Source: an uncultured bacterium
Lineage (GTDB): Bacteria > Bacillota > Clostridia > Oscillospirales > CAG-272
Reading direction: 5' to 3'
Length of the DNA stretch: 51,775 nucleotides
NCBI GenBank assembly: GCA_949293405.1
Contig: CASFDI010000072.1
Coordinates: forward strand, 1-51,775
The notes under the pieces are model-generated. The model was not told where the DNA came from. It searched no databases and saw nothing but the letters and a program-made list of their open reading frames with translations. Positions 1 through 51,775 of this stretch are shown here, one piece after another. Positions within the stretch are counted from its first letter, which is position 1. The number at the start of each line of letters is the position of its first letter. A program made the translations under genes and the position numbers.

Positions 1-133
1 GCGGTGCCGGCCGGACCGGCTGATCCTGTGCGAGGGAGAGACTGCGCAGGTCACCTGCACCGATATTGCCGTGGAAATCCGCGGTCTGAAATACGGCATT
101 CTGCTGAGAACGGAGGAAGAACATGCACTTTAA
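1..133 (+). CDS. C-terminal end of an unidentified protein (5' truncated by window edge)
   Basis: An open frame enters from the left edge (first full codon at base 2) and ends at a TAA at 131-133. About 43 residues remain, ending ...KYGILLRTEEEHAL. The tail is too short to assign a family. The stop lies 11 bases inside the next gene, whose ribosome binding site GGAGGAA sits within this coding sequence, so the two are probably co-transcribed. This makes it the likely upstream member of the sugar-acid cassette. Function unknown. Confidence 0.6.
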   Translation, partial: RCRPDRLILCEGETAQVTCTDIAVEIRGLKYGILLRTEEEHAL

Positions 134-1025
134 TGTACGGGATGAAATCATTGCCCTGACGCCGAAATGGACGGGCGAGCGTTTTCCGGACGGCCGTCCC
201 CGCGTGGCCGACCGGTACCTCAAGGCCCTGCACAACCTGACGCTGGAAGAAGTATGGAAACCCATCTTTGTCCTGGGGTACGAAAACCAATTTGAAGGCA
301 GGCTGCAGGTTTTACATGACGACGGCCGGAAACTGGTCGGGCGAGCGGTGACCGCCACCTTCGCCCCCACACGCCCTGATCTGCACGAAGCCGCTTTCGC
401 GGCCGGGATGGCGGAAGGGCGGCACGGCAACTACAACCAGTGGGTGATCGATTCGTTGGTGGAGGGTGATGTGGTGGTGGCCGACATGTATGACAAAATC
501 TACAAGGGGACCTTTCTGGGGGGCAACCTGACCACTGCCATCCGCACACGGACCCGGACCGGGGGCGGGGTGATCTGGGGCGGCATCCGGGATGTGGAGC
601 AGATGAAGAAAGTGGAGGGGGTTCAGGTGTATTACCGCGGCATTGACCCCACTCCTATCCGCGATTTTGTGATGACCGGATTCAATACCCCGACCCGTAT
701 CGGAAACGCCATCGTACTGCCGGGAGATGTGGTATTCGGCGCGGGAGGGGGCGTGCTGTGTATTCCCGCGCATCTGGTGGCGCAGGTGGTGGACGGTGCG
801 GCGAAGACGCAGGTCAAGGATCTTTTCGGCTTTGAGATGATTGCGCAGAACCGGTTCACCACCGCGCAGATCGACCGGAATACCTGGACTGAACCAATGC
901 TTGATCTGCTGACCGCCTTCATCCGCGAGGATCCGCGCGGCGAGCCCTACCGTACGCTGGACTGGTCGGAGGAATACCGGCTCGCGCGCGAAGGTGACCC
1001 GAACGACACCCAGACCGCACTGTGA
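123..1025 (+). CDS. RraA-family protein (HMG/CHA-type aldolase-like)
   Basis: A 300-residue protein of the RraA / demethylmenaquinone-methyltransferase-like fold, a family that includes class II pyruvate aldolases such as HMG/CHA aldolase as well as the RNase E inhibitor RraA. The family hallmarks are visible: an AVTATF strand near residue 77, the glycine-rich GNLTTA turn near 138, and the GGIRD motif near 155 whose Arg and Asp bind substrate and metal in characterised aldolases. It is longer than minimal RraA (about 160 residues), with extra N- and C-terminal parts. ATG 123 is preceded by GGAGGAA at good spacing. The next genes encode mannonate dehydratase and an SDR oxidoreductase, so a role in sugar-acid breakdown (cleaving or recycling a 2-keto acid) is more likely than RNase control. 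The substrate cannot be read from sequence. Confidence 0.85.
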   Translation: MHFNVRDEIIALTPKWTGERFPDGRPRVADRYLKALHNLTLEEVWKPIFVLGYENQFEGRLQVLHDDGRKLVGRAVTATFAPTRPDLHEAAFAAGMAEGRHGNYNQWVIDSLVEGDVVVADMYDKIYKGTFLGGNLTTAIRTRTRTGGGVIWGGIRDVEQMKKVEGVQVYYRGIDPTPIRDFVMTGFNTPTRIGNAIVLPGDVVFGAGGGVLCIPAHLVAQVVDGAAKTQVKDLFGFEMIAQNRFTTAQIDRNTWTEPMLDLLTAFIREDPRGEPYRTLDWSEEYRLAREGDPNDTQTAL

Positions 1026-1032
1026 GGACGCC

Positions 1033-1986
1033 ATGCTGCTGACCGATTATTTTACCGACAAGGAAGACCTTACCTGGACCTATGCGCTGCAGTGCGGGGT
1101 GCGGCACGGGGTGATCCGGCTGCCCGAAGACCCTGCCTTTGATCTGAACTCATACACGCACTGGAAGGAGCTGTATGACCGGTTCCGCGCCCGGGGGATT
1201 ACTCCGGTAGTGGTTGAACCGCTGCCCAACCGGCTACACGACCACATCAAAACAGGTGACCGGCTGCGCGACGCAGCCATTGAACAGGTGAACGGCATGT
1301 TTCCCATCATGGAACGGCTGGGCATCCGGACGCTGTGCTTCAATTTCATGGCGTATGTGGGATGGACCCGCACCACGGCGGAAGAGCACGAGAGGGGCGG
1401 GGCGCTGGTCACCGCTTTTGACCTTGCAGAGTACCGCCCGGGACCGCAGCGCATCACACAGGCGCAGCTGTGGGACAACTATGCCCTTTTTCTGAAAGCA
1501 GTTGTCCCGCATGCAGAGAAACACGGCATCCGGCTGGCACTGCATCCCGATGATCCGCCGCTGCCCGCGTTGGGCGATGTGGAACGCATTCTGATATCCC
1601 CTGAAGCAGTGGAGCATGCCGTGCGGGGTATCTGCGACAGCCCTGCCCTGGGCATCACCTTCTGTCAGGCCACCTTCCGGATGATGGGGGCGGACCTTTA
1701 CACCCTGCTGCCCCGGCTTGCCGACAAGGTTTTTTTCGTACATTTCCGCAATGTGACCGGCACGGCCGGGAAATTCCGGGAAACCTTTCACGACAACGGG
1801 GACATCGACATGGCACGCATGGCGGCCCTGTATCTCCGCCACACCCCCGATGTACCCATCCGGGTGGACCATGTCCCGCGCATGGCGGCGGAACAGGCAG
1901 GCAGTGCAGGCTACACGGCACTGGGGCGCCTGTTTGCCATCGGATATCTCAAAGGACTGTTGGAAGGAGCACAAACACATGTTTGA
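1033..1986 (+). CDS. uxuA: mannonate dehydratase (UxuA family)
   Basis: A 317-residue TIM-barrel enzyme matching UxuA, which dehydrates D-mannonate to 2-keto-3-deoxy-D-gluconate in the hexuronate pathway. Recognisable motifs are HPDDPP near residue 176, the TFCQ strand near 213, the HFRN strand near 240, FHDNGDID near 255 and a conserved RVDHVPRM followed by GYTALGRLFAIGYLKGL at the C terminus. It is shorter than E. coli UxuA (about 394) because it lacks the usual N-terminal stretch. I chose ATG 1033, seven bases after the RraA-like stop, rather than an upstream start inside that gene. It overlaps the SDR gene by 8 bases. Within this cassette it probably works on glucuronate- or galacturonate-derived acids. 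Acidic sugar-acid relatives of mannonate remain possible substrates. Confidence 0.9.
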   Translation: MLLTDYFTDKEDLTWTYALQCGVRHGVIRLPEDPAFDLNSYTHWKELYDRFRARGITPVVVEPLPNRLHDHIKTGDRLRDAAIEQVNGMFPIMERLGIRTLCFNFMAYVGWTRTTAEEHERGGALVTAFDLAEYRPGPQRITQAQLWDNYALFLKAVVPHAEKHGIRLALHPDDPPLPALGDVERILISPEAVEHAVRGICDSPALGITFCQATFRMMGADLYTLLPRLADKVFFVHFRNVTGTAGKFRETFHDNGDIDMARMAALYLRHTPDVPIRVDHVPRMAAEQAGSAGYTALGRLFAIGYLKGLLEGAQTHV

Positions 1987-2707
1987 TCTGAACGGAAAAC
2001 GGGCTCTGGTAACCGGAGCCACGCAGGGCATCGGCTTCGCCGTTGCGCAGGTTCTTGCCGGGCACGGCGCACAGGTATATGTGGGCGGAGGCTCCGATCC
2101 GGAGAAATGCAGACGCGCGGCGGCGCAACTTCCGGGTGCCCGCCCCGCTTTCTGCGATCTTGCCCTGCCGGACTGTGCCGGGCGCCTGTATGCACAGACC
2201 GGAGAAATCGATATTCTGGTGCTCAATGCCAGCATCCAGATCCGCGCCCCCTGGGACAGGATCACTCCGGAACAGTTTGAGCGCCAGGTGAAAGTCAACT
2301 GGCAGGCCTCCCTTGCTCTGATCAAGGCCTATGCGCCCGGCATGCAGGCACGCGGATGGGGGCGCATTCTGACAATCGGAAGCGTACAGCAGTATAAACC
2401 CCACCCCGACATGCTGGTATACGCAGGTACCAAGGCGGCGCAGATGAGCATGGTGCAAAATCTGGCAAAGCAACTGGCTTCCTCCGGCGTCACGGTGAAC
2501 AATCTCTCCCCCGGCGTCATTGCCACCCCGCGCAACCAAGAGGCTCTCGCCGACCCGGTCTATGAAAAGCGTGTGCTCTCCGGCATTCCGGCCGGATATG
2601 CCGGACAGGCGCAGGACTGTGCGGGGGGCGCTCTGCTGCTCTGCTCGGAGGAAGGGCGCTATATCACCGGGACCGATCTGCTGATCGACGGCGGCATGCA
2701 CCTGTAA
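1979..2707 (+). CDS. SDR-family NAD(P)-dependent oxidoreductase
   Basis: A 242-residue classical short-chain dehydrogenase. The cofactor motif TGATQGIG is at residues 12-19, NAS (variant of NNAG) at 83-85, catalytic Ser135, and Tyr148-x3-Lys152 (YAGTK); the C terminus carries LLIDGG typical of the family. ATG 1979 has AAGGAG upstream and overlaps the uxuA stop by 8 bases, so translation is probably coupled. Beside uxuA, the likely job is mannonate/fructuronate interconversion (a non-homologous UxuB) or a 2-keto-3-deoxygluconate dehydrogenase-like step. This is inference from context; SDR substrate cannot be assigned from these motifs. Confidence 0.85.
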   Translation: MFDLNGKRALVTGATQGIGFAVAQVLAGHGAQVYVGGGSDPEKCRRAAAQLPGARPAFCDLALPDCAGRLYAQTGEIDILVLNASIQIRAPWDRITPEQFERQVKVNWQASLALIKAYAPGMQARGWGRILTIGSVQQYKPHPDMLVYAGTKAAQMSMVQNLAKQLASSGVTVNNLSPGVIATPRNQEALADPVYEKRVLSGIPAGYAGQAQDCAGGALLLCSEEGRYITGTDLLIDGGMHL

Positions 2708-2808
2708 GGAGCGCACCGGTATATACAGCGTATTGCCGCGCCGGGACAGAGGGGGAAAAACTCTCCCGGAGCACAAAAACATCGTACGGCAGTCACCTTA
2801 TTCATACA

Positions 2809-2990
2809 ATGGGCGCCCGGCCGGGACACAGAAAAAGTGAGCCGGCAGCCTTCCCATACCATGCACATCCGCCCGGAACACGGAAAAAGCATCCGGCGAT
2901 CATCCCACACCATGCGCACCCGTAAGGGATCCGGAAAAAGCCGTACAGAGTTCCCCCATGCAATGCGCACCCACCCGGAACACCAGAACG
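2809..2990 (+). repeat. degenerate tandem repeat, period 51-52 bp, four units
   Basis: Units begin at 2809, 2861, 2912 and 2963, giving periods of 52, 51 and 51. The shared core reads roughly ATGCGCACCCGCCCGGAACA then CGGAAAAAG, and units end in CCCATACC/CCCACACC. A weaker partial copy (CGCCGGGACAGAGGGGGAAAAA) is visible near 2737. The fourth unit decays after about 28 bases. Because 51 is a multiple of three, both strands show 17-residue periodic pseudo-peptides, but no ORF has a convincing start or codon pattern. The rest of the 2708-3125 gap shows no gene. Function unknown; it is not a CRISPR, because no constant repeat alternates with unique spacers. Confidence 0.7.
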
Positions 2991-3125
2991 GGTCTGCCGG
3001 TCAGCGCAGGCAGCGGATCACGCCCGCAACAGGTCATGCGCAGCAGTCGGGACCGGCTGTCCCGCCGATGCTTCCGCCGGCAGGTAACCGGCAATAGGTC
3101 CCCGGCGCCGGGTCTGCCCGGCAAG

Positions 3126-3154
3126 TTGACAAATCCCGCCTTTTGTGTTATGCT
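3126..3154 (+). promoter_or_regulatory. sigma-A-type promoter of pnuC
   Basis: TTGACA at 3126-3131, 17-base spacer, TATGCT at 3149-3154. Transcription would start near 3161, leaving a leader of about 65 nt that holds the hairpin at 3173-3202. Confidence 0.75.
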
Positions 3155-3172
3155 GTTGACGGAACCACGGTT

Positions 3173-3202
3173 CCCCGGCAGATCCGGTCCGATCTGCCGG
3201 GG
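3173..3202 (+). promoter_or_regulatory. 12-bp perfect hairpin in the pnuC 5' leader
   Basis: Perfect inverted repeat CCCCGGCAGATC / GATCTGCCGGGG (3173-3184 and 3191-3202) with a 6-base loop, between the promoter and the start codon. No T run follows, so it is not an obvious terminator. It could be an operator for a NAD-responsive repressor, an mRNA-stabilising stem or part of an RNA switch. I do not recognise a known NAD+ riboswitch. Confidence 0.5.
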
Positions 3203-3225
3203 ATTTCCGATATAATGAGGTGCTG

Positions 3226-3951
3226 ATGAACAATCCTTTTTCCGATCTGAGCCGGTTTGAGCGGGTCCTGTGGGTGTGCTCGCTGCTGGTGGTTGCCCTC
3301 TCCTTTGCCGCGGCCGGTCTGCTTTCGGGTGCGCCCGATCCGCTCTCCATGGCTGCTTCCCTGATCGGCGTCACGGCGCTGATTTTCGTATCCAAGGGTT
3401 ATGTGCTGGGGCAGGTGCTCACCGTGATCTTTGCACTGTTTTACGGTGCCGTTTCCTTTCACTTCCGCTATTACGGAGAGATGATCACCTACCTCGGCAT
3501 GACTGCCCCGGTGGCGCTCTGTGCCACGGTCAGCTGGATCCGTCATCCGTACCGCAAGAGCCGCGAGGTGACAGTCAGCCATGTGTCGCCGCGGCAGTCT
3601 GTACTGCTGGTATTGCTGACAGGAGCGGTGACCGCCGGGTTCTATTTTCTGCTTGCCGCGCTGGATACCGGGCGGCTGGCGGTGAGTACGGTCTCGGTTG
3701 CAACCAGTTTTCTTGCCTCCTCCCTGACCGTGCTGCGCAGTCCCTTTTACGCCTGCGCTTATGCGGCAAACGATGTGGTCCTGATCCTGCTGTGGATTTT
3801 TGCCGCCGCAGAGGACCCTGCCTACCTGCCCATGACCGCCTGCTTTTTCATGTTTCTGTGCAATGACCTGTACGGGTTTCACAACTGGCGCGTCATGCAG
3901 AAAAGACAGCGCGGGCCGATTGACAAGAGCGCCTCCGGTATGCTACAATAA
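3226..3951 (+). CDS. pnuC: PnuC-family nicotinamide riboside/mononucleotide transporter
   Basis: A 241-residue polytopic membrane protein of the PnuC family, which imports nicotinamide riboside by facilitated diffusion driven by intracellular phosphorylation, feeding NAD salvage. About seven hydrophobic helices are visible, and the C-terminal family signature NDLYGFHNW lies near residue 216, just before a basic tail. I chose ATG 3226, with AGG five bases upstream, over the GTG at 3220 two codons earlier. The gene stands alone, with its own promoter (3126-3154) and a hairpin in its leader. Related PnuT/PnuX proteins carry thiamine or riboflavin, so ligand identity is not certain. A weak hairpin without a T run (3952-3975) follows the stop. 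Confidence 0.88.
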   Translation: MNNPFSDLSRFERVLWVCSLLVVALSFAAAGLLSGAPDPLSMAASLIGVTALIFVSKGYVLGQVLTVIFALFYGAVSFHFRYYGEMITYLGMTAPVALCATVSWIRHPYRKSREVTVSHVSPRQSVLLVLLTGAVTAGFYFLLAALDTGRLAVSTVSVATSFLASSLTVLRSPFYACAYAANDVVLILLWIFAAAEDPAYLPMTACFFMFLCNDLYGFHNWRVMQKRQRGPIDKSASGMLQ

Positions 3952-3999
3952 CCGTAGCGCATTCGAATGCTGCGGGATTCCGCATAACCGGAGGACATG

Positions 4000-5811
4000 A
4001 TGGAAAATTACGAATTTTACAGACAGACCGTTTTCGAACTGCTGCACTTTGAAAAGCCCGATCTGGAGATCACCTACGAATCCTGCGAAGGTGTGTATGT
4101 CCGCTGCACCGACGCCCGTCGGGCCACCGTGGGCGGCGCGCACCCTTATATGCTCTGCAGGGCGCTTTTCCTGCTGGCAAGACACCTCAAGGCGGGTGAA
4201 ACTGACTTTGAGATCCGCCAGCAGGCGCATTTCGACGACTGCGGCGTCATGCTCGACTGCTCACGCAACGGTGTCATGACCACCGAGGCGGTCAAGCGCT
4301 ATATCCGCTTTCTGGCCGCATTGGGGCTCAATTTCCTGATGCTGTACACCGAAGATACCTACGAAATCCCGGAATACCCCTTCTTCGGATATCTGCGCGG
4401 GCGCTATACGGCGGACGAGCTGCGTGAAATCGACGACTACGCCGCGCGGTTCGGCATTGAGGTCATCCCCTGCATCCAGACGCTGGGACACCTGGAGCAG
4501 TTTTTGCAATGGCCCGAAGGGCGGGCCTTTTCGGATACACGATCCGTGCTGCTGATTGACGATGAAAAGACCTACGCGTTCATTGAAGCCGCGATCCGTA
4601 CCCTGCGCGGATGCCTGCGCACCCGCCGCATTCATATCGGTATGGACGAAGCGCACGATGTGGGGCGCGGCAGATTTCTCGATCTGCACGGATGGGAAAA
4701 CCGTTTTGATATGCTCAACCGTCACCTCGGTCGGGTGGTTGAAATCTGCAAGCGGTATGACTTCCGTCCCATGATGTGGTCGGACATGTATTTCCGTCTG
4801 GGATCTCCCGACGGACGGTACTATGTAAGTGAAGAAGTCGACTTCCCCGCCTCGGTAACCGACCGTATTGCCGATGTGGACATGGTGTACTGGGACTACT
4901 ACAGCCCCGATGTGGCACACTATGACCTGCAACTGCGCTCGCATGCGCATCTGGGCAGGCCGGTGTTGTTTGCCGGCGGGATATCGATCTGGTACGGACA
5001 GCTGCCCTGGCACGACGAAACAGTGCGCAATTCACACGCCGCCATGCAGGCCTGCCTCAAAAACGGCGTGCGATCGGTGTTTGCCACCATGTGGGGGGAC
5101 GACGGAGCGGAAACCAATGTCTTCTACTCAGTTCCCTATCTGCCCATCTATGCGGAATACTGCTACTGCGGTGCAGACGCACGCGAAGAAGACATGCGCG
5201 CCGACGCCGAGTTTCTGACCGGCGTGCCCTACCGCACCCTGGAAGCGCTGGGGTCCTATCACATGCATCTGGACGGTGCTGCGCTGCGCGGCAAACCGCT
5301 CTTCTACAATGACCCGCTCTACAACCTGCTGCCCTACACTCCCGAACAGGTCCGCCGGATGTGCGACATTCTGCGCGACGCCCGCGATGTGGTCGGCAGA
5401 ACCCGCTTCCCGGACGACGGTCTGCGCACCGGAGCCTATGCCGGGTGCGTACTGGACATCACCATCCTCAAGGGAGAGCTGTTCCTGCACCTGCGCGACG
5501 CTTACCGCGCGGGGGACCGCGCCTTCCTGACCGAAGCGGCAGAACATCTTATTCCCCGATTGATCCGGCGCTTCGGAGACCTGGCACGCATTCACCGGGA
5601 TGCATGGGCCAGCACTTACAAGAACTTCGGCTACGAGGTGATTTCGCACCGTTACGGCGGTTCGGTTAACCGTCTGAAAGACATCCGGATGATTCTGCAG
5701 GACTATCTGGCGGGTAAAACCCCCGTGATTGAAGAACTGGAAGCCGTGCAATATCCGGTATCACGCACACAGAGGGCATCCTCTTTCTTTACCCCGTCCC
5801 AGATTTACTGA
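4000..5811 (+). CDS. glycoside hydrolase family 20 beta-N-acetylhexosaminidase-like (GcnA type)
   Basis: A 603-residue enzyme with a GH20-type (beta/alpha)8 barrel. The catalytic Asp-Glu pair appears in IGMDEAHD at D216-E217, as in GcnA-type hexosaminidases that use substrate-assisted catalysis; upstream barrel strands MLDCSRN (near 84) and LMLYTEDTYEIP (near 113) fit the family. No signal peptide is seen, so it likely acts in the cytoplasm on imported oligosaccharides. I chose ATG 4000 because GGAGG at 3990-3994 is five bases away; the adjacent ATG 3997 is too close. The likely activity is release of terminal beta-linked GlcNAc/GalNAc. It heads a run of three glycosidase-like genes (with 5857-6951 and 7060-8589). 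Confidence 0.85.
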   Translation: MENYEFYRQTVFELLHFEKPDLEITYESCEGVYVRCTDARRATVGGAHPYMLCRALFLLARHLKAGETDFEIRQQAHFDDCGVMLDCSRNGVMTTEAVKRYIRFLAALGLNFLMLYTEDTYEIPEYPFFGYLRGRYTADELREIDDYAARFGIEVIPCIQTLGHLEQFLQWPEGRAFSDTRSVLLIDDEKTYAFIEAAIRTLRGCLRTRRIHIGMDEAHDVGRGRFLDLHGWENRFDMLNRHLGRVVEICKRYDFRPMMWSDMYFRLGSPDGRYYVSEEVDFPASVTDRIADVDMVYWDYYSPDVAHYDLQLRSHAHLGRPVLFAGGISIWYGQLPWHDETVRNSHAAMQACLKNGVRSVFATMWGDDGAETNVFYSVPYLPIYAEYCYCGADAREEDMRADAEFLTGVPYRTLEALGSYHMHLDGAALRGKPLFYNDPLYNLLPYTPEQVRRMCDILRDARDVVGRTRFPDDGLRTGAYAGCVLDITILKGELFLHLRDAYRAGDRAFLTEAAEHLIPRLIRRFGDLARIHRDAWASTYKNFGYEVISHRYGGSVNRLKDIRMILQDYLAGKTPVIEELEAVQYPVSRTQRASSFFTPSQIY

Positions 5812-5856
5812 GCCGGATTACGCTCTGGCAAAAATACGGAAATAAGCAGAAATAAA

Positions 5857-6951
5857 ATGAAAACAGAACTGATCACGCTCCGGGAAGGCTTCGAGCACGG
5901 AAAATCCTGCTTCACGCAGGCGCGCGTGGGCCTGACTCCCGCAGAAGCGGTACTGACCATGCAGCCGCTGGACCTGCGCGGCAGCGATGTATACGGACGG
6001 GTACACAGCAGTTACGCTGCCCGTCCGGGGTTCTCTTTCTCCACACCCCTGGAACAGCCCGACCTGCATGTAGGAGATTTTCAGACCGTGGATCTGTATC
6101 CGCAGTACCATGAACAGACCGGGGTGCTGCTGTCGACAGGGGCAGGGCTGCACTATGTGGGCGATGAGCCGCCGAAGGTGGACCGTGAGGCCCCTCTGAT
6201 GACCTGCTACACCACCTACCGGCCTGAAACACACGACTGGACGCCCGCGCGCATGCTCACCGAACCTGACGGGACTCCGGTCACGGCCATTACTGCCGGC
6301 TGCGTACAGCGTGCCGACCTTGCGGACGGCACGGTTCTTTTGCCGGTCTGCACCGGAAGCAGAAAGACCAGAATGCGGGTGCAGATCCTGCGCTGTTCCT
6401 TTGACGGCACCACCCTCACCGTCCGGGAGCGCAGTCCCGAGATTGCCGCTGAAGAAGAACCGCGGGGACTGTCCGAGCCTTCGCTCATCCGGTACGGAGA
6501 GCGGTTTTTCCTGACACTGCGCGCCGATTCCCGCGGATATGTGACCGTGAGCGAGGACGGCATGCATTTTGCCCCTCTGCGTCCCTGGTGCTGGGACACC
6601 GGCCTTGAGGTCCCCACCTACAACACCCAGCAGCACTGGCTCTCAAACACCGAGGGCCTGTTTCTGGTCTACACTCGCCGTGACGGCAAGAACGACCATG
6701 TCTTCCGCAACCGCGCCCCTCTCTACATGGCGCGCGTGGACACCGAACGGATGTGTCTGCTGCGCGACAGTGAACGGGCCCTCACGCCCGAGCGCGGCGC
6801 GCGGACCGGAAATTTCGGCGTCACGCGTGTGAGCGACCGGGAGAGTTGGGTCGTGGTTGCCGAATGGATGCAGCCGTTAGGCTGTGAACGGTACGGCAGC
6901 AACAACGCGGTCTTTCTTACCCGCGTGATTGCGGACAACGCACAGCCCTGA
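5857..6951 (+). CDS. sialidase/BNR-like beta-propeller glycosidase-family protein
   Basis: A 364-residue protein whose alternating beta-strand pattern and repeated Asp-rich turns look like a five- or six-bladed sialidase/GH43-type propeller. Phrases such as GLSEPSLIRYGERFFLTLRA and GYVTVSEDGMHF resemble BNR/exo-sialidase-like proteins of Firmicutes. There is no signal peptide. I cannot find a clear set of the catalytic Arg triad and Tyr/Glu of true GH33 sialidases, so activity is uncertain; it may act on another glycoside or be a lyase-like propeller. The start ATG 5857 has only a weak ribosome binding site (GGAAATAAG). Its place between GH20 and GH31 genes suggests a shared glycan substrate. 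Confidence 0.6.
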   Translation: MKTELITLREGFEHGKSCFTQARVGLTPAEAVLTMQPLDLRGSDVYGRVHSSYAARPGFSFSTPLEQPDLHVGDFQTVDLYPQYHEQTGVLLSTGAGLHYVGDEPPKVDREAPLMTCYTTYRPETHDWTPARMLTEPDGTPVTAITAGCVQRADLADGTVLLPVCTGSRKTRMRVQILRCSFDGTTLTVRERSPEIAAEEEPRGLSEPSLIRYGERFFLTLRADSRGYVTVSEDGMHFAPLRPWCWDTGLEVPTYNTQQHWLSNTEGLFLVYTRRDGKNDHVFRNRAPLYMARVDTERMCLLRDSERALTPERGARTGNFGVTRVSDRESWVVVAEWMQPLGCERYGSNNAVFLTRVIADNAQP

Positions 6952-7059
6952 TTCCCTCAGTTTCTCTACCTGCGGCACGCCGGTTCCGGAAATGAAACAT
7001 GTTCAGAATGATTCCGAAGGCGCCACACAGGCAACCGTATGTTCTTTCAGGAGGCTTTC

Positions 7060-8589
7060 ATGTATACACTCACGCTTACCGTCTCTGAGGACGAATACTG
7101 GTGGGGCGGATGTGCGGACGACGGCGTCCGCATGCCGTTCTGCACCGCCGACACCTTTCAGCGCTGCCTCGACCCCAATCCTACCACCAATCAGGCAGTC
7201 CCCCTGCTGCTTTCCAGCCGCGGCCGATCTGTTTTCTGTGAGAGCGGCTTCACCTTCCGTATGGAAGATGGCAAACTGACCGTCACCTCCGTAAAATCCC
7301 CCCTCATTCTGAGCGAAGGGCAGGGGTCGCTTGCCGGGGCCTTCCGCGATGCCGCGGCAAACCATTTTCCGCCCGCCGGGCAGATGCCGGACGAACGGAT
7401 GTTCACCCTGCCGCAGTACAACACCTGGATTGCATTCCTGTACAATCAGGAGCAGGAGGGGATTCTGCGCTATGCGGAAGAGATCCTGGCAGAGGGGTAC
7501 CCCGCGGGAGTCCTGATGATCGACGATGGCTGGCAGTGTGACTACGGCACCTGGGAGTTCAACCGGGCCTCCTTCCCTGACCCCGCCGCTATGGTGCGCC
7601 GGCTGCACGATCTGGGGTTCTCCGTGATGCTGTGGGTCTGTCCCTTTGTTTCTCCGGACAGCGTGGTGTACCGCGCTCTGCGCGATCGCGGACTGCTGGT
7701 GCGTGCGGCCGACGGCGAACCCGCAATCAAGCGCTGGTGGGACGGATATTCCGCCGTGCTGGATCTCTCCAACCCTGCGGCAGAGGCATGGATGCATGAA
7801 CAACTGTCCCATCTGATGTCGGATTACGGCGTGGACGGGTTCAAGTTTGACGCAGGGGACGCCATCTATTACAGTGAAGACGACCGGACATACGCCCCGA
7901 CCGATCCCAACCGGCAGAGTGAGGCATGGGCAAGGCTGGGCAGCCGCTACCGGTTCAACGAATACCGCGCCTGCTTCGGATGTTCCGGTCTGGGGCTGGC
8001 ACAGCGCCTGCGCGACAAACTGCACCGCTGGGATGAAAACGGCGTGAGCTCCCTGATCCCGAACGCTCTTGCGGAAGGGATCATCGGTCACCCCTTTGTC
8101 TGTCCCGATATGATCGGGGGAGGTGAATCTCAGAATTTCACCGAAAACGCCGGCCATCTGGACGCCGAGCTGTTCGTGCGGTATGCACAATGCGCCGCCC
8201 TGATGCCCATGATGCAGTATTCCGCCGCTCCCTGGAGAGTTCTGGACCGGGAACACGCCGACCTGTGCCGTGCGGCGGCCGATCTGCACACTGCCCATGC
8301 GCCCCTGATCCTGGATCTGGCGCGCCGGGCGTGCAGAACCGGAGAGCCGATCATCCGCTATCTCTCCTATGTGTTTCCGGACGGCGGGTTTGAAAAGGTG
8401 ACCGACCAGTTCCTGCTGGGAGACCGCCTGCTGGTCGCTCCGGTCCTCCGCAAAGGGGAGCGCAGCCGTACCGTCGTCTTCCCTGACGGGGTCTGGGAGG
8501 CGCCCGACGGCACCCGGTATACCGCGGGCACGCACACCGTTCCGGCCCCGCTTGATACCCTGCCGCATTTTTACCGTCGCGACTCATAA
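7060..8589 (+). CDS. glycoside hydrolase family 31 enzyme
   Basis: A 509-residue GH31 barrel enzyme. The nucleophile is probably D264 in the strand GFKFDAGD; the acid/base is probably D325 in HRWDENG; the downstream HPFVCPDMIGG matches the conserved GH31 strand PFVGPDIGG. The FKFDAG variant resembles the alpha-galactosidase-like GH31 branch (MYORG/PsGal31A type) rather than alpha-glucosidases, so an alpha-galactosidase or related activity is my inference. The N-terminal beta-sandwich before the barrel is short (about 115 residues). No signal peptide. I chose ATG 7060, with AGGAGG five bases upstream at 7049-7054, over ATG 7039, which would place that site inside the coding sequence. Last gene of the plus-strand glycosidase run. 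Confidence 0.88.
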   Translation: MYTLTLTVSEDEYWWGGCADDGVRMPFCTADTFQRCLDPNPTTNQAVPLLLSSRGRSVFCESGFTFRMEDGKLTVTSVKSPLILSEGQGSLAGAFRDAAANHFPPAGQMPDERMFTLPQYNTWIAFLYNQEQEGILRYAEEILAEGYPAGVLMIDDGWQCDYGTWEFNRASFPDPAAMVRRLHDLGFSVMLWVCPFVSPDSVVYRALRDRGLLVRAADGEPAIKRWWDGYSAVLDLSNPAAEAWMHEQLSHLMSDYGVDGFKFDAGDAIYYSEDDRTYAPTDPNRQSEAWARLGSRYRFNEYRACFGCSGLGLAQRLRDKLHRWDENGVSSLIPNALAEGIIGHPFVCPDMIGGGESQNFTENAGHLDAELFVRYAQCAALMPMMQYSAAPWRVLDREHADLCRAAADLHTAHAPLILDLARRACRTGEPIIRYLSYVFPDGGFEKVTDQFLLGDRLLVAPVLRKGERSRTVVFPDGVWEAPDGTRYTAGTHTVPAPLDTLPHFYRRDS

Positions 8590-8591
8590 TT

Positions 8592-8632
8592 CAGGACAGC
8601 CGGTCCGGCAAATTGCCGGACCGGCTGTCCTG
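8592..8632. terminator. long palindromic hairpin between convergent genes
   Basis: Perfect 20-bp arms at 8592-8611 and 8613-8632 around one base. It lies just after the GH31 stop and before the end of the minus-strand isomerase gene, so it probably ends both transcripts. There is no T run on either side, so it may act as a 3'-end stabiliser or need a factor. Confidence 0.6.
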
Positions 8633-8692
8633 TGTCAGAAAAACCGAAGGAGCAGGGGGACGGGGAGAGACCGTATCAGGAACATCGGAAAA

Positions 8693-9496
8693 TCAGAGCG
8701 CGGTCTCATCGCGCAGTCTGCGCATGACCTGCAGGGCAACCGCCGCATCGGTATCAAACTGCGCCGCACTGCCTTCAATGCTCACACCGCCGTCATAATG
8801 CGCCATGGCAAGCGCACGGAAGAAGGGACGGTGCCGGTCCGCTTCCGCCTCAGTGGGAAATTGTCTGCCGCTGCAGTCCGCAATATGAATATGGGAAAGC
8901 AGTTTTCCTGTTGCGGTCAGGTCAGCAGGATTTTCCCGATTGCGCTGTACATGGAACAGGTCCGCCAGAAGACGGATGTGAGGCCGGTCCGCATCCTGCG
9001 CCAGCCAATACCCGTCCATGACCGTATTGACTATGTTGCATTCCGCATAACTGAGCGGCTCAATGACCAGCGTCATGCCGAAATCGGCAAAATAACTCTC
9101 GCACAGCCGCAAAAAGGCAATCAACTGCATCCGGGCGACATCGTGCGGAAATCCGGGTGGACATCTCCGGGCCGCACCGCTGCCGAACACCACGAAAGAA
9201 GTGCCCAACCGCTTTGCCACCGGCAGGGTCTGCTCCAGATAGCGTCGTGCCTCCCCCAGGTCTGCCTGTGGACCGGTCAGCGGCAGGCGCTGCGGGAAGA
9301 AACCGTTCATCGAACGGCAGTACAGCCCGGTTTCATCCAGCCGGCGCAGAACCCGCGCGCACGCCTCCTCATCCAGCGCCGTAGCCTTCTGATAACTGAA
9401 TTCCACAAAATCATATCCCAGTTCCCCGAGTCTTGTCAGGCGCGCGTCGTTCTGTTCGTCCAGCGGCAGGCCGGTACAGCATCCCAGTTGCATCAT
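8693..9496 (-). CDS. sugar phosphate isomerase/epimerase (xylose isomerase-like TIM barrel)
   Basis: A 267-residue AP-endonuclease-2/xylose-isomerase-like barrel. Expected metal-ligand strands are visible: LVIEPL near residue 140, the LLADLFHV strand near 178, HIHIADCSG near 208 and the C-terminal VSIEG near 240, matching the usual Glu/Asp/His/Glu pattern. Family members isomerise or epimerise ketoses, inosose or tagaturonate. The start ATG overlaps the upstream HTH gene stop by four bases (ATGA), with GGAGAG six bases ahead. It is the last gene of the six-gene minus-strand unit. Its relation to the SPFH/TPM genes is unclear, though it could serve the sugar pathways next door. Confidence 0.8.
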   Translation of the reverse strand: MMQLGCCTGLPLDEQNDARLTRLGELGYDFVEFSYQKATALDEEACARVLRRLDETGLYCRSMNGFFPQRLPLTGPQADLGEARRYLEQTLPVAKRLGTSFVVFGSGAARRCPPGFPHDVARMQLIAFLRLCESYFADFGMTLVIEPLSYAECNIVNTVMDGYWLAQDADRPHIRLLADLFHVQRNRENPADLTATGKLLSHIHIADCSGRQFPTEAEADRHRPFFRALAMAHYDGGVSIEGSAAQFDTDAAVALQVMRRLRDETAL

Positions 9497-9921
9497 GATC
9501 CACTCTCCGTTTCTTTTCTGTCGTATTGCCGGGGGACAGCCTCGCCGTCCCAGGTATAAAGATACAGTGATACCTGCTGAATCAGGCTCTCGGTCAGGGC
9601 CAGCCGCGCACGCACCGGAAGCCGTTCGGTTTTGCGCAGCAGTGCCCGCAGGTAGCGCATGCGTTCCTGCGGATCGGTCTGCTGTGCCGCGACCAGCGCA
9701 GACACTTCCACTTCCAGCAGTCTGGCCAGTGCGGGCAGCTGTTTCATATAGGATTCGGAGCGGCCGTGACGCCAGTTGCTCACCGTTTTCGCAGGAAGAT
9801 GAGCCGCCCGTTCAAACGCCGTGTCGGTGCCGTACCGCTCGGCTATCACCGCAAGCAGCCGATCCGCTATCGGGGTGGTGAGATTTTCCTTCTTCTCTTC
9901 TTTTTCTTTTTTCTCTTTCAT
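9493..9921 (-). CDS. XRE-family helix-turn-helix regulator
   Basis: A 142-residue protein starting with a very charged Lys/Glu stretch (residues 2-13), followed by a Cro/CI-type HTH at about 17-75: the region ERAAHLPAKTVSNWRHGRSE reads as the two core helices and turn. The C-terminal half (about 80-142) is helical with no recognised domain. It overlaps both neighbours by ATGA (9918-9921 and 9493-9496), so it is translationally coupled to the flavin reductase and the isomerase. It could autoregulate this unit. No ligand domain is evident. Confidence 0.75.
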   Translation of the reverse strand: MKEKKEKEEKKENLTTPIADRLLAVIAERYGTDTAFERAAHLPAKTVSNWRHGRSESYMKQLPALARLLEVEVSALVAAQQTDPQERMRYLRALLRKTERLPVRARLALTESLIQQVSLYLYTWDGEAVPRQYDRKETESGS

Positions 9922-10499
9922 CTGCGACCGCCCTGTCTGCCCTTTTTACGGGCTGAAAAGCCAAAGACTCCAAGCCGTCTTCCCAATGCAAAATAGGCAC
10001 CGTGCGCATAAGCACACAGAGAGGCGCGCTCCAGGTGCAGCTTTCCCCCCCGGTCCAGCAGACTCTCCTCCACCGTCACCCCCACAATGTCCGCCACAAA
10101 CATGTCGTGACTGCCCAGCGACACCCGCTCGCTGACCCGGCACTCCAGCGAAAGCGGACTTTCCGCAATGGACGGTACATCAATTACAGAAGATGGGATA
10201 GGGGTCAGTCCGGTTTTTGCAAATTTATCTACTTTTGCGCCGGTGTACATCCCGCAGAAATCGGCGGCACGCGCCAGGGATTCGGTACACAGATTGATGA
10301 CAAAGAACGGGTGTGCGGTCAAAAGTTGATGCGAATGGCGGGTAGGCCGGACCGAAATATAGGTCTTGGGCGGTGTGGTGGCCAGAATACCGGTCCACGC
10401 AACCGTAATAATATTGGGCGCATCGGCAGTCCCCACCGTCACCAGTGCCGGGGGCACCGGTGCCAGCATGGCGCCGCCGCGCCAGTTGATTCTCGCCAT
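9918..10499 (-). CDS. flavin reductase-like FMN-binding protein (flavoredoxin type)
   Basis: A 193-residue flavin-reductase-like/flavoredoxin protein. The N-terminal MLAPVPPALVTVG and the NIITVAWTGILATTPP strand are typical of FMN-binding split-barrel proteins, and SVRPTRHSHQLL matches the conserved phosphate-contact strand. Such proteins move electrons to flavins or act as small FMN oxidoreductases in anaerobes. The tail is unusually basic (KKGRQGGRR). ATG 10499 has AAGGAG upstream. The gene sits 33 bases after the TPM gene and overlaps the HTH gene by four bases, so it is probably transcribed from the promoter upstream of the SPFH gene. Confidence 0.85.
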   Translation of the reverse strand: MARINWRGGAMLAPVPPALVTVGTADAPNIITVAWTGILATTPPKTYISVRPTRHSHQLLTAHPFFVINLCTESLARAADFCGMYTGAKVDKFAKTGLTPIPSSVIDVPSIAESPLSLECRVSERVSLGSHDMFVADIVGVTVEESLLDRGGKLHLERASLCAYAHGAYFALGRRLGVFGFSARKKGRQGGRR

Positions 10500-10532
10500 C
10501 TGTCTTCTCCTTATATAGCCGGCTGTGTGATA

Positions 10533-11282
10533 TCATCTGCCGCCGCGATGGCCTCCCCCGCCTCCGCGGCCGCCCGTCCTTCCTCCGCCGCTGCGGCCGC
10601 TGCCGCCCGTAGAGCGCGGCAATGCAGTCTTGCTGACAAAAGAGCCCTGAAAACTGTCGCTGCGTTCCGTAAGATCCAGCCGGGCATAGCGGTCCAGCGG
10701 GTAGATCTGAGAGCGCACTTTACTGCGGTACCTGAATACCACCACACCCACACAGATGCCGCCCGTACACACCCCGGCAATCAGTCCGAGCAGAATCCCG
10801 GCCGTCCAGTTGAATGCCAGTGCGTCCTGCATCATGTCAAGATACATCGTCAGTCCTGCAGCAAGGCGGCCGCCTTTGATATCCGCATAGACCGCATCCA
10901 GCATCGCGTTCGCTTCGCTGTCCTTGATCTTCCGGTCCGCTTTCCCGTAGGTATACAGATCGTAATAATACTCGTCGTCCCAACTGCCCCGCGTCACGAT
11001 CAGGATCACCGTGCTCTCGCTTTGGGACCGTCCGATCTCACTCATCAGATCCTGACCCCAGAGCATGCTGCCGGTGGTAGCAATCAGAAACCGCGTCCCG
11101 GTCTCCTCTTCAGCCTGCCGCGCCCGCGCGGTAAGAGAGGCAATTTCCTCATCCGTGAGGAAGCCGGCGCGGTCGTATACAAGAATCTCCCCATCCGATG
11201 CGCCCCACGCCGGAACCGCGCACACCCCGGCGACAAGAAGGCAGATCAGAAGCACCGCACAGATCAGCCGCATCCGCTTCAT
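10533..11282 (-). CDS. TPM-domain membrane protein (YdjH-like)
   Basis: A 249-residue protein with an N-terminal signal or anchor (about 6-27), an extracytoplasmic TPM domain (about 32-150, starting VYDRAGFLTDEEIASL), one membrane helix (about 158-180) and a cytoplasmic tail ending in a Gly/Arg-rich GGGGGHRGGR, the usual end for this family. TPM proteins are thought to support membrane protein quality or envelope stress. Together with the upstream zinc-ribbon and SPFH genes it matches Bacillus subtilis YdjH in the ydjFGHI operon, where YdjG/YdjH form a membrane partner for YdjI and PspA. The start overlaps the previous stop by four bases. Confidence 0.82.
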   Translation of the reverse strand: MKRMRLICAVLLICLLVAGVCAVPAWGASDGEILVYDRAGFLTDEEIASLTARARQAEEETGTRFLIATTGSMLWGQDLMSEIGRSQSESTVILIVTRGSWDDEYYYDLYTYGKADRKIKDSEANAMLDAVYADIKGGRLAAGLTMYLDMMQDALAFNWTAGILLGLIAGVCTGGICVGVVVFRYRSKVRSQIYPLDRYARLDLTERSDSFQGSFVSKTALPRSTGGSGRSGGGRTGGRGGGGGHRGGR

Positions 11283-12331
11283 AGCAAAAACCCTCCGATC
11301 AGAAGGCCCAGTGCGAACAGCGCCGCAAATACGCCACCAAACAGAGCAAGCAGTTTGTACCGGCTGACCGGCAACTCCCCGTAGATTTTTCCGGTACAGC
11401 CGTTCATGGCGTATGTATAATCGCGTTTCTTCCCTTTATATATCAGCAGCCAGATCGGCATCAGAGTGTATTCCCAGTGGCTCTTGCGGATATTGAGCCC
11501 ACATTCACGCAGGTTCACGGTTGTGTATCCCTGAACGGTTGCACGGAGCAACTGCTCGGCATACAGATACATCCGGGAACGGACCTCGTCCGTCAGCGAC
11601 TGACGCTCAATGTCGCGCTTCTTGGCCAGAAAGCCCGACAGATAAGGCATGGAAAAAGGCTCCAGCGCATCCGACGGATACGGAAGGATCCCCTCCAGCA
11701 TCTGTTTGTCAGCCTGGGAAAAGGCGGAGGTGGTAATATCCTCAAAATGAATGTTCCCCGCCCGCGAAATGCCGAAATGTGAGGTTTCGGTATACCGGTA
11801 CCGGCTGTCCGACCAGGTACGCACCTTTGTGGCACTCCCCGCCGCACGGGCATCGGTATCCGCATCGGTCACCCAGAAGGGGTAATAAATGCCACGGATT
11901 TTGTCGGCCTGCGACTTGCGGAAAAAGCCGCGCGGCACAAACCATTTCTTTTTCGCGAACGACAGAAAGCGCTGTTCCGCCTCTTCCCGGTCAAACCGGA
12001 AGGGCACTACTTTGTCCGGGCGCATCTGACCGGACAGTTTTCCTCGCAGTACAACCGGATTATGACAGTAGCAGCAGAAATCCGCTGCCGTATGTTCGTC
12101 CGCCGATATCTCGGCACCGCAGTTGGGACAGTAATACTCGCGCATGCTCTCGCAGTATTCTTCCCCCTGCTTTGCCGCTTCTTCCGCTTTCTTCTGTGCA
12201 TCCGACCCTTCCAGTTCGGCAAGGTCAAACTCCGACAGGCAGAACTCGCAGCAGAACTTCTGCTTTTCCGCATTGAAAGCAAGTCCTGCGTCACAGTTGG
12301 GACACCGGAAAGCTACCGTGCTGTCAGCCAT
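11279..12331 (-). CDS. zinc-ribbon membrane-anchored protein (YdjG-like)
   Basis: A 350-residue protein with two or three Cys4 zinc ribbons at the N terminus (CPNCDAG near 10, CCEFC near 27, YYCPNCGAEIS near 67, CCYC near 86), a middle soluble domain, and a C-terminal hydrophobic helix (about 327-348) that would anchor it to the membrane. This matches the TFIIB-type zinc-ribbon protein YdjG of Bacillus. The order SPFH, zinc ribbon, TPM on one strand is the diagnostic context. The ribosome binding site GGGAGAAG precedes ATG 12331. Probable role: membrane partner of the SPFH protein in an envelope stress complex (inferred from Bacillus). Confidence 0.78.
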   Translation of the reverse strand: MADSTVAFRCPNCDAGLAFNAEKQKFCCEFCLSEFDLAELEGSDAQKKAEEAAKQGEEYCESMREYYCPNCGAEISADEHTAADFCCYCHNPVVLRGKLSGQMRPDKVVPFRFDREEAEQRFLSFAKKKWFVPRGFFRKSQADKIRGIYYPFWVTDADTDARAAGSATKVRTWSDSRYRYTETSHFGISRAGNIHFEDITTSAFSQADKQMLEGILPYPSDALEPFSMPYLSGFLAKKRDIERQSLTDEVRSRMYLYAEQLLRATVQGYTTVNLRECGLNIRKSHWEYTLMPIWLLIYKGKKRDYTYAMNGCTGKIYGELPVSRYKLLALFGGVFAALFALGLLIGGFLL

Positions 12332-12355
12332 CGTCTTCTTCTCCCGTTTCAGAAA

Positions 12356-13633
12356 TCAGGGGCGTTTGCTTCCGCAGTCGGGACAGAATTTATCGTCTGC
12401 ATCGTTCGCCCGACCGCATTTCGGGCACGCCCAACCTGCAGCGGGGCGCGGCTTGCCGCATTCTGAGCAGAATTTACCGGTATTGACCGCGCCGCAGGAG
12501 CAGGTCCAGCTTTCCGCTGCTGCCGGGCGGGGTTTGCCGCATTCCGAGCAGAATTTACCGGTATTGACCGCGCCGCAGGCACAGGTCCAGCCCTCTGCCG
12601 CGGCCGCTTTCCGCTGTGCCGCTTCGTGCTCGCGGCTGAGCTGTGCCTGATTGGAGGCGCTGGCCGCCGCAAACAGGTTTCCTCCTGCCTGCATGCCCAT
12701 CCCCAGGCCCATGAACGCCGCAGTACTGCCGTTGCTGTTGCTGCCCGCCGCCTCAAAGCCGCGTGCCATAGCCCCCTGCACATATCCTTCACGCACTGCC
12801 GCGTCACCCAGCATAGCGCCCTGGTTGCGCATGTTGATCAGTTTCTGCGACTCTTCGTCATAAGAAATGCTCGCAATTCCGACCGACTGGATCTCCATGC
12901 CGCGCATGCCCTTCCAGTCTCCGTCCAGCGTATCCGCCATGTATTTGGAAAGTTCGCGTCCTTTGGACGCCACATGAGAAATCCGGATGCCGTCCACCGA
13001 CATCTGGTTGATCGCGCTCTGCAGCGCTTCCAGGAACTCGTTCAGATACTGCTCATTGATATCCGTGATGTCCACGCGCGTGCTGTTGCGCGGTACTGCT
13101 TCCGCATAAAACAGCAGAGGATTCGTGATCTTGACGGAATAGGTGCCGTGCGCACGCAGGAACAATTCCGAATTGTAGAAATTGTCAAAATAGTTGAGCG
13201 GACTGCGGGTGCCGAACTTGATTCCTTTGATCTCCTGCAGGTTGATATAGAAAACCTGCTGCTTGCGCGAAGGAACACCGCTGTACCGCACGCGTCCGAA
13301 CGCCTCAGCGAGGGAAGCGCCGAACTCGCCGTTGAACAGCGAGGGGGACGAACTGTTGTCCACCTTGAAATACCCGGGCTCCGCGGTGTAATCCACCACT
13401 TTTCCCCCGTCCACAAGCAGCATGAACTGATTGTCGTATACATGAATGACGGAGCCGTTGCTGATGATGTCCTCGGTCCCTTTTTTATTGGTAAACCGAC
13501 GGTCACCCGGACGGACAGTTACCCCCTTGGTAAACACGGTGGTATCGGACATGTTGTCCGCTTCGATGACTTCCTGCCACTGGTCCGCAAGGCCGCCTCC
13601 GACGGCGCCGAGCACTGCTCTGATGATTCCCAT
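12356..13633 (-). CDS. SPFH-domain protein with C-terminal zinc ribbons (YdjI-like)
   Basis: A 425-residue protein with an SPFH/band-7-like domain (about 20-300), an Ala/Gly-rich helical linker, and three Cys4 zinc ribbons at the C terminus: CACGAVNTGKFCSECG, CSCGAVNTGKFCSECG and CPKCG...CPDCG. The first two ribbons come from an 81-bp tandem duplication. It matches YdjI of Bacillus, needed there to link PspA to the YdjG/YdjH membrane pair. I chose ATG 13633 (AAGGAG upstream); the frame is open further upstream but would run through the promoter. First gene of the six-gene unit. No PspA (YdjF) gene is present nearby. Confidence 0.85.
   Translation of the reverse strand: MGIIRAVLGAVGGGLADQWQEVIEADNMSDTTVFTKGVTVRPGDRRFTNKKGTEDIISNGSVIHVYDNQFMLLVDGGKVVDYTAEPGYFKVDNSSSPSLFNGEFGASLAEAFGRVRYSGVPSRKQQVFYINLQEIKGIKFGTRSPLNYFDNFYNSELFLRAHGTYSVKITNPLLFYAEAVPRNSTRVDITDINEQYLNEFLEALQSAINQMSVDGIRISHVASKGRELSKYMADTLDGDWKGMRGMEIQSVGIASISYDEESQKLINMRNQGAMLGDAAVREGYVQGAMARGFEAAGSNSNGSTAAFMGLGMGMQAGGNLFAAASASNQAQLSREHEAAQRKAAAAEGWTCACGAVNTGKFCSECGKPRPAAAESWTCSCGAVNTGKFCSECGKPRPAAGWACPKCGRANDADDKFCPDCGSKRP
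12455..12610 (-). repeat. 81-bp tandem duplication encoding two zinc ribbons
   Basis: Two units beginning at 12455 and 12536 (period 81 = 27 codons) are nearly identical over about 55 bases. They encode the first two zinc ribbons of the SPFH protein. The third ribbon is clearly divergent, so the duplication is recent. Confidence 0.85.
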
Positions 13634-13681
13634 AGCACTTCTCCTTCTGTAAAACGCCTTCCGGCGTACTTCATCATCCCT

Positions 13682-13710
13682 ATTATACAACATCGCCACC
13701 CGGATTGCAA
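13682..13710 (-). promoter_or_regulatory. sigma-A-type promoter of the SPFH operon
   Basis: On the minus strand: TTGCAA (13705-13710), 17-base spacer, TATAAT (13682-13687), followed by AGGGATG. It should drive the six genes down to 8693. No sigma-W-type site is seen, unlike Bacillus ydjFGHI. Confidence 0.8.
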
Positions 13711-13760
13711 GAGAGAATCCTTGCCGCCGCTTCGGGCATCTCAAAAAAATAAAAAAACTC

Positions 13761-13790
13761 TTGACAAGACGCACCCGGTTGTGCTATGAT
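13761..13790 (+). promoter_or_regulatory. sigma-A-type promoter of the aromatic amino-acid operon
   Basis: TTGACA at 13761-13766, 18-base spacer, TATGAT at 13785-13790. Transcription would start near 13797, about 25 bases before the leader peptide start codon and about 200 bases before aroF. Confidence 0.8.
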
Positions 13791-13821
13791 AGGTGCAACA
13801 TTGAGAAAAGGAGCCTTTGGC

Positions 13822-13899
13822 ATGCGTCACAACTGCTTTTTCGGGTTTGCATATTACTTTTACTTTTTCCGGAAAGTAAAAGCGATTTGTGCTGCCTGA
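13822..13899 (+). CDS. Phe/Tyr-rich leader peptide of the aromatic attenuator
   Basis: A 25-codon ORF with its own AAGGAG site just upstream. Residues 6-16 read FFGFAYYFYFF: six Phe and three Tyr in eleven residues, with no Trp. This is the classic pattern of a control-codon leader peptide whose translation speed senses charged tRNA-Phe and tRNA-Tyr. The stop (13897-13899) lies just after the 5' strand of the antiterminator and 32 bases before the terminator stem. It precedes aroF, whose operon makes Tyr and Phe precursors. Too short for gene-finders. The peptide itself probably has no other function. Confidence 0.85.
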   Translation: MRHNCFFGFAYYFYFFRKVKAICAA

Positions 13900-13970
13900 A
13901 AGAGAACGCTTGCCCGGGATCCGGGATCAGAGGAGTCTGCAGTGCAATCGCTGCAGGCTCCCTTTTTTTA
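13857..13970 (+). promoter_or_regulatory. attenuator: leader hairpin, antiterminator and terminator
   Basis: Three stems can be drawn. (a) 13857-13866 pairs with 13873-13882 over the Tyr/Phe codons. (b) Antiterminator: 13882-13895 pairs with 13939-13951, 13 pairs with one bulged T and two G-U pairs. (c) Terminator: 13932-13942 pairs with 13951-13961, 11 bp with one G-U, then seven T at 13963-13969. Stems b and c share 13939-13942 and 13951, so they exclude each other. A ribosome waiting at the aromatic codons leaves the 5' strand of b free and lets transcription proceed; a ribosome at the stop codon covers it and lets c form. Confidence 0.85.
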
Positions 13971-13999
13971 TCATTTACACAAACAAGGAGTATAGAATC

Positions 14000-15004
14000 A
14001 TGGTTGCGGTCATCAAACAGGGCACTACGGAAAAACAGTTGGGAGAGCTGGTCGCCTGGCTGGAGGATATGGGGCTTACCGCCCATATCTGCAAAGGACA
14101 GCAGCAAACCATCGTCGGACTGATCGGAGACACCAGCCGGGTGGATGCAGAATTACTTGAAAGTCTGTCCATCGTGGACTCAGTCAAACGCATATCCGAA
14201 AAATTCAAGAGCGCGAACCGCAAGTTCCATCCGGACGACACGGTGGTGCGCGTCGGATCAGTCGCTATCGGAGGAGGCAATTTCGCGGTGATCGCGGGCC
14301 CCTGCTCTGTGGAAAGCCCCGAGCAGATTTCGGGTATTGCCGAAGCGGTCAAGGCGGCGGGAGCCACCCTTTTGCGCGGCGGCGCATTCAAGCCCCGCAC
14401 CTCCCCCTACGACTTCCAGGGTCTGCGCGCACAGGGCATTGAACTGCTGCTGCATGCCAAGGAAAAGACGGGCATGCCCATCGTCACCGAAATCATGGAC
14501 GCCTCTCACCTGCCCCTGTTCGAAAATGTGGATGTCATTCAGGTGGGCGCACGCAACATGCAGAACTTCGAGTTGCTCAAGGAACTGGGCATGATCCGCA
14601 AGCCCATTCTGCTCAAACGCGGACTGGCAAACACGCTCTCCGAACTGCTCATGAGCGCCGAATACATCATGGCAGGCGGCAATGAACAGGTGATCCTGTG
14701 CGAACGCGGAATCCGGACCTTCGAGACCTACACGCGCAATACGCTGGACATCTCCGCCGTCCCCATGCTCAAGGAACTGTCGCATCTGCCGGTCGTGGTG
14801 GATCCCTCACATGCCACCGGCATGTCGCGCCTGGTGCGCCCGATGGCGCTTGCCGCTGCTGCGGCAGGAGCTGACGGATTGATGATCGAGGTACACAACA
14901 ATCCGCAGCAGGCGCTGTGCGACGGCGCACAGTCTCTGACGCCCGCCGAGTTTGCCGATGTGATGAAGAGTGTCACCAAAGTCCGGGAGGCGATCCGGTC
15001 ATGA
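14000..15004 (+). CDS. aroF: 3-deoxy-D-arabino-heptulosonate 7-phosphate (DAHP) synthase
   Basis: A 334-residue type I-beta DAHP synthase joining phosphoenolpyruvate and erythrose-4-phosphate, the first step of the shikimate pathway. Residues 1-70 form the ferredoxin-like regulatory domain known from Thermotoga and Clostridia enzymes, which binds Tyr/Phe for feedback control. The catalytic barrel shows AGPCSVES (metal Cys), KPRTSPYDFQG, GARNMQNFELLKELG and DPSHATG (metal His). I chose ATG 14000 (AAGGAG nine bases upstream) over a start inside the attenuator. The stop overlaps tyrA by ATGA. Control is thus probably double: attenuation of transcription and feedback through the N-terminal domain. 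Confidence 0.95.
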   Translation: MVAVIKQGTTEKQLGELVAWLEDMGLTAHICKGQQQTIVGLIGDTSRVDAELLESLSIVDSVKRISEKFKSANRKFHPDDTVVRVGSVAIGGGNFAVIAGPCSVESPEQISGIAEAVKAAGATLLRGGAFKPRTSPYDFQGLRAQGIELLLHAKEKTGMPIVTEIMDASHLPLFENVDVIQVGARNMQNFELLKELGMIRKPILLKRGLANTLSELLMSAEYIMAGGNEQVILCERGIRTFETYTRNTLDISAVPMLKELSHLPVVVDPSHATGMSRLVRPMALAAAAAGADGLMIEVHNNPQQALCDGAQSLTPAEFADVMKSVTKVREAIRS

Positions 15005-15834
15005 ACATCGGTGTGGTGGGGCTGGGACTGATCGGCGGCTCGGTTGCCGCAGCGATGCACGGAGCCGGGCACACGGTTTACGGGACAGACCGGGATCATG
15101 CGGCCTGCTCTCTTGCCGTGGTACGCGGACTGATTACGGATTTTCTGACCGATGACAGAATTGCCGCATGTGAGGCACTGATCATCGCACTGTATCCGGA
15201 AGAGACCTGTGCGTGGCTGCGCGAACACCGTGACACCGTCGCACCCGGAACGCTGGTCATGGATACCGCGGGGGTAAAGCGGGCGGTATGTGACACCGGA
15301 TTTGAACTGGCAAAAGAGCGGGGGTTTACCTTCGTAGGCATACATCCGGTAGCGGGAAGTGAAAAAAGCGGCACCGCAGCCGCAACACCCGACCTGTTCC
15401 GGGGCGCATGTTGCGTCATGGTGCCCCCGGTCTATGACGATATCCGTCTGCTCGAACGGGTCAAACATGCCCTCTCTCCGCTCGGATTCGGAAAATGGAT
15501 GGTAACCACCGCCGAAAAGCATGACCGGATCATTGCCTACACCTCACAGTTGCCGCATGTAATCTCCAACGCCTATGTTCAGAATCCTACTTTTTCCGAG
15601 CGGGAAGGCTTTTCGGGCGGCAGTTTCCGGGATCTGACGCGCACTGCCGCGCTCAACGCCCCCCTGTGGAGCCAGCTGTTTCTGGAAAACCGCGAATCCC
15701 TGACCGGAGAACTGGACCGTCTGATTGCAACGCTCACGGCATACCGCACCGCCATTTCCGAAAACGACCCGACGCGACTGGAAGAACTGATTGCCGCCGG
15801 AGAAAGGAATATCCATGCAGACCGTAGCCGTTGA
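15001..15834 (+). CDS. tyrA: prephenate dehydrogenase
   Basis: A 277-residue NAD-dependent prephenate dehydrogenase that makes 4-hydroxyphenylpyruvate for tyrosine. The N-terminal Rossmann motif GLGLIGGS is at residues 8-15, the catalytic His lies in GIHPVAGSEKSG near 117, and the dimer-domain motif SQLPHVISNA is near 183. It lacks the C-terminal ACT domain found in some Firmicutes enzymes, so feedback inhibition by Tyr may be weak or work elsewhere. It overlaps aroF by four bases and aroB by 20 bases, giving strong translational coupling. Confidence 0.93.
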   Translation: MNIGVVGLGLIGGSVAAAMHGAGHTVYGTDRDHAACSLAVVRGLITDFLTDDRIAACEALIIALYPEETCAWLREHRDTVAPGTLVMDTAGVKRAVCDTGFELAKERGFTFVGIHPVAGSEKSGTAAATPDLFRGACCVMVPPVYDDIRLLERVKHALSPLGFGKWMVTTAEKHDRIIAYTSQLPHVISNAYVQNPTFSEREGFSGGSFRDLTRTAALNAPLWSQLFLENRESLTGELDRLIATLTAYRTAISENDPTRLEELIAAGERNIHADRSR

Positions 15835-16873
15835 CACCGCTTCCCCCTACCGTGTTCATATCGGACCGGATGTGCTCGGGTCCTGCGCGTCTCTGGTAAA
15901 GCGGCAGACCGAGCGCGCGGTACTGGTGACCGACCGCACGGTGGGACCGCTGTATGCCGGGCGCGTACTGGACGCACTGGCTCCCCTGTGCCGCCAAACG
16001 CCCCTGGTGTTTACTCTTCCGGCGTCGGAAGAGGCAAAAAGCGGAACCTGGTATCTGTCCCTGCTCTCCTTTCTTGCTGAGCATCGGATCAGCCGTTCCG
16101 ACCGGCTGTGTGCTCTGGGCGGCGGAGTGGTCAGCGACCTGTGCGGCTTTGCCGCCGCCACCTATCTGCGCGGCATCCGGTTTGTGACCCTGCCCACCAC
16201 GCTGCTTTCCGATGTGGATGCTTCCGTGGGCGGAAAAACCGCCATCAACCTACCAGAAGGAAAAAATCTGGCGGGAGCCTTCTGTCAGCCCGAAGCGGTG
16301 CTGATTGACACCCGGTTTCTGAGCACCCTTCCGGATGAGATTTACCGGGACGGCTGCGCGGAGGTACTCAAATACGGTCTGCTGGAAGGCGGGGAACTGC
16401 TCACGCGTCTGGAATCTGCCCCCTTGCCCGACCACAGAGAAGACCAGAACCTGCAGAGCGATATCATTACAGAGTGTGTGCGCATCAAGGCACGCATTGT
16501 CTCCCGGGACGAGCACGACACCGGCGAGCGTGCCCTGCTCAATCTGGGTCATACCCTGGGGCACGGTGTGGAACAGGTCAGCGGCTTTACCATCCCGCAC
16601 GGCAGGGCTGTGGCCATCGGCATGGCGGCCGCAACGCGTGCCGCCGCTCATCTGGGGCTGTGCGATCCGGCACTGGTCGGCCGGGTGGAGCGCCTGCTCA
16701 CCGCTTACCGGCTGCCGGTGCGCTCGCCCTATCCGGCGTCCGATCTGCTGGACGCCATGTACCGGGACAAGAAAGTGAGCGGAGACCGGATCACCCTCAT
16801 CCTGCCCAAAGCGCCGGGCAACTGCATCCGGCAGTCCTTCCCGGTAGAACAGCTGGCGGAGGTGTTCGGATGA
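15815..16873 (+). CDS. aroB: 3-dehydroquinate synthase
   Basis: A 352-residue AroB, converting DAHP to 3-dehydroquinate with NAD and a divalent metal. Family motifs are complete: GGGVVSDLCGF near 107, the PTTLLSDVDASVGGKTAIN strand near 130, EVLKYGLLEG near 185 and NLGHTLGHGVEQ near 246, which carries metal-binding His residues. ATG 15815 lies within tyrA and has AAAGGA upstream; eight residues further upstream is a less likely start. The stop overlaps aroA by ATGA. Confidence 0.95.
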   Translation: MQTVAVDTASPYRVHIGPDVLGSCASLVKRQTERAVLVTDRTVGPLYAGRVLDALAPLCRQTPLVFTLPASEEAKSGTWYLSLLSFLAEHRISRSDRLCALGGGVVSDLCGFAAATYLRGIRFVTLPTTLLSDVDASVGGKTAINLPEGKNLAGAFCQPEAVLIDTRFLSTLPDEIYRDGCAEVLKYGLLEGGELLTRLESAPLPDHREDQNLQSDIITECVRIKARIVSRDEHDTGERALLNLGHTLGHGVEQVSGFTIPHGRAVAIGMAAATRAAAHLGLCDPALVGRVERLLTAYRLPVRSPYPASDLLDAMYRDKKVSGDRITLILPKAPGNCIRQSFPVEQLAEVFG

Positions 16874-18129
16874 ATCTGCACATTCTGCACGGCGATGTTC
16901 CGGAGCAAATACCCGCCTGTCCTTCCAAATCCTATGCCCATCGCGGCATGATTGCAGCCGCGCTGGGTGAGAGCGAAACGCTGGTGGCGTGCGGTGCACC
17001 CAACCGGGATATCGAAGCCACCGCGCGCGTGCTGCGTGCACTGGGCGCCCGGGTGGATGCCGTCCCGGAAGGCTTCCGGATTTCCCCGATCACCGCTGTT
17101 CCCACACAGGCATATTGCGATGCGGGGGAGAGCGGTTCCACCCTGCGCTTTCTGGTTCCGGTGGCGGCCGCTCTGGGATGCCATGCCCGCTTTGTCGGGC
17201 ACGGCAAACTGCCCGGTCGTCCCATGGAGCCGCTGTATGCAGCGCTGCGTGCCGGCGGCGCCCGGATCACGCCGCTGCCCGATGGGGTGGAGGTATCGGG
17301 CAGGTTGCGTGCCGGAACTTATACGGTTACGGGGGAGGTTTCCTCCCAATTCATCAGCGGACTGCTGTTTGCCCTGCCGCTTCTCTGCGGTGAAAGCCGT
17401 CTGATCCTGACCGGGCAGATCGCTTCCCTTCCCTATGTGGAGATGACCTGTCAGGTTCTCAGCCGGGCCGGTATCACCCTTGCGCGTACACCGGACAGTT
17501 TCACTGTTGCGGGCGGACAGCGCACACACAGCGCATCGGTTTTCGATGTAGAAGGGGACTGGTCGGGCGCTGCTTTCTGGCTGGTTGCAGGGGCTATCGG
17601 AAAACATCCGGTAACGGTTACCGGTCTCTGTCCCGATTCCCTGCAGGGCGACCGCGCTATTCTGGACCTGCTCGGACGCATGGGTGCGCAGGTGCATACC
17701 TGCGGCAGGAGCGCCACCGTTTCCCCTGCCCCTTTGCATGCGCTTGACATCGATGCAACCCAGATTCCCGATCTGGTACCGGTGCTGGCGGTTGCCGCTG
17801 CGGCGGCAACCGGCACCACGGTCATCCGGGGCGCCGCGCGTCTGCGGATGAAGGAGAGCGACCGGTTAGAGACTACCGCCTCCCTTCTGGGTGCACTGGG
17901 CGGGCAGGTACGGCAAACCGATGACGGACTGATCATCACCGGAACCGGTTCCCTGACCGGCGGTACCGTGGACGGTGCGGGCGATCACCGCATCGTCATG
18001 AGCGCCGCAATTGCCTCTCTGATTGCTTCCGGTCCGGTAGAGATCCTGGGGGTGGAAGCAGTCGGAAAATCCTACCCGGAATTTCCGGACATTTTCTCTG
18101 CGGCGGCACAGGTCCGCCGTACCGACTGA
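16870..18129 (+). CDS. aroA: 3-phosphoshikimate 1-carboxyvinyltransferase (EPSP synthase)
   Basis: A 419-residue EPSP synthase, transferring enolpyruvate from PEP to shikimate-3-phosphate. Typical elements are CPSKSYAHRGMIAAAL near 17 (the Lys of the PEP site), the SGSTLRFLVPVAAALG strand near 90, the G-R-P-M motif near 116 and RMKESDRLETTASLLGALGG near 326. The start ATG overlaps aroB by four bases (ATGA); the same frame is open upstream inside aroB but that part is not coding. The Gly of the glyphosate-contact region (usually LGNAGTA) reads DAGESGSTLR here, the arrangement seen in class II-like enzymes. Confidence 0.94.
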   Translation: MNLHILHGDVPEQIPACPSKSYAHRGMIAAALGESETLVACGAPNRDIEATARVLRALGARVDAVPEGFRISPITAVPTQAYCDAGESGSTLRFLVPVAAALGCHARFVGHGKLPGRPMEPLYAALRAGGARITPLPDGVEVSGRLRAGTYTVTGEVSSQFISGLLFALPLLCGESRLILTGQIASLPYVEMTCQVLSRAGITLARTPDSFTVAGGQRTHSASVFDVEGDWSGAAFWLVAGAIGKHPVTVTGLCPDSLQGDRAILDLLGRMGAQVHTCGRSATVSPAPLHALDIDATQIPDLVPVLAVAAAAATGTTVIRGAARLRMKESDRLETTASLLGALGGQVRQTDDGLIITGTGSLTGGTVDGAGDHRIVMSAAIASLIASGPVEILGVEAVGKSYPEFPDIFSAAAQVRRTD

Positions 18130-18143
18130 CAAAGGAGCAGAAA

Positions 18144-19229
18144 ATGGCAAGTACATACGGAACGCATCTGCGGGTTACCCTGTTCGGGACCTCGCACGGC
18201 CCTGAAATCGGGGTGGATATCGACGGACTTCCCGCCGGGGAAGCGGTGGACCTGCACGAACTGGATACCTTCCTCGGGCGCCGCAGAGCGGCGGGACGCG
18301 CCTATGCCACCCGGCGGCGCGAGCCCGACCTGCCCGAATTCCAGAGCGGACTGACCCCCGACGGCCACACCGACGGCTCCCGCCTGCATGCCATCATCCG
18401 CAACACAGACACGCGCAGCCGGGATTACCGGGAACTGGCTGATCTGCCCCGTCCTTCGCATGCCGATTTCACCGCTTACGCCAAGCATTACCCGCCCGAA
18501 ATGATGGCAGGGGGAGGTCCTTTCTCCGGACGGCTGACCGCCCCGCTGTGTATCGCAGGCGGCATTGCCAAACAGATTTTAGCGCGCCGCGGCGTGACGG
18601 TATGTGCGCACGCACTGCGCATTGCGGGCATATCCGATACTCCTTTCGACCCGGTTTCCGTGGGTCCCGATGACGCGGCGCGGCTTGAGGCACAAGATTT
18701 CCCCACGCTTTCCGCACAGGCGGGAGAGCAGATGCAGCAGGCGATTGCCGAAGCGGCGGCAGAGCGGGATTCGGTTGGAGGCATTGTGGAGTGTGCGGTG
18801 ACCGGTCTTGCGCCCGGCAGTTGCGGGGATGCCCTGTTTGACGGCCTGGAGGGTCGGATTTCTCTGGCGGTATTCGCCATTCCCGCGGTCAAGGGAATCG
18901 CGTTCGGCGCGGGATTTGAGAGTGCCGATCTGCGCGGTTCGGAAAATAACGATCCCTTCCGGATGCAGAACGGCCGTGTGGTCACCGAAACCAACCGTCA
19001 CGGGGGGATCCTGGGGGGCATCGCAAGCGGTATGCCTGTGCTCTTCCGGGCAGCCTTCAAGCCCACCCCGTCCATCTTCCGCGAACAGAAAACCGTCTCG
19101 CTCTCGCGCAGAGAAAACGCCACGCTCACCCTGACCGGCAGACATGACCCCTGCATTGTTCCGCGCGCCGTACCCGCGGTTGAGGCGGCGGCCGCCATTG
19201 CAGTCCTGGATGCCCTGCTGGCCGGGTAA
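18144..19229 (+). CDS. aroC: chorismate synthase
   Basis: A 361-residue FMN-dependent chorismate synthase. Motifs include LFGTSHGPEIGV at the N terminus, RRAAGRAYATRRREPD near 50, GGGPFSGRLTAPLCIAGG near 119, NRHGGILGGIASGMPV near 283 and GRHDPCIVPRAVPAVEAA near 332. It starts 14 bases after aroA with GGAG upstream. It needs reduced FMN; no flavin reductase lies in this operon, although one lies in the divergent unit (9918-10499). Confidence 0.95.
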   Translation: MASTYGTHLRVTLFGTSHGPEIGVDIDGLPAGEAVDLHELDTFLGRRRAAGRAYATRRREPDLPEFQSGLTPDGHTDGSRLHAIIRNTDTRSRDYRELADLPRPSHADFTAYAKHYPPEMMAGGGPFSGRLTAPLCIAGGIAKQILARRGVTVCAHALRIAGISDTPFDPVSVGPDDAARLEAQDFPTLSAQAGEQMQQAIAEAAAERDSVGGIVECAVTGLAPGSCGDALFDGLEGRISLAVFAIPAVKGIAFGAGFESADLRGSENNDPFRMQNGRVVTETNRHGGILGGIASGMPVLFRAAFKPTPSIFREQKTVSLSRRENATLTLTGRHDPCIVPRAVPAVEAAAAIAVLDALLAG

Positions 19230-19301
19230 AAACAAAATGACACACCGTCTGCAGCCAAGAAAGCAACACCTGCAGGCAAATAACCGGCCGGGCACCGGAA
19301 A

Positions 19302-19339
19302 GCAGAATGTGCCGCCGCATACCGCTATGCACATTCTGC
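19302..19339 (+). other. 11-bp inverted repeat in the aroC-pheA gap
   Basis: Perfect arms GCAGAATGTGC and GCACATTCTGC (19302-19312, 19329-19339) with a 16-base loop in the 187-base gap. No T run follows, so it is not an ordinary terminator. It may modulate pheA expression or mark an mRNA processing site. I see no aromatic-rich leader peptide here. Confidence 0.5.
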
Positions 19340-19416
19340 AGAAACGGATCTGCAAAGCGGCGGCTTCCCGCCTGCAATCACCCAGAATTCATTTATGAAA
19401 GGAACCGAGATCGGGT

Positions 19417-20535
19417 ATGGATACCGTTACCGAACTGTATGAAACCGAAAAACAACTGACAGAAACATTTGCGCGTTATGCACGGCTGAGCCGCGAACTG
19501 GCAAAGCAGGGTATCCCGGCCGACAGCAGCTATCAGACGCATGAGCGGCAGGGAGCGCTGATCCGTGCCCTGCCCGAACCGGACCGCCGTTTCGCAGCTT
19601 CTCTGCTGGAAGATCTGACCGGACTGAACGCCGCCATCCGGCGCGGAACCGAGCACCCCTCGGAGCCGTATGCCGATCTGATTGGCAAGGCGCTGGCCTC
19701 CTCTCCCGATATGCTGCCCGCTGACCTGCGCATTGCCTGCCAGGGAACCGAGGGCGCCTATTCCCAGAGCGCGGCCGAATGCCTCTTCACCCGGCCCTCC
19801 ATCTTCTTCTGCAATACCTTTGAAGGGGTGTTCCGTGCGGTGGATCAGGGACTGTGCCAGTACGGTGTACTTCCGATTGAGAACAGCACCGCCGGATCGG
19901 TCAGCACGGTGTACGATCTGATGATGACCTACCGCTTCTCGATTGTGCAGAGCTGCCGGCTGAAGATCAACCATGCCCTGCTGGCAAAACCGGGCGTACG
20001 CCTCTCGGATATCCGGGAAGTATACTCTCACCCCCAGGCGCTGGAGCAGTGCAGCGACCTGCTTCAGAGCATGGGCGTGCGCGCATGCCCCACCCGCAAC
20101 ACCGCCGTTGCGGCGCAGCAGGTGGCCGGCTCGGAGCGGACCGACATTGCGGCGCTTGCCTCCGCGGATTGCGCCCGGCTCTACGGTCTGCAGATTCTGC
20201 AGGACGCAGCCCAGAATGCCGGCAATAACCACACCCGCTTCATCTGCATTTCCAAGGAACCCCAGATTCTCCCGGGTGCTGACCGCACCGCCATTACCCT
20301 GACCCTGCCGCACCGTCCCGGAACCCTGTTCCGCCTGCTTTCGGTAGTCAACGCATTCGGAGTCAGTCTGGAAAAGCTGGAGAGCAGACCTTTGCCCGAC
20401 CGCGATTTTGAGTTCCGGTTCTATTTCGATCTCAAAGTCCCGGTTTACGATCCTGCCCTTCCCCAGCTTCTGGGTATGATGGAGTCGTCGTGCGACTCGT
20501 TCCGCTACCTGGGCACTTACCGCGAATATGTGTGA
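19417..20535 (+). CDS. pheA: prephenate dehydratase (P-protein) with a degenerate chorismate mutase domain
   Basis: A 372-residue PheA-type protein. Residues 1-90 are helical like an AroQ chorismate mutase, but the expected catalytic residues (Arg11, Arg28, Lys39 in E. coli numbering) are not found when the helices are aligned. Residues about 105-285 form the prephenate dehydratase domain (CQGTEGAYSQSAA, LPIENSTAGSV, YSHPQALEQC, and NNHTRFICI with the catalytic Thr-Arg-Phe). About 290-370 is an ACT domain (TLPHRPGTLFRLLSVVNAFGVSLEKLESRP), the usual Phe-binding feedback site. It makes phenylpyruvate. Last gene of the operon, 187 bases after aroC, with AAAGGA upstream. Confidence 0.9.
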   Translation: MDTVTELYETEKQLTETFARYARLSRELAKQGIPADSSYQTHERQGALIRALPEPDRRFAASLLEDLTGLNAAIRRGTEHPSEPYADLIGKALASSPDMLPADLRIACQGTEGAYSQSAAECLFTRPSIFFCNTFEGVFRAVDQGLCQYGVLPIENSTAGSVSTVYDLMMTYRFSIVQSCRLKINHALLAKPGVRLSDIREVYSHPQALEQCSDLLQSMGVRACPTRNTAVAAQQVAGSERTDIAALASADCARLYGLQILQDAAQNAGNNHTRFICISKEPQILPGADRTAITLTLPHRPGTLFRLLSVVNAFGVSLEKLESRPLPDRDFEFRFYFDLKVPVYDPALPQLLGMMESSCDSFRYLGTYREYV

Positions 20536-20588
20536 ATCCATGGGCCGGTCACTCCGCACCGAGCGGTCCGGCGCCGCAACAACCGCTA

Positions 20589-20623
20589 AGGAGGCCGCAG
20601 TGCATCATGCACTGCGGCCTCCT
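20589..20623. terminator. palindromic terminator between pheA and glf
   Basis: Perfect 17-bp arms (20589-20605 and 20607-20623) followed by GTCTTTT. It lies between convergent genes and probably ends the aromatic operon and the glf transcript. Confidence 0.7.
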
Positions 20624-20667
20624 GTCTTTTCCCCGCCTCTGCGGCAACCGGACAAACCGGCCCCCCG

Positions 20668-21777
20668 TCAGGCTCTCCTTCCGCGCTCGGCCTCTACGGT
20701 CTGCAGCGCCAGCGCAACCGTGGCGTCCATATCCAGATACCGGTACAGCCCGAGCCTGCCGCCGAACACCGTGTCGGGAAGCGCGGCAGCCATCTTCAGA
20801 TATTCCTCAGCGAGCGCATTGTTGCGGTCGTTGTTGACCGGATAATAAGGCTCCGCCCCGGGCGCCCATGCGGAAGAATATTCCCGCGAAATCACGGTTT
20901 TTTCCTGTGTGCCGAAATTGAAATGCTTGTGCTCGATGATCCGGGTATACGGCACCGCGGCATCGGTGTAGTTGATCACCGCGTTGCCCTGGAAGTTGGG
21001 CATGTCCAGCACCTCGGTTTCAAAGCGCACCGACCGGTATTCCAGCGCGCCCAGGCTGTAGTCAAAATACCGGTCCAGCGGTCCGGTATAGATCACCCGC
21101 TTCGCCATGCGCCGGTATCCCTCCCGGTCATCGAAAAAGTCCACCCCGGTGCGCACTTCCGCGCCGGCAAGCATCTGCCCGACAATGGCAGTATACCCGT
21201 CCACCGGAATGCCCTGATACGGATCGTTGAAGTAATTGTTGTCAAAGATGAACCGCACCGGCAGCCGGCGGATGATGAACGCCGGCAGTTCGGTACAGGG
21301 GCGGCCCCACTGTTTTTCGGTATAGCCCTTGACCAGTTTTTCGTATATGGTGCGCCCCACCAGATTGATGGCCTGCTCTTCCAGATTGCGCGGGTGTTCC
21401 GTGTACGCCCCCTGCCGTTCTTCTGCAATGCGCGCTTCCGCTTCGGCGGGCGTGAATACATCGGGCCAGAGTTTGGTAAAAGTATTCATATTGAAAGGAA
21501 GGTTATAGCATTCGTTGCGGTAGCGCGCCACCGGCTGATTGATATAATGGTTGAATCTGCCGAACCTGCGGACATAGTCCCATATCTCCGTGCGGGAAGT
21601 ATGGAAAATATGAGCGCCGTATACATGAACATCGATGTCATGCATGCGTCGGGTATAAATATTGCCCCCGATATGTTCCCGGCGTTCCAGCACCAGACAG
21701 CTTTTTCCGTCGCGGGTGAATTCATAGGCACATACCGCACCGAACAGGCCCGAACCGACAATCAGATAATCGTACAT
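20668..21777 (-). CDS. glf: UDP-galactopyranose mutase
   Basis: A 369-residue FAD enzyme that interconverts UDP-galactopyranose and UDP-galactofuranose. The N-terminal dinucleotide site is VGSGLFGAVCA at 7-17, followed by RREHIGGNIYT; YGAHIFHTS near 53 and KGYTEKQWGRP near 150 are signature strands, and the C-terminal YRYLDMDATVALAL motif contacts flavin. It supplies Galf for cell-surface glycans, consistent with the O-antigen-ligase-like and glycosyltransferase genes further along. ATG 21777 has AAAGGA upstream. Transcribed alone from a promoter at 21829-21857. Confidence 0.95.
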   Translation of the reverse strand: MYDYLIVGSGLFGAVCAYEFTRDGKSCLVLERREHIGGNIYTRRMHDIDVHVYGAHIFHTSRTEIWDYVRRFGRFNHYINQPVARYRNECYNLPFNMNTFTKLWPDVFTPAEAEARIAEERQGAYTEHPRNLEEQAINLVGRTIYEKLVKGYTEKQWGRPCTELPAFIIRRLPVRFIFDNNYFNDPYQGIPVDGYTAIVGQMLAGAEVRTGVDFFDDREGYRRMAKRVIYTGPLDRYFDYSLGALEYRSVRFETEVLDMPNFQGNAVINYTDAAVPYTRIIEHKHFNFGTQEKTVISREYSSAWAPGAEPYYPVNNDRNNALAEEYLKMAAALPDTVFGGRLGLYRYLDMDATVALALQTVEAERGRRA

Positions 21778-21828
21778 GAGATTGATCCTTTCCGGTTTGC
21801 TTCTTGTTTTTTATACCGTACCGCTTTT

Positions 21829-21857
21829 AGTATATCATAGTACGCCGCTTTTGAAAA
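21829..21857 (-). promoter_or_regulatory. promoter of glf
   Basis: Minus strand: weak -35 TTTTCA (21852-21857), 17-base spacer, TATACT (21829-21834), about 45 bases before the glf start codon. Confidence 0.55.
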
Positions 21858-21901
21858 GGGGATTTTTTCCGGCAGGCTCTGATGATTTTTTGTCCGTTGC
21901 T

Positions 21902-21930
21902 GTATAAATCCCCCACATAGGGCAAAAATA
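21902..21930 (+). promoter_or_regulatory. sigma-F-like promoter of spoIIQ
   Basis: GTATA (21902-21906), 14-base spacer, GGCAAAAATA (21921-21930). The -10 fits the forespore sigma-F pattern GGnnAnAnTw. It lies 33 bases before the start codon and no sigma-A site is evident. Confidence 0.6.
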
Positions 21931-21962
21931 GGTACAGCATACTTCTGAAAGGATGACAAATC

Positions 21963-22628
21963 ATGGAACAAAACCAACCGAAACCCAAATCCAATGACTC
22001 CAAGGCAAACCGCATTCTGTTTGCGGTGATCGTCTCCGTTCTGTGTGTAGCCGCATTGGTTGCAGGTCTTGTCTCTTCATTCAGCAGAGATGATCCTCAG
22101 CCGAGCGATACCACACCGCAGGTCACCACACCCGGCACCGATAATCCGGATGACAAGCCCGACGCGGCCAAGACCTTTGTCGCGCCCTGCACCGGCAGTG
22201 TGGTGCGCAATCATGACCTGACCACTTTCGTATTTTCGGACACGCTGGGTGAATACCGCGTACACCGCGGCATTGACATCTCGGCAGCTCTGGGAGACGC
22301 GGTGGTTGCAGTATGCGACGGAGTGGTTACCGAAATCCGTTCCGATCCGATGATGGGCAAGACCGTGGTCATCGATCATGGCGACGGCATTGTATCGATC
22401 TATCAGAATCTGAACGAAACGCTCGCGGAAGGCCTGAGTGAAGGCTCAAAGGTGAGTGCCGGCGATGTGATCGGTGCGGTAGGCGAAACCGCTCTGATGG
22501 AGCTGGCAGACGAGCCGCATCTGCACTTTGAGATGACCGACGCCGGTGAATCGGTGGATCCGCTCTCTTACATTTCCGAAGAGAGCCAGTCAGCCTCACT
22601 CGGTGCGGATACATCCTACGAAGGATGA
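21963..22628 (+). CDS. spoIIQ: SpoIIQ-like M23/LytM peptidase-domain sporulation protein
   Basis: A 221-residue protein with a short cytoplasmic tail, one membrane helix (about 19-42), a Pro/Thr/Asp-rich linker (about 46-70) and a LytM domain (about 72-205). Zinc-site motifs are intact: HRGID (H-x3-D) near 101 and HLHFE near 180. Bacillus SpoIIQ has lost part of this site, while clostridial SpoIIQ keeps it. SpoIIQ spans the inner forespore membrane and binds SpoIIIAH to join the two cells during engulfment. The upstream sequence fits a sigma-F promoter, which supports this call over a generic M23 peptidase. AAAGGA precedes ATG 21963. Confidence 0.75.
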   Translation: MEQNQPKPKSNDSKANRILFAVIVSVLCVAALVAGLVSSFSRDDPQPSDTTPQVTTPGTDNPDDKPDAAKTFVAPCTGSVVRNHDLTTFVFSDTLGEYRVHRGIDISAALGDAVVAVCDGVVTEIRSDPMMGKTVVIDHGDGIVSIYQNLNETLAEGLSEGSKVSAGDVIGAVGETALMELADEPHLHFEMTDAGESVDPLSYISEESQSASLGADTSYEG

Positions 22629-22652
22629 GCGCCGTCCGTCGGACAAACACAG

Positions 22653-22680
22653 CGGGGCAGCACGGATCCGTGCTGCCCCG
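22653..22680. terminator. perfect palindrome between spoIIQ and prfC
   Basis: A 28-base perfect palindrome (14-bp arms centred on GGATCC) between convergent genes, followed on the plus strand by TCCCTTTAT. Probable shared transcript end. Confidence 0.65.
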
Positions 22681-22704
22681 TCCCTTTATAATGTAAATAA
22701 TAAT

Positions 22705-24303
22705 TTACATATCGGTAAAATCCTTCAGTGCAAGACCCGGATTTTTCTCCAGGGCCCACCGCACGCTCCATTCTCCCGGAAAAATCAGCAGCTTCCTGCC
22801 GCGTGCATCTTCGACCAGCCGGGTATCCTCCGCCAGCCGCAGATCTGCGGGCGCGACCGGGCACTCTGCGATGCGGCGGATGATCTGGTGCGGCAGATCA
22901 TGCTTGCGGTACTGCACGCCGTACTCGGTTTTCATCCGGTGCTCCAGCACATCGTACTGCAAAAGACCAACAACCCCCACAATCACCCGTTCCATACCGG
23001 TACCGGGCAGGAAAAAGATCTGTATGGCGCCCTCCTGCGCAATCTGCTGCATCCCCTTGGCAAACTGCTTGCGCTTCATGGAATCCACCTGCTCCACCTC
23101 GGCGAAATGCTCGGGTGCGAAGGTAGGGATTCCGTCGTAGCAGATCCGTTCTCCTGTATCGCATACCGTATCACCGATCGAAAAAATGCCGGGATCAAAC
23201 ACCCCGATAATATCCCCGGCGTAGGCGCGTTCGACCCCCTCGCGCTCCTGCGCCATCATCTGCTGGGGCTGGGACAGTTTGATGGCTTTGCCGCCCTGCA
23301 CATGATAGTATTCGCGTCCGCGTTCAAACATGCCCGAACAGATGCGCAGAAACGCAATACGGTCACGGTGCGCTTTATTCATATTGGCCTGGATCTTGAA
23401 CACAAAGGCGGAGAAACTGTCGTCAAACGGCTCCACCGTCTGATCGCCTGCCCGATGGGCAAGCGGATGGCTGGTCATACGCAGAAAGCTCTCCAGAAAG
23501 GGTTCGATACCGAAATTGTTGAGTGCGGAGCCGAAAAAGACCGGACTCAGTTTACCGCGCCGCACCTGATCCAGATCAAACTCAAAACTTGCCACATCGA
23601 GTAGTTCCACCTGTTCGGTCAGCCGCTCACGCATGGTGCTGCCGATCAGTTCGTCCAGTTTTTCCGTTTCATCGAGTTCGCACCGGATGGCTTCCAGGCG
23701 CCTCCTGCCCGCATGAAAGTTGTCAAAAGCAAGGATGCACCGTTTTTCCCGGTCATAGACCCCCTTGAAATCCCGCCCGCAGCCGATCGGCCAGTTCATC
23801 GGATAGGTGCCGATGCCGAACTCCTTTTCCAACTCGTCCAGAAGATCGAACGGGTCGCGCGCCTCGCGGTCCAGTTTATTGATGAAGGTGAAGATCGGAA
23901 TGCCGCGCATGGCGCACACCCGGAACAGTTTGCGCGTCTGGGGCTCGATGCCCTTGGCTGCGTCGATCACCATCACCGCGCTGTCTGCCGCCATCAGCGT
24001 CCGGTAGGTGTCCTCGGAGAAATCCTGGTGACCGGGGGTATCCAGAATGTTGATGCAATACCCCTCATAGGAAAACTGCAGAACGGAAGAGGTAATGGAG
24101 ATTCCGCGCTGCTTTTCCAGATCCATCCAGTCGGATACCGCATGGCGGTCGCTGGCTTTTCCCTTGACCGACCCCGCGGTCTGAATAGCCCCACCGTACA
24201 GCAAAAATTTTTCGGTCAGGGTAGTCTTCCCTGCATCGGGGTGTGATATAATGGCAAATGTTCTTCTCTTTTCGATTTCCGTTCTGACGCTTTCGCTTAC
24301 CAT
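22705..24303 (-). CDS. prfC: peptide chain release factor 3
   Basis: A 532-residue translational GTPase of the RF3 type, which recycles RF1/RF2 after termination. The G1 motif is SHPDAGKTTLTEK near 18-30; G2 lies in the RGISITSS region; G3 is DTPGHQDF; G4 is NKLD; the C-terminal part ends in the RF3-specific domain (LLIFPGEWSVRWALEKNPGLAL). DTPGHQDFSEDTYRTL distinguishes RF3 from EF-G. I chose ATG 24303; the frame extends upstream but passes through the promoter. It is transcribed from 24364-24392. Confidence 0.95.
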   Translation of the reverse strand: MVSESVRTEIEKRRTFAIISHPDAGKTTLTEKFLLYGGAIQTAGSVKGKASDRHAVSDWMDLEKQRGISITSSVLQFSYEGYCINILDTPGHQDFSEDTYRTLMAADSAVMVIDAAKGIEPQTRKLFRVCAMRGIPIFTFINKLDREARDPFDLLDELEKEFGIGTYPMNWPIGCGRDFKGVYDREKRCILAFDNFHAGRRRLEAIRCELDETEKLDELIGSTMRERLTEQVELLDVASFEFDLDQVRRGKLSPVFFGSALNNFGIEPFLESFLRMTSHPLAHRAGDQTVEPFDDSFSAFVFKIQANMNKAHRDRIAFLRICSGMFERGREYYHVQGGKAIKLSQPQQMMAQEREGVERAYAGDIIGVFDPGIFSIGDTVCDTGERICYDGIPTFAPEHFAEVEQVDSMKRKQFAKGMQQIAQEGAIQIFFLPGTGMERVIVGVVGLLQYDVLEHRMKTEYGVQYRKHDLPHQIIRRIAECPVAPADLRLAEDTRLVEDARGRKLLIFPGEWSVRWALEKNPGLALKDFTDM

Positions 24304-24363
24304 ACCGTCTCTTCTGCTCTGCCGCCTGCGCGGCATACTCCCAACATTGTGATTTTCCCGGTT

Positions 24364-24392
24364 ATTATAACACACGCGCGTACAAAATACAA
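24364..24392 (-). promoter_or_regulatory. promoter of prfC
   Basis: Minus strand: TTGTAT (24387-24392), 17-base spacer, TATAAT (24364-24369), about 60 bases before the start codon. Confidence 0.75.
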
Positions 24393-24486
24393 GAGCACAC
24401 AAAAAAGGGCAACCGTCGCCTGCCGGCGCCGGCCGCCGTTCCCTGCATATTCCGCAACAAAAAAACAAAAACTGAATGCAGGCTTC

Positions 24487-25671
24487 TTATTGTTCACTCA
24501 GCAGATCGTGCAACACCAGTCTGCCGTCCTCATTCTCCGAAACGCCCACCCCAAGCTCGCGCGAAAGTTCAAACAGCGCATGTTTATCGATGGCGCCCAG
24601 TTTCGGGTTTTTCCGGATAAAAGCCACCGCATCGGTGGTAAAAGTGGAATTCGTGACATAAACCCCCCGGGTACCGCCCTCGGCAGACAGCACTCCCAGA
24701 AATTCGCGCACTTCCTTCAGGGTAATCTGACCGGTGGTGCGGGTTTTGGCCTGAATGCATACCACATCCGCTACGCCGAACGCATCGGTCACCATCAGCA
24801 CCACATCCACTCCGCGGTCTTCCGACCCGTCGACAATATAGCGTCCGTTGAGCCGGTCTCCCCGTCTGCGGTAATATGCCTCCAGCAGACGCGCGACAAA
24901 CTGGTTGAACAGGGCGCCGCCGCCCGAAAACTGCCGGGCGAACAGATTCTCATTCAGCTCCTCATGTCCGTGCAGCTGCCGGTCGCGTGCAGGAGCCCGG
25001 CGCTGCACTTCCCGTACCTGGGTAGCGCGGACCACCGTTTTTTCCGCGACCGCAACAGCGGGCTTTTCCGCCCGGGGCTGAGATGCGGTCCGGGTCTGGG
25101 GCAGGGGCTGGGACTGAGACCGTGCTTGCGTTTTCGGCTGTTTGTCAGCTGCGGCGGCAGACTGCTTGTCCCGCTGAGATTTCTGCCTGTCTCTGCGGGC
25201 GGGCGCCGCACTCTGTGCAGCGTTGCCGGCCTCCGGCCCTTTCTCCCCTGCTGCGGGTTGCTCTGCTGCGGCACGAACGCGGAAAGTCCCGTCCTCTGTC
25301 GCATCAAAGGGGCCGTCTTTTTCATGGAGGATCTGGGAAACCAGTCCCTTGATCCCGTTGTGCTGCTCTCCGTGTGCGTCAAAATGCTGTACGGCCGCTC
25401 CGATCAGTTCCTCCTCGGCCGCGGCACACTCCCTCAGATACTCGCAGAGGAAAGCCAGCATCCGTTTGCGGCTGACGCGTTTTTTGGTCTGGGCAGGTGC
25501 CGGCGCCTCCCGTACCGCAACCGAAACGGCAACCGCGGGGCGGCTGCACGGGCGCGCTTTCTGCGCAGAATCCCCTTCCTCGCTGCTCTGCCGCGCCCCG
25601 GCGGGCTCCTCTCCTGACAGGATCCGGTGCAGCATAGCTCCCAGACCCTGTTTCTTTCCTTCTTTTTTCAT
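24487..25671 (-). CDS. Mrr-like restriction endonuclease domain protein
   Basis: A 394-residue protein with a basic N-terminal region, a small domain (about 70-125) that may be winged helix, a long low-complexity Ala/Gln/Lys/Arg linker (about 135-235) and a C-terminal Mrr-type PD-(D/E)xK nuclease domain (about 250-390). The active-site pattern is visible: Asp in the SEDRGVDVVLMV strand, then VVCIQAKTR, where Gln-x-Lys is the Mrr variant. Mrr proteins cut modified DNA, but similar domains also occur in proteins of other function. No methylase or specificity gene is nearby. The start may be ATG 25671 or the GTG two codons upstream. It has its own promoter. Confidence 0.75.
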   Translation of the reverse strand: MKKEGKKQGLGAMLHRILSGEEPAGARQSSEEGDSAQKARPCSRPAVAVSVAVREAPAPAQTKKRVSRKRMLAFLCEYLRECAAAEEELIGAAVQHFDAHGEQHNGIKGLVSQILHEKDGPFDATEDGTFRVRAAAEQPAAGEKGPEAGNAAQSAAPARRDRQKSQRDKQSAAAADKQPKTQARSQSQPLPQTRTASQPRAEKPAVAVAEKTVVRATQVREVQRRAPARDRQLHGHEELNENLFARQFSGGGALFNQFVARLLEAYYRRRGDRLNGRYIVDGSEDRGVDVVLMVTDAFGVADVVCIQAKTRTTGQITLKEVREFLGVLSAEGGTRGVYVTNSTFTTDAVAFIRKNPKLGAIDKHALFELSRELGVGVSENEDGRLVLHDLLSEQ

Positions 25672-25730
25672 TTTCACCGTCCGACTTCAGCGGCACCGTT
25701 CTGCCGCAGATCTCTGAAATGATCTTATAC

Positions 25731-25759
25731 ATTTTATCATGCCGCCGCTTTTTTGTCAA
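25731..25759 (-). promoter_or_regulatory. promoter of the Mrr-like gene
   Basis: Minus strand: TTGACA (25754-25759), 17-base spacer, TAAAAT (25731-25736), about 60 bases before the start codon. Confidence 0.75.
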
Positions 25760-25810
25760 GGAAGCGGCGCCGCATGTCCGGGTGAATTTATGAATTTTTG
25801 GTACAACCTA

Positions 25811-25839
25811 TTGAAAAGGCATACCCCCTATGCTATAAT
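25811..25839 (+). promoter_or_regulatory. promoter upstream of the O-antigen-ligase-like gene
   Basis: TTGAAA (25811-25816), 17-base spacer, TATAAT (25834-25839). It is about 330 bases upstream of the next recognisable gene. Confidence 0.75.
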
Positions 25840-26171
25840 ATTCCATATGCGTGCAAACCATACCGGAATTTCTGCGCTTTTTGTCGGAGCGGGACGAATC
25901 TGCGGTTTTATCCGCGGCACTGACACTTTCGTCCGTACCGACCGAAGCAGAAGTTTTCTGCCTGCACTCCCGTATGGCACCCGACGGTCCGTTCCGGTCT
26001 CGTCCATCTGAGCCGGCATCTGATTTCGGTCGGGGCTTCTGCTCTCCCGGAATCGGTATCCGATACGGAGGCCGCAGGTAAAACGAAAACGCTCCGCACC
26101 CCCTGTACGGGCATCTTGCCGTACTGATCCATGCTTTTTCCAGCGGCTGACCGAAGAAAGGAGGCGTCTGC
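25840..26171 (+). other. long 5' leader without a recognised gene
   Basis: About 330 bases between the promoter and ATG 26172. An open frame starting at GTG 25851, only about 5 bases after the expected transcription start, runs to a stop at 26079-26081 (76 residues, beginning QTIPEFLRFLSERDESAV). It has no ribosome binding site, so it would need leaderless translation, and its second half does not look protein-like. A short hairpin (GTACGG / CCGTAC) occurs near 26115. No known riboswitch is recognised. Confidence 0.35.
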
Positions 26172-27557
26172 ATGACCGGACGCGTTGATTTCGACCGCAT
26201 TTGGTTTCATCATCTGTTTTATCTGCTTTGCGCCCTGGTATCTGTTGTGACATCCGTCCTGGAAGCCCCGGGCGTACTGGTGATTTTCTATACCACCCTT
26301 CTGGCAGTGATTCTGCTGACAACACCCAATCTGTTCGCCATCATCCCCCCGGCTCTCTGCTTCTCGGCGGCACTGTGCTGTTACTATAACTCGTATGATC
26401 TGTTCTTCCCCTATCTGCCCTGGGCGGTTTTCACCGTTGCCGCGCTCATTGCCAATCTGGTGATTTACCGCAGGCCGCTGCGCCTGCGCGGATGCACCTC
26501 CCTGCCGGGTCTTCTGGCGGTTTCCCTGGCCTTGGCGCTGGGCGGAATCGGCTGCATTTCGGCATCGGATTATTTCGCACCCGCATCTCTCTATCATATT
26601 CTGGGGCTTGGATTCGGACTGACCCTGCTGTATCTGCTGTTCCGTTCCCGCATTCCGGAGGGGGACGAGCAGCTCTGCCGGACCCGGTTCCTGGAGGCCC
26701 TGTACCTGATGGGGCTTGTGACCGCTGTGCTTTCGGTGACCGAATATACTGCGGCCGCCATCCGCGGCGATGAGTTCCGTTTCTTTATCCCCTGGCAGCT
26801 CCCCTGCCGCAACAACTTCTCCACCATGCTGATGATGGCGCTGCCCGCACCCCTCTACTATGCCGGCAAACGGCCTCTGCATCTGCTGGCAGTGCTCTTC
26901 CTGTACGCGCCTCTGGTATTCCTGGGCTCGCGCGGCGGCCTTCTGTGCGGCACCGCGGCCCTGCTGTGCTTCCTGTTTGCCTATTCCATCAAGGGGATGC
27001 GCCGGCGCAGACGGATGTACCTCTGCTGTTTCCTCGCCATGTTCTGCGGTCTGCTTATTGCAAGCGGAAAACTGATGGACCTCTATTCCATCCGCATCGG
27101 GGAGGGCAGCTGGATTTCGGATGACGAAGCGCGGGCGGTCATGCTGCGCAACGGCATCAGATTTTTCCTCGAAAATCCCATATTCGGAACCGGTCTCGGC
27201 TATCCCGGGAACACCGGCGCATACAATCCGGTGCCCGGCGCGTTCTACTGGTATCATATGTATGTCCCGCAGGTGTTTGCAACCATGGGATGCGTGGGTA
27301 TCGCGGCTTATCTTTTCCAGCTCTTCACGCGCCTGCGGCTCTCCCTGCGCGACCTTGGTCCCCAGGGTCTGACTTTTTCCCTCTCCTATCTGGGACTTCT
27401 GCTCATGAGCCAGGTCAACCCGGGTGAGTTCTGTCCGCTCCCCTTCGGGCTGCTCGCCATGCTGATCTATCTGGTGCTGGAGTTCCCCGGCACGCAAGAA
27501 GAAACTGCAAAGGAACCATATTATGTCAAGTTATCTCAAGCGGTATCGGACAGATGA
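26172..27557 (+). CDS. O-antigen ligase/polymerase-like membrane protein (Wzy_C superfamily)
   Basis: A 461-residue membrane protein with about 11-12 hydrophobic helices. The segment LGSRGGLL near 253 and the periplasmic-loop motif NPIFGTGLG followed by HMYVPQVFATMG near 356-378 are typical of the WaaL/Wzy O-antigen ligase superfamily. In Gram-positive bacteria such proteins polymerise or ligate surface polysaccharides, so it may act on the same surface glycan that needs Galf (glf). AAAGGAGG precedes ATG 26172 at ideal spacing. It overlaps the next gene by 35 bases. Confidence 0.75.
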   Translation: MTGRVDFDRIWFHHLFYLLCALVSVVTSVLEAPGVLVIFYTTLLAVILLTTPNLFAIIPPALCFSAALCCYYNSYDLFFPYLPWAVFTVAALIANLVIYRRPLRLRGCTSLPGLLAVSLALALGGIGCISASDYFAPASLYHILGLGFGLTLLYLLFRSRIPEGDEQLCRTRFLEALYLMGLVTAVLSVTEYTAAAIRGDEFRFFIPWQLPCRNNFSTMLMMALPAPLYYAGKRPLHLLAVLFLYAPLVFLGSRGGLLCGTAALLCFLFAYSIKGMRRRRRMYLCCFLAMFCGLLIASGKLMDLYSIRIGEGSWISDDEARAVMLRNGIRFFLENPIFGTGLGYPGNTGAYNPVPGAFYWYHMYVPQVFATMGCVGIAAYLFQLFTRLRLSLRDLGPQGLTFSLSYLGLLLMSQVNPGEFCPLPFGLLAMLIYLVLEFPGTQEETAKEPYYVKLSQAVSDR

Positions 27558-28353
27558 TCCGGTCACCTTCTGGACACACGCTGCCGGAACCCTCTGTCTG
27601 CTGGCCGCCGCAATCTGGCAGCTGGCACTGGCTGAATATTTTTTCATGCTGGTCAGTCTGATCGGAGCAGTGCTTCTGTGGCTGCCCAAAGCAGCGGAAG
27701 CCCTCTTTCACATGACTCTGTCGGTCCCGCTCAAGATGACCGGGCTGGGACTGATCCTGTTTTCCCTGCTGCTGGGAGAACAGGTCAATCTCTATTACTA
27801 CATCCCCTTCTGGGACAGTATCCTGCACACCTTCAGCGGGCTGATTTTCGCCGCCTTTGCCGGAGCGCTCACCCTGCGGTTCTGCAGCACCGAGAACGGA
27901 AAGTTGGCTCTGCATCCCGCCCTGATCGCCGCTTTTACCCTGGCGTTTGCGGTTTTTGTCGGGCTGGTATGGGAATTTTTCGAATTTTCCTGCGACATGT
28001 TCCTGCACACCGACATGCAGAAGGATACGCTGCTTGAGGGCATTTATTCCACTTTCTTCAATTCCGACAACCATTCGCAGCTGATTATCACCGACGGCTC
28101 GATCATCACGGCCGACGGGGTGATTCATCCCATCAGCGGCATTCTCGATATCGGACTTTACGACACCATGCAGGACCTGCTGTTCAACACGGTCGGTTCG
28201 CTGATTTTTGCGGTATCGGCGGGGCGCTTCCTCGCCGGTAAGCGCACCTGGCTCGGAAAATGGTACCTCAGAACATCTGCAACCGCACACTTGGTTTACA
28301 TAAAAGAAGAGGCAACCCCCACCCCCCAAATTCATACGAACGGAGACAACTGA
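27523..28353 (+). CDS. YjdF-like membrane protein (DUF2238 type)
   Basis: A 276-residue integral membrane protein with about six or seven helices and the pattern of YjdF/DUF2238 proteins: IPFWDSILHTFSGLIFAAFAG (near 88-108), VWEFFEF (near 148) and the late DTMQDLLFNTVGSL motif (near 208). The polar Asp, His, Glu and Asn residues inside helices suggest metal or lipid chemistry, but the function is unknown. ATG 27523 lies inside the previous gene with AAAGGA upstream. The stop TGA shares a base with the hisS start, so the two genes and hisS form one unit. Confidence 0.65.
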   Translation: MSSYLKRYRTDDPVTFWTHAAGTLCLLAAAIWQLALAEYFFMLVSLIGAVLLWLPKAAEALFHMTLSVPLKMTGLGLILFSLLLGEQVNLYYYIPFWDSILHTFSGLIFAAFAGALTLRFCSTENGKLALHPALIAAFTLAFAVFVGLVWEFFEFSCDMFLHTDMQKDTLLEGIYSTFFNSDNHSQLIITDGSIITADGVIHPISGILDIGLYDTMQDLLFNTVGSLIFAVSAGRFLAGKRTWLGKWYLRTSATAHLVYIKEEATPTPQIHTNGDN

Positions 28354-29615
28354 TGTCATACATTAGCACGCCGGTCAAAGGCATGAACGATATGCTGCCG
28401 GCAGATATGCGTCTGCGGGAGCATGTGCTCTCCATGATCAAATCCACCTACGCATCATACGGTTTTTCACAGATTGAGACCCCGGCGATGGAGCATATTG
28501 AAAACCTGAGCGGCAAAGACGGGGGTGAAAATGAAAAACTGATTTTCAAGGTGCTCAAGCGGGGGGCCGAGCTGGAGCGTGCCCTTCAGTCGGGCAGCGA
28601 GCTTGCCGACAGCGGCCTGCGGTATGACCTGACGGTTCCGCTGGCGCGTTTTTACGCCAACAATGCGGCAAAGCTCCCCACCCCCTTCAAGGCTCTGCAG
28701 ATCGGCAATGTCTGGCGTGCCGACCGCCCGCAGAAAGGCAGATTCCGCCAGTTCACCCAGTGCGACATCGATATTCTGGGAGACGAGTCGGTCCTTGCGG
28801 AAATCGAGCTGATCACCGCCACCTGCGCCATGCTGAAAAAAATATTCTCTGAGATCTCGGTTTCCGGCTTTACGGTGCATGTAAACGACCGCCGCATTCT
28901 CAAGGGGATGGCGGCGTCGGCCGGATTTGCGCCTGAGGCCTACGACGAAGTATTCATCACCCTGGACAAGCTGGACAAGATCGGCCTTGACGGCGTGCGG
29001 GCCGCTCTTCTGGAAGAAGGGCATGCACCCGAGGTCGTGGAGCGCTATACCGCCCAGCTCTCCTCCATCAGTCCGGATATCAGCGCGGCTTCGTTCTGCG
29101 TCGCCCTTTCGCCCGAGCATCTGCCGCCCGAAGTGCCCCAGCAGCTGGACGATATCCTCCGCGCCGCCGCCGCCATTACCGGCGCCGGCGTGCACCTGAT
29201 ATTCGATCCCACCCTGGTACGGGGCATGTCCTATTATACCGGAACCATTTTCGAAGTGACGGTTGACGGCTATTCCTTCTCGGTGGCAGGAGGAGGCCGG
29301 TACGATGACATGATCGGCAAATTCAGCGGGCAGAAAGTACCCGCATGCGGTTTTTCGATCGGATTTGAACGCATTATCACGGTGCTGTCCGACCATCTGA
29401 AGGCAGGCTATTCCGACGGTACGGAACGGGTGGCACTGCTGGTGGACCGCCGCTTCCCCAGCGGACGGCTGACCGAGGTCTTCCGGCAGGCGGCTGAGTT
29501 GCGCGCCGCAGGGAAAACGGTTACCGTTCAGCCCCTGAAGAAAAATGCAAAATTCCAGATTGACCGTCTGTGTGAGGAAGGGTACACCGATATCAGGCGC
29601 ATTTACGCCGACTGA
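28353..29615 (+). CDS. hisS: histidine-tRNA ligase
   Basis: A 420-residue class II synthetase. Motif 1 lies in the N-terminal region; motif 2 is VWRADRPQKGRFRQFTQCDIDILG near 118-140; the histidine loop reads LVRGMSYYTGTIFE near 288, where most HisRS have RGLDYYTG; motif 3 is in PACGFSIGFERI near 330. The C-terminal anticodon domain is about 85 residues (VALLVDRR... onward). ATG 28353 has GGAG nearby and is coupled to the preceding stop. The Asp-to-Ser change in the histidine loop is noteworthy, but the rest of the active site supports HisRS over the HisZ paralogue, which lacks an anticodon domain. Confidence 0.9.
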   Translation: MSYISTPVKGMNDMLPADMRLREHVLSMIKSTYASYGFSQIETPAMEHIENLSGKDGGENEKLIFKVLKRGAELERALQSGSELADSGLRYDLTVPLARFYANNAAKLPTPFKALQIGNVWRADRPQKGRFRQFTQCDIDILGDESVLAEIELITATCAMLKKIFSEISVSGFTVHVNDRRILKGMAASAGFAPEAYDEVFITLDKLDKIGLDGVRAALLEEGHAPEVVERYTAQLSSISPDISAASFCVALSPEHLPPEVPQQLDDILRAAAAITGAGVHLIFDPTLVRGMSYYTGTIFEVTVDGYSFSVAGGGRYDDMIGKFSGQKVPACGFSIGFERIITVLSDHLKAGYSDGTERVALLVDRRFPSGRLTEVFRQAAELRAAGKTVTVQPLKKNAKFQIDRLCEEGYTDIRRIYAD

Positions 29616-29674
29616 GCAGACGGGTTTTACAAAAAAGAGCGACAATGCAGACCGGATTTCTCCGTTCTGCTTGC

Positions 29675-29703
29675 TTGACGCATATCTTCCGGCGTGCTAT
29701 ACT
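29675..29703 (+). promoter_or_regulatory. promoter of asd
   Basis: TTGACG (29675-29680), 17-base spacer, TATACT (29698-29703). A 7-bp hairpin CCGTGCC/GGCACGG (29774-29790) lies just before the ribosome binding site and may influence translation. Confidence 0.75.
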
Positions 29704-29805
29704 ATATAGTAACAGAATTTCCGCCGGGTGCGCGCAAAAAGAATGTGTGCCGCATCATACCGCGCGGACGGCACCGTGCCGCCGGCACGGAGAAAAGGAG
29801 TCATT

Positions 29806-30891
29806 ATGAGTGAAAAACTGAAAGTCGGTATTGTCGGCGCCACCGGTATGGTGGGACAGCGCTTCATTACCCTGCTCCAGCATCACCCCTATTTTGAACT
29901 GACCGCGCTGATCGCCAGCCCGCGTTCCGCGGGAAAGACCTATGAAGAAGCAGTGGGCAGCCGCTGGAAGCTGTCCTGCCCCATGCCGGCATCCGTGCGG
30001 GACATGGTGGTGCTCTCTTCCGCTGATATTGCGAAAATCGCGCAGCTGGTTGATTTCGTCTTCTGCGCGGTGGATATGAAAAAAGATGAAATCCGCGAAA
30101 TGGAAGATGCCTACGCGAAGGCAGAAATTCCCGTAGTATCCAACAATTCTGCGCACCGCTGGACGCCCGATGTTCCCATGGTGGTACCGGAAATCAACCC
30201 GGAGCATCTTGCGGTGATCGAGCATCAGCGGCGCCGGCTGGGCACCCGGATCGGCTTTGTGGCGGTGAAGCCCAACTGCTCGATTCAGAGTTATGTTCCT
30301 GCCCTGACCCCTCTTCTGGTCTATGAACCCACAGAGGTGGTTGCCACTACTTATCAGGCGATCAGCGGCGCCGGAAAAACCTTCCGCGAATGGCCCGAAA
30401 TGATCGACAATGTCATTCCTTACATCGGGGGCGAAGAGGAAAAGAGCGAGCAGGAGCCCCTGCGCATCTGGGGTCATGTGGAGAACGGAACCATTGTCAA
30501 GGCGACGGCTCCTCTCATCACCACCCAGTGCATCCGGGTGCCGGTTACCGACGGTCATACCGCGGCGGTATTTGTCCGCTTCGCCAAGAAGCCCACGCGT
30601 GAACAGATTCTGGAGGCATGGCGTACTTTTGAAGGGAAACCGCAGAAACTGGGACTTCCCCATGCTCCGCAGCAGTTTATCACCTACTTTGAGGAAGACA
30701 ACCGCCCCCAGGCGCGTCTGGACCGCGACCTGTACGGAGGGATGGGCGTATCGGTAGGACGCCTGCGCGAGGATTCGCTGTTCGATTACAAATTTGTCGG
30801 TCTGTCGCACAACACGCTGCGCGGTGCAGCGGGCGGCGCAGTTCTGATTGCGGAACTGCTTTACCGCGAAGGATATCTGATCAGACACTGA
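29806..30891 (+). CDS. asd: aspartate-semialdehyde dehydrogenase (fungal/archaeal-type)
   Basis: A 361-residue NADP-dependent enzyme reducing aspartyl-4-phosphate to aspartate semialdehyde for Lys, Thr, Met and diaminopimelate. The Rossmann motif GATGMVGQRF is at 12-21, the catalytic Cys lies in KPNCSIQSY near 165, and the His in the C-terminal domain (around VPVTDGHTAAV near 249) completes the site. The length and PNCS context match the archaeal/yeast type rather than E. coli Asd. ATG 29806 has AAAAGGAG upstream. The gene stands alone between its promoter and a hairpin terminator. Confidence 0.93.
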   Translation: MSEKLKVGIVGATGMVGQRFITLLQHHPYFELTALIASPRSAGKTYEEAVGSRWKLSCPMPASVRDMVVLSSADIAKIAQLVDFVFCAVDMKKDEIREMEDAYAKAEIPVVSNNSAHRWTPDVPMVVPEINPEHLAVIEHQRRRLGTRIGFVAVKPNCSIQSYVPALTPLLVYEPTEVVATTYQAISGAGKTFREWPEMIDNVIPYIGGEEEKSEQEPLRIWGHVENGTIVKATAPLITTQCIRVPVTDGHTAAVFVRFAKKPTREQILEAWRTFEGKPQKLGLPHAPQQFITYFEEDNRPQARLDRDLYGGMGVSVGRLREDSLFDYKFVGLSHNTLRGAAGGAVLIAELLYREGYLIRH

Positions 30892-30896
30892 ACAGG

Positions 30897-30928
30897 AGGG
30901 CGTGCCGCTGTGTAAAGCGGCACGCCCT
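30897..30928. terminator. terminator hairpin after asd
   Basis: 13-bp arms AGGGCGTGCCGCT / AGCGGCACGCCCT (30897-30909 and 30916-30928) with a 6-base loop, then GTTGTTT. It lies between convergent asd and spoIVB. Confidence 0.75.
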
Positions 30929-30957
30929 GTTGTTTCCGGTATGCCGGTGCGGACGCG

Positions 30958-32184
30958 TCACAGCGTATAGCTTGCCGCCGCCGCATCCGAGAGCATCCTG
31001 GCTCCGGGCATCTGCTGTGGAATTTCTCCTTCCCGCAACATCTGTTCAATGAAAATGCCGTACCCGCCGGTCGGATCACTGATCAGCACATGTGTAACCG
31101 CACCTACCAGTTTTCCCTCCTGAATGACCGGACTTCCCGACATGCCCTGGACAATCCCCCCTGTTTTCTCAATCAGGGCGGGGTCCTTGACATGAATCGC
31201 AAAACACTTGACCGCATCCGCCTCATAATGGATGTCGCTGATCACAACCGCATAATCACGGCTGCCCTCCTGATCCAGCGTACACCGGATCACAGCGTCT
31301 CCTTCATGCATCTCCTCTTTCCGCCCTACCGGGATGCATTCGGTCTGCTGCGTGGGCATCTGGGCAAATACGCCGAAGACGCCGTAGGGACAGTTTTTGA
31401 GCAGCGTACCGGTTTTCCGGGGATGCAGCGCGCCGCGCAGCTCTCCGGGGGTTCCGGGGGTTCCTTTGCGGATTCCGCCGATGGTCACATCCATCACGGC
31501 CCCTCTTGCAACAGGGATCAGGGTTCCGGTATCCGCATCGCAGATTCCGTGCCCCAGTCCTCCGAAAACGCCTGTATCCGGGTCAATATAAGTCACGGTT
31601 CCGATTCCTGCAGCACTGTCCCGTACCCGGACACCCAGCCGGTACGCCCCCTGTTCATCTGCGGTGGGGGTAGCCTCCAGCGTCATTTCCGATTCCCCGC
31701 GCCGCACAGTCAGCCGGACTGTTTTCCCTGCGGCATTTGCCAGTATACGGCTGAGCTGCTGCGCGTTCCGGATCTGCGTTCCGTCAATCGACAGGATCAC
31801 ATCCCCCTTGCGCAGTCCCGCCTGGGCGCCCGCCGATTTCGGATCCGAAGCCTCCGCCACGATCACCCCTTCTGCCATCAGGCGTACACCGAACGGCATG
31901 CCTCCCGGGCAGAGGCGCTTGCCGCTCTCCCCTTCCTTAAAACGCTGTGCCGTCTGCCGCATGGCAGGGGGCAGAAAAAATTCGGGAAGACGCATTTTAT
32001 CGGCAAAAGGTCCGGCAGTCTGCACGGCAGTTGCCGTGTGTATATCGGTCAGTCGCACTGCAGCTGCCACCGCACCGGGATGCTGTACCGCTCCGCCACC
32101 CAGAAGCACCGCACATCCCAATGCCAGCGCCGCAACAGCCGCGCCGATTATCTTTTTCTTTTTCCGGGAATTTTGTTTCTCCAT
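30958..32184 (-). CDS. spoIVB: SpoIVB peptidase (stage IV sporulation)
   Basis: A 408-residue sporulation serine peptidase (S55). An N-terminal membrane anchor (about 12-32) is followed by a PDZ domain (about 100-180: SAGAQAGLRKGDVILSIDG) and the peptidase domain. That domain shows GVFGGLGHGICDADTG with the catalytic His, and GIVQGMSGSPVI with the catalytic Ser. SpoIVB is made in the forespore and cleaves SpoIVFA to start sigma-K processing. Two near starts exist: ATG 32184 has AAGGA at 8 bases and is preferred over 32193. This supports a spore-forming host. Confidence 0.92.
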   Translation of the reverse strand: MEKQNSRKKKKIIGAAVAALALGCAVLLGGGAVQHPGAVAAAVRLTDIHTATAVQTAGPFADKMRLPEFFLPPAMRQTAQRFKEGESGKRLCPGGMPFGVRLMAEGVIVAEASDPKSAGAQAGLRKGDVILSIDGTQIRNAQQLSRILANAAGKTVRLTVRRGESEMTLEATPTADEQGAYRLGVRVRDSAAGIGTVTYIDPDTGVFGGLGHGICDADTGTLIPVARGAVMDVTIGGIRKGTPGTPGELRGALHPRKTGTLLKNCPYGVFGVFAQMPTQQTECIPVGRKEEMHEGDAVIRCTLDQEGSRDYAVVISDIHYEADAVKCFAIHVKDPALIEKTGGIVQGMSGSPVIQEGKLVGAVTHVLISDPTGGYGIFIEQMLREGEIPQQMPGARMLSDAAAASYTL

Positions 32185-32233
32185 TTCTCTCATCCTTACT
32201 TTATCGCAATCCTCATCCGAGGTATCAAAAACC

Positions 32234-32249
32234 TGAAGCGCACGCTTCA
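32234..32249. promoter_or_regulatory. palindrome in the spoIVB leader
   Basis: TGAAGCG and CGCTTCA (32234-32240, 32243-32249) separated by two bases, between the putative promoter and the ribosome binding site of spoIVB. It could be an operator or an RNA hairpin. Confidence 0.4.
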
Positions 32250-32277
32250 AGGCTCATTTTGCGCAAAGCCGGGATAA

Positions 32278-32307
32278 AGTATGTGATGTAAAATCTTCTA
32301 CCGTCAA
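32278..32307 (-). promoter_or_regulatory. candidate promoter of spoIVB
   Basis: Minus strand: TTGACG (32302-32307), 18-base spacer, CATACT (32278-32283). The -10 CATACTTTA also resembles the forespore sigma-G pattern (CATAnTA), but I do not see a matching sigma-G -35. Confidence 0.4.
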
Positions 32308-32339
32308 CTGCCGCCGTTTACAAAATCAGTCCTTATAAT

Positions 32340-32369
32340 GGAAAAAGCCGGATGTTTCCGGCTTTTTCC
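32340..32369. terminator. terminator of the glycosyltransferase gene
   Basis: 12-bp perfect stem GGAAAAAGCCGG / CCGGCTTTTTCC (32340-32351, 32358-32369) with a 6-base loop, four bases after the stop of the minus-strand glycosyltransferase gene. The T-rich arm gives an intrinsic terminator on the minus strand. Confidence 0.75.
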
Positions 32370-32372
32370 TCT

Positions 32373-33395
32373 TTATCCGAATTTGACGATTTTTTTGAAA
32401 AACCGATACCCGAGCATCACCGTCTTTCTGCCCAGATGTCCCGGCAGACAGACAAAAGTCGCGTGAGACCCCCACCGCATTCTGCGGTACAGCCAACCGT
32501 CATGGGTGCGCACATACCGCCACAGGGCCTTCAGGTTCTCCAGTCGCTCCGGTGTGGGATCCGCATAGGTGAACACATGGCACAGAATAAACATCACGCC
32601 CAGCTCATGGTACAGATACCGGTACAGACGGATGTTCTCCCCGCGCATGGCGCGCAGATCGATCGCGTGCACCATCAGCTTGGTCACCCGGATCTGCTGA
32701 TCCACCCGGCGCGCGCAGTTCTCCAATGTGATCGACTGGTCTACTCTGCCGATGAAATACCGGTACAGGTCCAGCGGCATATAGTAAATGGTGCGGACAT
32801 AGGGCAGCGGTTTATACATGAACAGATTGTCCACATAGAAGGTGTGCTTGGGCAGCACCACCCCGCAATCGCGCAGGATCTGCGTGCGGAAATACACCGA
32901 ATGCATCATCAGATACTGCGTGGGGCCGAACCGTCTGACATCTTTCCAGCCGCAAACCTGCTCAATCGGAAAATTACGGCGGTAATTCATCACATACCGC
33001 GTGTTGTCCGCAGCATGCTCGTATACATAATTGCAGACATACATGTCCACTTCCTGTCCCCGCGCTTCCAACTCCCGCATGCGTGCGGTCAACGCACGCA
33101 AAGCGTCCCGGTCCAGCCAGTCATCCGAATCGACCACTTTGAAATATTTTCCTCTGGCGTGGCGGATTCCCTGATTGACACCTTCTCCGTGGCCGCCGTT
33201 TTCCTGATGAATGACCCGCACACGGTCGGGATATTGCTCCGCATACCGGTCGGCAATTTCTCCGGTGGCATCACGGGAACCGTCATCGATAATAATGATC
33301 TCGGTGTCATCGCCGGCAGGCAGCAAAGATTCTATGCATGTCTCCATGTAAGAAGCGGAATTATAACAGGGGACTGTAAAGGTCATCAGAATCAT
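32373..33395 (-). CDS. family 2 glycosyltransferase
   Basis: A 340-residue GT2 (GT-A fold) enzyme. The N-terminal strand TFTVPCYNSASYM, the IIIIDDGSRDAT nucleotide site and KYFKVVDSDDWL with the DxD-type metal residues are all present. The C-terminal half is mixed helix and aromatic-rich (RYFIGRVDQSI), a variant common in gut Firmicutes surface-polysaccharide synthesis. No membrane helices, so it acts at the cytoplasmic face. ATG 33395 has GAGG about nine bases upstream. Transcribed alone from 33447-33475. Substrate unknown. Confidence 0.85.
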   Translation of the reverse strand: MILMTFTVPCYNSASYMETCIESLLPAGDDTEIIIIDDGSRDATGEIADRYAEQYPDRVRVIHQENGGHGEGVNQGIRHARGKYFKVVDSDDWLDRDALRALTARMRELEARGQEVDMYVCNYVYEHAADNTRYVMNYRRNFPIEQVCGWKDVRRFGPTQYLMMHSVYFRTQILRDCGVVLPKHTFYVDNLFMYKPLPYVRTIYYMPLDLYRYFIGRVDQSITLENCARRVDQQIRVTKLMVHAIDLRAMRGENIRLYRYLYHELGVMFILCHVFTYADPTPERLENLKALWRYVRTHDGWLYRRMRWGSHATFVCLPGHLGRKTVMLGYRFFKKIVKFG

Positions 33396-33446
33396 AACCG
33401 CATCCTCAAATCAAAACAATCTCTGGCGCATGAGTCCTACATCCCT

Positions 33447-33475
33447 ATTATACCACACGGTTTCGGATTTTGCAA
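33447..33475 (-). promoter_or_regulatory. promoter of the glycosyltransferase gene
   Basis: Minus strand: TTGCAA (33470-33475), 17-base spacer, TATAAT (33447-33452) followed by AGGGATG. The core and the following bases match the SPFH-operon promoter at 13682-13710. Confidence 0.75.
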
Positions 33476-33514
33476 GAGCCGGCGCATCAGGGCGGCAGAA
33501 TGTGAAATTGTTGC

Positions 33515-33561
33515 TCCGTTAACGGAATTCATTTGTTTTGTTCATAAATGTATGGTATAGT
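33515..33561 (+). promoter_or_regulatory. promoter of the ABC transporter gene with an adjacent palindrome
   Basis: A perfect 12-base palindrome TCCGTTAACGGA (33515-33526) lies six bases upstream of -35 TTGTTT (33533-33538), 17-base spacer, TATAGT (33556-33561). The palindrome is well placed as an activator or repressor site. Confidence 0.55.
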
Positions 33562-33599
33562 TTATAAGTACATATTGATACGGATAGGAGAAAACGGTT

Positions 33600-36500
33600 T
33601 TGTTATCGCTCAAAGGGATTGTGAAAACCTACGCGACAGGGGACGAGGCTGTCGCGGCACTTGCGGGGATTGATCTGCATTTCCGCCGGCATGAGTTTGT
33701 ATCGGTACTGGGCCCTTCCGGTTGCGGAAAGACCACCTTGCTCAACATCATCGGCGGTCTTGACAGTTATACAGAGGGCGATCTTGTGATCGACGGCATT
33801 TCCACGCGCCGTTACAACGATCACGACTGGGACGCTTACCGTAACCATTCCATCGGATTTGTATTTCAGAGCTACAACCTGATTCCCCATCAGACCGTTC
33901 TTGCCAATGTGGAACTGGCACTGACACTGTCCGGCGTGTCCAAAGCCGAGCGGCGCAAACGGGCTACTGACGCTCTGCAGCGGGTCGGACTGGGTGACCA
34001 GCTGCACAAGAAGCCGAACCAGATGTCAGGCGGACAGATGCAGCGTGTCGCCATCGCGCGGGCGTTGGTCAATGACCCGCAGATTCTGCTGGCAGACGAA
34101 CCGACCGGAGCGTTGGATACCGCTACCAGCGTGCAGATTATGGAGATCCTGCGTGAAATTTCAAAGGACAAACTGATCATCATGGTCACCCATAATCCCG
34201 ACCTTGCCGAACGGTATTCCACCCGCATTATCCGGCTGCTGGACGGCCGGGTCATCGGAGATTCGGACCCCTATCTTCCGAAAGAACAGGAAGAGACCGT
34301 GCCGGATAAGAAGGCAACGGACGGGAAACGGAAAAAACCCGGCGCGCAGAGCACCCGTTCCATGTCGTTTCTGACTGCCCTGTCGCTCTCCACCAACAAC
34401 CTGATGACCAAAAAGGCGCGCACCTTCCTGACCAGTTTTGCCGGGTCAATCGGCATCATCGGCATTGCGATGATCCTCGCGCTCTCCAACGGGATTAACC
34501 TGTATATCAACAAGGTACAGCAGGATACGCTGGCATCCTACCCCATCTCCCTGGTCGAAGAGGAGAGCGATCTTGCTTCCATGCTGAACGCCTTTATGGG
34601 TTCGAGTTCGGAAGACAAAAACCGGGAGGACGGGAAAATCTACGGAAACGCCGTGCTTTACGACCTGTTCAACTCCATGGTCAGTTCAGCAATCAAGAAA
34701 AACGACCTGGCAAGTTTCAAGGCCTATCTGGAAAGCGGCGAAATCGATCTGTCGGCCTATATCATCCAGTATCTGTATGATGTTCCGATGGAAATTTATG
34801 TAAAGAACCTGAACGGAGACTATGCCAAGTCGGATGTGGAAGATATGTTTTCCTCCTTCGGAGACGAAATGGAATCCATGTCCTCCTTGACCGCATCCTA
34901 TCAGATCTGGTCCGAGCTGATCACAGGCAATAACGGCGAACCGGTCAGCGACATGATCCGGGATCAGTACGAACTGGTAGACGGCAACTGGCCCACGGAA
35001 AAAGATGAGATCCTGCTGGTAGTCAACGCCAACAACGAAATTTCCGACACCACCCTGTACTGCCTCGGCCTGCTTGATGAAGAACAGGTGCGTCAGATCA
35101 TGGCCAATGCGATGGCAGGCAAGCCGATTGATACGACCATCTTTGACAACGGATGGACCTATGAGCAGATCCGCGATGTGGAATTCCGCATGACCCTGAC
35201 CGGAGACGCCTACCGGGATACCAACGGGGACGGAATCTACGAGGATATCCGGGACAACGACACGCTGATGGGAGCGGTGATCCGGGACGGTCTGCAGCTG
35301 CATATCAGCGGCATTATCCGTCCGAAAGACGGCGCAGTTGCCAACGCGATTTCCGGCTCCCTGGTCTACACCCGCGCTCTGACCGAATATGCCCTGGAGC
35401 AGGCACTGCAGTGCGCAGTCCTGGTTGCGCAGAGCGCACCTGAGAACGCCAACACCGATATTCTCACCGGTCTGCCGTTTACGGTGGATGAGGGCAGCGC
35501 CGATCTGAGCGATGAGGAAAAGGCCGAGGCCTTCCTTGCCTATTTCGAATCTCTGGATACTGCCCGTCAGGCCGAACTGTACAGAGCCTGCAAGACCACC
35601 CTCACGCCCGAATACCTGAAAATGCAGACGGACGCCTTTATGGCGAATATCGGTACCGGAGAAGAGTTGCGCGAGTTGATTCTGAATTTCATTGCGGACG
35701 ATTCCAACCGGGACATTATTCTTGCCATGCTGGAATCCTACACCGATGAGGAACTGACTGCCCTGGTGCGGCCGTATGTGGAAGAGCAGATTTCATCGGC
35801 ATATGTCGCGCAGATGGAAGAAATCCTCAACGAAATGATCCTGACTCCGAGCGATGCAGAACTGGCTACCCTGACGCAAACCCTCTATGCAAAATACAAT
35901 CTGACTTCCCGTGCGGCAAAAGAGACCTACCTTGCAGGGGTCTTCGCCTCCGGGGTGGATATGGATGAAGAAGCAATTCTGGCCTATGTCTCCTCCCTCT
36001 CAGACACCGCTCTCGATGAAAAAGTAGCCGCTGCCATTGAAACCGAGGCGAACGCACTCTACCGGGAAGGCGCCGCATATTTCACCTCTTCCCAGAAAGC
36101 TGCCAAACTGGCCGCAGCCGCCGCTCTTGAATTCAGTACGGCGGGCACCGGGAAGCTGGCAGAGTATTTTGATCTGCACGGCCCTGAAACCACTTCCTCT
36201 TCTTCCCTTGCGGAAAACCTCAGACTGTTCGGTTATGTCGACCGGGATACACCTACCGGCATCAACATTTTTGCTTCTACCTTTGAAGACAAGGACCGAT
36301 TCACCGATATCATTGCCGACTACAACCGGGAGCGTCCGGAGGAGGCACGGATCACCTACACCGACTATCTGGAACTTCTGATGTCCTCTTTTTCGGTGAT
36401 TATCAACGCCATCTCCTATGTGCTGATCGCCTTTGTCGCCATTTCGCTGGTGGTTTCGTCCATTATGATCGGCATCATCACCTATATTTCGGTGCTTGAA

Positions 36501-36815
36501 CGCACCAAGGAGATCGGTATTCTGCGTGCCATCGGCGCATCCAAGCGCGATGTTTCGCGTGTCTTCAATGCCGAGACCCTGCTGGTAGGCTTTGCCGCCG
36601 GCCTGATCGGTATCGTCGCAACGCTGATACTCTGCCTGCCGGCAAATCTGATCATCCACAAGCTGACCGGTATTTACGAAATCAATGCGCGTCTGCCGGT
36701 GGTCGGAGGAATTGCACTGGTGCTGATCAGTATGCTGCTCACCCTGATCGCAGGCCTGATTCCTTCCCGCATCGCTGCCAAAAAAGATCCGGTTGTAGCC
36801 CTGCGTACCGAGTAA
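33600..36815 (+). CDS. ABC transporter ATPase fused to FtsX-like permease with giant external domain
   Basis: A 1071-residue MacB/FtsX-type protein. Residues 1-230 are a complete ATPase: Walker A GPSGCGKT at 38-45, signature SGGQ at 143-146, Walker B LLADE at 163-167 and the H-loop near 198. After a charged linker comes membrane helix 1 (about 281-303), then about 625 residues outside the membrane (about 305-930), rich in helices, then three helices of the FtsX domain (about 937-1060: ERTKEIGILRAIGASKRDV, LIPSRIAAKKDPVVALRTE). Typical MacB external domains are about 200-250 residues. Start codon is TTG with AGGAG nine bases upstream. It probably works as a homodimeric mechanotransmission pump or as a regulator of cell-wall hydrolases; substrate unknown. 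Confidence 0.85.
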   Translation: MLSLKGIVKTYATGDEAVAALAGIDLHFRRHEFVSVLGPSGCGKTTLLNIIGGLDSYTEGDLVIDGISTRRYNDHDWDAYRNHSIGFVFQSYNLIPHQTVLANVELALTLSGVSKAERRKRATDALQRVGLGDQLHKKPNQMSGGQMQRVAIARALVNDPQILLADEPTGALDTATSVQIMEILREISKDKLIIMVTHNPDLAERYSTRIIRLLDGRVIGDSDPYLPKEQEETVPDKKATDGKRKKPGAQSTRSMSFLTALSLSTNNLMTKKARTFLTSFAGSIGIIGIAMILALSNGINLYINKVQQDTLASYPISLVEEESDLASMLNAFMGSSSEDKNREDGKIYGNAVLYDLFNSMVSSAIKKNDLASFKAYLESGEIDLSAYIIQYLYDVPMEIYVKNLNGDYAKSDVEDMFSSFGDEMESMSSLTASYQIWSELITGNNGEPVSDMIRDQYELVDGNWPTEKDEILLVVNANNEISDTTLYCLGLLDEEQVRQIMANAMAGKPIDTTIFDNGWTYEQIRDVEFRMTLTGDAYRDTNGDGIYEDIRDNDTLMGAVIRDGLQLHISGIIRPKDGAVANAISGSLVYTRALTEYALEQALQCAVLVAQSAPENANTDILTGLPFTVDEGSADLSDEEKAEAFLAYFESLDTARQAELYRACKTTLTPEYLKMQTDAFMANIGTGEELRELILNFIADDSNRDIILAMLESYTDEELTALVRPYVEEQISSAYVAQMEEILNEMILTPSDAELATLTQTLYAKYNLTSRAAKETYLAGVFASGVDMDEEAILAYVSSLSDTALDEKVAAAIETEANALYREGAAYFTSSQKAAKLAAAAALEFSTAGTGKLAEYFDLHGPETTSSSSLAENLRLFGYVDRDTPTGINIFASTFEDKDRFTDIIADYNRERPEEARITYTDYLELLMSSFSVIINAISYVLIAFVAISLVVSSIMIGIITYISVLERTKEIGILRAIGASKRDVSRVFNAETLLVGFAAGLIGIVATLILCLPANLIIHKLTGIYEINARLPVVGGIALVLISMLLTLIAGLIPSRIAAKKDPVVALRTE

Positions 36816-36828
36816 TAAGGAGAACGAT

Positions 36829-37248
36829 ATGCTATACCGCTTACAGTGTGCCTGGCGGCGTTTTTGGAGCGGACGGTACGGATTTGACACCTTGCATTGG
36901 CTGATCCTGATCCTGCTGCTCGGGATGACTGTGGTGCGTGTTTTTGCCATCCCTGTCCCTCTGCAGATCATCCTTGCGGTCTGCTCCTGGCTGCTGTTTT
37001 TCTGGGGGGTATTCCGTGCCCTGTCACGCAACACCTACCGGCGTGCCGCGGAAAATCATGTGTTTGTGCGCATCCTGCGCGGCTTTACCGGCTTCTTTGT
37101 CCTGCAGCGCAACCGGATCCGCGACCGCAAGACGCATGTATACCGCCGTTGCCCTGCGTGTCATGCCGCTCTGCGTCTGCCGCGTATTGCCGGTTCACAC
37201 ACCGTGGTGTGTCCGCGTTGTCAGCAGCGCTTCGATGTTCATATCTGA
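36829..37248 (+). CDS. small membrane protein with C-terminal zinc ribbon
   Basis: A 139-residue protein with two membrane helices (about 22-45 and 48-66), a basic loop, and a C-terminal Cys4 zinc ribbon: CPACH near 109 and CPRCQ near 129. It follows the ABC fusion by 13 bases with AAGGAG upstream, so it is probably co-transcribed. Similar small zinc-ribbon membrane proteins are common in Clostridia, but no function is established. It could be a partner of the transporter. Confidence 0.7.
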   Translation: MLYRLQCAWRRFWSGRYGFDTLHWLILILLLGMTVVRVFAIPVPLQIILAVCSWLLFFWGVFRALSRNTYRRAAENHVFVRILRGFTGFFVLQRNRIRDRKTHVYRRCPACHAALRLPRIAGSHTVVCPRCQQRFDVHI

Positions 37249-37260
37249 CCCGGGTTTCCC

Positions 37261-37293
37261 GAGCCTGCCGTCCGCGTACGGCAGGCTCTTTTT
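37261..37293 (+). terminator. intrinsic terminator after the ABC unit
   Basis: 11-bp stem GAGCCTGCCGT / ACGGCAGGCTC (37261-37271, 37278-37288) with loop CCGCGT, followed by TTTTT at 37289-37293. Classic Rho-independent terminator. Confidence 0.9.
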
Positions 37294-37345
37294 ATATTTT
37301 CCCGCCCTGCCAAAAACGCGGCTCTGTTTTATTGCATCTTGCCGA

Positions 37346-37374
37346 TTGATTCATAAAGCCGGGTGTGATATAAT
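37346..37374 (+). promoter_or_regulatory. promoter of the GH2 gene
   Basis: TTGATT (37346-37351), 17-base spacer, TATAAT (37369-37374), about 50 bases before the start codon. Confidence 0.75.
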
Positions 37375-37426
37375 CCCTACAGAAGACACAGCGTCGCGAT
37401 ACAGCGACCGGGAAAGGAGCAGTCTG

Positions 37427-39574
37427 ATGAAATTTTTACAGGACTGGCGCGGCAGAATACTGGAGGGAACCGGAGATCCGGCCTGGTTTACGGCACATGT
37501 TCCCGGAAACATTCAGCACGATTACGGAATGGCACACGGATTCGGAGATCCGAACGAAAAAGATCATTTCCGGCGCTATCTTCCGCTTGAAGACAATACC
37601 TGGGAATACGAAACCACCCTCTCCGTCCGGCGGGCACCGGAGGGGACAGTCTGGTTTGTCAGCGAAGGGATCGACTACCGGTGCGACATTCTGCTCAATG
37701 GTGAACTGCTGCTTTCACACGAAGGCATGTACGAAACAATTGCATGCGACCTCACAGACCGGCTGCGTGGAAAGGACCGGCTGTGCGTACGCATTTACCC
37801 GCATCCGAAACGCAAGGACGCCCCTGCCGGAACCCGGGATGAAGCAGACAGAAGCTGCAAACCCCCGGTCTGCTATGGATGGGACTGGAACCCCCGGCTG
37901 CTGATCTCCGGCATGTGGCAGCCGGCATATATTGAAACACGGGGGCCGGGATATATCGGCAGATGCGAGCCGTTCTGCACCCTGGACGAGACCTTTACGC
38001 AGGGGACTGTGCGTTTTGATATCTCTTGCGACCGTCCCTGTACCGTTACCCTGCAGGATGCTGAGGGTGAGGTGATATACCACGGCACCGAGTACACTTT
38101 TCAGGTGGAGCATCCTCATCTGTGGTGGTGCAACGGTCAGGGAGAGCCGTACCTGTATACCTACCGTGTTGAAAGTGACGGTGACCGGCGTACCGGTACA
38201 CTCGCTTTCCGCCATCTGCGTATAGTGCGCAACACAGGGGCCGGCGATCCCCCCTCCTTCCCCATGTCGCGCTATGCCGCGCCCACCACGGTGGAACTCA
38301 ACGGCAGGCGGATTTTTGCGAAGGGCTCCAACTGGGTCAACCCGGAGCTGTTCTGGGGCACCATTACCGAGACACGCTATGACGAACTGCTGCAGACGGT
38401 GGCAGACGCCCATATGAACCTGCTGCGGGTCTGGGGCGGTGCAGGGATCAACAAGCCCGCCTTCTACGACCTGTGCGACCGCAAGGGCATCCTGATCTGG
38501 CAGGAATTCATGCTGGCATGCAATCAGTATCCCGACAGTGCAGACTATCTGGCAGTACTGGAACGCGAGGCAACCGCGATCATCACCTCCCTGCGCCGCC
38601 ATCCCTGTCTGGCGCTCTGGTGCGGTGGCAACGAATTGTTCAACACCTGGTCGGGCATGGACGATCAGTCCCTTCCCCTGCGCCTGCTGGACCGGCTGTG
38701 CTATGAGCTGGATCCGGGCCGTCCCTTCTTCAAGACCTCGCCCCTGATCGGAATGGCGCACGGCTGTTATGCCTTCCGCCATCCGAAAATGGTGGGCTGC
38801 GATGTCCTGCAGACCACCCGCCGGTCTCATTTCACCGCCTACACCGAATTCGGTGTACCCGCCCTGACTGATATGGACACGCTGCAGCGCATCATTCCGG
38901 AGTCAGAGCAGTTCCCGCCGCGGCCTACCGATACCTGGCGCTACCGCAACGGTTTTGGCGCCTGGGGCGAGAACACCTGGATCTGCGACGATGTGCTTGC
39001 CTATTATTTCGGCGCGCCGCACAGCCTTGACGAAATGGTGGAACAGTCCAACCGTCTGCAATGCATCGGATACCAGTGCGCCTTTGAGGAAATGCGGAGG
39101 CAGTGGCCGCACTGCGCCATGGCGCTCAACTGGTGCTACAACGAGCCCTGGAGCAATGCGGGCAACAACTGTCTGGTGGATTATCCTACCCGGCCCAGAC
39201 CTGCCTATGAAGCTGTAAAGCGGGCACTGCGCGGCACCCTGTTTAGCGCAGGCATTGACCATTACGACTGGAAGGAAGGAGAGCCGTTTGAAGCGGATAT
39301 CTGGCTGCTCAACGACACCCCGCAGCCCGCGCGCGGTGCGGTGCGTGTAGAACTTGTCGCAGGCAACACCACTCTGCACCTGCTGGACTGGAACGATGCT
39401 GAGACGCCTGCAGGCAGCAACCTGCAGGGGCCTACCGTCCACTGTATCCTGCCGGTATGTGATGAAGATTTCTTTACCCTGCGGCTGATTGCTCCGGACG
39501 GCATGGAGAACAGCTATACCCTGCTCATGCGCCACGCCGACCGCCCCACCGTACACCGGCAGATGAACGCCTGA
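37427..39574 (+). CDS. glycoside hydrolase family 2 beta-mannosidase-like enzyme
   Basis: A 715-residue GH2 enzyme. An N-terminal sugar-binding sandwich (about 1-165, with VPGNIQ and WEYET strands), an immunoglobulin-like domain and the barrel (from about 290) are visible. The acid/base is E403 in WCGGNE and the nucleophile E474 in TEFGVPAL, both in the beta-mannosidase style. There is no signal peptide, so it works on imported manno-oligosaccharides or N-glycan cores. ATG 37427 has AAAGGAG upstream; the frame is open far upstream but that stretch crosses the terminator and promoter and is not coding. The sequence YGWDWNPRLLISGMW is typical of beta-mannosidases. Confidence 0.9.
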   Translation: MKFLQDWRGRILEGTGDPAWFTAHVPGNIQHDYGMAHGFGDPNEKDHFRRYLPLEDNTWEYETTLSVRRAPEGTVWFVSEGIDYRCDILLNGELLLSHEGMYETIACDLTDRLRGKDRLCVRIYPHPKRKDAPAGTRDEADRSCKPPVCYGWDWNPRLLISGMWQPAYIETRGPGYIGRCEPFCTLDETFTQGTVRFDISCDRPCTVTLQDAEGEVIYHGTEYTFQVEHPHLWWCNGQGEPYLYTYRVESDGDRRTGTLAFRHLRIVRNTGAGDPPSFPMSRYAAPTTVELNGRRIFAKGSNWVNPELFWGTITETRYDELLQTVADAHMNLLRVWGGAGINKPAFYDLCDRKGILIWQEFMLACNQYPDSADYLAVLEREATAIITSLRRHPCLALWCGGNELFNTWSGMDDQSLPLRLLDRLCYELDPGRPFFKTSPLIGMAHGCYAFRHPKMVGCDVLQTTRRSHFTAYTEFGVPALTDMDTLQRIIPESEQFPPRPTDTWRYRNGFGAWGENTWICDDVLAYYFGAPHSLDEMVEQSNRLQCIGYQCAFEEMRRQWPHCAMALNWCYNEPWSNAGNNCLVDYPTRPRPAYEAVKRALRGTLFSAGIDHYDWKEGEPFEADIWLLNDTPQPARGAVRVELVAGNTTLHLLDWNDAETPAGSNLQGPTVHCILPVCDEDFFTLRLIAPDGMENSYTLLMRHADRPTVHRQMNA

Positions 39575-39820
39575 CCTTTCGTGCGATCCGTCCCCCGTGC
39601 CCTGTTATCAGGCGTCGGGCCGGCAGGACCGCTCCTACAGAACCCTGCTGCGTACACCGGGGAACGGATGAAGACAAAGGCAGAATCTCTTTCCAACGGC
39701 CTGCGCAACTCCACCCCGCGACGAAGCCTTCTGCGGGAAGGCATAAAACCGCGTCGCAGACCCCCTGGACCGGGACCGGATCCGGGATCTTCCGGGAAAT
39801 CTACAGACAAGGAGACCGTT

Positions 39821-41137
39821 ATGCAACCGCTTCACACTGAAGGAAGATTTCTGGTGAACCGTGACGGCAGCTGCTTCTTTTATCTGGCAGATACCGCCTG
39901 GGAACTTCTGCACAAACTGAACCGCGAAGAAACAGACTGGTACTGCCGGGAGCGGGCGCGTCAGGGCTTTACAGTCTTTCAGACCGTAGCGCTGGCCGAA
40001 CTGGACGGCCTGCGCACCCCCAATGCATACGGACGCCTGCCCCTGCAGACATCTGACGGCATGCCGGATCCTGCCCGTCCGGACACCGAAGGCCCTTACT
40101 CCTACTGGGACCATGTTGACTTCGCGGTGCACACGGCAGAACAGTACGGTCTGTATGTCGCACTGCTGCCTACCTGGGGCGACAAATTCAATCTCAAATG
40201 GGGCAAAGGACCCGAGATTTTCACACCTGAAAACGCGCGTATCTACGGTCGCTGGATCGGTGCGCGTTACCGCGATGCCTCCAATATCATCTGGATGCTG
40301 GGCGGGGACCGGATCCTGGAAGGGGACGACCGCGCCATTATCGACGCCATGGCGGGCGGCATACGCGAATCAGATCCCCATCACCTGATGACCTTTCATC
40401 CGCCAGGCAGCAGCGACTCCACCAAATGGGTGGCAGATGCGGATTATATTGATTTTCATACCTCGCAGACCGGGCACGCCACCGACAAATCCTATATCAG
40501 CTACCGTGTCATGGAACAGATGCGGGCGGCCACCGATAAACCGGTGCTGGATTCCGAATCGCGCTATGAAGATATTCCCGCATGCTTTGATCTATCCGTC
40601 GGATATACCTGGAACGCAGACGATGTACGGCAGAATATCTATTGGAATCTGTTTTCGGGAGCCTGCGGCTTTACCTACGGAAATAATGCCGTCTGGTCCA
40701 TGACCAGAGGGGACGCGGATGTATTGCTGTTCAACTGGCAGAACGGCCCGCGCAGGACCTGGCAGGAATCGCTGCGCCGCCCGGGCGCCGAGCAGGTACA
40801 TTACGCCAAAGAGCTGTTTCTCTCCCGCTCCCCGCTTTCTCTCTGTCCCTGCCCTGACCTCGTGTGCGAAAACCTGCCCGGCATGGGATATATGAGCGCC
40901 GCCGCAGGAGACCGGTTCGCCTATATCTATTCCCCGCTGGGGATTCCCTTCCGCATCAACGCCGCCCCTCTGCGTGCGGCGCAGGGGGTGCGCGCCACAT
41001 GGTTTGATCCGCGCACGGGTGAGCAGACCGTCTTTGCGGTTCTCCCCACCAATCAGGAAACCATCCTTGCGCCCCCCACGCAGGGCAAAGGCTGCGACTG
41101 GGTGCTGATTCTCGAAGATATCGGTCAGCGCCCATGA
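39821..41137 (+). CDS. DUF4038-domain glycoside hydrolase (GH140 apiosidase-like)
   Basis: A 438-residue protein with a DUF4038 TIM barrel (about 1-330) and a C-terminal beta domain (about 345-435) like the putative collagen-binding domain usually attached. Motifs FFYLADTAWELLHKLNREE near 19, YVALLPTWGDKFN near 108 and LGGDRILEGDD near 158 are characteristic. GH140 apiosidases cut apiose links in rhamnogalacturonan II, and other DUF4038 enzymes differ, so specificity is inferred. The catalytic pair is probably Asp and Glu in the LGGD and LDSESRYED strands. No signal peptide. I chose ATG 39821 with AAGGAG upstream. The 246-base gap before it (39575-39820) holds no recognisable gene or signal. 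Confidence 0.8.
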   Translation: MQPLHTEGRFLVNRDGSCFFYLADTAWELLHKLNREETDWYCRERARQGFTVFQTVALAELDGLRTPNAYGRLPLQTSDGMPDPARPDTEGPYSYWDHVDFAVHTAEQYGLYVALLPTWGDKFNLKWGKGPEIFTPENARIYGRWIGARYRDASNIIWMLGGDRILEGDDRAIIDAMAGGIRESDPHHLMTFHPPGSSDSTKWVADADYIDFHTSQTGHATDKSYISYRVMEQMRAATDKPVLDSESRYEDIPACFDLSVGYTWNADDVRQNIYWNLFSGACGFTYGNNAVWSMTRGDADVLLFNWQNGPRRTWQESLRRPGAEQVHYAKELFLSRSPLSLCPCPDLVCENLPGMGYMSAAAGDRFAYIYSPLGIPFRINAAPLRAAQGVRATWFDPRTGEQTVFAVLPTNQETILAPPTQGKGCDWVLILEDIGQRP

Positions 41138-41157
41138 CCGTATCCCGGGCGGATCCG

Positions 41158-41204
41158 CCAAATACAAAAGCCAACCTGATTTTCAGGTTGGCTTTTGTAT
41201 TTGG
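41158..41204. terminator. bidirectional terminator between the DUF4038 gene and the atp operon
   Basis: Perfect 22-bp arms (41158-41179 and 41183-41204) around TTT. Both arms carry AT-rich ends, so it can end transcripts from both directions. The atpC stop is 34 bases to the right. Confidence 0.85.
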
Positions 41205-41237
41205 TATATGCAGCATCGGTCTGCATCGGGATGCCGG

Positions 41238-41510
41238 TTATTGCTCCGATTCCGTAAAAGCGAATTCCGCCGCCAACAGCCGCACAAAATCGGGCTTGAC
41301 CGTCAAAAAACCCCCGGAAACGGTTGCTCCACGGCACACTCCGTCCGGTGTATACACCCGGCAGGCTCCTTCGCGCACCGCGGTCACCAGCGGAATATGA
41401 CCCGCCAGAATTCCGAGCTCCCCTTCCAGTCCGCGCACCGAAAGCTGTGTCGCTTCCCCGTCGTACTGCTTGCCCTGTGGGGTGGCAATCTGGAGTCTGA
41501 ATGTCTTCAT
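41238..41510 (-). CDS. atpC: ATP synthase epsilon subunit, short form
   Basis: A 90-residue F1 epsilon subunit. The N-terminal beta-sandwich is complete (RLQIATPQGKQYDGEATQLSV, GELGILAGHIPLVTAV, GGFLTVKPDFVRLLA). The protein stops where the two-helix C-terminal domain would begin; most bacterial epsilon subunits are 130-140 residues. That domain inhibits ATP hydrolysis in several bacteria, so this enzyme probably lacks that brake. The stop is clean, with the terminator just beyond it. Last gene of the atp operon. Confidence 0.92.
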   Translation of the reverse strand: MKTFRLQIATPQGKQYDGEATQLSVRGLEGELGILAGHIPLVTAVREGACRVYTPDGVCRGATVSGGFLTVKPDFVRLLAAEFAFTESEQ

Positions 41511-41519
41511 AAACCCACC

Positions 41520-42938
<1,419 letters not shown>

Positions 42939-43778
42939 TTACCCCTCGGAGCCTGCAATGATCTCTGTGATTTCCTGGGTGATAGCACCCTGACGCGCCT
43001 GATTATACGCCAGGGACAGCCGGTCGATCATCTCGCCGGCATTCTTCGATGCAGCATCCATGGCCATGCGGCGGGCCGCCAGTTCACTGGCGAAACTTTC
43101 GGCTACCGCTCCGCTGAGCATGCCCGACAGATATTCCGGAACCACCGCATTGAGTACGGTTTCCATATCAGGCTCATACAGCGTCTCTGCTGTCCGGCTC
43201 TTTCCCGCCCCGCTCTGTTGCTGCAGAGGCAGAAGCGGCATGGCAACCGGATTCTGGCTGATCATACTGATAAAGGAGGTATACACCAGCGTCACCCGGT
43301 CAAACTGCCCCGCCAGGAATCCCTCAGTAAGCAGCCGTCCCGCCTTCGCGCAGTCCTCCATCGTGAAGTCCTCCACCGACCGGAACCCGTCATGCACAAG
43401 ATCCATTCCGTGCCGGCTGTAGTATTCCACCGCTTTTTTCCCGATCGGCAGCACACAGTACCGCTTCTCTCCGCTGTCCAGCGCCACCGTCTTGAATACA
43501 TTGTTGTTATATCCGCCTGCAAGCCCCCGGTCTCCCGCAATCACCACATAACACCGGAGGTGCTCATCGCGCGCTCTGGCATACACCGAATGCAGAGCCC
43601 CCTCTGCCATATCGGAAAAGGCTTCCGACATCACCCGGAAAAAGAACCGGCTCTGATCCATGCGCTGGGTGGCGCGGCGGATCTTGGATGCCGCAACCAG
43701 CTCCATCGCCTTGGTGATGTGCATGGTGGATTCCACACTGCGGATGCGTGTGCGGATGGCCTTTACATTTGCTCCCAT
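42939..43778 (-). CDS. atpG: ATP synthase gamma subunit
   Basis: A 279-residue rotor shaft. The N-terminal helix (IRTRIRSVESTMHITKAMELVAASKIRRA) and the C-terminal helix (MDAASKNAGEMIDRLSLAYNQARQGAITQEITEIIAG) form the coiled coil, with a Rossmann-like middle domain between. Normal length. Twelve bases from atpA. Confidence 0.97.
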   Translation of the reverse strand: MGANVKAIRTRIRSVESTMHITKAMELVAASKIRRATQRMDQSRFFFRVMSEAFSDMAEGALHSVYARARDEHLRCYVVIAGDRGLAGGYNNNVFKTVALDSGEKRYCVLPIGKKAVEYYSRHGMDLVHDGFRSVEDFTMEDCAKAGRLLTEGFLAGQFDRVTLVYTSFISMISQNPVAMPLLPLQQQSGAGKSRTAETLYEPDMETVLNAVVPEYLSGMLSGAVAESFASELAARRMAMDAASKNAGEMIDRLSLAYNQARQGAITQEITEIIAGSEG

Positions 43779-43790
43779 GGCTCCGCTCCG

Positions 43791-45299
43791 TTACACGCGC
43801 TCTGCAAAATACGGACGGTACGCAGTAAGCACCCGGTCGAGCTCCGCCGTGTCGGGCAGCTCTCCGCTCTCCCGGATGGTGCGCAAAAGATCCGCATGCT
43901 GTGCTCTGAGATAGGGGTACAGTTCTTCTTCATACCGGCCCACCTGCTCCACCGGCACATCCTCAAGAAAGTGATGGACCGCCGCATAAATGAGTACCAC
44001 CTGGCACTCCACAGGTACCGGAGCGTTTTTGTTCTGTTTGAGAATCTCCACAATGCGCTCGCCCTGCGCCAGACGCGCTTTGGTATCCGCATCCAGGTCC
44101 GAGCCGAACTGTGCGAAACTCTGCAACTCCCGGTACTGCGAATAGAGCAACTTCAAGGTACCCGCGACCTTTTTCATTGCTTTGATCTGGGCGTTTCCGC
44201 CTACACGGCTGACAGAAATACCCGGGTTTACCGCCGGCATGATACCCGAATGGAACAACTCGGTTTCCAGGAAGATCTGTCCGTCGGTGATGGAAATGAC
44301 ATTGGTGGGGATATACGCCGAAACATCGCCTGCCTGTGTCTCGATAATGGGTAATGCGGTAATGGAACCGCCGCCGTATGCGTCCGCCACACGCGCGGCG
44401 CGCTCCAGCAGACGGGAATGCAGATAAAAGACATCTCCGGGATAGGCCTCGCGTCCCGGCGGCCGGCGGATCAGCAGCGACAGGGCACGGTATGCCACTG
44501 CGTGCTTCGACAGATCGTCATAGACGATCAGCACATCACGGCCCTGTGCCATGAAATACTCGGCTATCGCGCATCCCGAGTAGGGCGCAATATACTGAAG
44601 CGGAGCCGATTCGGACGCATTGGCACAGACCACCACGGTGTAATCCATCGCACCCGCTTCCCGCAGGGTTTCGGTCAATTGCGCCACGGTGGAATTTTTC
44701 TGCCCGATGGCAACATAAACACACAGAACCCCGGTATTTTTCTGATTGATAATCGTATCCAGCGCGATCGTAGTCTTTCCGGTCTGACGGTCGCCGATAA
44801 TCAGTTCCCGCTGTCCGCGTCCGATCGGGATCATGGAATCGATCGCCTTGATGCCGGTCTGAAGCGGAACATTGACGCCCTGTCGCTTGATGATGCCGGG
44901 CGCCTCGCTCTCAATGGGACGCCGTTCGGTACATGCCACCGGGCCCTTGCCGTCAATCGGATTGCCCAGCGCATCCACCACACGCCCCAGCATGGCATCC
45001 CCGACCGGAACGCTGACCACCTGCCCGGTACGCCGCACCACGGTGCCTTCCCGGACGCCTTCTCCCTCTCCCAGAAGCACGATGGACACAGTGCTCTCTT
45101 CCAGATTGAGCGCCATGCCGGTCGCCCCGCCGTCGAAGGTCAGAAGCTCGTTTGCCATGCAGTTTTCCAGGCCGTATGCTTTGGCGATGCCGTCGCCCAC
45201 CAGAATGACGCTACCGACTTCCGCCTCTGCGATCCGGTTCTCATAATGCTTGATCTGCGCTTTGATGATATTGCTGATTTCCTCAGGGCGAAGACTCAT
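43791..45299 (-). CDS. atpA: ATP synthase alpha subunit
   Basis: A 502-residue non-catalytic F1 subunit with P-loop GDRQTGKTT near 169-177 and the [22 protein letters not shown] region near 375. The N terminus ([17 protein letters not shown]) binds the delta subunit. The gap to atpH is 118 bases, the longest inside the operon, and I see no promoter or gene in it. Confidence 0.98.
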
Positions 45300-45417
45300 T
45301 TCTTCCGCTCCCCTTTCTTCATGTTAAAACTGTCGCGCGGGCGTGTGATTCCGCCGCATGTCCGACCTGCGGCCGGCCCATACCTCCGGACAGATGCCGG
45401 ACGGCGACAGTACCGCT

Positions 45418-45960
45418 TCACAGCGTAGTCGATCCGAGCAGCCGGCGCAAATCATCCAGTTTGCGGCGCACGCTGCCCTCATACAGTTTTCCGCACAGAA
45501 CCACCTGCATGCCTCCGATCAGCGACGGGTCTACCCGCACCGAAAGGTCCACATGCTTGCCGGTGATATCCGACAGTTTTTTCTCCAGTGTCCTGAGCGT
45601 TGCAGCATCGGGCATCACCGCAGCAGTAACTGCCGCGGTGGCGATTCCCTCATGCTCGCGGTACAGTTCCACCGTACGGCGCAACATCGCGCAGAGGTCG
45701 GCTCCGTGCCCGCGGCTCACCATCAGGGCCGCCGTTTCGGCAAGATATGGATGCGCTCCCTCCAGGGCCTGACGCACCGCGGTTTCGCGTTCGTGCGCCG
45801 ACAACTCGGGAGAAGCCAGTATTTTCGCATAAAGGGGCTGTTCTTCCAGCGCCTGCAACGCAGTCCGTACTTCTCCGATCACCTGTCCGGTCAACTCTTC
45901 TTCCAGCAGAAGGGAAAAGAGCGCCTGTGCGTATTCATTCGCCGCTTCATGCATGGTCAT
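45418..45960 (-). CDS. atpH: ATP synthase delta subunit
   Basis: A 180-residue F1 delta (OSCP-like) subunit joining the F1 head to the b stalk. The N-terminal helical domain begins EYAQALFSLLLEEE, and the C-terminal strand-rich end DPSLIGGMQVVLCGKLYEGSVRRKLDDLRRLL is characteristic. The start is uncertain: ATG 45960 or ATG 45954, both overlapping the atpF stop region; no strong ribosome binding site is seen, so translational coupling is likely. Confidence 0.93.
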   Translation of the reverse strand: MTMHEAANEYAQALFSLLLEEELTGQVIGEVRTALQALEEQPLYAKILASPELSAHERETAVRQALEGAHPYLAETAALMVSRGHGADLCAMLRRTVELYREHEGIATAAVTAAVMPDAATLRTLEKKLSDITGKHVDLSVRVDPSLIGGMQVVLCGKLYEGSVRRKLDDLRRLLGSTTL

Positions 45961-46477
45961 CACCCAATTCCCGGACAAATTCCTCCATCAGTGCCTGATG
46001 GTCTTCCGGTCGCAGTTCCCGCTCCACCACCTTCTCGGCAATGCTGAGGGAAATGCGTGAAATATCGTCTTTGATCTCATTGACCGCCTTTTTCTTTTCC
46101 CGGGCGATCTCCGCCTGTGCCCGCGTCAGGATGTGTCCCGCTTCCTCACGGGCCTGCGCCACGGTTTCATCCGCCTGCTGCTGTGCTTTCTGCTGTGCGG
46201 CGGTAAACATCTGCTGCACGGTGGAATCGGCTGTCGCCAGCTTCTCATCGTACAGCCGTTTGTTTTCCTGCGCCGTATTGCTGGCGTCCTGTGCGTCACG
46301 GTACAGTTTGTCCACCTCCGCAGAGCGCTGTGCCAGGATTTTCTGTACCGGACGGAACAGGAACCGCTTCACAATCAGATACACGATCAGCAGGTTGCAG
46401 ATGGCAAACAGGATATGCCACAGATTGACGGAAATAACATCCAGAGAATTGACGGCAAAAAGGGGAGTGTAACCCAT
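45947..46477 (-). CDS. atpF: ATP synthase b subunit
   Basis: A 176-residue F0 b subunit with one N-terminal membrane helix (about 12-34: LWHILFAICNLLIVYLIVKRFLF) and a long charged coiled coil (about 40-150) rich in Ala, Gln, Glu and Lys that forms the outer stalk. It overlaps atpH and starts 16 bases after atpE. Confidence 0.95.
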   Translation of the reverse strand: MGYTPLFAVNSLDVISVNLWHILFAICNLLIVYLIVKRFLFRPVQKILAQRSAEVDKLYRDAQDASNTAQENKRLYDEKLATADSTVQQMFTAAQQKAQQQADETVAQAREEAGHILTRAQAEIAREKKKAVNEIKDDISRISLSIAEKVVERELRPEDHQALMEEFVRELGDDHA

Positions 46478-46493
46478 ATTTGCCTCACCCCGC

Positions 46494-46802
<309 letters not shown>

Positions 46803-46810
46803 TTATAAAA

Positions 46811-47752
46811 TCAGGATTCGCTGCCCGATGCCACATACAGCATGGTCAGCATCGCAAAGATAAACGCCTGCAGTCCGCTGCTAAACAGATCAAAGTACAG
46901 GGACAAAATGCCCGGTATACCGATCTGCAGCACCGGCGGGAAAGCGTCCCCGATGACCGGGATCCATCCGAATACCAGCCCTGACAGCGCACCCAGCGCC
47001 GCATACAGCATGGTGGAGATCACCGCACCCGACAGCACATTGCCGTAATGACGGAACGTCATGGAAACCGGAGTGGCCACCTCGCCGATGACATTGAAGG
47101 GCGTGAGCACCCAGATGGGCTGGGTGAAGCCCTTGAGATAATTGCCGACGCCGGCACGCATTTTTGAACGGATGATCAGAACAAAGGACACCACCGCCCA
47201 GCCGCCTACAATATTGATATCCGAGGTGGGGGCATACATGCCGACCAGACTCGAGAGACTGGAAAAGAGAGACAGCGCCATCATCCCGGCGATAAAGGGG
47301 GCGAAGCGGTAATAAGCAGGTCCCATGTTGGACTCCACCAGACCGCTTGCCTTCTCCACCAGCCATTCCGCCACAATCTGGCGCGCCCCGCCGGGGCGCA
47401 CACTCATGCCTGCAGTCAGAAAACGGCACAGGAAGAAAATGAACAGGATCACCAGCACCGAATTGACCTGGGATTCGGTGACGGTCAGATTCAGGAACGA
47501 ATTGCCGGAAAGGCCGCTGTCCCAGAAAATCGTCGCCCCGGAAATCGAAATGCCTTCCCCGCTGTCCACAAACAGAACCTTGATAGCCATCCCGCACAGC
47601 AGGGTGAGGATCATGGCGCAGAGCCACACCCAGGGCATGACCGACCGCCGGTGCGCCGGTACGGCCGGCTGATGCAGAGAGGCGGTCGCGTTCCTGTCCG
47701 TGCCGGTTCCGTCCAGGGACGGGGCAGACGCGTTACTGCCGGTTGTCGTCAT
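46811..47752 (-). CDS. atpB: ATP synthase a subunit
   Basis: A 313-residue F0 a subunit. After a polar N-terminal tail (about 35 residues) come about six membrane helices; the essential Arg lies in FRHYGNVLSGAVIS near 229. I chose ATG 47752 with GAGGTG seven bases upstream; it overlaps the AtpI-like gene by 20 bases. The tail before the first helix is longer than usual and low in hydrophobicity. Confidence 0.94.
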   Translation of the reverse strand: MTTTGSNASAPSLDGTGTDRNATASLHQPAVPAHRRSVMPWVWLCAMILTLLCGMAIKVLFVDSGEGISISGATIFWDSGLSGNSFLNLTVTESQVNSVLVILFIFFLCRFLTAGMSVRPGGARQIVAEWLVEKASGLVESNMGPAYYRFAPFIAGMMALSLFSSLSSLVGMYAPTSDINIVGGWAVVSFVLIIRSKMRAGVGNYLKGFTQPIWVLTPFNVIGEVATPVSMTFRHYGNVLSGAVISTMLYAALGALSGLVFGWIPVIGDAFPPVLQIGIPGILSLYFDLFSSGLQAFIFAMLTMLYVASGSES

Positions 47753-48179
47753 CGGTCTGCACCTCACTTTCCGCGGGCGCCGTCATGCGGCGTCCTTTAT
47801 ATATCGTATGAATCTGATACCCCAGAATAATGATGCGCGGAAACAGCAGCGTCACCACCGCCGCAATCCACTGAAACCATCCGAGCGCGATTCCCGCCCC
47901 TACTAGGGCACACAGCACCACGGTGCGCACTGCCTGTGAGGCCTGAACCATCCGCTTGGCGTGTTCGGGATCGCCCTGTGCGGTGGCGCGCCGGACCGTA
48001 ACCCCCATCAGAAAGAAATTCCCCACCACCAGGACCAGCGGGATCACCGATCCGAGAAACACCTCAAGGTTGTATCGGGAAAGCGCCGCGAAAATCGCCT
48101 GCATCACCAGCGACAGGGCAAGGCTCCCCGCACCGATCAGCAGAGTGGTCCGCACGACGGGATCGTTTTTTCTGCTCAT
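47733..48179 (-). CDS. atpI: AtpI-like membrane protein (ATP synthase subunit I)
   Basis: A 148-residue protein with four predicted membrane helices (about 12-32, 40-60, 79-96, 98-120). Position between an AtpZ-like gene and atpB fits AtpI, which aids c-ring assembly or, with AtpZ, forms a Mg2+/Ca2+ channel in Bacillus. Sequence identity is low in this family, so the call rests mainly on place and topology. ATG 48179 overlaps the upstream stop by ATGA. Confidence 0.7.
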   Translation of the reverse strand: MSRKNDPVVRTTLLIGAGSLALSLVMQAIFAALSRYNLEVFLGSVIPLVLVVGNFFLMGVTVRRATAQGDPEHAKRMVQASQAVRTVVLCALVGAGIALGWFQWIAAVVTLLFPRIIILGYQIHTIYKGRRMTAPAESEVQTDDDNRQ

Positions 48180-48475
48180 AAATCGTGTTTCTCCTCCCCG
48201 GGGGCGGACGGAGGCGTATCTCCGTCGCTCCGGCTTTTTTTCACAAACAGGGCCATGTACCGGTAAAAATTGCATCCTGCGCTGATCAGTCCCACCGCCA
48301 GCAGCACCAGTACCACCCACACACCCGCTGCGGTTTTCGACTGAATCCAGACTCCCGCCAGCGTGCACAGTACGGGAGGCAGCACAACCGACAGTCCGAA
48401 CTCGGTCAGGAAGACCAGATTGCGCCAGGGGCGCAGATCATTCTGCCGCACCGAACCGCCCCCTCTCAGAATCAT
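48176..48475 (-). CDS. atpZ: AtpZ-like small membrane protein
   Basis: A 99-residue protein with two membrane helices (about 21-43 and 50-72). FGLSVVLPPVLCTLAGVWIQSK is the typical first helix of AtpZ/F0F1-ATPase-associated proteins, with a charged, Pro-rich tail. First gene of the atp operon, with the promoter 13 bases upstream. Confidence 0.72.
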   Translation of the reverse strand: MILRGGGSVRQNDLRPWRNLVFLTEFGLSVVLPPVLCTLAGVWIQSKTAAGVWVVLVLLAVGLISAGCNFYRYMALFVKKSRSDGDTPPSAPGEEKHDL

Positions 48476-48487
48476 TCAATATTTTTT

Positions 48488-48516
48488 ATTGTATCACAAT
48501 CTGTCCGGAAAATCAA
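48488..48516 (-). promoter_or_regulatory. promoter of the atp operon
   Basis: Minus strand: TTGATT (48511-48516), 17-base spacer, TACAAT (48488-48493). The start codon of atpZ follows within about 15 bases, so the leader is very short. Confidence 0.7.
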
Positions 48517-48544
48517 TTCCATTTTACCGATTCCCCTATTTTCG

Positions 48545-49084
48545 TCAATCTGTTTGGGTTATTGATAATTTTCTGTCGATGGGGCGGGTGAGAATGCGCT
48601 CCTCGCCCGACGGCGCCGCCCGGATCAGCAGCAGGGTTTCCGGATCGCGCACACAACATGGCAACCACCGTACCCCGGCCGTCCGGCGCAGAAAGAGGCC
48701 GGGTGGCAGCAACCTGCCGCGCTGCTCTTCGAACACCTCCGCGCCATGGCAGAGCCGCAGGACCGCAGCGCCGCGCGACAGCCGCATTTCCCGGAACACC
48801 GAAATCAGTCCGGGCAACGGACGGCTCACCTGTGCGGTATGGGTGTAGAGAAAGCGGCGGTGTGTAAAACGCTTGTATGGATCCGGGTTTTCGGTGTAGA
48901 TGCGAACCGCCTCTGCATACAGCACCTGTTCCACATAAAGGCGGCATTTTTCCCGCATTGCCGCATAATATTGGTTGATTGCCGCCACTGCGGCCCCCTC
49001 CCCTTCCAAGTGAGGCAGATCTATGCGGCTTTCCGCCATAGTCATCCCCTCAAGGCTGTACAGATCGGCTTTCTGTTCGCTCAT
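48545..49084 (-). CDS. DUF3298/RsiV-like domain protein
   Basis: A 179-residue soluble protein. The pattern RIDLPHLEGEGAAVAAINQYYAAMREK, then FTHRRFLYTHTAQVSRPLPGLISVFREMR, and a C-terminal EEQRGRLLPPGLFL resemble the DUF3298 domain of RsiV-type proteins, but there is no membrane anchor or signal peptide, so it stays cytoplasmic. ATG 49084 with AGGGGAGG upstream; longer frames upstream lie across the divergent promoter. It reads in the same direction as the atp operon, 69 bases away. Function unknown. Confidence 0.55.
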   Translation of the reverse strand: MSEQKADLYSLEGMTMAESRIDLPHLEGEGAAVAAINQYYAAMREKCRLYVEQVLYAEAVRIYTENPDPYKRFTHRRFLYTHTAQVSRPLPGLISVFREMRLSRGAAVLRLCHGAEVFEEQRGRLLPPGLFLRRTAGVRWLPCCVRDPETLLLIRAAPSGEERILTRPIDRKLSITQTD

Positions 49085-49157
49085 GATATCCTCCCCTTGC
49101 CCGGCATTCCGGTCTCTCCAGTATATGCGCCCAAATCGCCGGCTATCCCCCCGGCGC

Positions 49158-49186
49158 TTGACAGAGAGACGCGCCTGTGGTATCAT
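49158..49186 (+). promoter_or_regulatory. promoter of the transglutaminase-domain gene
   Basis: TTGACA (49158-49163), 17-base spacer, TATCAT (49181-49186), about 36 bases before the start codon. Confidence 0.8.
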
Positions 49187-49222
49187 GCATCTGTAACCAC
49201 CGTTTCCGAAAGGAGTCTTTTC

Positions 49223-51070
49223 ATGCGCAAACCGTTTCTGCTGCTTTTTCTGTGCGTGCTGTGCGCCTTCCTCCTGATCCCTCTTTCCGCCGCGGACGGA
49301 TACGCCTGCCCCGCCACCGATTCCGAAGATGTCCTGTACAGCCGCCTTGAAGAGGGCCTTTCCTGTTTCGCTCAGCAGATTCCGCTGGACGGTCTCCGGG
49401 TCACGCCTGACACCGTGCGTACCGTCTATTCGCGTGTATTGGGCTCGGAACCCATGCTCTTTGGCGCCGATCTCTCCTACCGTTACACTTCCGACGCAGA
49501 CGGTTATGTAACCTCCGTGTCTCCCAACTACCGCATGACGCCCAAAGAATACGAAGCTGCTGCGGACGATGTCCGGGAGCAGGTCACCGCACTGGCTTCT
49601 CTGGTGCGCGGCAGGAGCGAACTGGAAAAAGCGCTGCTGCTGCATGACCTGATCTGCCTGCGTTTCTCCTATGACCAGAGTCTGCAGATTGCGGATGTTT
49701 ACCGGATGCTGACCGAAGGGAGCGCGGTGTGTCAGGGATATGCCCTGCTCTACAAGCTTCTTCTGGAAGAAGCGGGCATGGAAAGCGTATGCGTCATCTC
49801 CCCGGATCTTTTACACGAGTGGAACCTGGTGCGCATTGACAACCGCTGGTATCATGTGGATGTCACCTGGGACGACACCGATGCCTATACACTCGGTTCG
49901 ATATCCCACCGCTATTTTCTGCTCAGCGACGCCGCGCACGACGCCATCCCCCAGCGGCAGGCGCCCCGATGGCAGCAGTACCCCTGCACCGACACGCTCT
50001 ACGACAACTCTCCTCTGCACGATCTCACCTCCGCGGTATTCTTCTATGACGGCTCCTTCTACGGGATCCGTGAGGGGCAGATCGGTGCCTTTCCGGTTTC
50101 GCCCGATATGGCCGGCTGGCACACGCTCTATGACCTCACCCGGCACGACTGGGCCACCTTCGGAGATCCGTTCACCGTATGGGACGGTACCTGGTCGGGA
50201 CTCTGGGTCAGCCCGGAGGGCATTCTGTTCTTCAATACCCCGGAGAAACTGTGCTATCTGCTGCTGACCTCACCCGGCACTGCCTATGTGGATAAAGTCT
50301 ATACCGGACGCGACGGCCTGCTCTACGGCTTCCGTCCGGAGGAGGATGGCTCGCTGACCTGCTCGGTCATGCGGCAGCCCAACGAAACCGCCTGTACCCC
50401 GGTCCCGGTGTCCCCGGATCCGCAGGTCTGCACGGTGGACTATCTGGTGCAAGGTTCCTGCATTCTGACGCAGAGTTACGCCCCCGGACAGCCCCTTGTG
50501 CTGCCCGGCACGCGCCCGGTATACCCCGGCACACGCTTTGACGGCTGGGCGGGCGCGGCAGAGGGTGATCCGGTGACCGGGTCGCTGCGTCTGACCGCGC
50601 GCCTTACCGAATCGGACACATATTATACCGTGACCTTCCGCACAGAGGAGGGAGATCTGACGGTCCCCTGCGCCGAAGGAGCGCTTCCCGAAATCCCTCC
50701 GCATGACACCCGGCTGATCCGGGAAGAAGAGATCCTGTATTTTGCAGGATGGCAGACGCCCCCGGCGCCCGCCGAAGCAGACACCGTCTACACCGCCCGT
50801 TACATAGCGGTGCCCCGCAAGTTCCTGTATACTGCCGCGCAGATCCTGCAACGGCTGGATACGGTGCCGCAACAGGTCAGCCCCGGCGTGTACGGTCAGC
50901 TGAACGCGCTGTCGGAAGCAGTCCTTTTTGTCGATCCTTCCGATCCGCAATATGACCGGATGAAGGCAGCAATGGAACAGGCGGTACAGGATTACAACCG
51001 TACCGCACGGACGGAAAACGAAGCGTTCCGCTCCGTATGGGCGTTTTACAGCCCTTGCGTTCCTTCCTGA
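49223..51070 (+). CDS. secreted transglutaminase-like domain protein
   Basis: A 615-residue protein. A signal peptide (about 1-24) is followed by a transglutaminase core (about 110-235) with the likely triad Cys170 (AVCQGYA), His198 (LLHEWN) and Asp213 (HVDVTWDD). The middle part is beta-rich, and about 400-530 contains two repeats of the type seen in Listeria-Bacteroides (Flg_new/InlB B) modules (PGTRFDGWAG..., ...FAGWQTP). The C-terminal helical part (about 535-605) has FIVAR-like character. No membrane anchor or LPXTG signal is visible. Such proteins may process or crosslink cell-surface peptides. AAAGGAG precedes ATG 49223. It converges with and overlaps the AraC gene by 25 bases. Confidence 0.82.
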   Translation: MRKPFLLLFLCVLCAFLLIPLSAADGYACPATDSEDVLYSRLEEGLSCFAQQIPLDGLRVTPDTVRTVYSRVLGSEPMLFGADLSYRYTSDADGYVTSVSPNYRMTPKEYEAAADDVREQVTALASLVRGRSELEKALLLHDLICLRFSYDQSLQIADVYRMLTEGSAVCQGYALLYKLLLEEAGMESVCVISPDLLHEWNLVRIDNRWYHVDVTWDDTDAYTLGSISHRYFLLSDAAHDAIPQRQAPRWQQYPCTDTLYDNSPLHDLTSAVFFYDGSFYGIREGQIGAFPVSPDMAGWHTLYDLTRHDWATFGDPFTVWDGTWSGLWVSPEGILFFNTPEKLCYLLLTSPGTAYVDKVYTGRDGLLYGFRPEEDGSLTCSVMRQPNETACTPVPVSPDPQVCTVDYLVQGSCILTQSYAPGQPLVLPGTRPVYPGTRFDGWAGAAEGDPVTGSLRLTARLTESDTYYTVTFRTEEGDLTVPCAEGALPEIPPHDTRLIREEEILYFAGWQTPPAPAEADTVYTARYIAVPRKFLYTAAQILQRLDTVPQQVSPGVYGQLNALSEAVLFVDPSDPQYDRMKAAMEQAVQDYNRTARTENEAFRSVWAFYSPCVPS

Positions 51071-51775
51071 AAGTCCCCGGCGCGCCGCACCCGTCCAGAC
51101 CCGGTGACCGCATGCAGCGCCTTGTAAAATCCGGCTGAACTGCCGAAGCCGCATGCCAGCGCGGCATCCAGTACGGTTTCGCCTCCTGCCTGCAGGCGGT
51201 CCATCACCGCCCGGACCCGCACCCGCCGCAGAAACGCTGTCGCCGACACCCCCATCAGACGGACAAACAGAGCGGAAAAACGCTGCTGCGGCATGCCTGC
51301 GGCAGCGGCAGCCTCGCCTACCGTAACCGGGTCGGCATAGCGGGCGCGCAGGAACGCGGCCGCATCCGCAATCCTGCGGAAATCGGTTACGGCCACCCTG
51401 TCGGTCCCCGGTCTGCCGGGAGCTGAGTAAAACCTGCCGACCGCAGCTCCCAGTTGCAGCAGAGCGCCGTATGCCCCCGCAGAGGAAAAGGAATCCCACC
51501 GTGCAAGCTCCGTCCCCAGTCTGTGAAAGGCAGAGTGTACATCGGTATACCCCGCGTCGCCCGGCCGCATCACGGCGGCCCCGCCCGCGCGGCTGAAGAA
51601 CGCTTCCGCGCAATCCGGGTACGGATACAGGGCCAGAGGCGAAAAGGTAATGACATCCAGCGTGATCTCTCCGCAGGACGGATCGGCGGTCAGCCGACGG
51701 CGTTCCCGGTCGTGAAACAGCAGCAGAGCCCCCGGGCCGACCCGGCAGCACTCCTGCTCAATCTGCCACTCCCCG
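51046..51775 (-). CDS. AraC-family regulator (5' end outside window)
   Basis: The reading frame stays open to the right edge of the window, so the protein is truncated at its N terminus; 242 residues are visible. The first part (GPGALLLFHDRERRRLTA...) matches an AraC-type cupin ligand-binding domain, and the last 95 residues (about 145-240) hold the two HTHs: TVGEAAAAAGMPQQRFSALF and ALACGFGSSAGFYKALHAVTG. Effector unknown; carbohydrate sensing is typical for this architecture. The gene ends inside the transglutaminase gene on the other strand. Confidence 0.88.
   Translation of the reverse strand, partial: GEWQIEQECCRVGPGALLLFHDRERRRLTADPSCGEITLDVITFSPLALYPYPDCAEAFFSRAGGAAVMRPGDAGYTDVHSAFHRLGTELARWDSFSSAGAYGALLQLGAAVGRFYSAPGRPGTDRVAVTDFRRIADAAAFLRARYADPVTVGEAAAAAGMPQQRFSALFVRLMGVSATAFLRRVRVRAVMDRLQAGGETVLDAALACGFGSSAGFYKALHAVTGSGRVRRAGDFQEGTQGL

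Follow-up and report, generated by a model that had tools for sequence, protein, structure and literature searches.

The aromatic amino acid operon in the 51,775-nt stretch of DNA analysed here (the window) is very probably controlled by a ribosome-mediated transcription attenuator of the trp/pheL type, which would sense the charging of both tRNA-Phe and tRNA-Tyr. The grounds for this reading are the anatomy of the leader, its conservation in relatives, the covariation of its stems and its modelled ribosome geometry, from which we infer the regulation, the response to Phe and Tyr and the kinetic order of events. In the enterobacterial pheL and trp-type attenuators, a short ORF enriched in codons for the amino acid under control is combined with overlapping antiterminator and terminator structures, ahead of genes of the pathway. 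The window likewise has an ORF with end-product codons, an overlapping antiterminator and terminator, and pathway genes downstream. Unlike the pheL and trp-type systems as these are generally described, it mixes Phe and Tyr codons, and the controlled unit is a shikimate/Phe/Tyr operon headed by a DAHP synthase.

In the mechanism that we propose, the ribosome would trail RNA polymerase along the leader. With charged tRNA-Phe and tRNA-Tyr plentiful, it would reach the stop codon and cover the 5' strand of the antiterminator (region 2), upon which the 3' strand (region 3) would pair with region 4 to form the terminator, and the transcript would end at about 170 nt. With either charged tRNA scarce, the ribosome would stall at one of nine aromatic codons, open the leader's own fold and leave region 2 free. 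Region 2 would then pair with region 3 ahead of the synthesis of region 4, and the polymerase would continue into aroF-tyrA-aroB-aroA-aroC-pheA. Without translation, the predicted fold of the window's leader pairs part of region 2 with the aromatic-codon stretch, so that the default here would be termination.

Anatomy of the leader and its operon

The features of the leader and of the operon are collected in Table 1. The promoter-like site has a TG before its -10 box, and from its position a transcript start at about 13797 is expected, which would give the short attenuated transcript its length of about 170 nt. Residues 6-16 of the leader peptide include six Phe and three Tyr, so that the leader is a translatable ORF in which end-product codons are clustered. 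No other ATG ORF of 10-50 codons in the 51.8-kb window, whichever strand is read, has at least six Phe or Tyr per ten residues; the one exception is a longer in-frame version of the leader ORF itself, which starts at an ATG within the -10 box. An initial annotation had named the promoter, the AAGGAG, the 25-codon ORF and its six Phe and three Tyr, all of which were confirmed on the sequence. A further promoter-like site on the minus strand (TTGCAA-17-TATAAT, window 13682-13710) points away from the attenuator and precedes a divergent ORF that ends at 12356.

Table 1. Positions of the leader elements and operon genes in the window
Feature	Position	Strand	Basis or remark
Sigma-70-type promoter-like site, TTGACA-18-TATGAT	13761..13790	+	11/12 consensus positions matched
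Leader ORF ribosome-binding site, AAGGAG	13808..13813	+	8 nt before ATG 13822, read from sequence
Leader ORF, 25 codons, MRHNCFFGFAYYFYFFRKVKAICAA*	13822..13899	+	stop codon 13897-13899
Control codons F6 to F16	13837..13869	+	each aromatic codon permissive for antiterminator in modelled A site
1:2 hairpin, 11 pairs, aromatic codons CUUUUACUUUU with GAAAGUAAAAG	13857..13882	+	predicted fold
Antiterminator 5' strand (region 2), GCGATTTGTGCTGC	13882..13895	+	fold, pairing across aligned loci
Antiterminator 3' strand (region 3), GCAGTGCAATCGC	13939..13951	+	fold, pairing across aligned loci
Intrinsic terminator, 13-pair stem 13932-13944/13949-13961 and T7 13963-13969	13932..13969	+	computed
aroF-type DAHP synthase, first structural gene	14000..15004	+	PF00793, PF18152 (ferredoxin-like domain and DAHP synthase I)
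tyrA, prephenate dehydrogenase	15001..15834	+	PF02153, PF20463 (scan from 14992); start codon by eye
aroB, 3-dehydroquinate synthase	15815..16873	+	PF01761, PF24621
aroA, EPSP synthase	16870..18129	+	PF00275
aroC, chorismate synthase	18144..19229	+	PF01264
pheA, prephenate dehydratase and ACT	19417..20535	+	PF00800, PF01842; ACT below curated cut-off
Terminator-like hairpin after pheA, 16 pairs	20589..20623	+	computed

The antiterminator consists of 13 pairs, two G-U pairs among them, and one bulged U, and a single C separates the terminator stem from its T7. The 3' strand of the antiterminator lies wholly inside the terminator hairpin, so the two structures are mutually exclusive. For both, the initial annotation had given the coordinates, the shared bases and the T7 correctly, but its terminator stem needed extension by two pairs. 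The 1:2 hairpin, in which aromatic codons take part, abuts the antiterminator strand, and G13882 is common to both. Compared with 200 dinucleotide shuffles, the leader RNA (13797-13970) folds with z = -5.6; for the stretch 13910-13970, z = -4.5. As an isolated duplex, the window's antiterminator is weaker than its terminator (-13.3 versus -23.5 kcal/mol), as it is in 78 of the 82 loci with leader and terminator described below. The free leader, and also its 3' part, is predicted to adopt the terminator form. Together, the weaker antiterminator and the terminator form of the free leader mean that the switch must act kinetically, during transcription, by analogy with classical attenuators, which likewise operate during transcription.

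The Pfam domains of the downstream genes belong to Phe and Tyr synthesis, the pathway that matches the codons of the leader. The first four genes overlap by a few bases (the tyrA start overlaps the aroF stop by 4 bp), aroC follows after 14 bases and pheA after about 190. The domain matches in pheA leave residues 1-105 without assignment, and the hairpin behind this gene is a possible operon end.

Conservation and covariation among relatives

A similarity search with the leader DNA gave a match in 2 of 59 genomes, its own and one with a 26-base stretch (G004). As the leader DNA barely matched elsewhere, AroF was chosen as the anchor for fetching loci. AroF was present in four of 60 congeneric genomes, own included, and a Phe/Tyr-rich leader precedes aroF in all four (the window, L005, L006 and L007). 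Among the 19 congeneric genomes with a completeness of 90% or more and a contamination of 5% or less, AroF was found in three. Loss of aromatic synthesis, or use of a different DAHP synthase, looks common in the window's genus.

We defined a Phe/Tyr-rich leader as an ORF with at least six Phe or Tyr in 10 residues, within 330 nt of aroF. Such a leader was found in 82 of 108 non-redundant 330-nt regions (the window, three congeners, named records and order genomes), compared with 2/108 reverse complements and 31/2160 dinucleotide shuffles. The 108 exclude two loci whose upstream sequence is shorter than 330 nt (L026, L085) and three duplicates (L089, L110, L114). Further genomes of the order gave 64/80 (62/78 after removing two repeats of named records), with 1/80 in the reverse complement and 19/800 in shuffles. 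These 80 were taken down the ranked AroF list after the loci already used, with one match per genome, and some matches were skipped: partial ones, those at contig edges and, for no particular reason, G037, G039 and G171. In other orders of the same class, 33 of 60 genomes have a leader, from 21 of 34 families (reverse complement 0/60, shuffles 15/600); in other classes of the phylum, 7 of 20 have one, a count made without shuffle control. The 60 and 20 genomes were drawn chiefly from the top of the ranked AroF lists, and none of the fractions given here, those for the order included, represents a random sample. With 400 nt per locus, 110 non-duplicate loci divided into 82 with leader and terminator, two with a leader and no terminator found (L031, L083) and 26 with no leader; this set includes L026, with only 57 nt upstream, and L047, which was admitted at score 5. 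No leader reached the cut-off in 26/110, 16/80, 27/60 and 13/20 loci across the sets, and some of the loci scored as leaderless have a score-5 leader (e.g., L061 and L099). The leader ORF is thus conserved as Phe/Tyr-rich, whereas its sequence is not. A chance origin of the arrangement was rejected, as leader and stems are conserved in relatives and the shuffles score far lower.

Three of the loci come from records labelled Treponemataceae, Thermoguttaceae and Lentisphaerae (L022, L067 and L072), with a Phe/Tyr leader and a terminator before a window-like aroF. They may reflect transfer of operon and attenuator, or mis-binned or misnamed assemblies.

The codon composition of the leaders is mixed throughout. 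At least two Phe and at least two Tyr codons are found in 81 of the 82 loci with leader and terminator, and Trp is present in four. Adjacent aromatic residues are more often of different kinds (YF and FY 316) than of the same kind (YY and FF 143). Mixed Phe and Tyr codons fit an operon that carries both tyrA and pheA, and the 81 loci are consistent with a leader that would sense the charging of both tRNAs. Two order relatives (L196, L199) have another leader type, RFTSFGYPRFFWAWDFCACNF, which scores 5 and includes Trp codons; leaders of this type would perhaps sense all three aromatic amino acids.

To follow the antiterminator through the 82 loci, its two strands were aligned separately, by sequence alone. 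The pairs hold in 74.5% of cells, compared with 68.2% when the 3' blocks are permuted (sd 1.0, maximum 71.2 in 500 permutations) and 29-60% when the strands are slid. Several pairs use three to six pair types; 13884-13949, for example, occurs as GC, AT, TA, CG, GT and TG. We also used a 23-row alignment of loci picked by eye for similar layout from the 82, in which row L006 is misaligned near the antiterminator and was kept and counted as it stood. Here, the antiterminator and 10 of the 11 pairs of the 1:2 hairpin, counted jointly, are paired in 85.0% of cells versus 79.2% after shuffling (0/500). Cells changed on both sides number 32 versus 11.8 shuffled (0/500), and pairs changed on both sides 10, a count reached in 16/500 shuffles, versus 6.6 shuffled. 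In the antiterminator, 5 of 13 pairs changed on both sides. The terminator is paired in 93.8% of cells versus 75.1% shuffled (0/500), and 11 of its 13 pairs have changes on both sides. When strands were swapped between loci, the energy of own combinations averaged -14.2 kcal/mol versus -11.4, and the own strand ranked first in only 4/82 loci and in the top 5% in 20/82. The conservation of the motif itself (about TGATTTNTGCTGC with GCAGTNAAATCA) leaves this test little power to discriminate. The mutually exclusive antiterminator and intrinsic terminator are therefore conserved by covariation. On the sequence side, the initial annotation had made its reading depend on a leader ORF conserved in relatives and on covariation in both stems; the relatives provide the one in 82 of 108 regions and the other in their aligned strands.

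Ribosome position and competing explanations

Region 2 lies a median of 17 nt (IQR 13-21) past the last aromatic codon in the 82 loci. The spacing is within 6-27 nt in 76 of them, compared with 40% of shuffled strands; region 2 was sought only past the last aromatic codon, a constraint that favours this geometry and that the shuffles share. The stop codon, in turn, shifts by about 50 nt relative to region 2 (5th-95th percentile). The TGYTG string of this strand lies inside the leader ORF in 28 of the 82 loci, after the stop codon in 22, and is absent from the searched stretch in 32. Where it lies inside the ORF, it is read in three frames (17, 8 and 3 loci), for example as ICAA, LCC or VLQ. 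A strand that is read in three frames or lies past the stop codon means that the RNA, and not the peptide, is conserved.

The placement of the control codons relative to region 2 was modelled by putting each codon in the A site of a ribosome whose leading edge lies 15 nt further on, and folding the emerged RNA as far as the end of region 3. For the window, this fold contains the antiterminator when any of codons 3 to 18 occupies the A site, a range in which all nine aromatic codons fall; when the A site holds a codon from Val19 onwards, the stop codon included, it does not. This agrees with the proposal of the initial annotation that a ribosome at the stop codon covers region 2 and a stalled one frees it. 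A ribosome placed with its A site on the last aromatic codon permits the antiterminator in 74 of the 82 loci, one placed on the stop codon in five. Of the aromatic codons, 617/712 are permissive, compared with 55/587 codons that lie four or more past the last aromatic one. Permissive codons of both kinds, Phe and Tyr, occur in 73, 75 and 75 of the 82 loci (footprints of 12, 15 and 18 nt), and seven loci have no permissive aromatic codon at any footprint. In a ribosome-free model, the antiterminator forms in 37 of the 82 loci, although not in the window, so a default-off state is not general.

The same attenuator could respond to Phe alone. Some of the Tyr codons could be there for structure, since the F-Y-F stretch (CUUUUACUUU) doubles as the U/A-rich region 1 strand of the 1:2 hairpin. 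Indeed, CTTTTACTTT pairs with AAAGTAAAAG in 84.5% of cells, 5 of the 9 main-helix pairs show changes on both sides (23 rows), and Phe TTT is the commonest aromatic codon (366/770 in the 82 leaders). However, at least two Tyr occur in 81 of the 82 leaders, those with other region 1 sequences included, permissive Tyr codons occur in 75 of 82 loci, and the window's operon contains tyrA, which makes a Phe-only response unlikely. The leader could also act through its peptide, and nascent peptides can contact the exit tunnel. Arrest of the TnaC kind, with a free amino acid or other small molecule sensed instead of tRNA charging, is nevertheless improbable: by eye, no position is conserved beyond Phe/Tyr richness, the peptides differ in length, stop position and C-terminus, and what is conserved towards the C-terminal end is the RNA element that is read in three frames. 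The ORF is short and hydrophobic and has a good ribosome site, as a functional small peptide followed by an ordinary terminator would have. This explanation has next to no likelihood given the low peptide conservation, the near-constant spacing to region 2, the covarying antiterminator and the place before aroF. We rejected both peptide functions, since the peptide sequence varies and RNA and spacing are conserved.

A T-box or metabolite riboswitch with an incidental ORF deserves mention because T-boxes are common in Firmicutes, and the window's own genome (92% complete) has seven T-box matches (RF00230) at E <= 0.001, four of them over the cut-off. One of the weaker ones, at 77.7 bits against a gathering score of 93, lies before pheS (TIGR00468, 230.5 bits, just under the cut-off of 237.45). 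Genes behind the other matches include leuA-like, TrpB-like, PaaK-like phenylacetate-CoA ligase and acyl-CoA ligase genes, and valS and asnS, both named by eye. None of the seven is in the window or on its contig, and neither the window nor 40 related loci have an Rfam 15 match at the gathering score. At 13700-14050, no amino-acid leader family reached its gathering score in a search of Rfam with E up to 10; the best match was McaS (18.5 bits versus 42), and Thr_leader gave 12.6 bits versus 55 on the minus strand. A T-box or an RNA known to Rfam was thus rejected at this operon, and direct control of this kind, which would also leave the Phe/Tyr enrichment of the ORF without explanation, is highly improbable. 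A crude T-box core motif upstream of aroF, with no leader, was found in two of the 60 class genomes (L236, L237), where an exchange of sensing system is possible. Among these sampled class relatives, the leader peptide is the commoner of the two before aroF (33/60 versus 2/60).

Relation to described leaders

The nearest description that we found is uORFC-13-1 (PMC8632094), compared here by its published features. As presented there, it lies upstream of aroF and has a uORF with at least one Phe codon, a possible promoter, a terminator and a further stem, and attenuation was proposed. The window has the same placement features, namely the position upstream of aroF, Phe codons in a uORF and a terminator. 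The passages on uORFC-13-1 name Phe only, whereas the window's leader contains Phe and Tyr, and they report the motif only from Acholeplasma and from environmental sequences of unknown organism (24 representatives).

Leader-peptide attenuation in other Gram-positive bacteria has been described for a His leader before hisS paralogues in bacilli (PMC2965389), for hisZ in C. difficile and the B. cereus group and lysQ in L. lactis (PMC4833913), and for the Leu-rich ilv attenuator of S. aureus (PMC5794164). These leaders share the type of control with the window's leader, but serve other amino acids and operons. T-boxes, in contrast, bind tRNA directly and use no leader peptide; in the B. cereus group, Tyr biosynthesis responds to tRNA charging by way of T-boxes (PMC2494555), while the window's operon has a leader and no T-box match. 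For the Actinobacteria studied in PMC1262725, the relevant portion of that report gives no conserved RNA structures for Phe or Tyr operons. Our searches of open-licence literature turned up no account of a Phe/Tyr leader in front of aroF for Clostridia.

The mechanism is therefore already known; its Phe/Tyr form is new here and apparently widespread, and the mixed codons are its most interesting aspect. We think it likely that these leaders belong to an undescribed, Clostridia-wide family of dual Phe/Tyr attenuators, which, in this part of the Firmicutes, would be the ancestral or the prevailing means of controlling DAHP synthase and would work as an OR gate for two tRNAs. In such a family, the RNA strand and the spacing from codons to antiterminator would be conserved while peptide and stop codon drift, and tRNA-Phe would be sensed in another way by the T-box at pheS. 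In the literature consulted, leader-peptide attenuation is described mainly from Proteobacteria and Actinobacteria, with scattered cases in Firmicutes; the present loci suggest that it is a widespread control of entry into the shikimate pathway in Clostridia. Carriers among records that are not labelled as metagenome bins are Sporobacter termitidis DSM 10068, Angelakisella massiliensis, Yanshouia hominis and Emergencia sp., and the leaders supply short regulatory parts that are open to test.

The attenuator reading implies close coupling of transcription and translation at the leader, and such coupling is disputed for Bacillus subtilis. Judged from sequence, one genome would read the charging of tRNA-Phe twice, with two RNA devices: through a T-box at pheS and through a leader peptide at the aromatic operon. 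Two of the seven T-box matches lie on one contig of the window's own genome (G000:C58; L120 and L121), before the acyl-CoA ligase and the PaaK-like phenylacetate-CoA ligase, one over and one just under the gathering score. These targets look unusual for a T-box and suggest an amino-acid-linked control of acyl and aryl acid activation.
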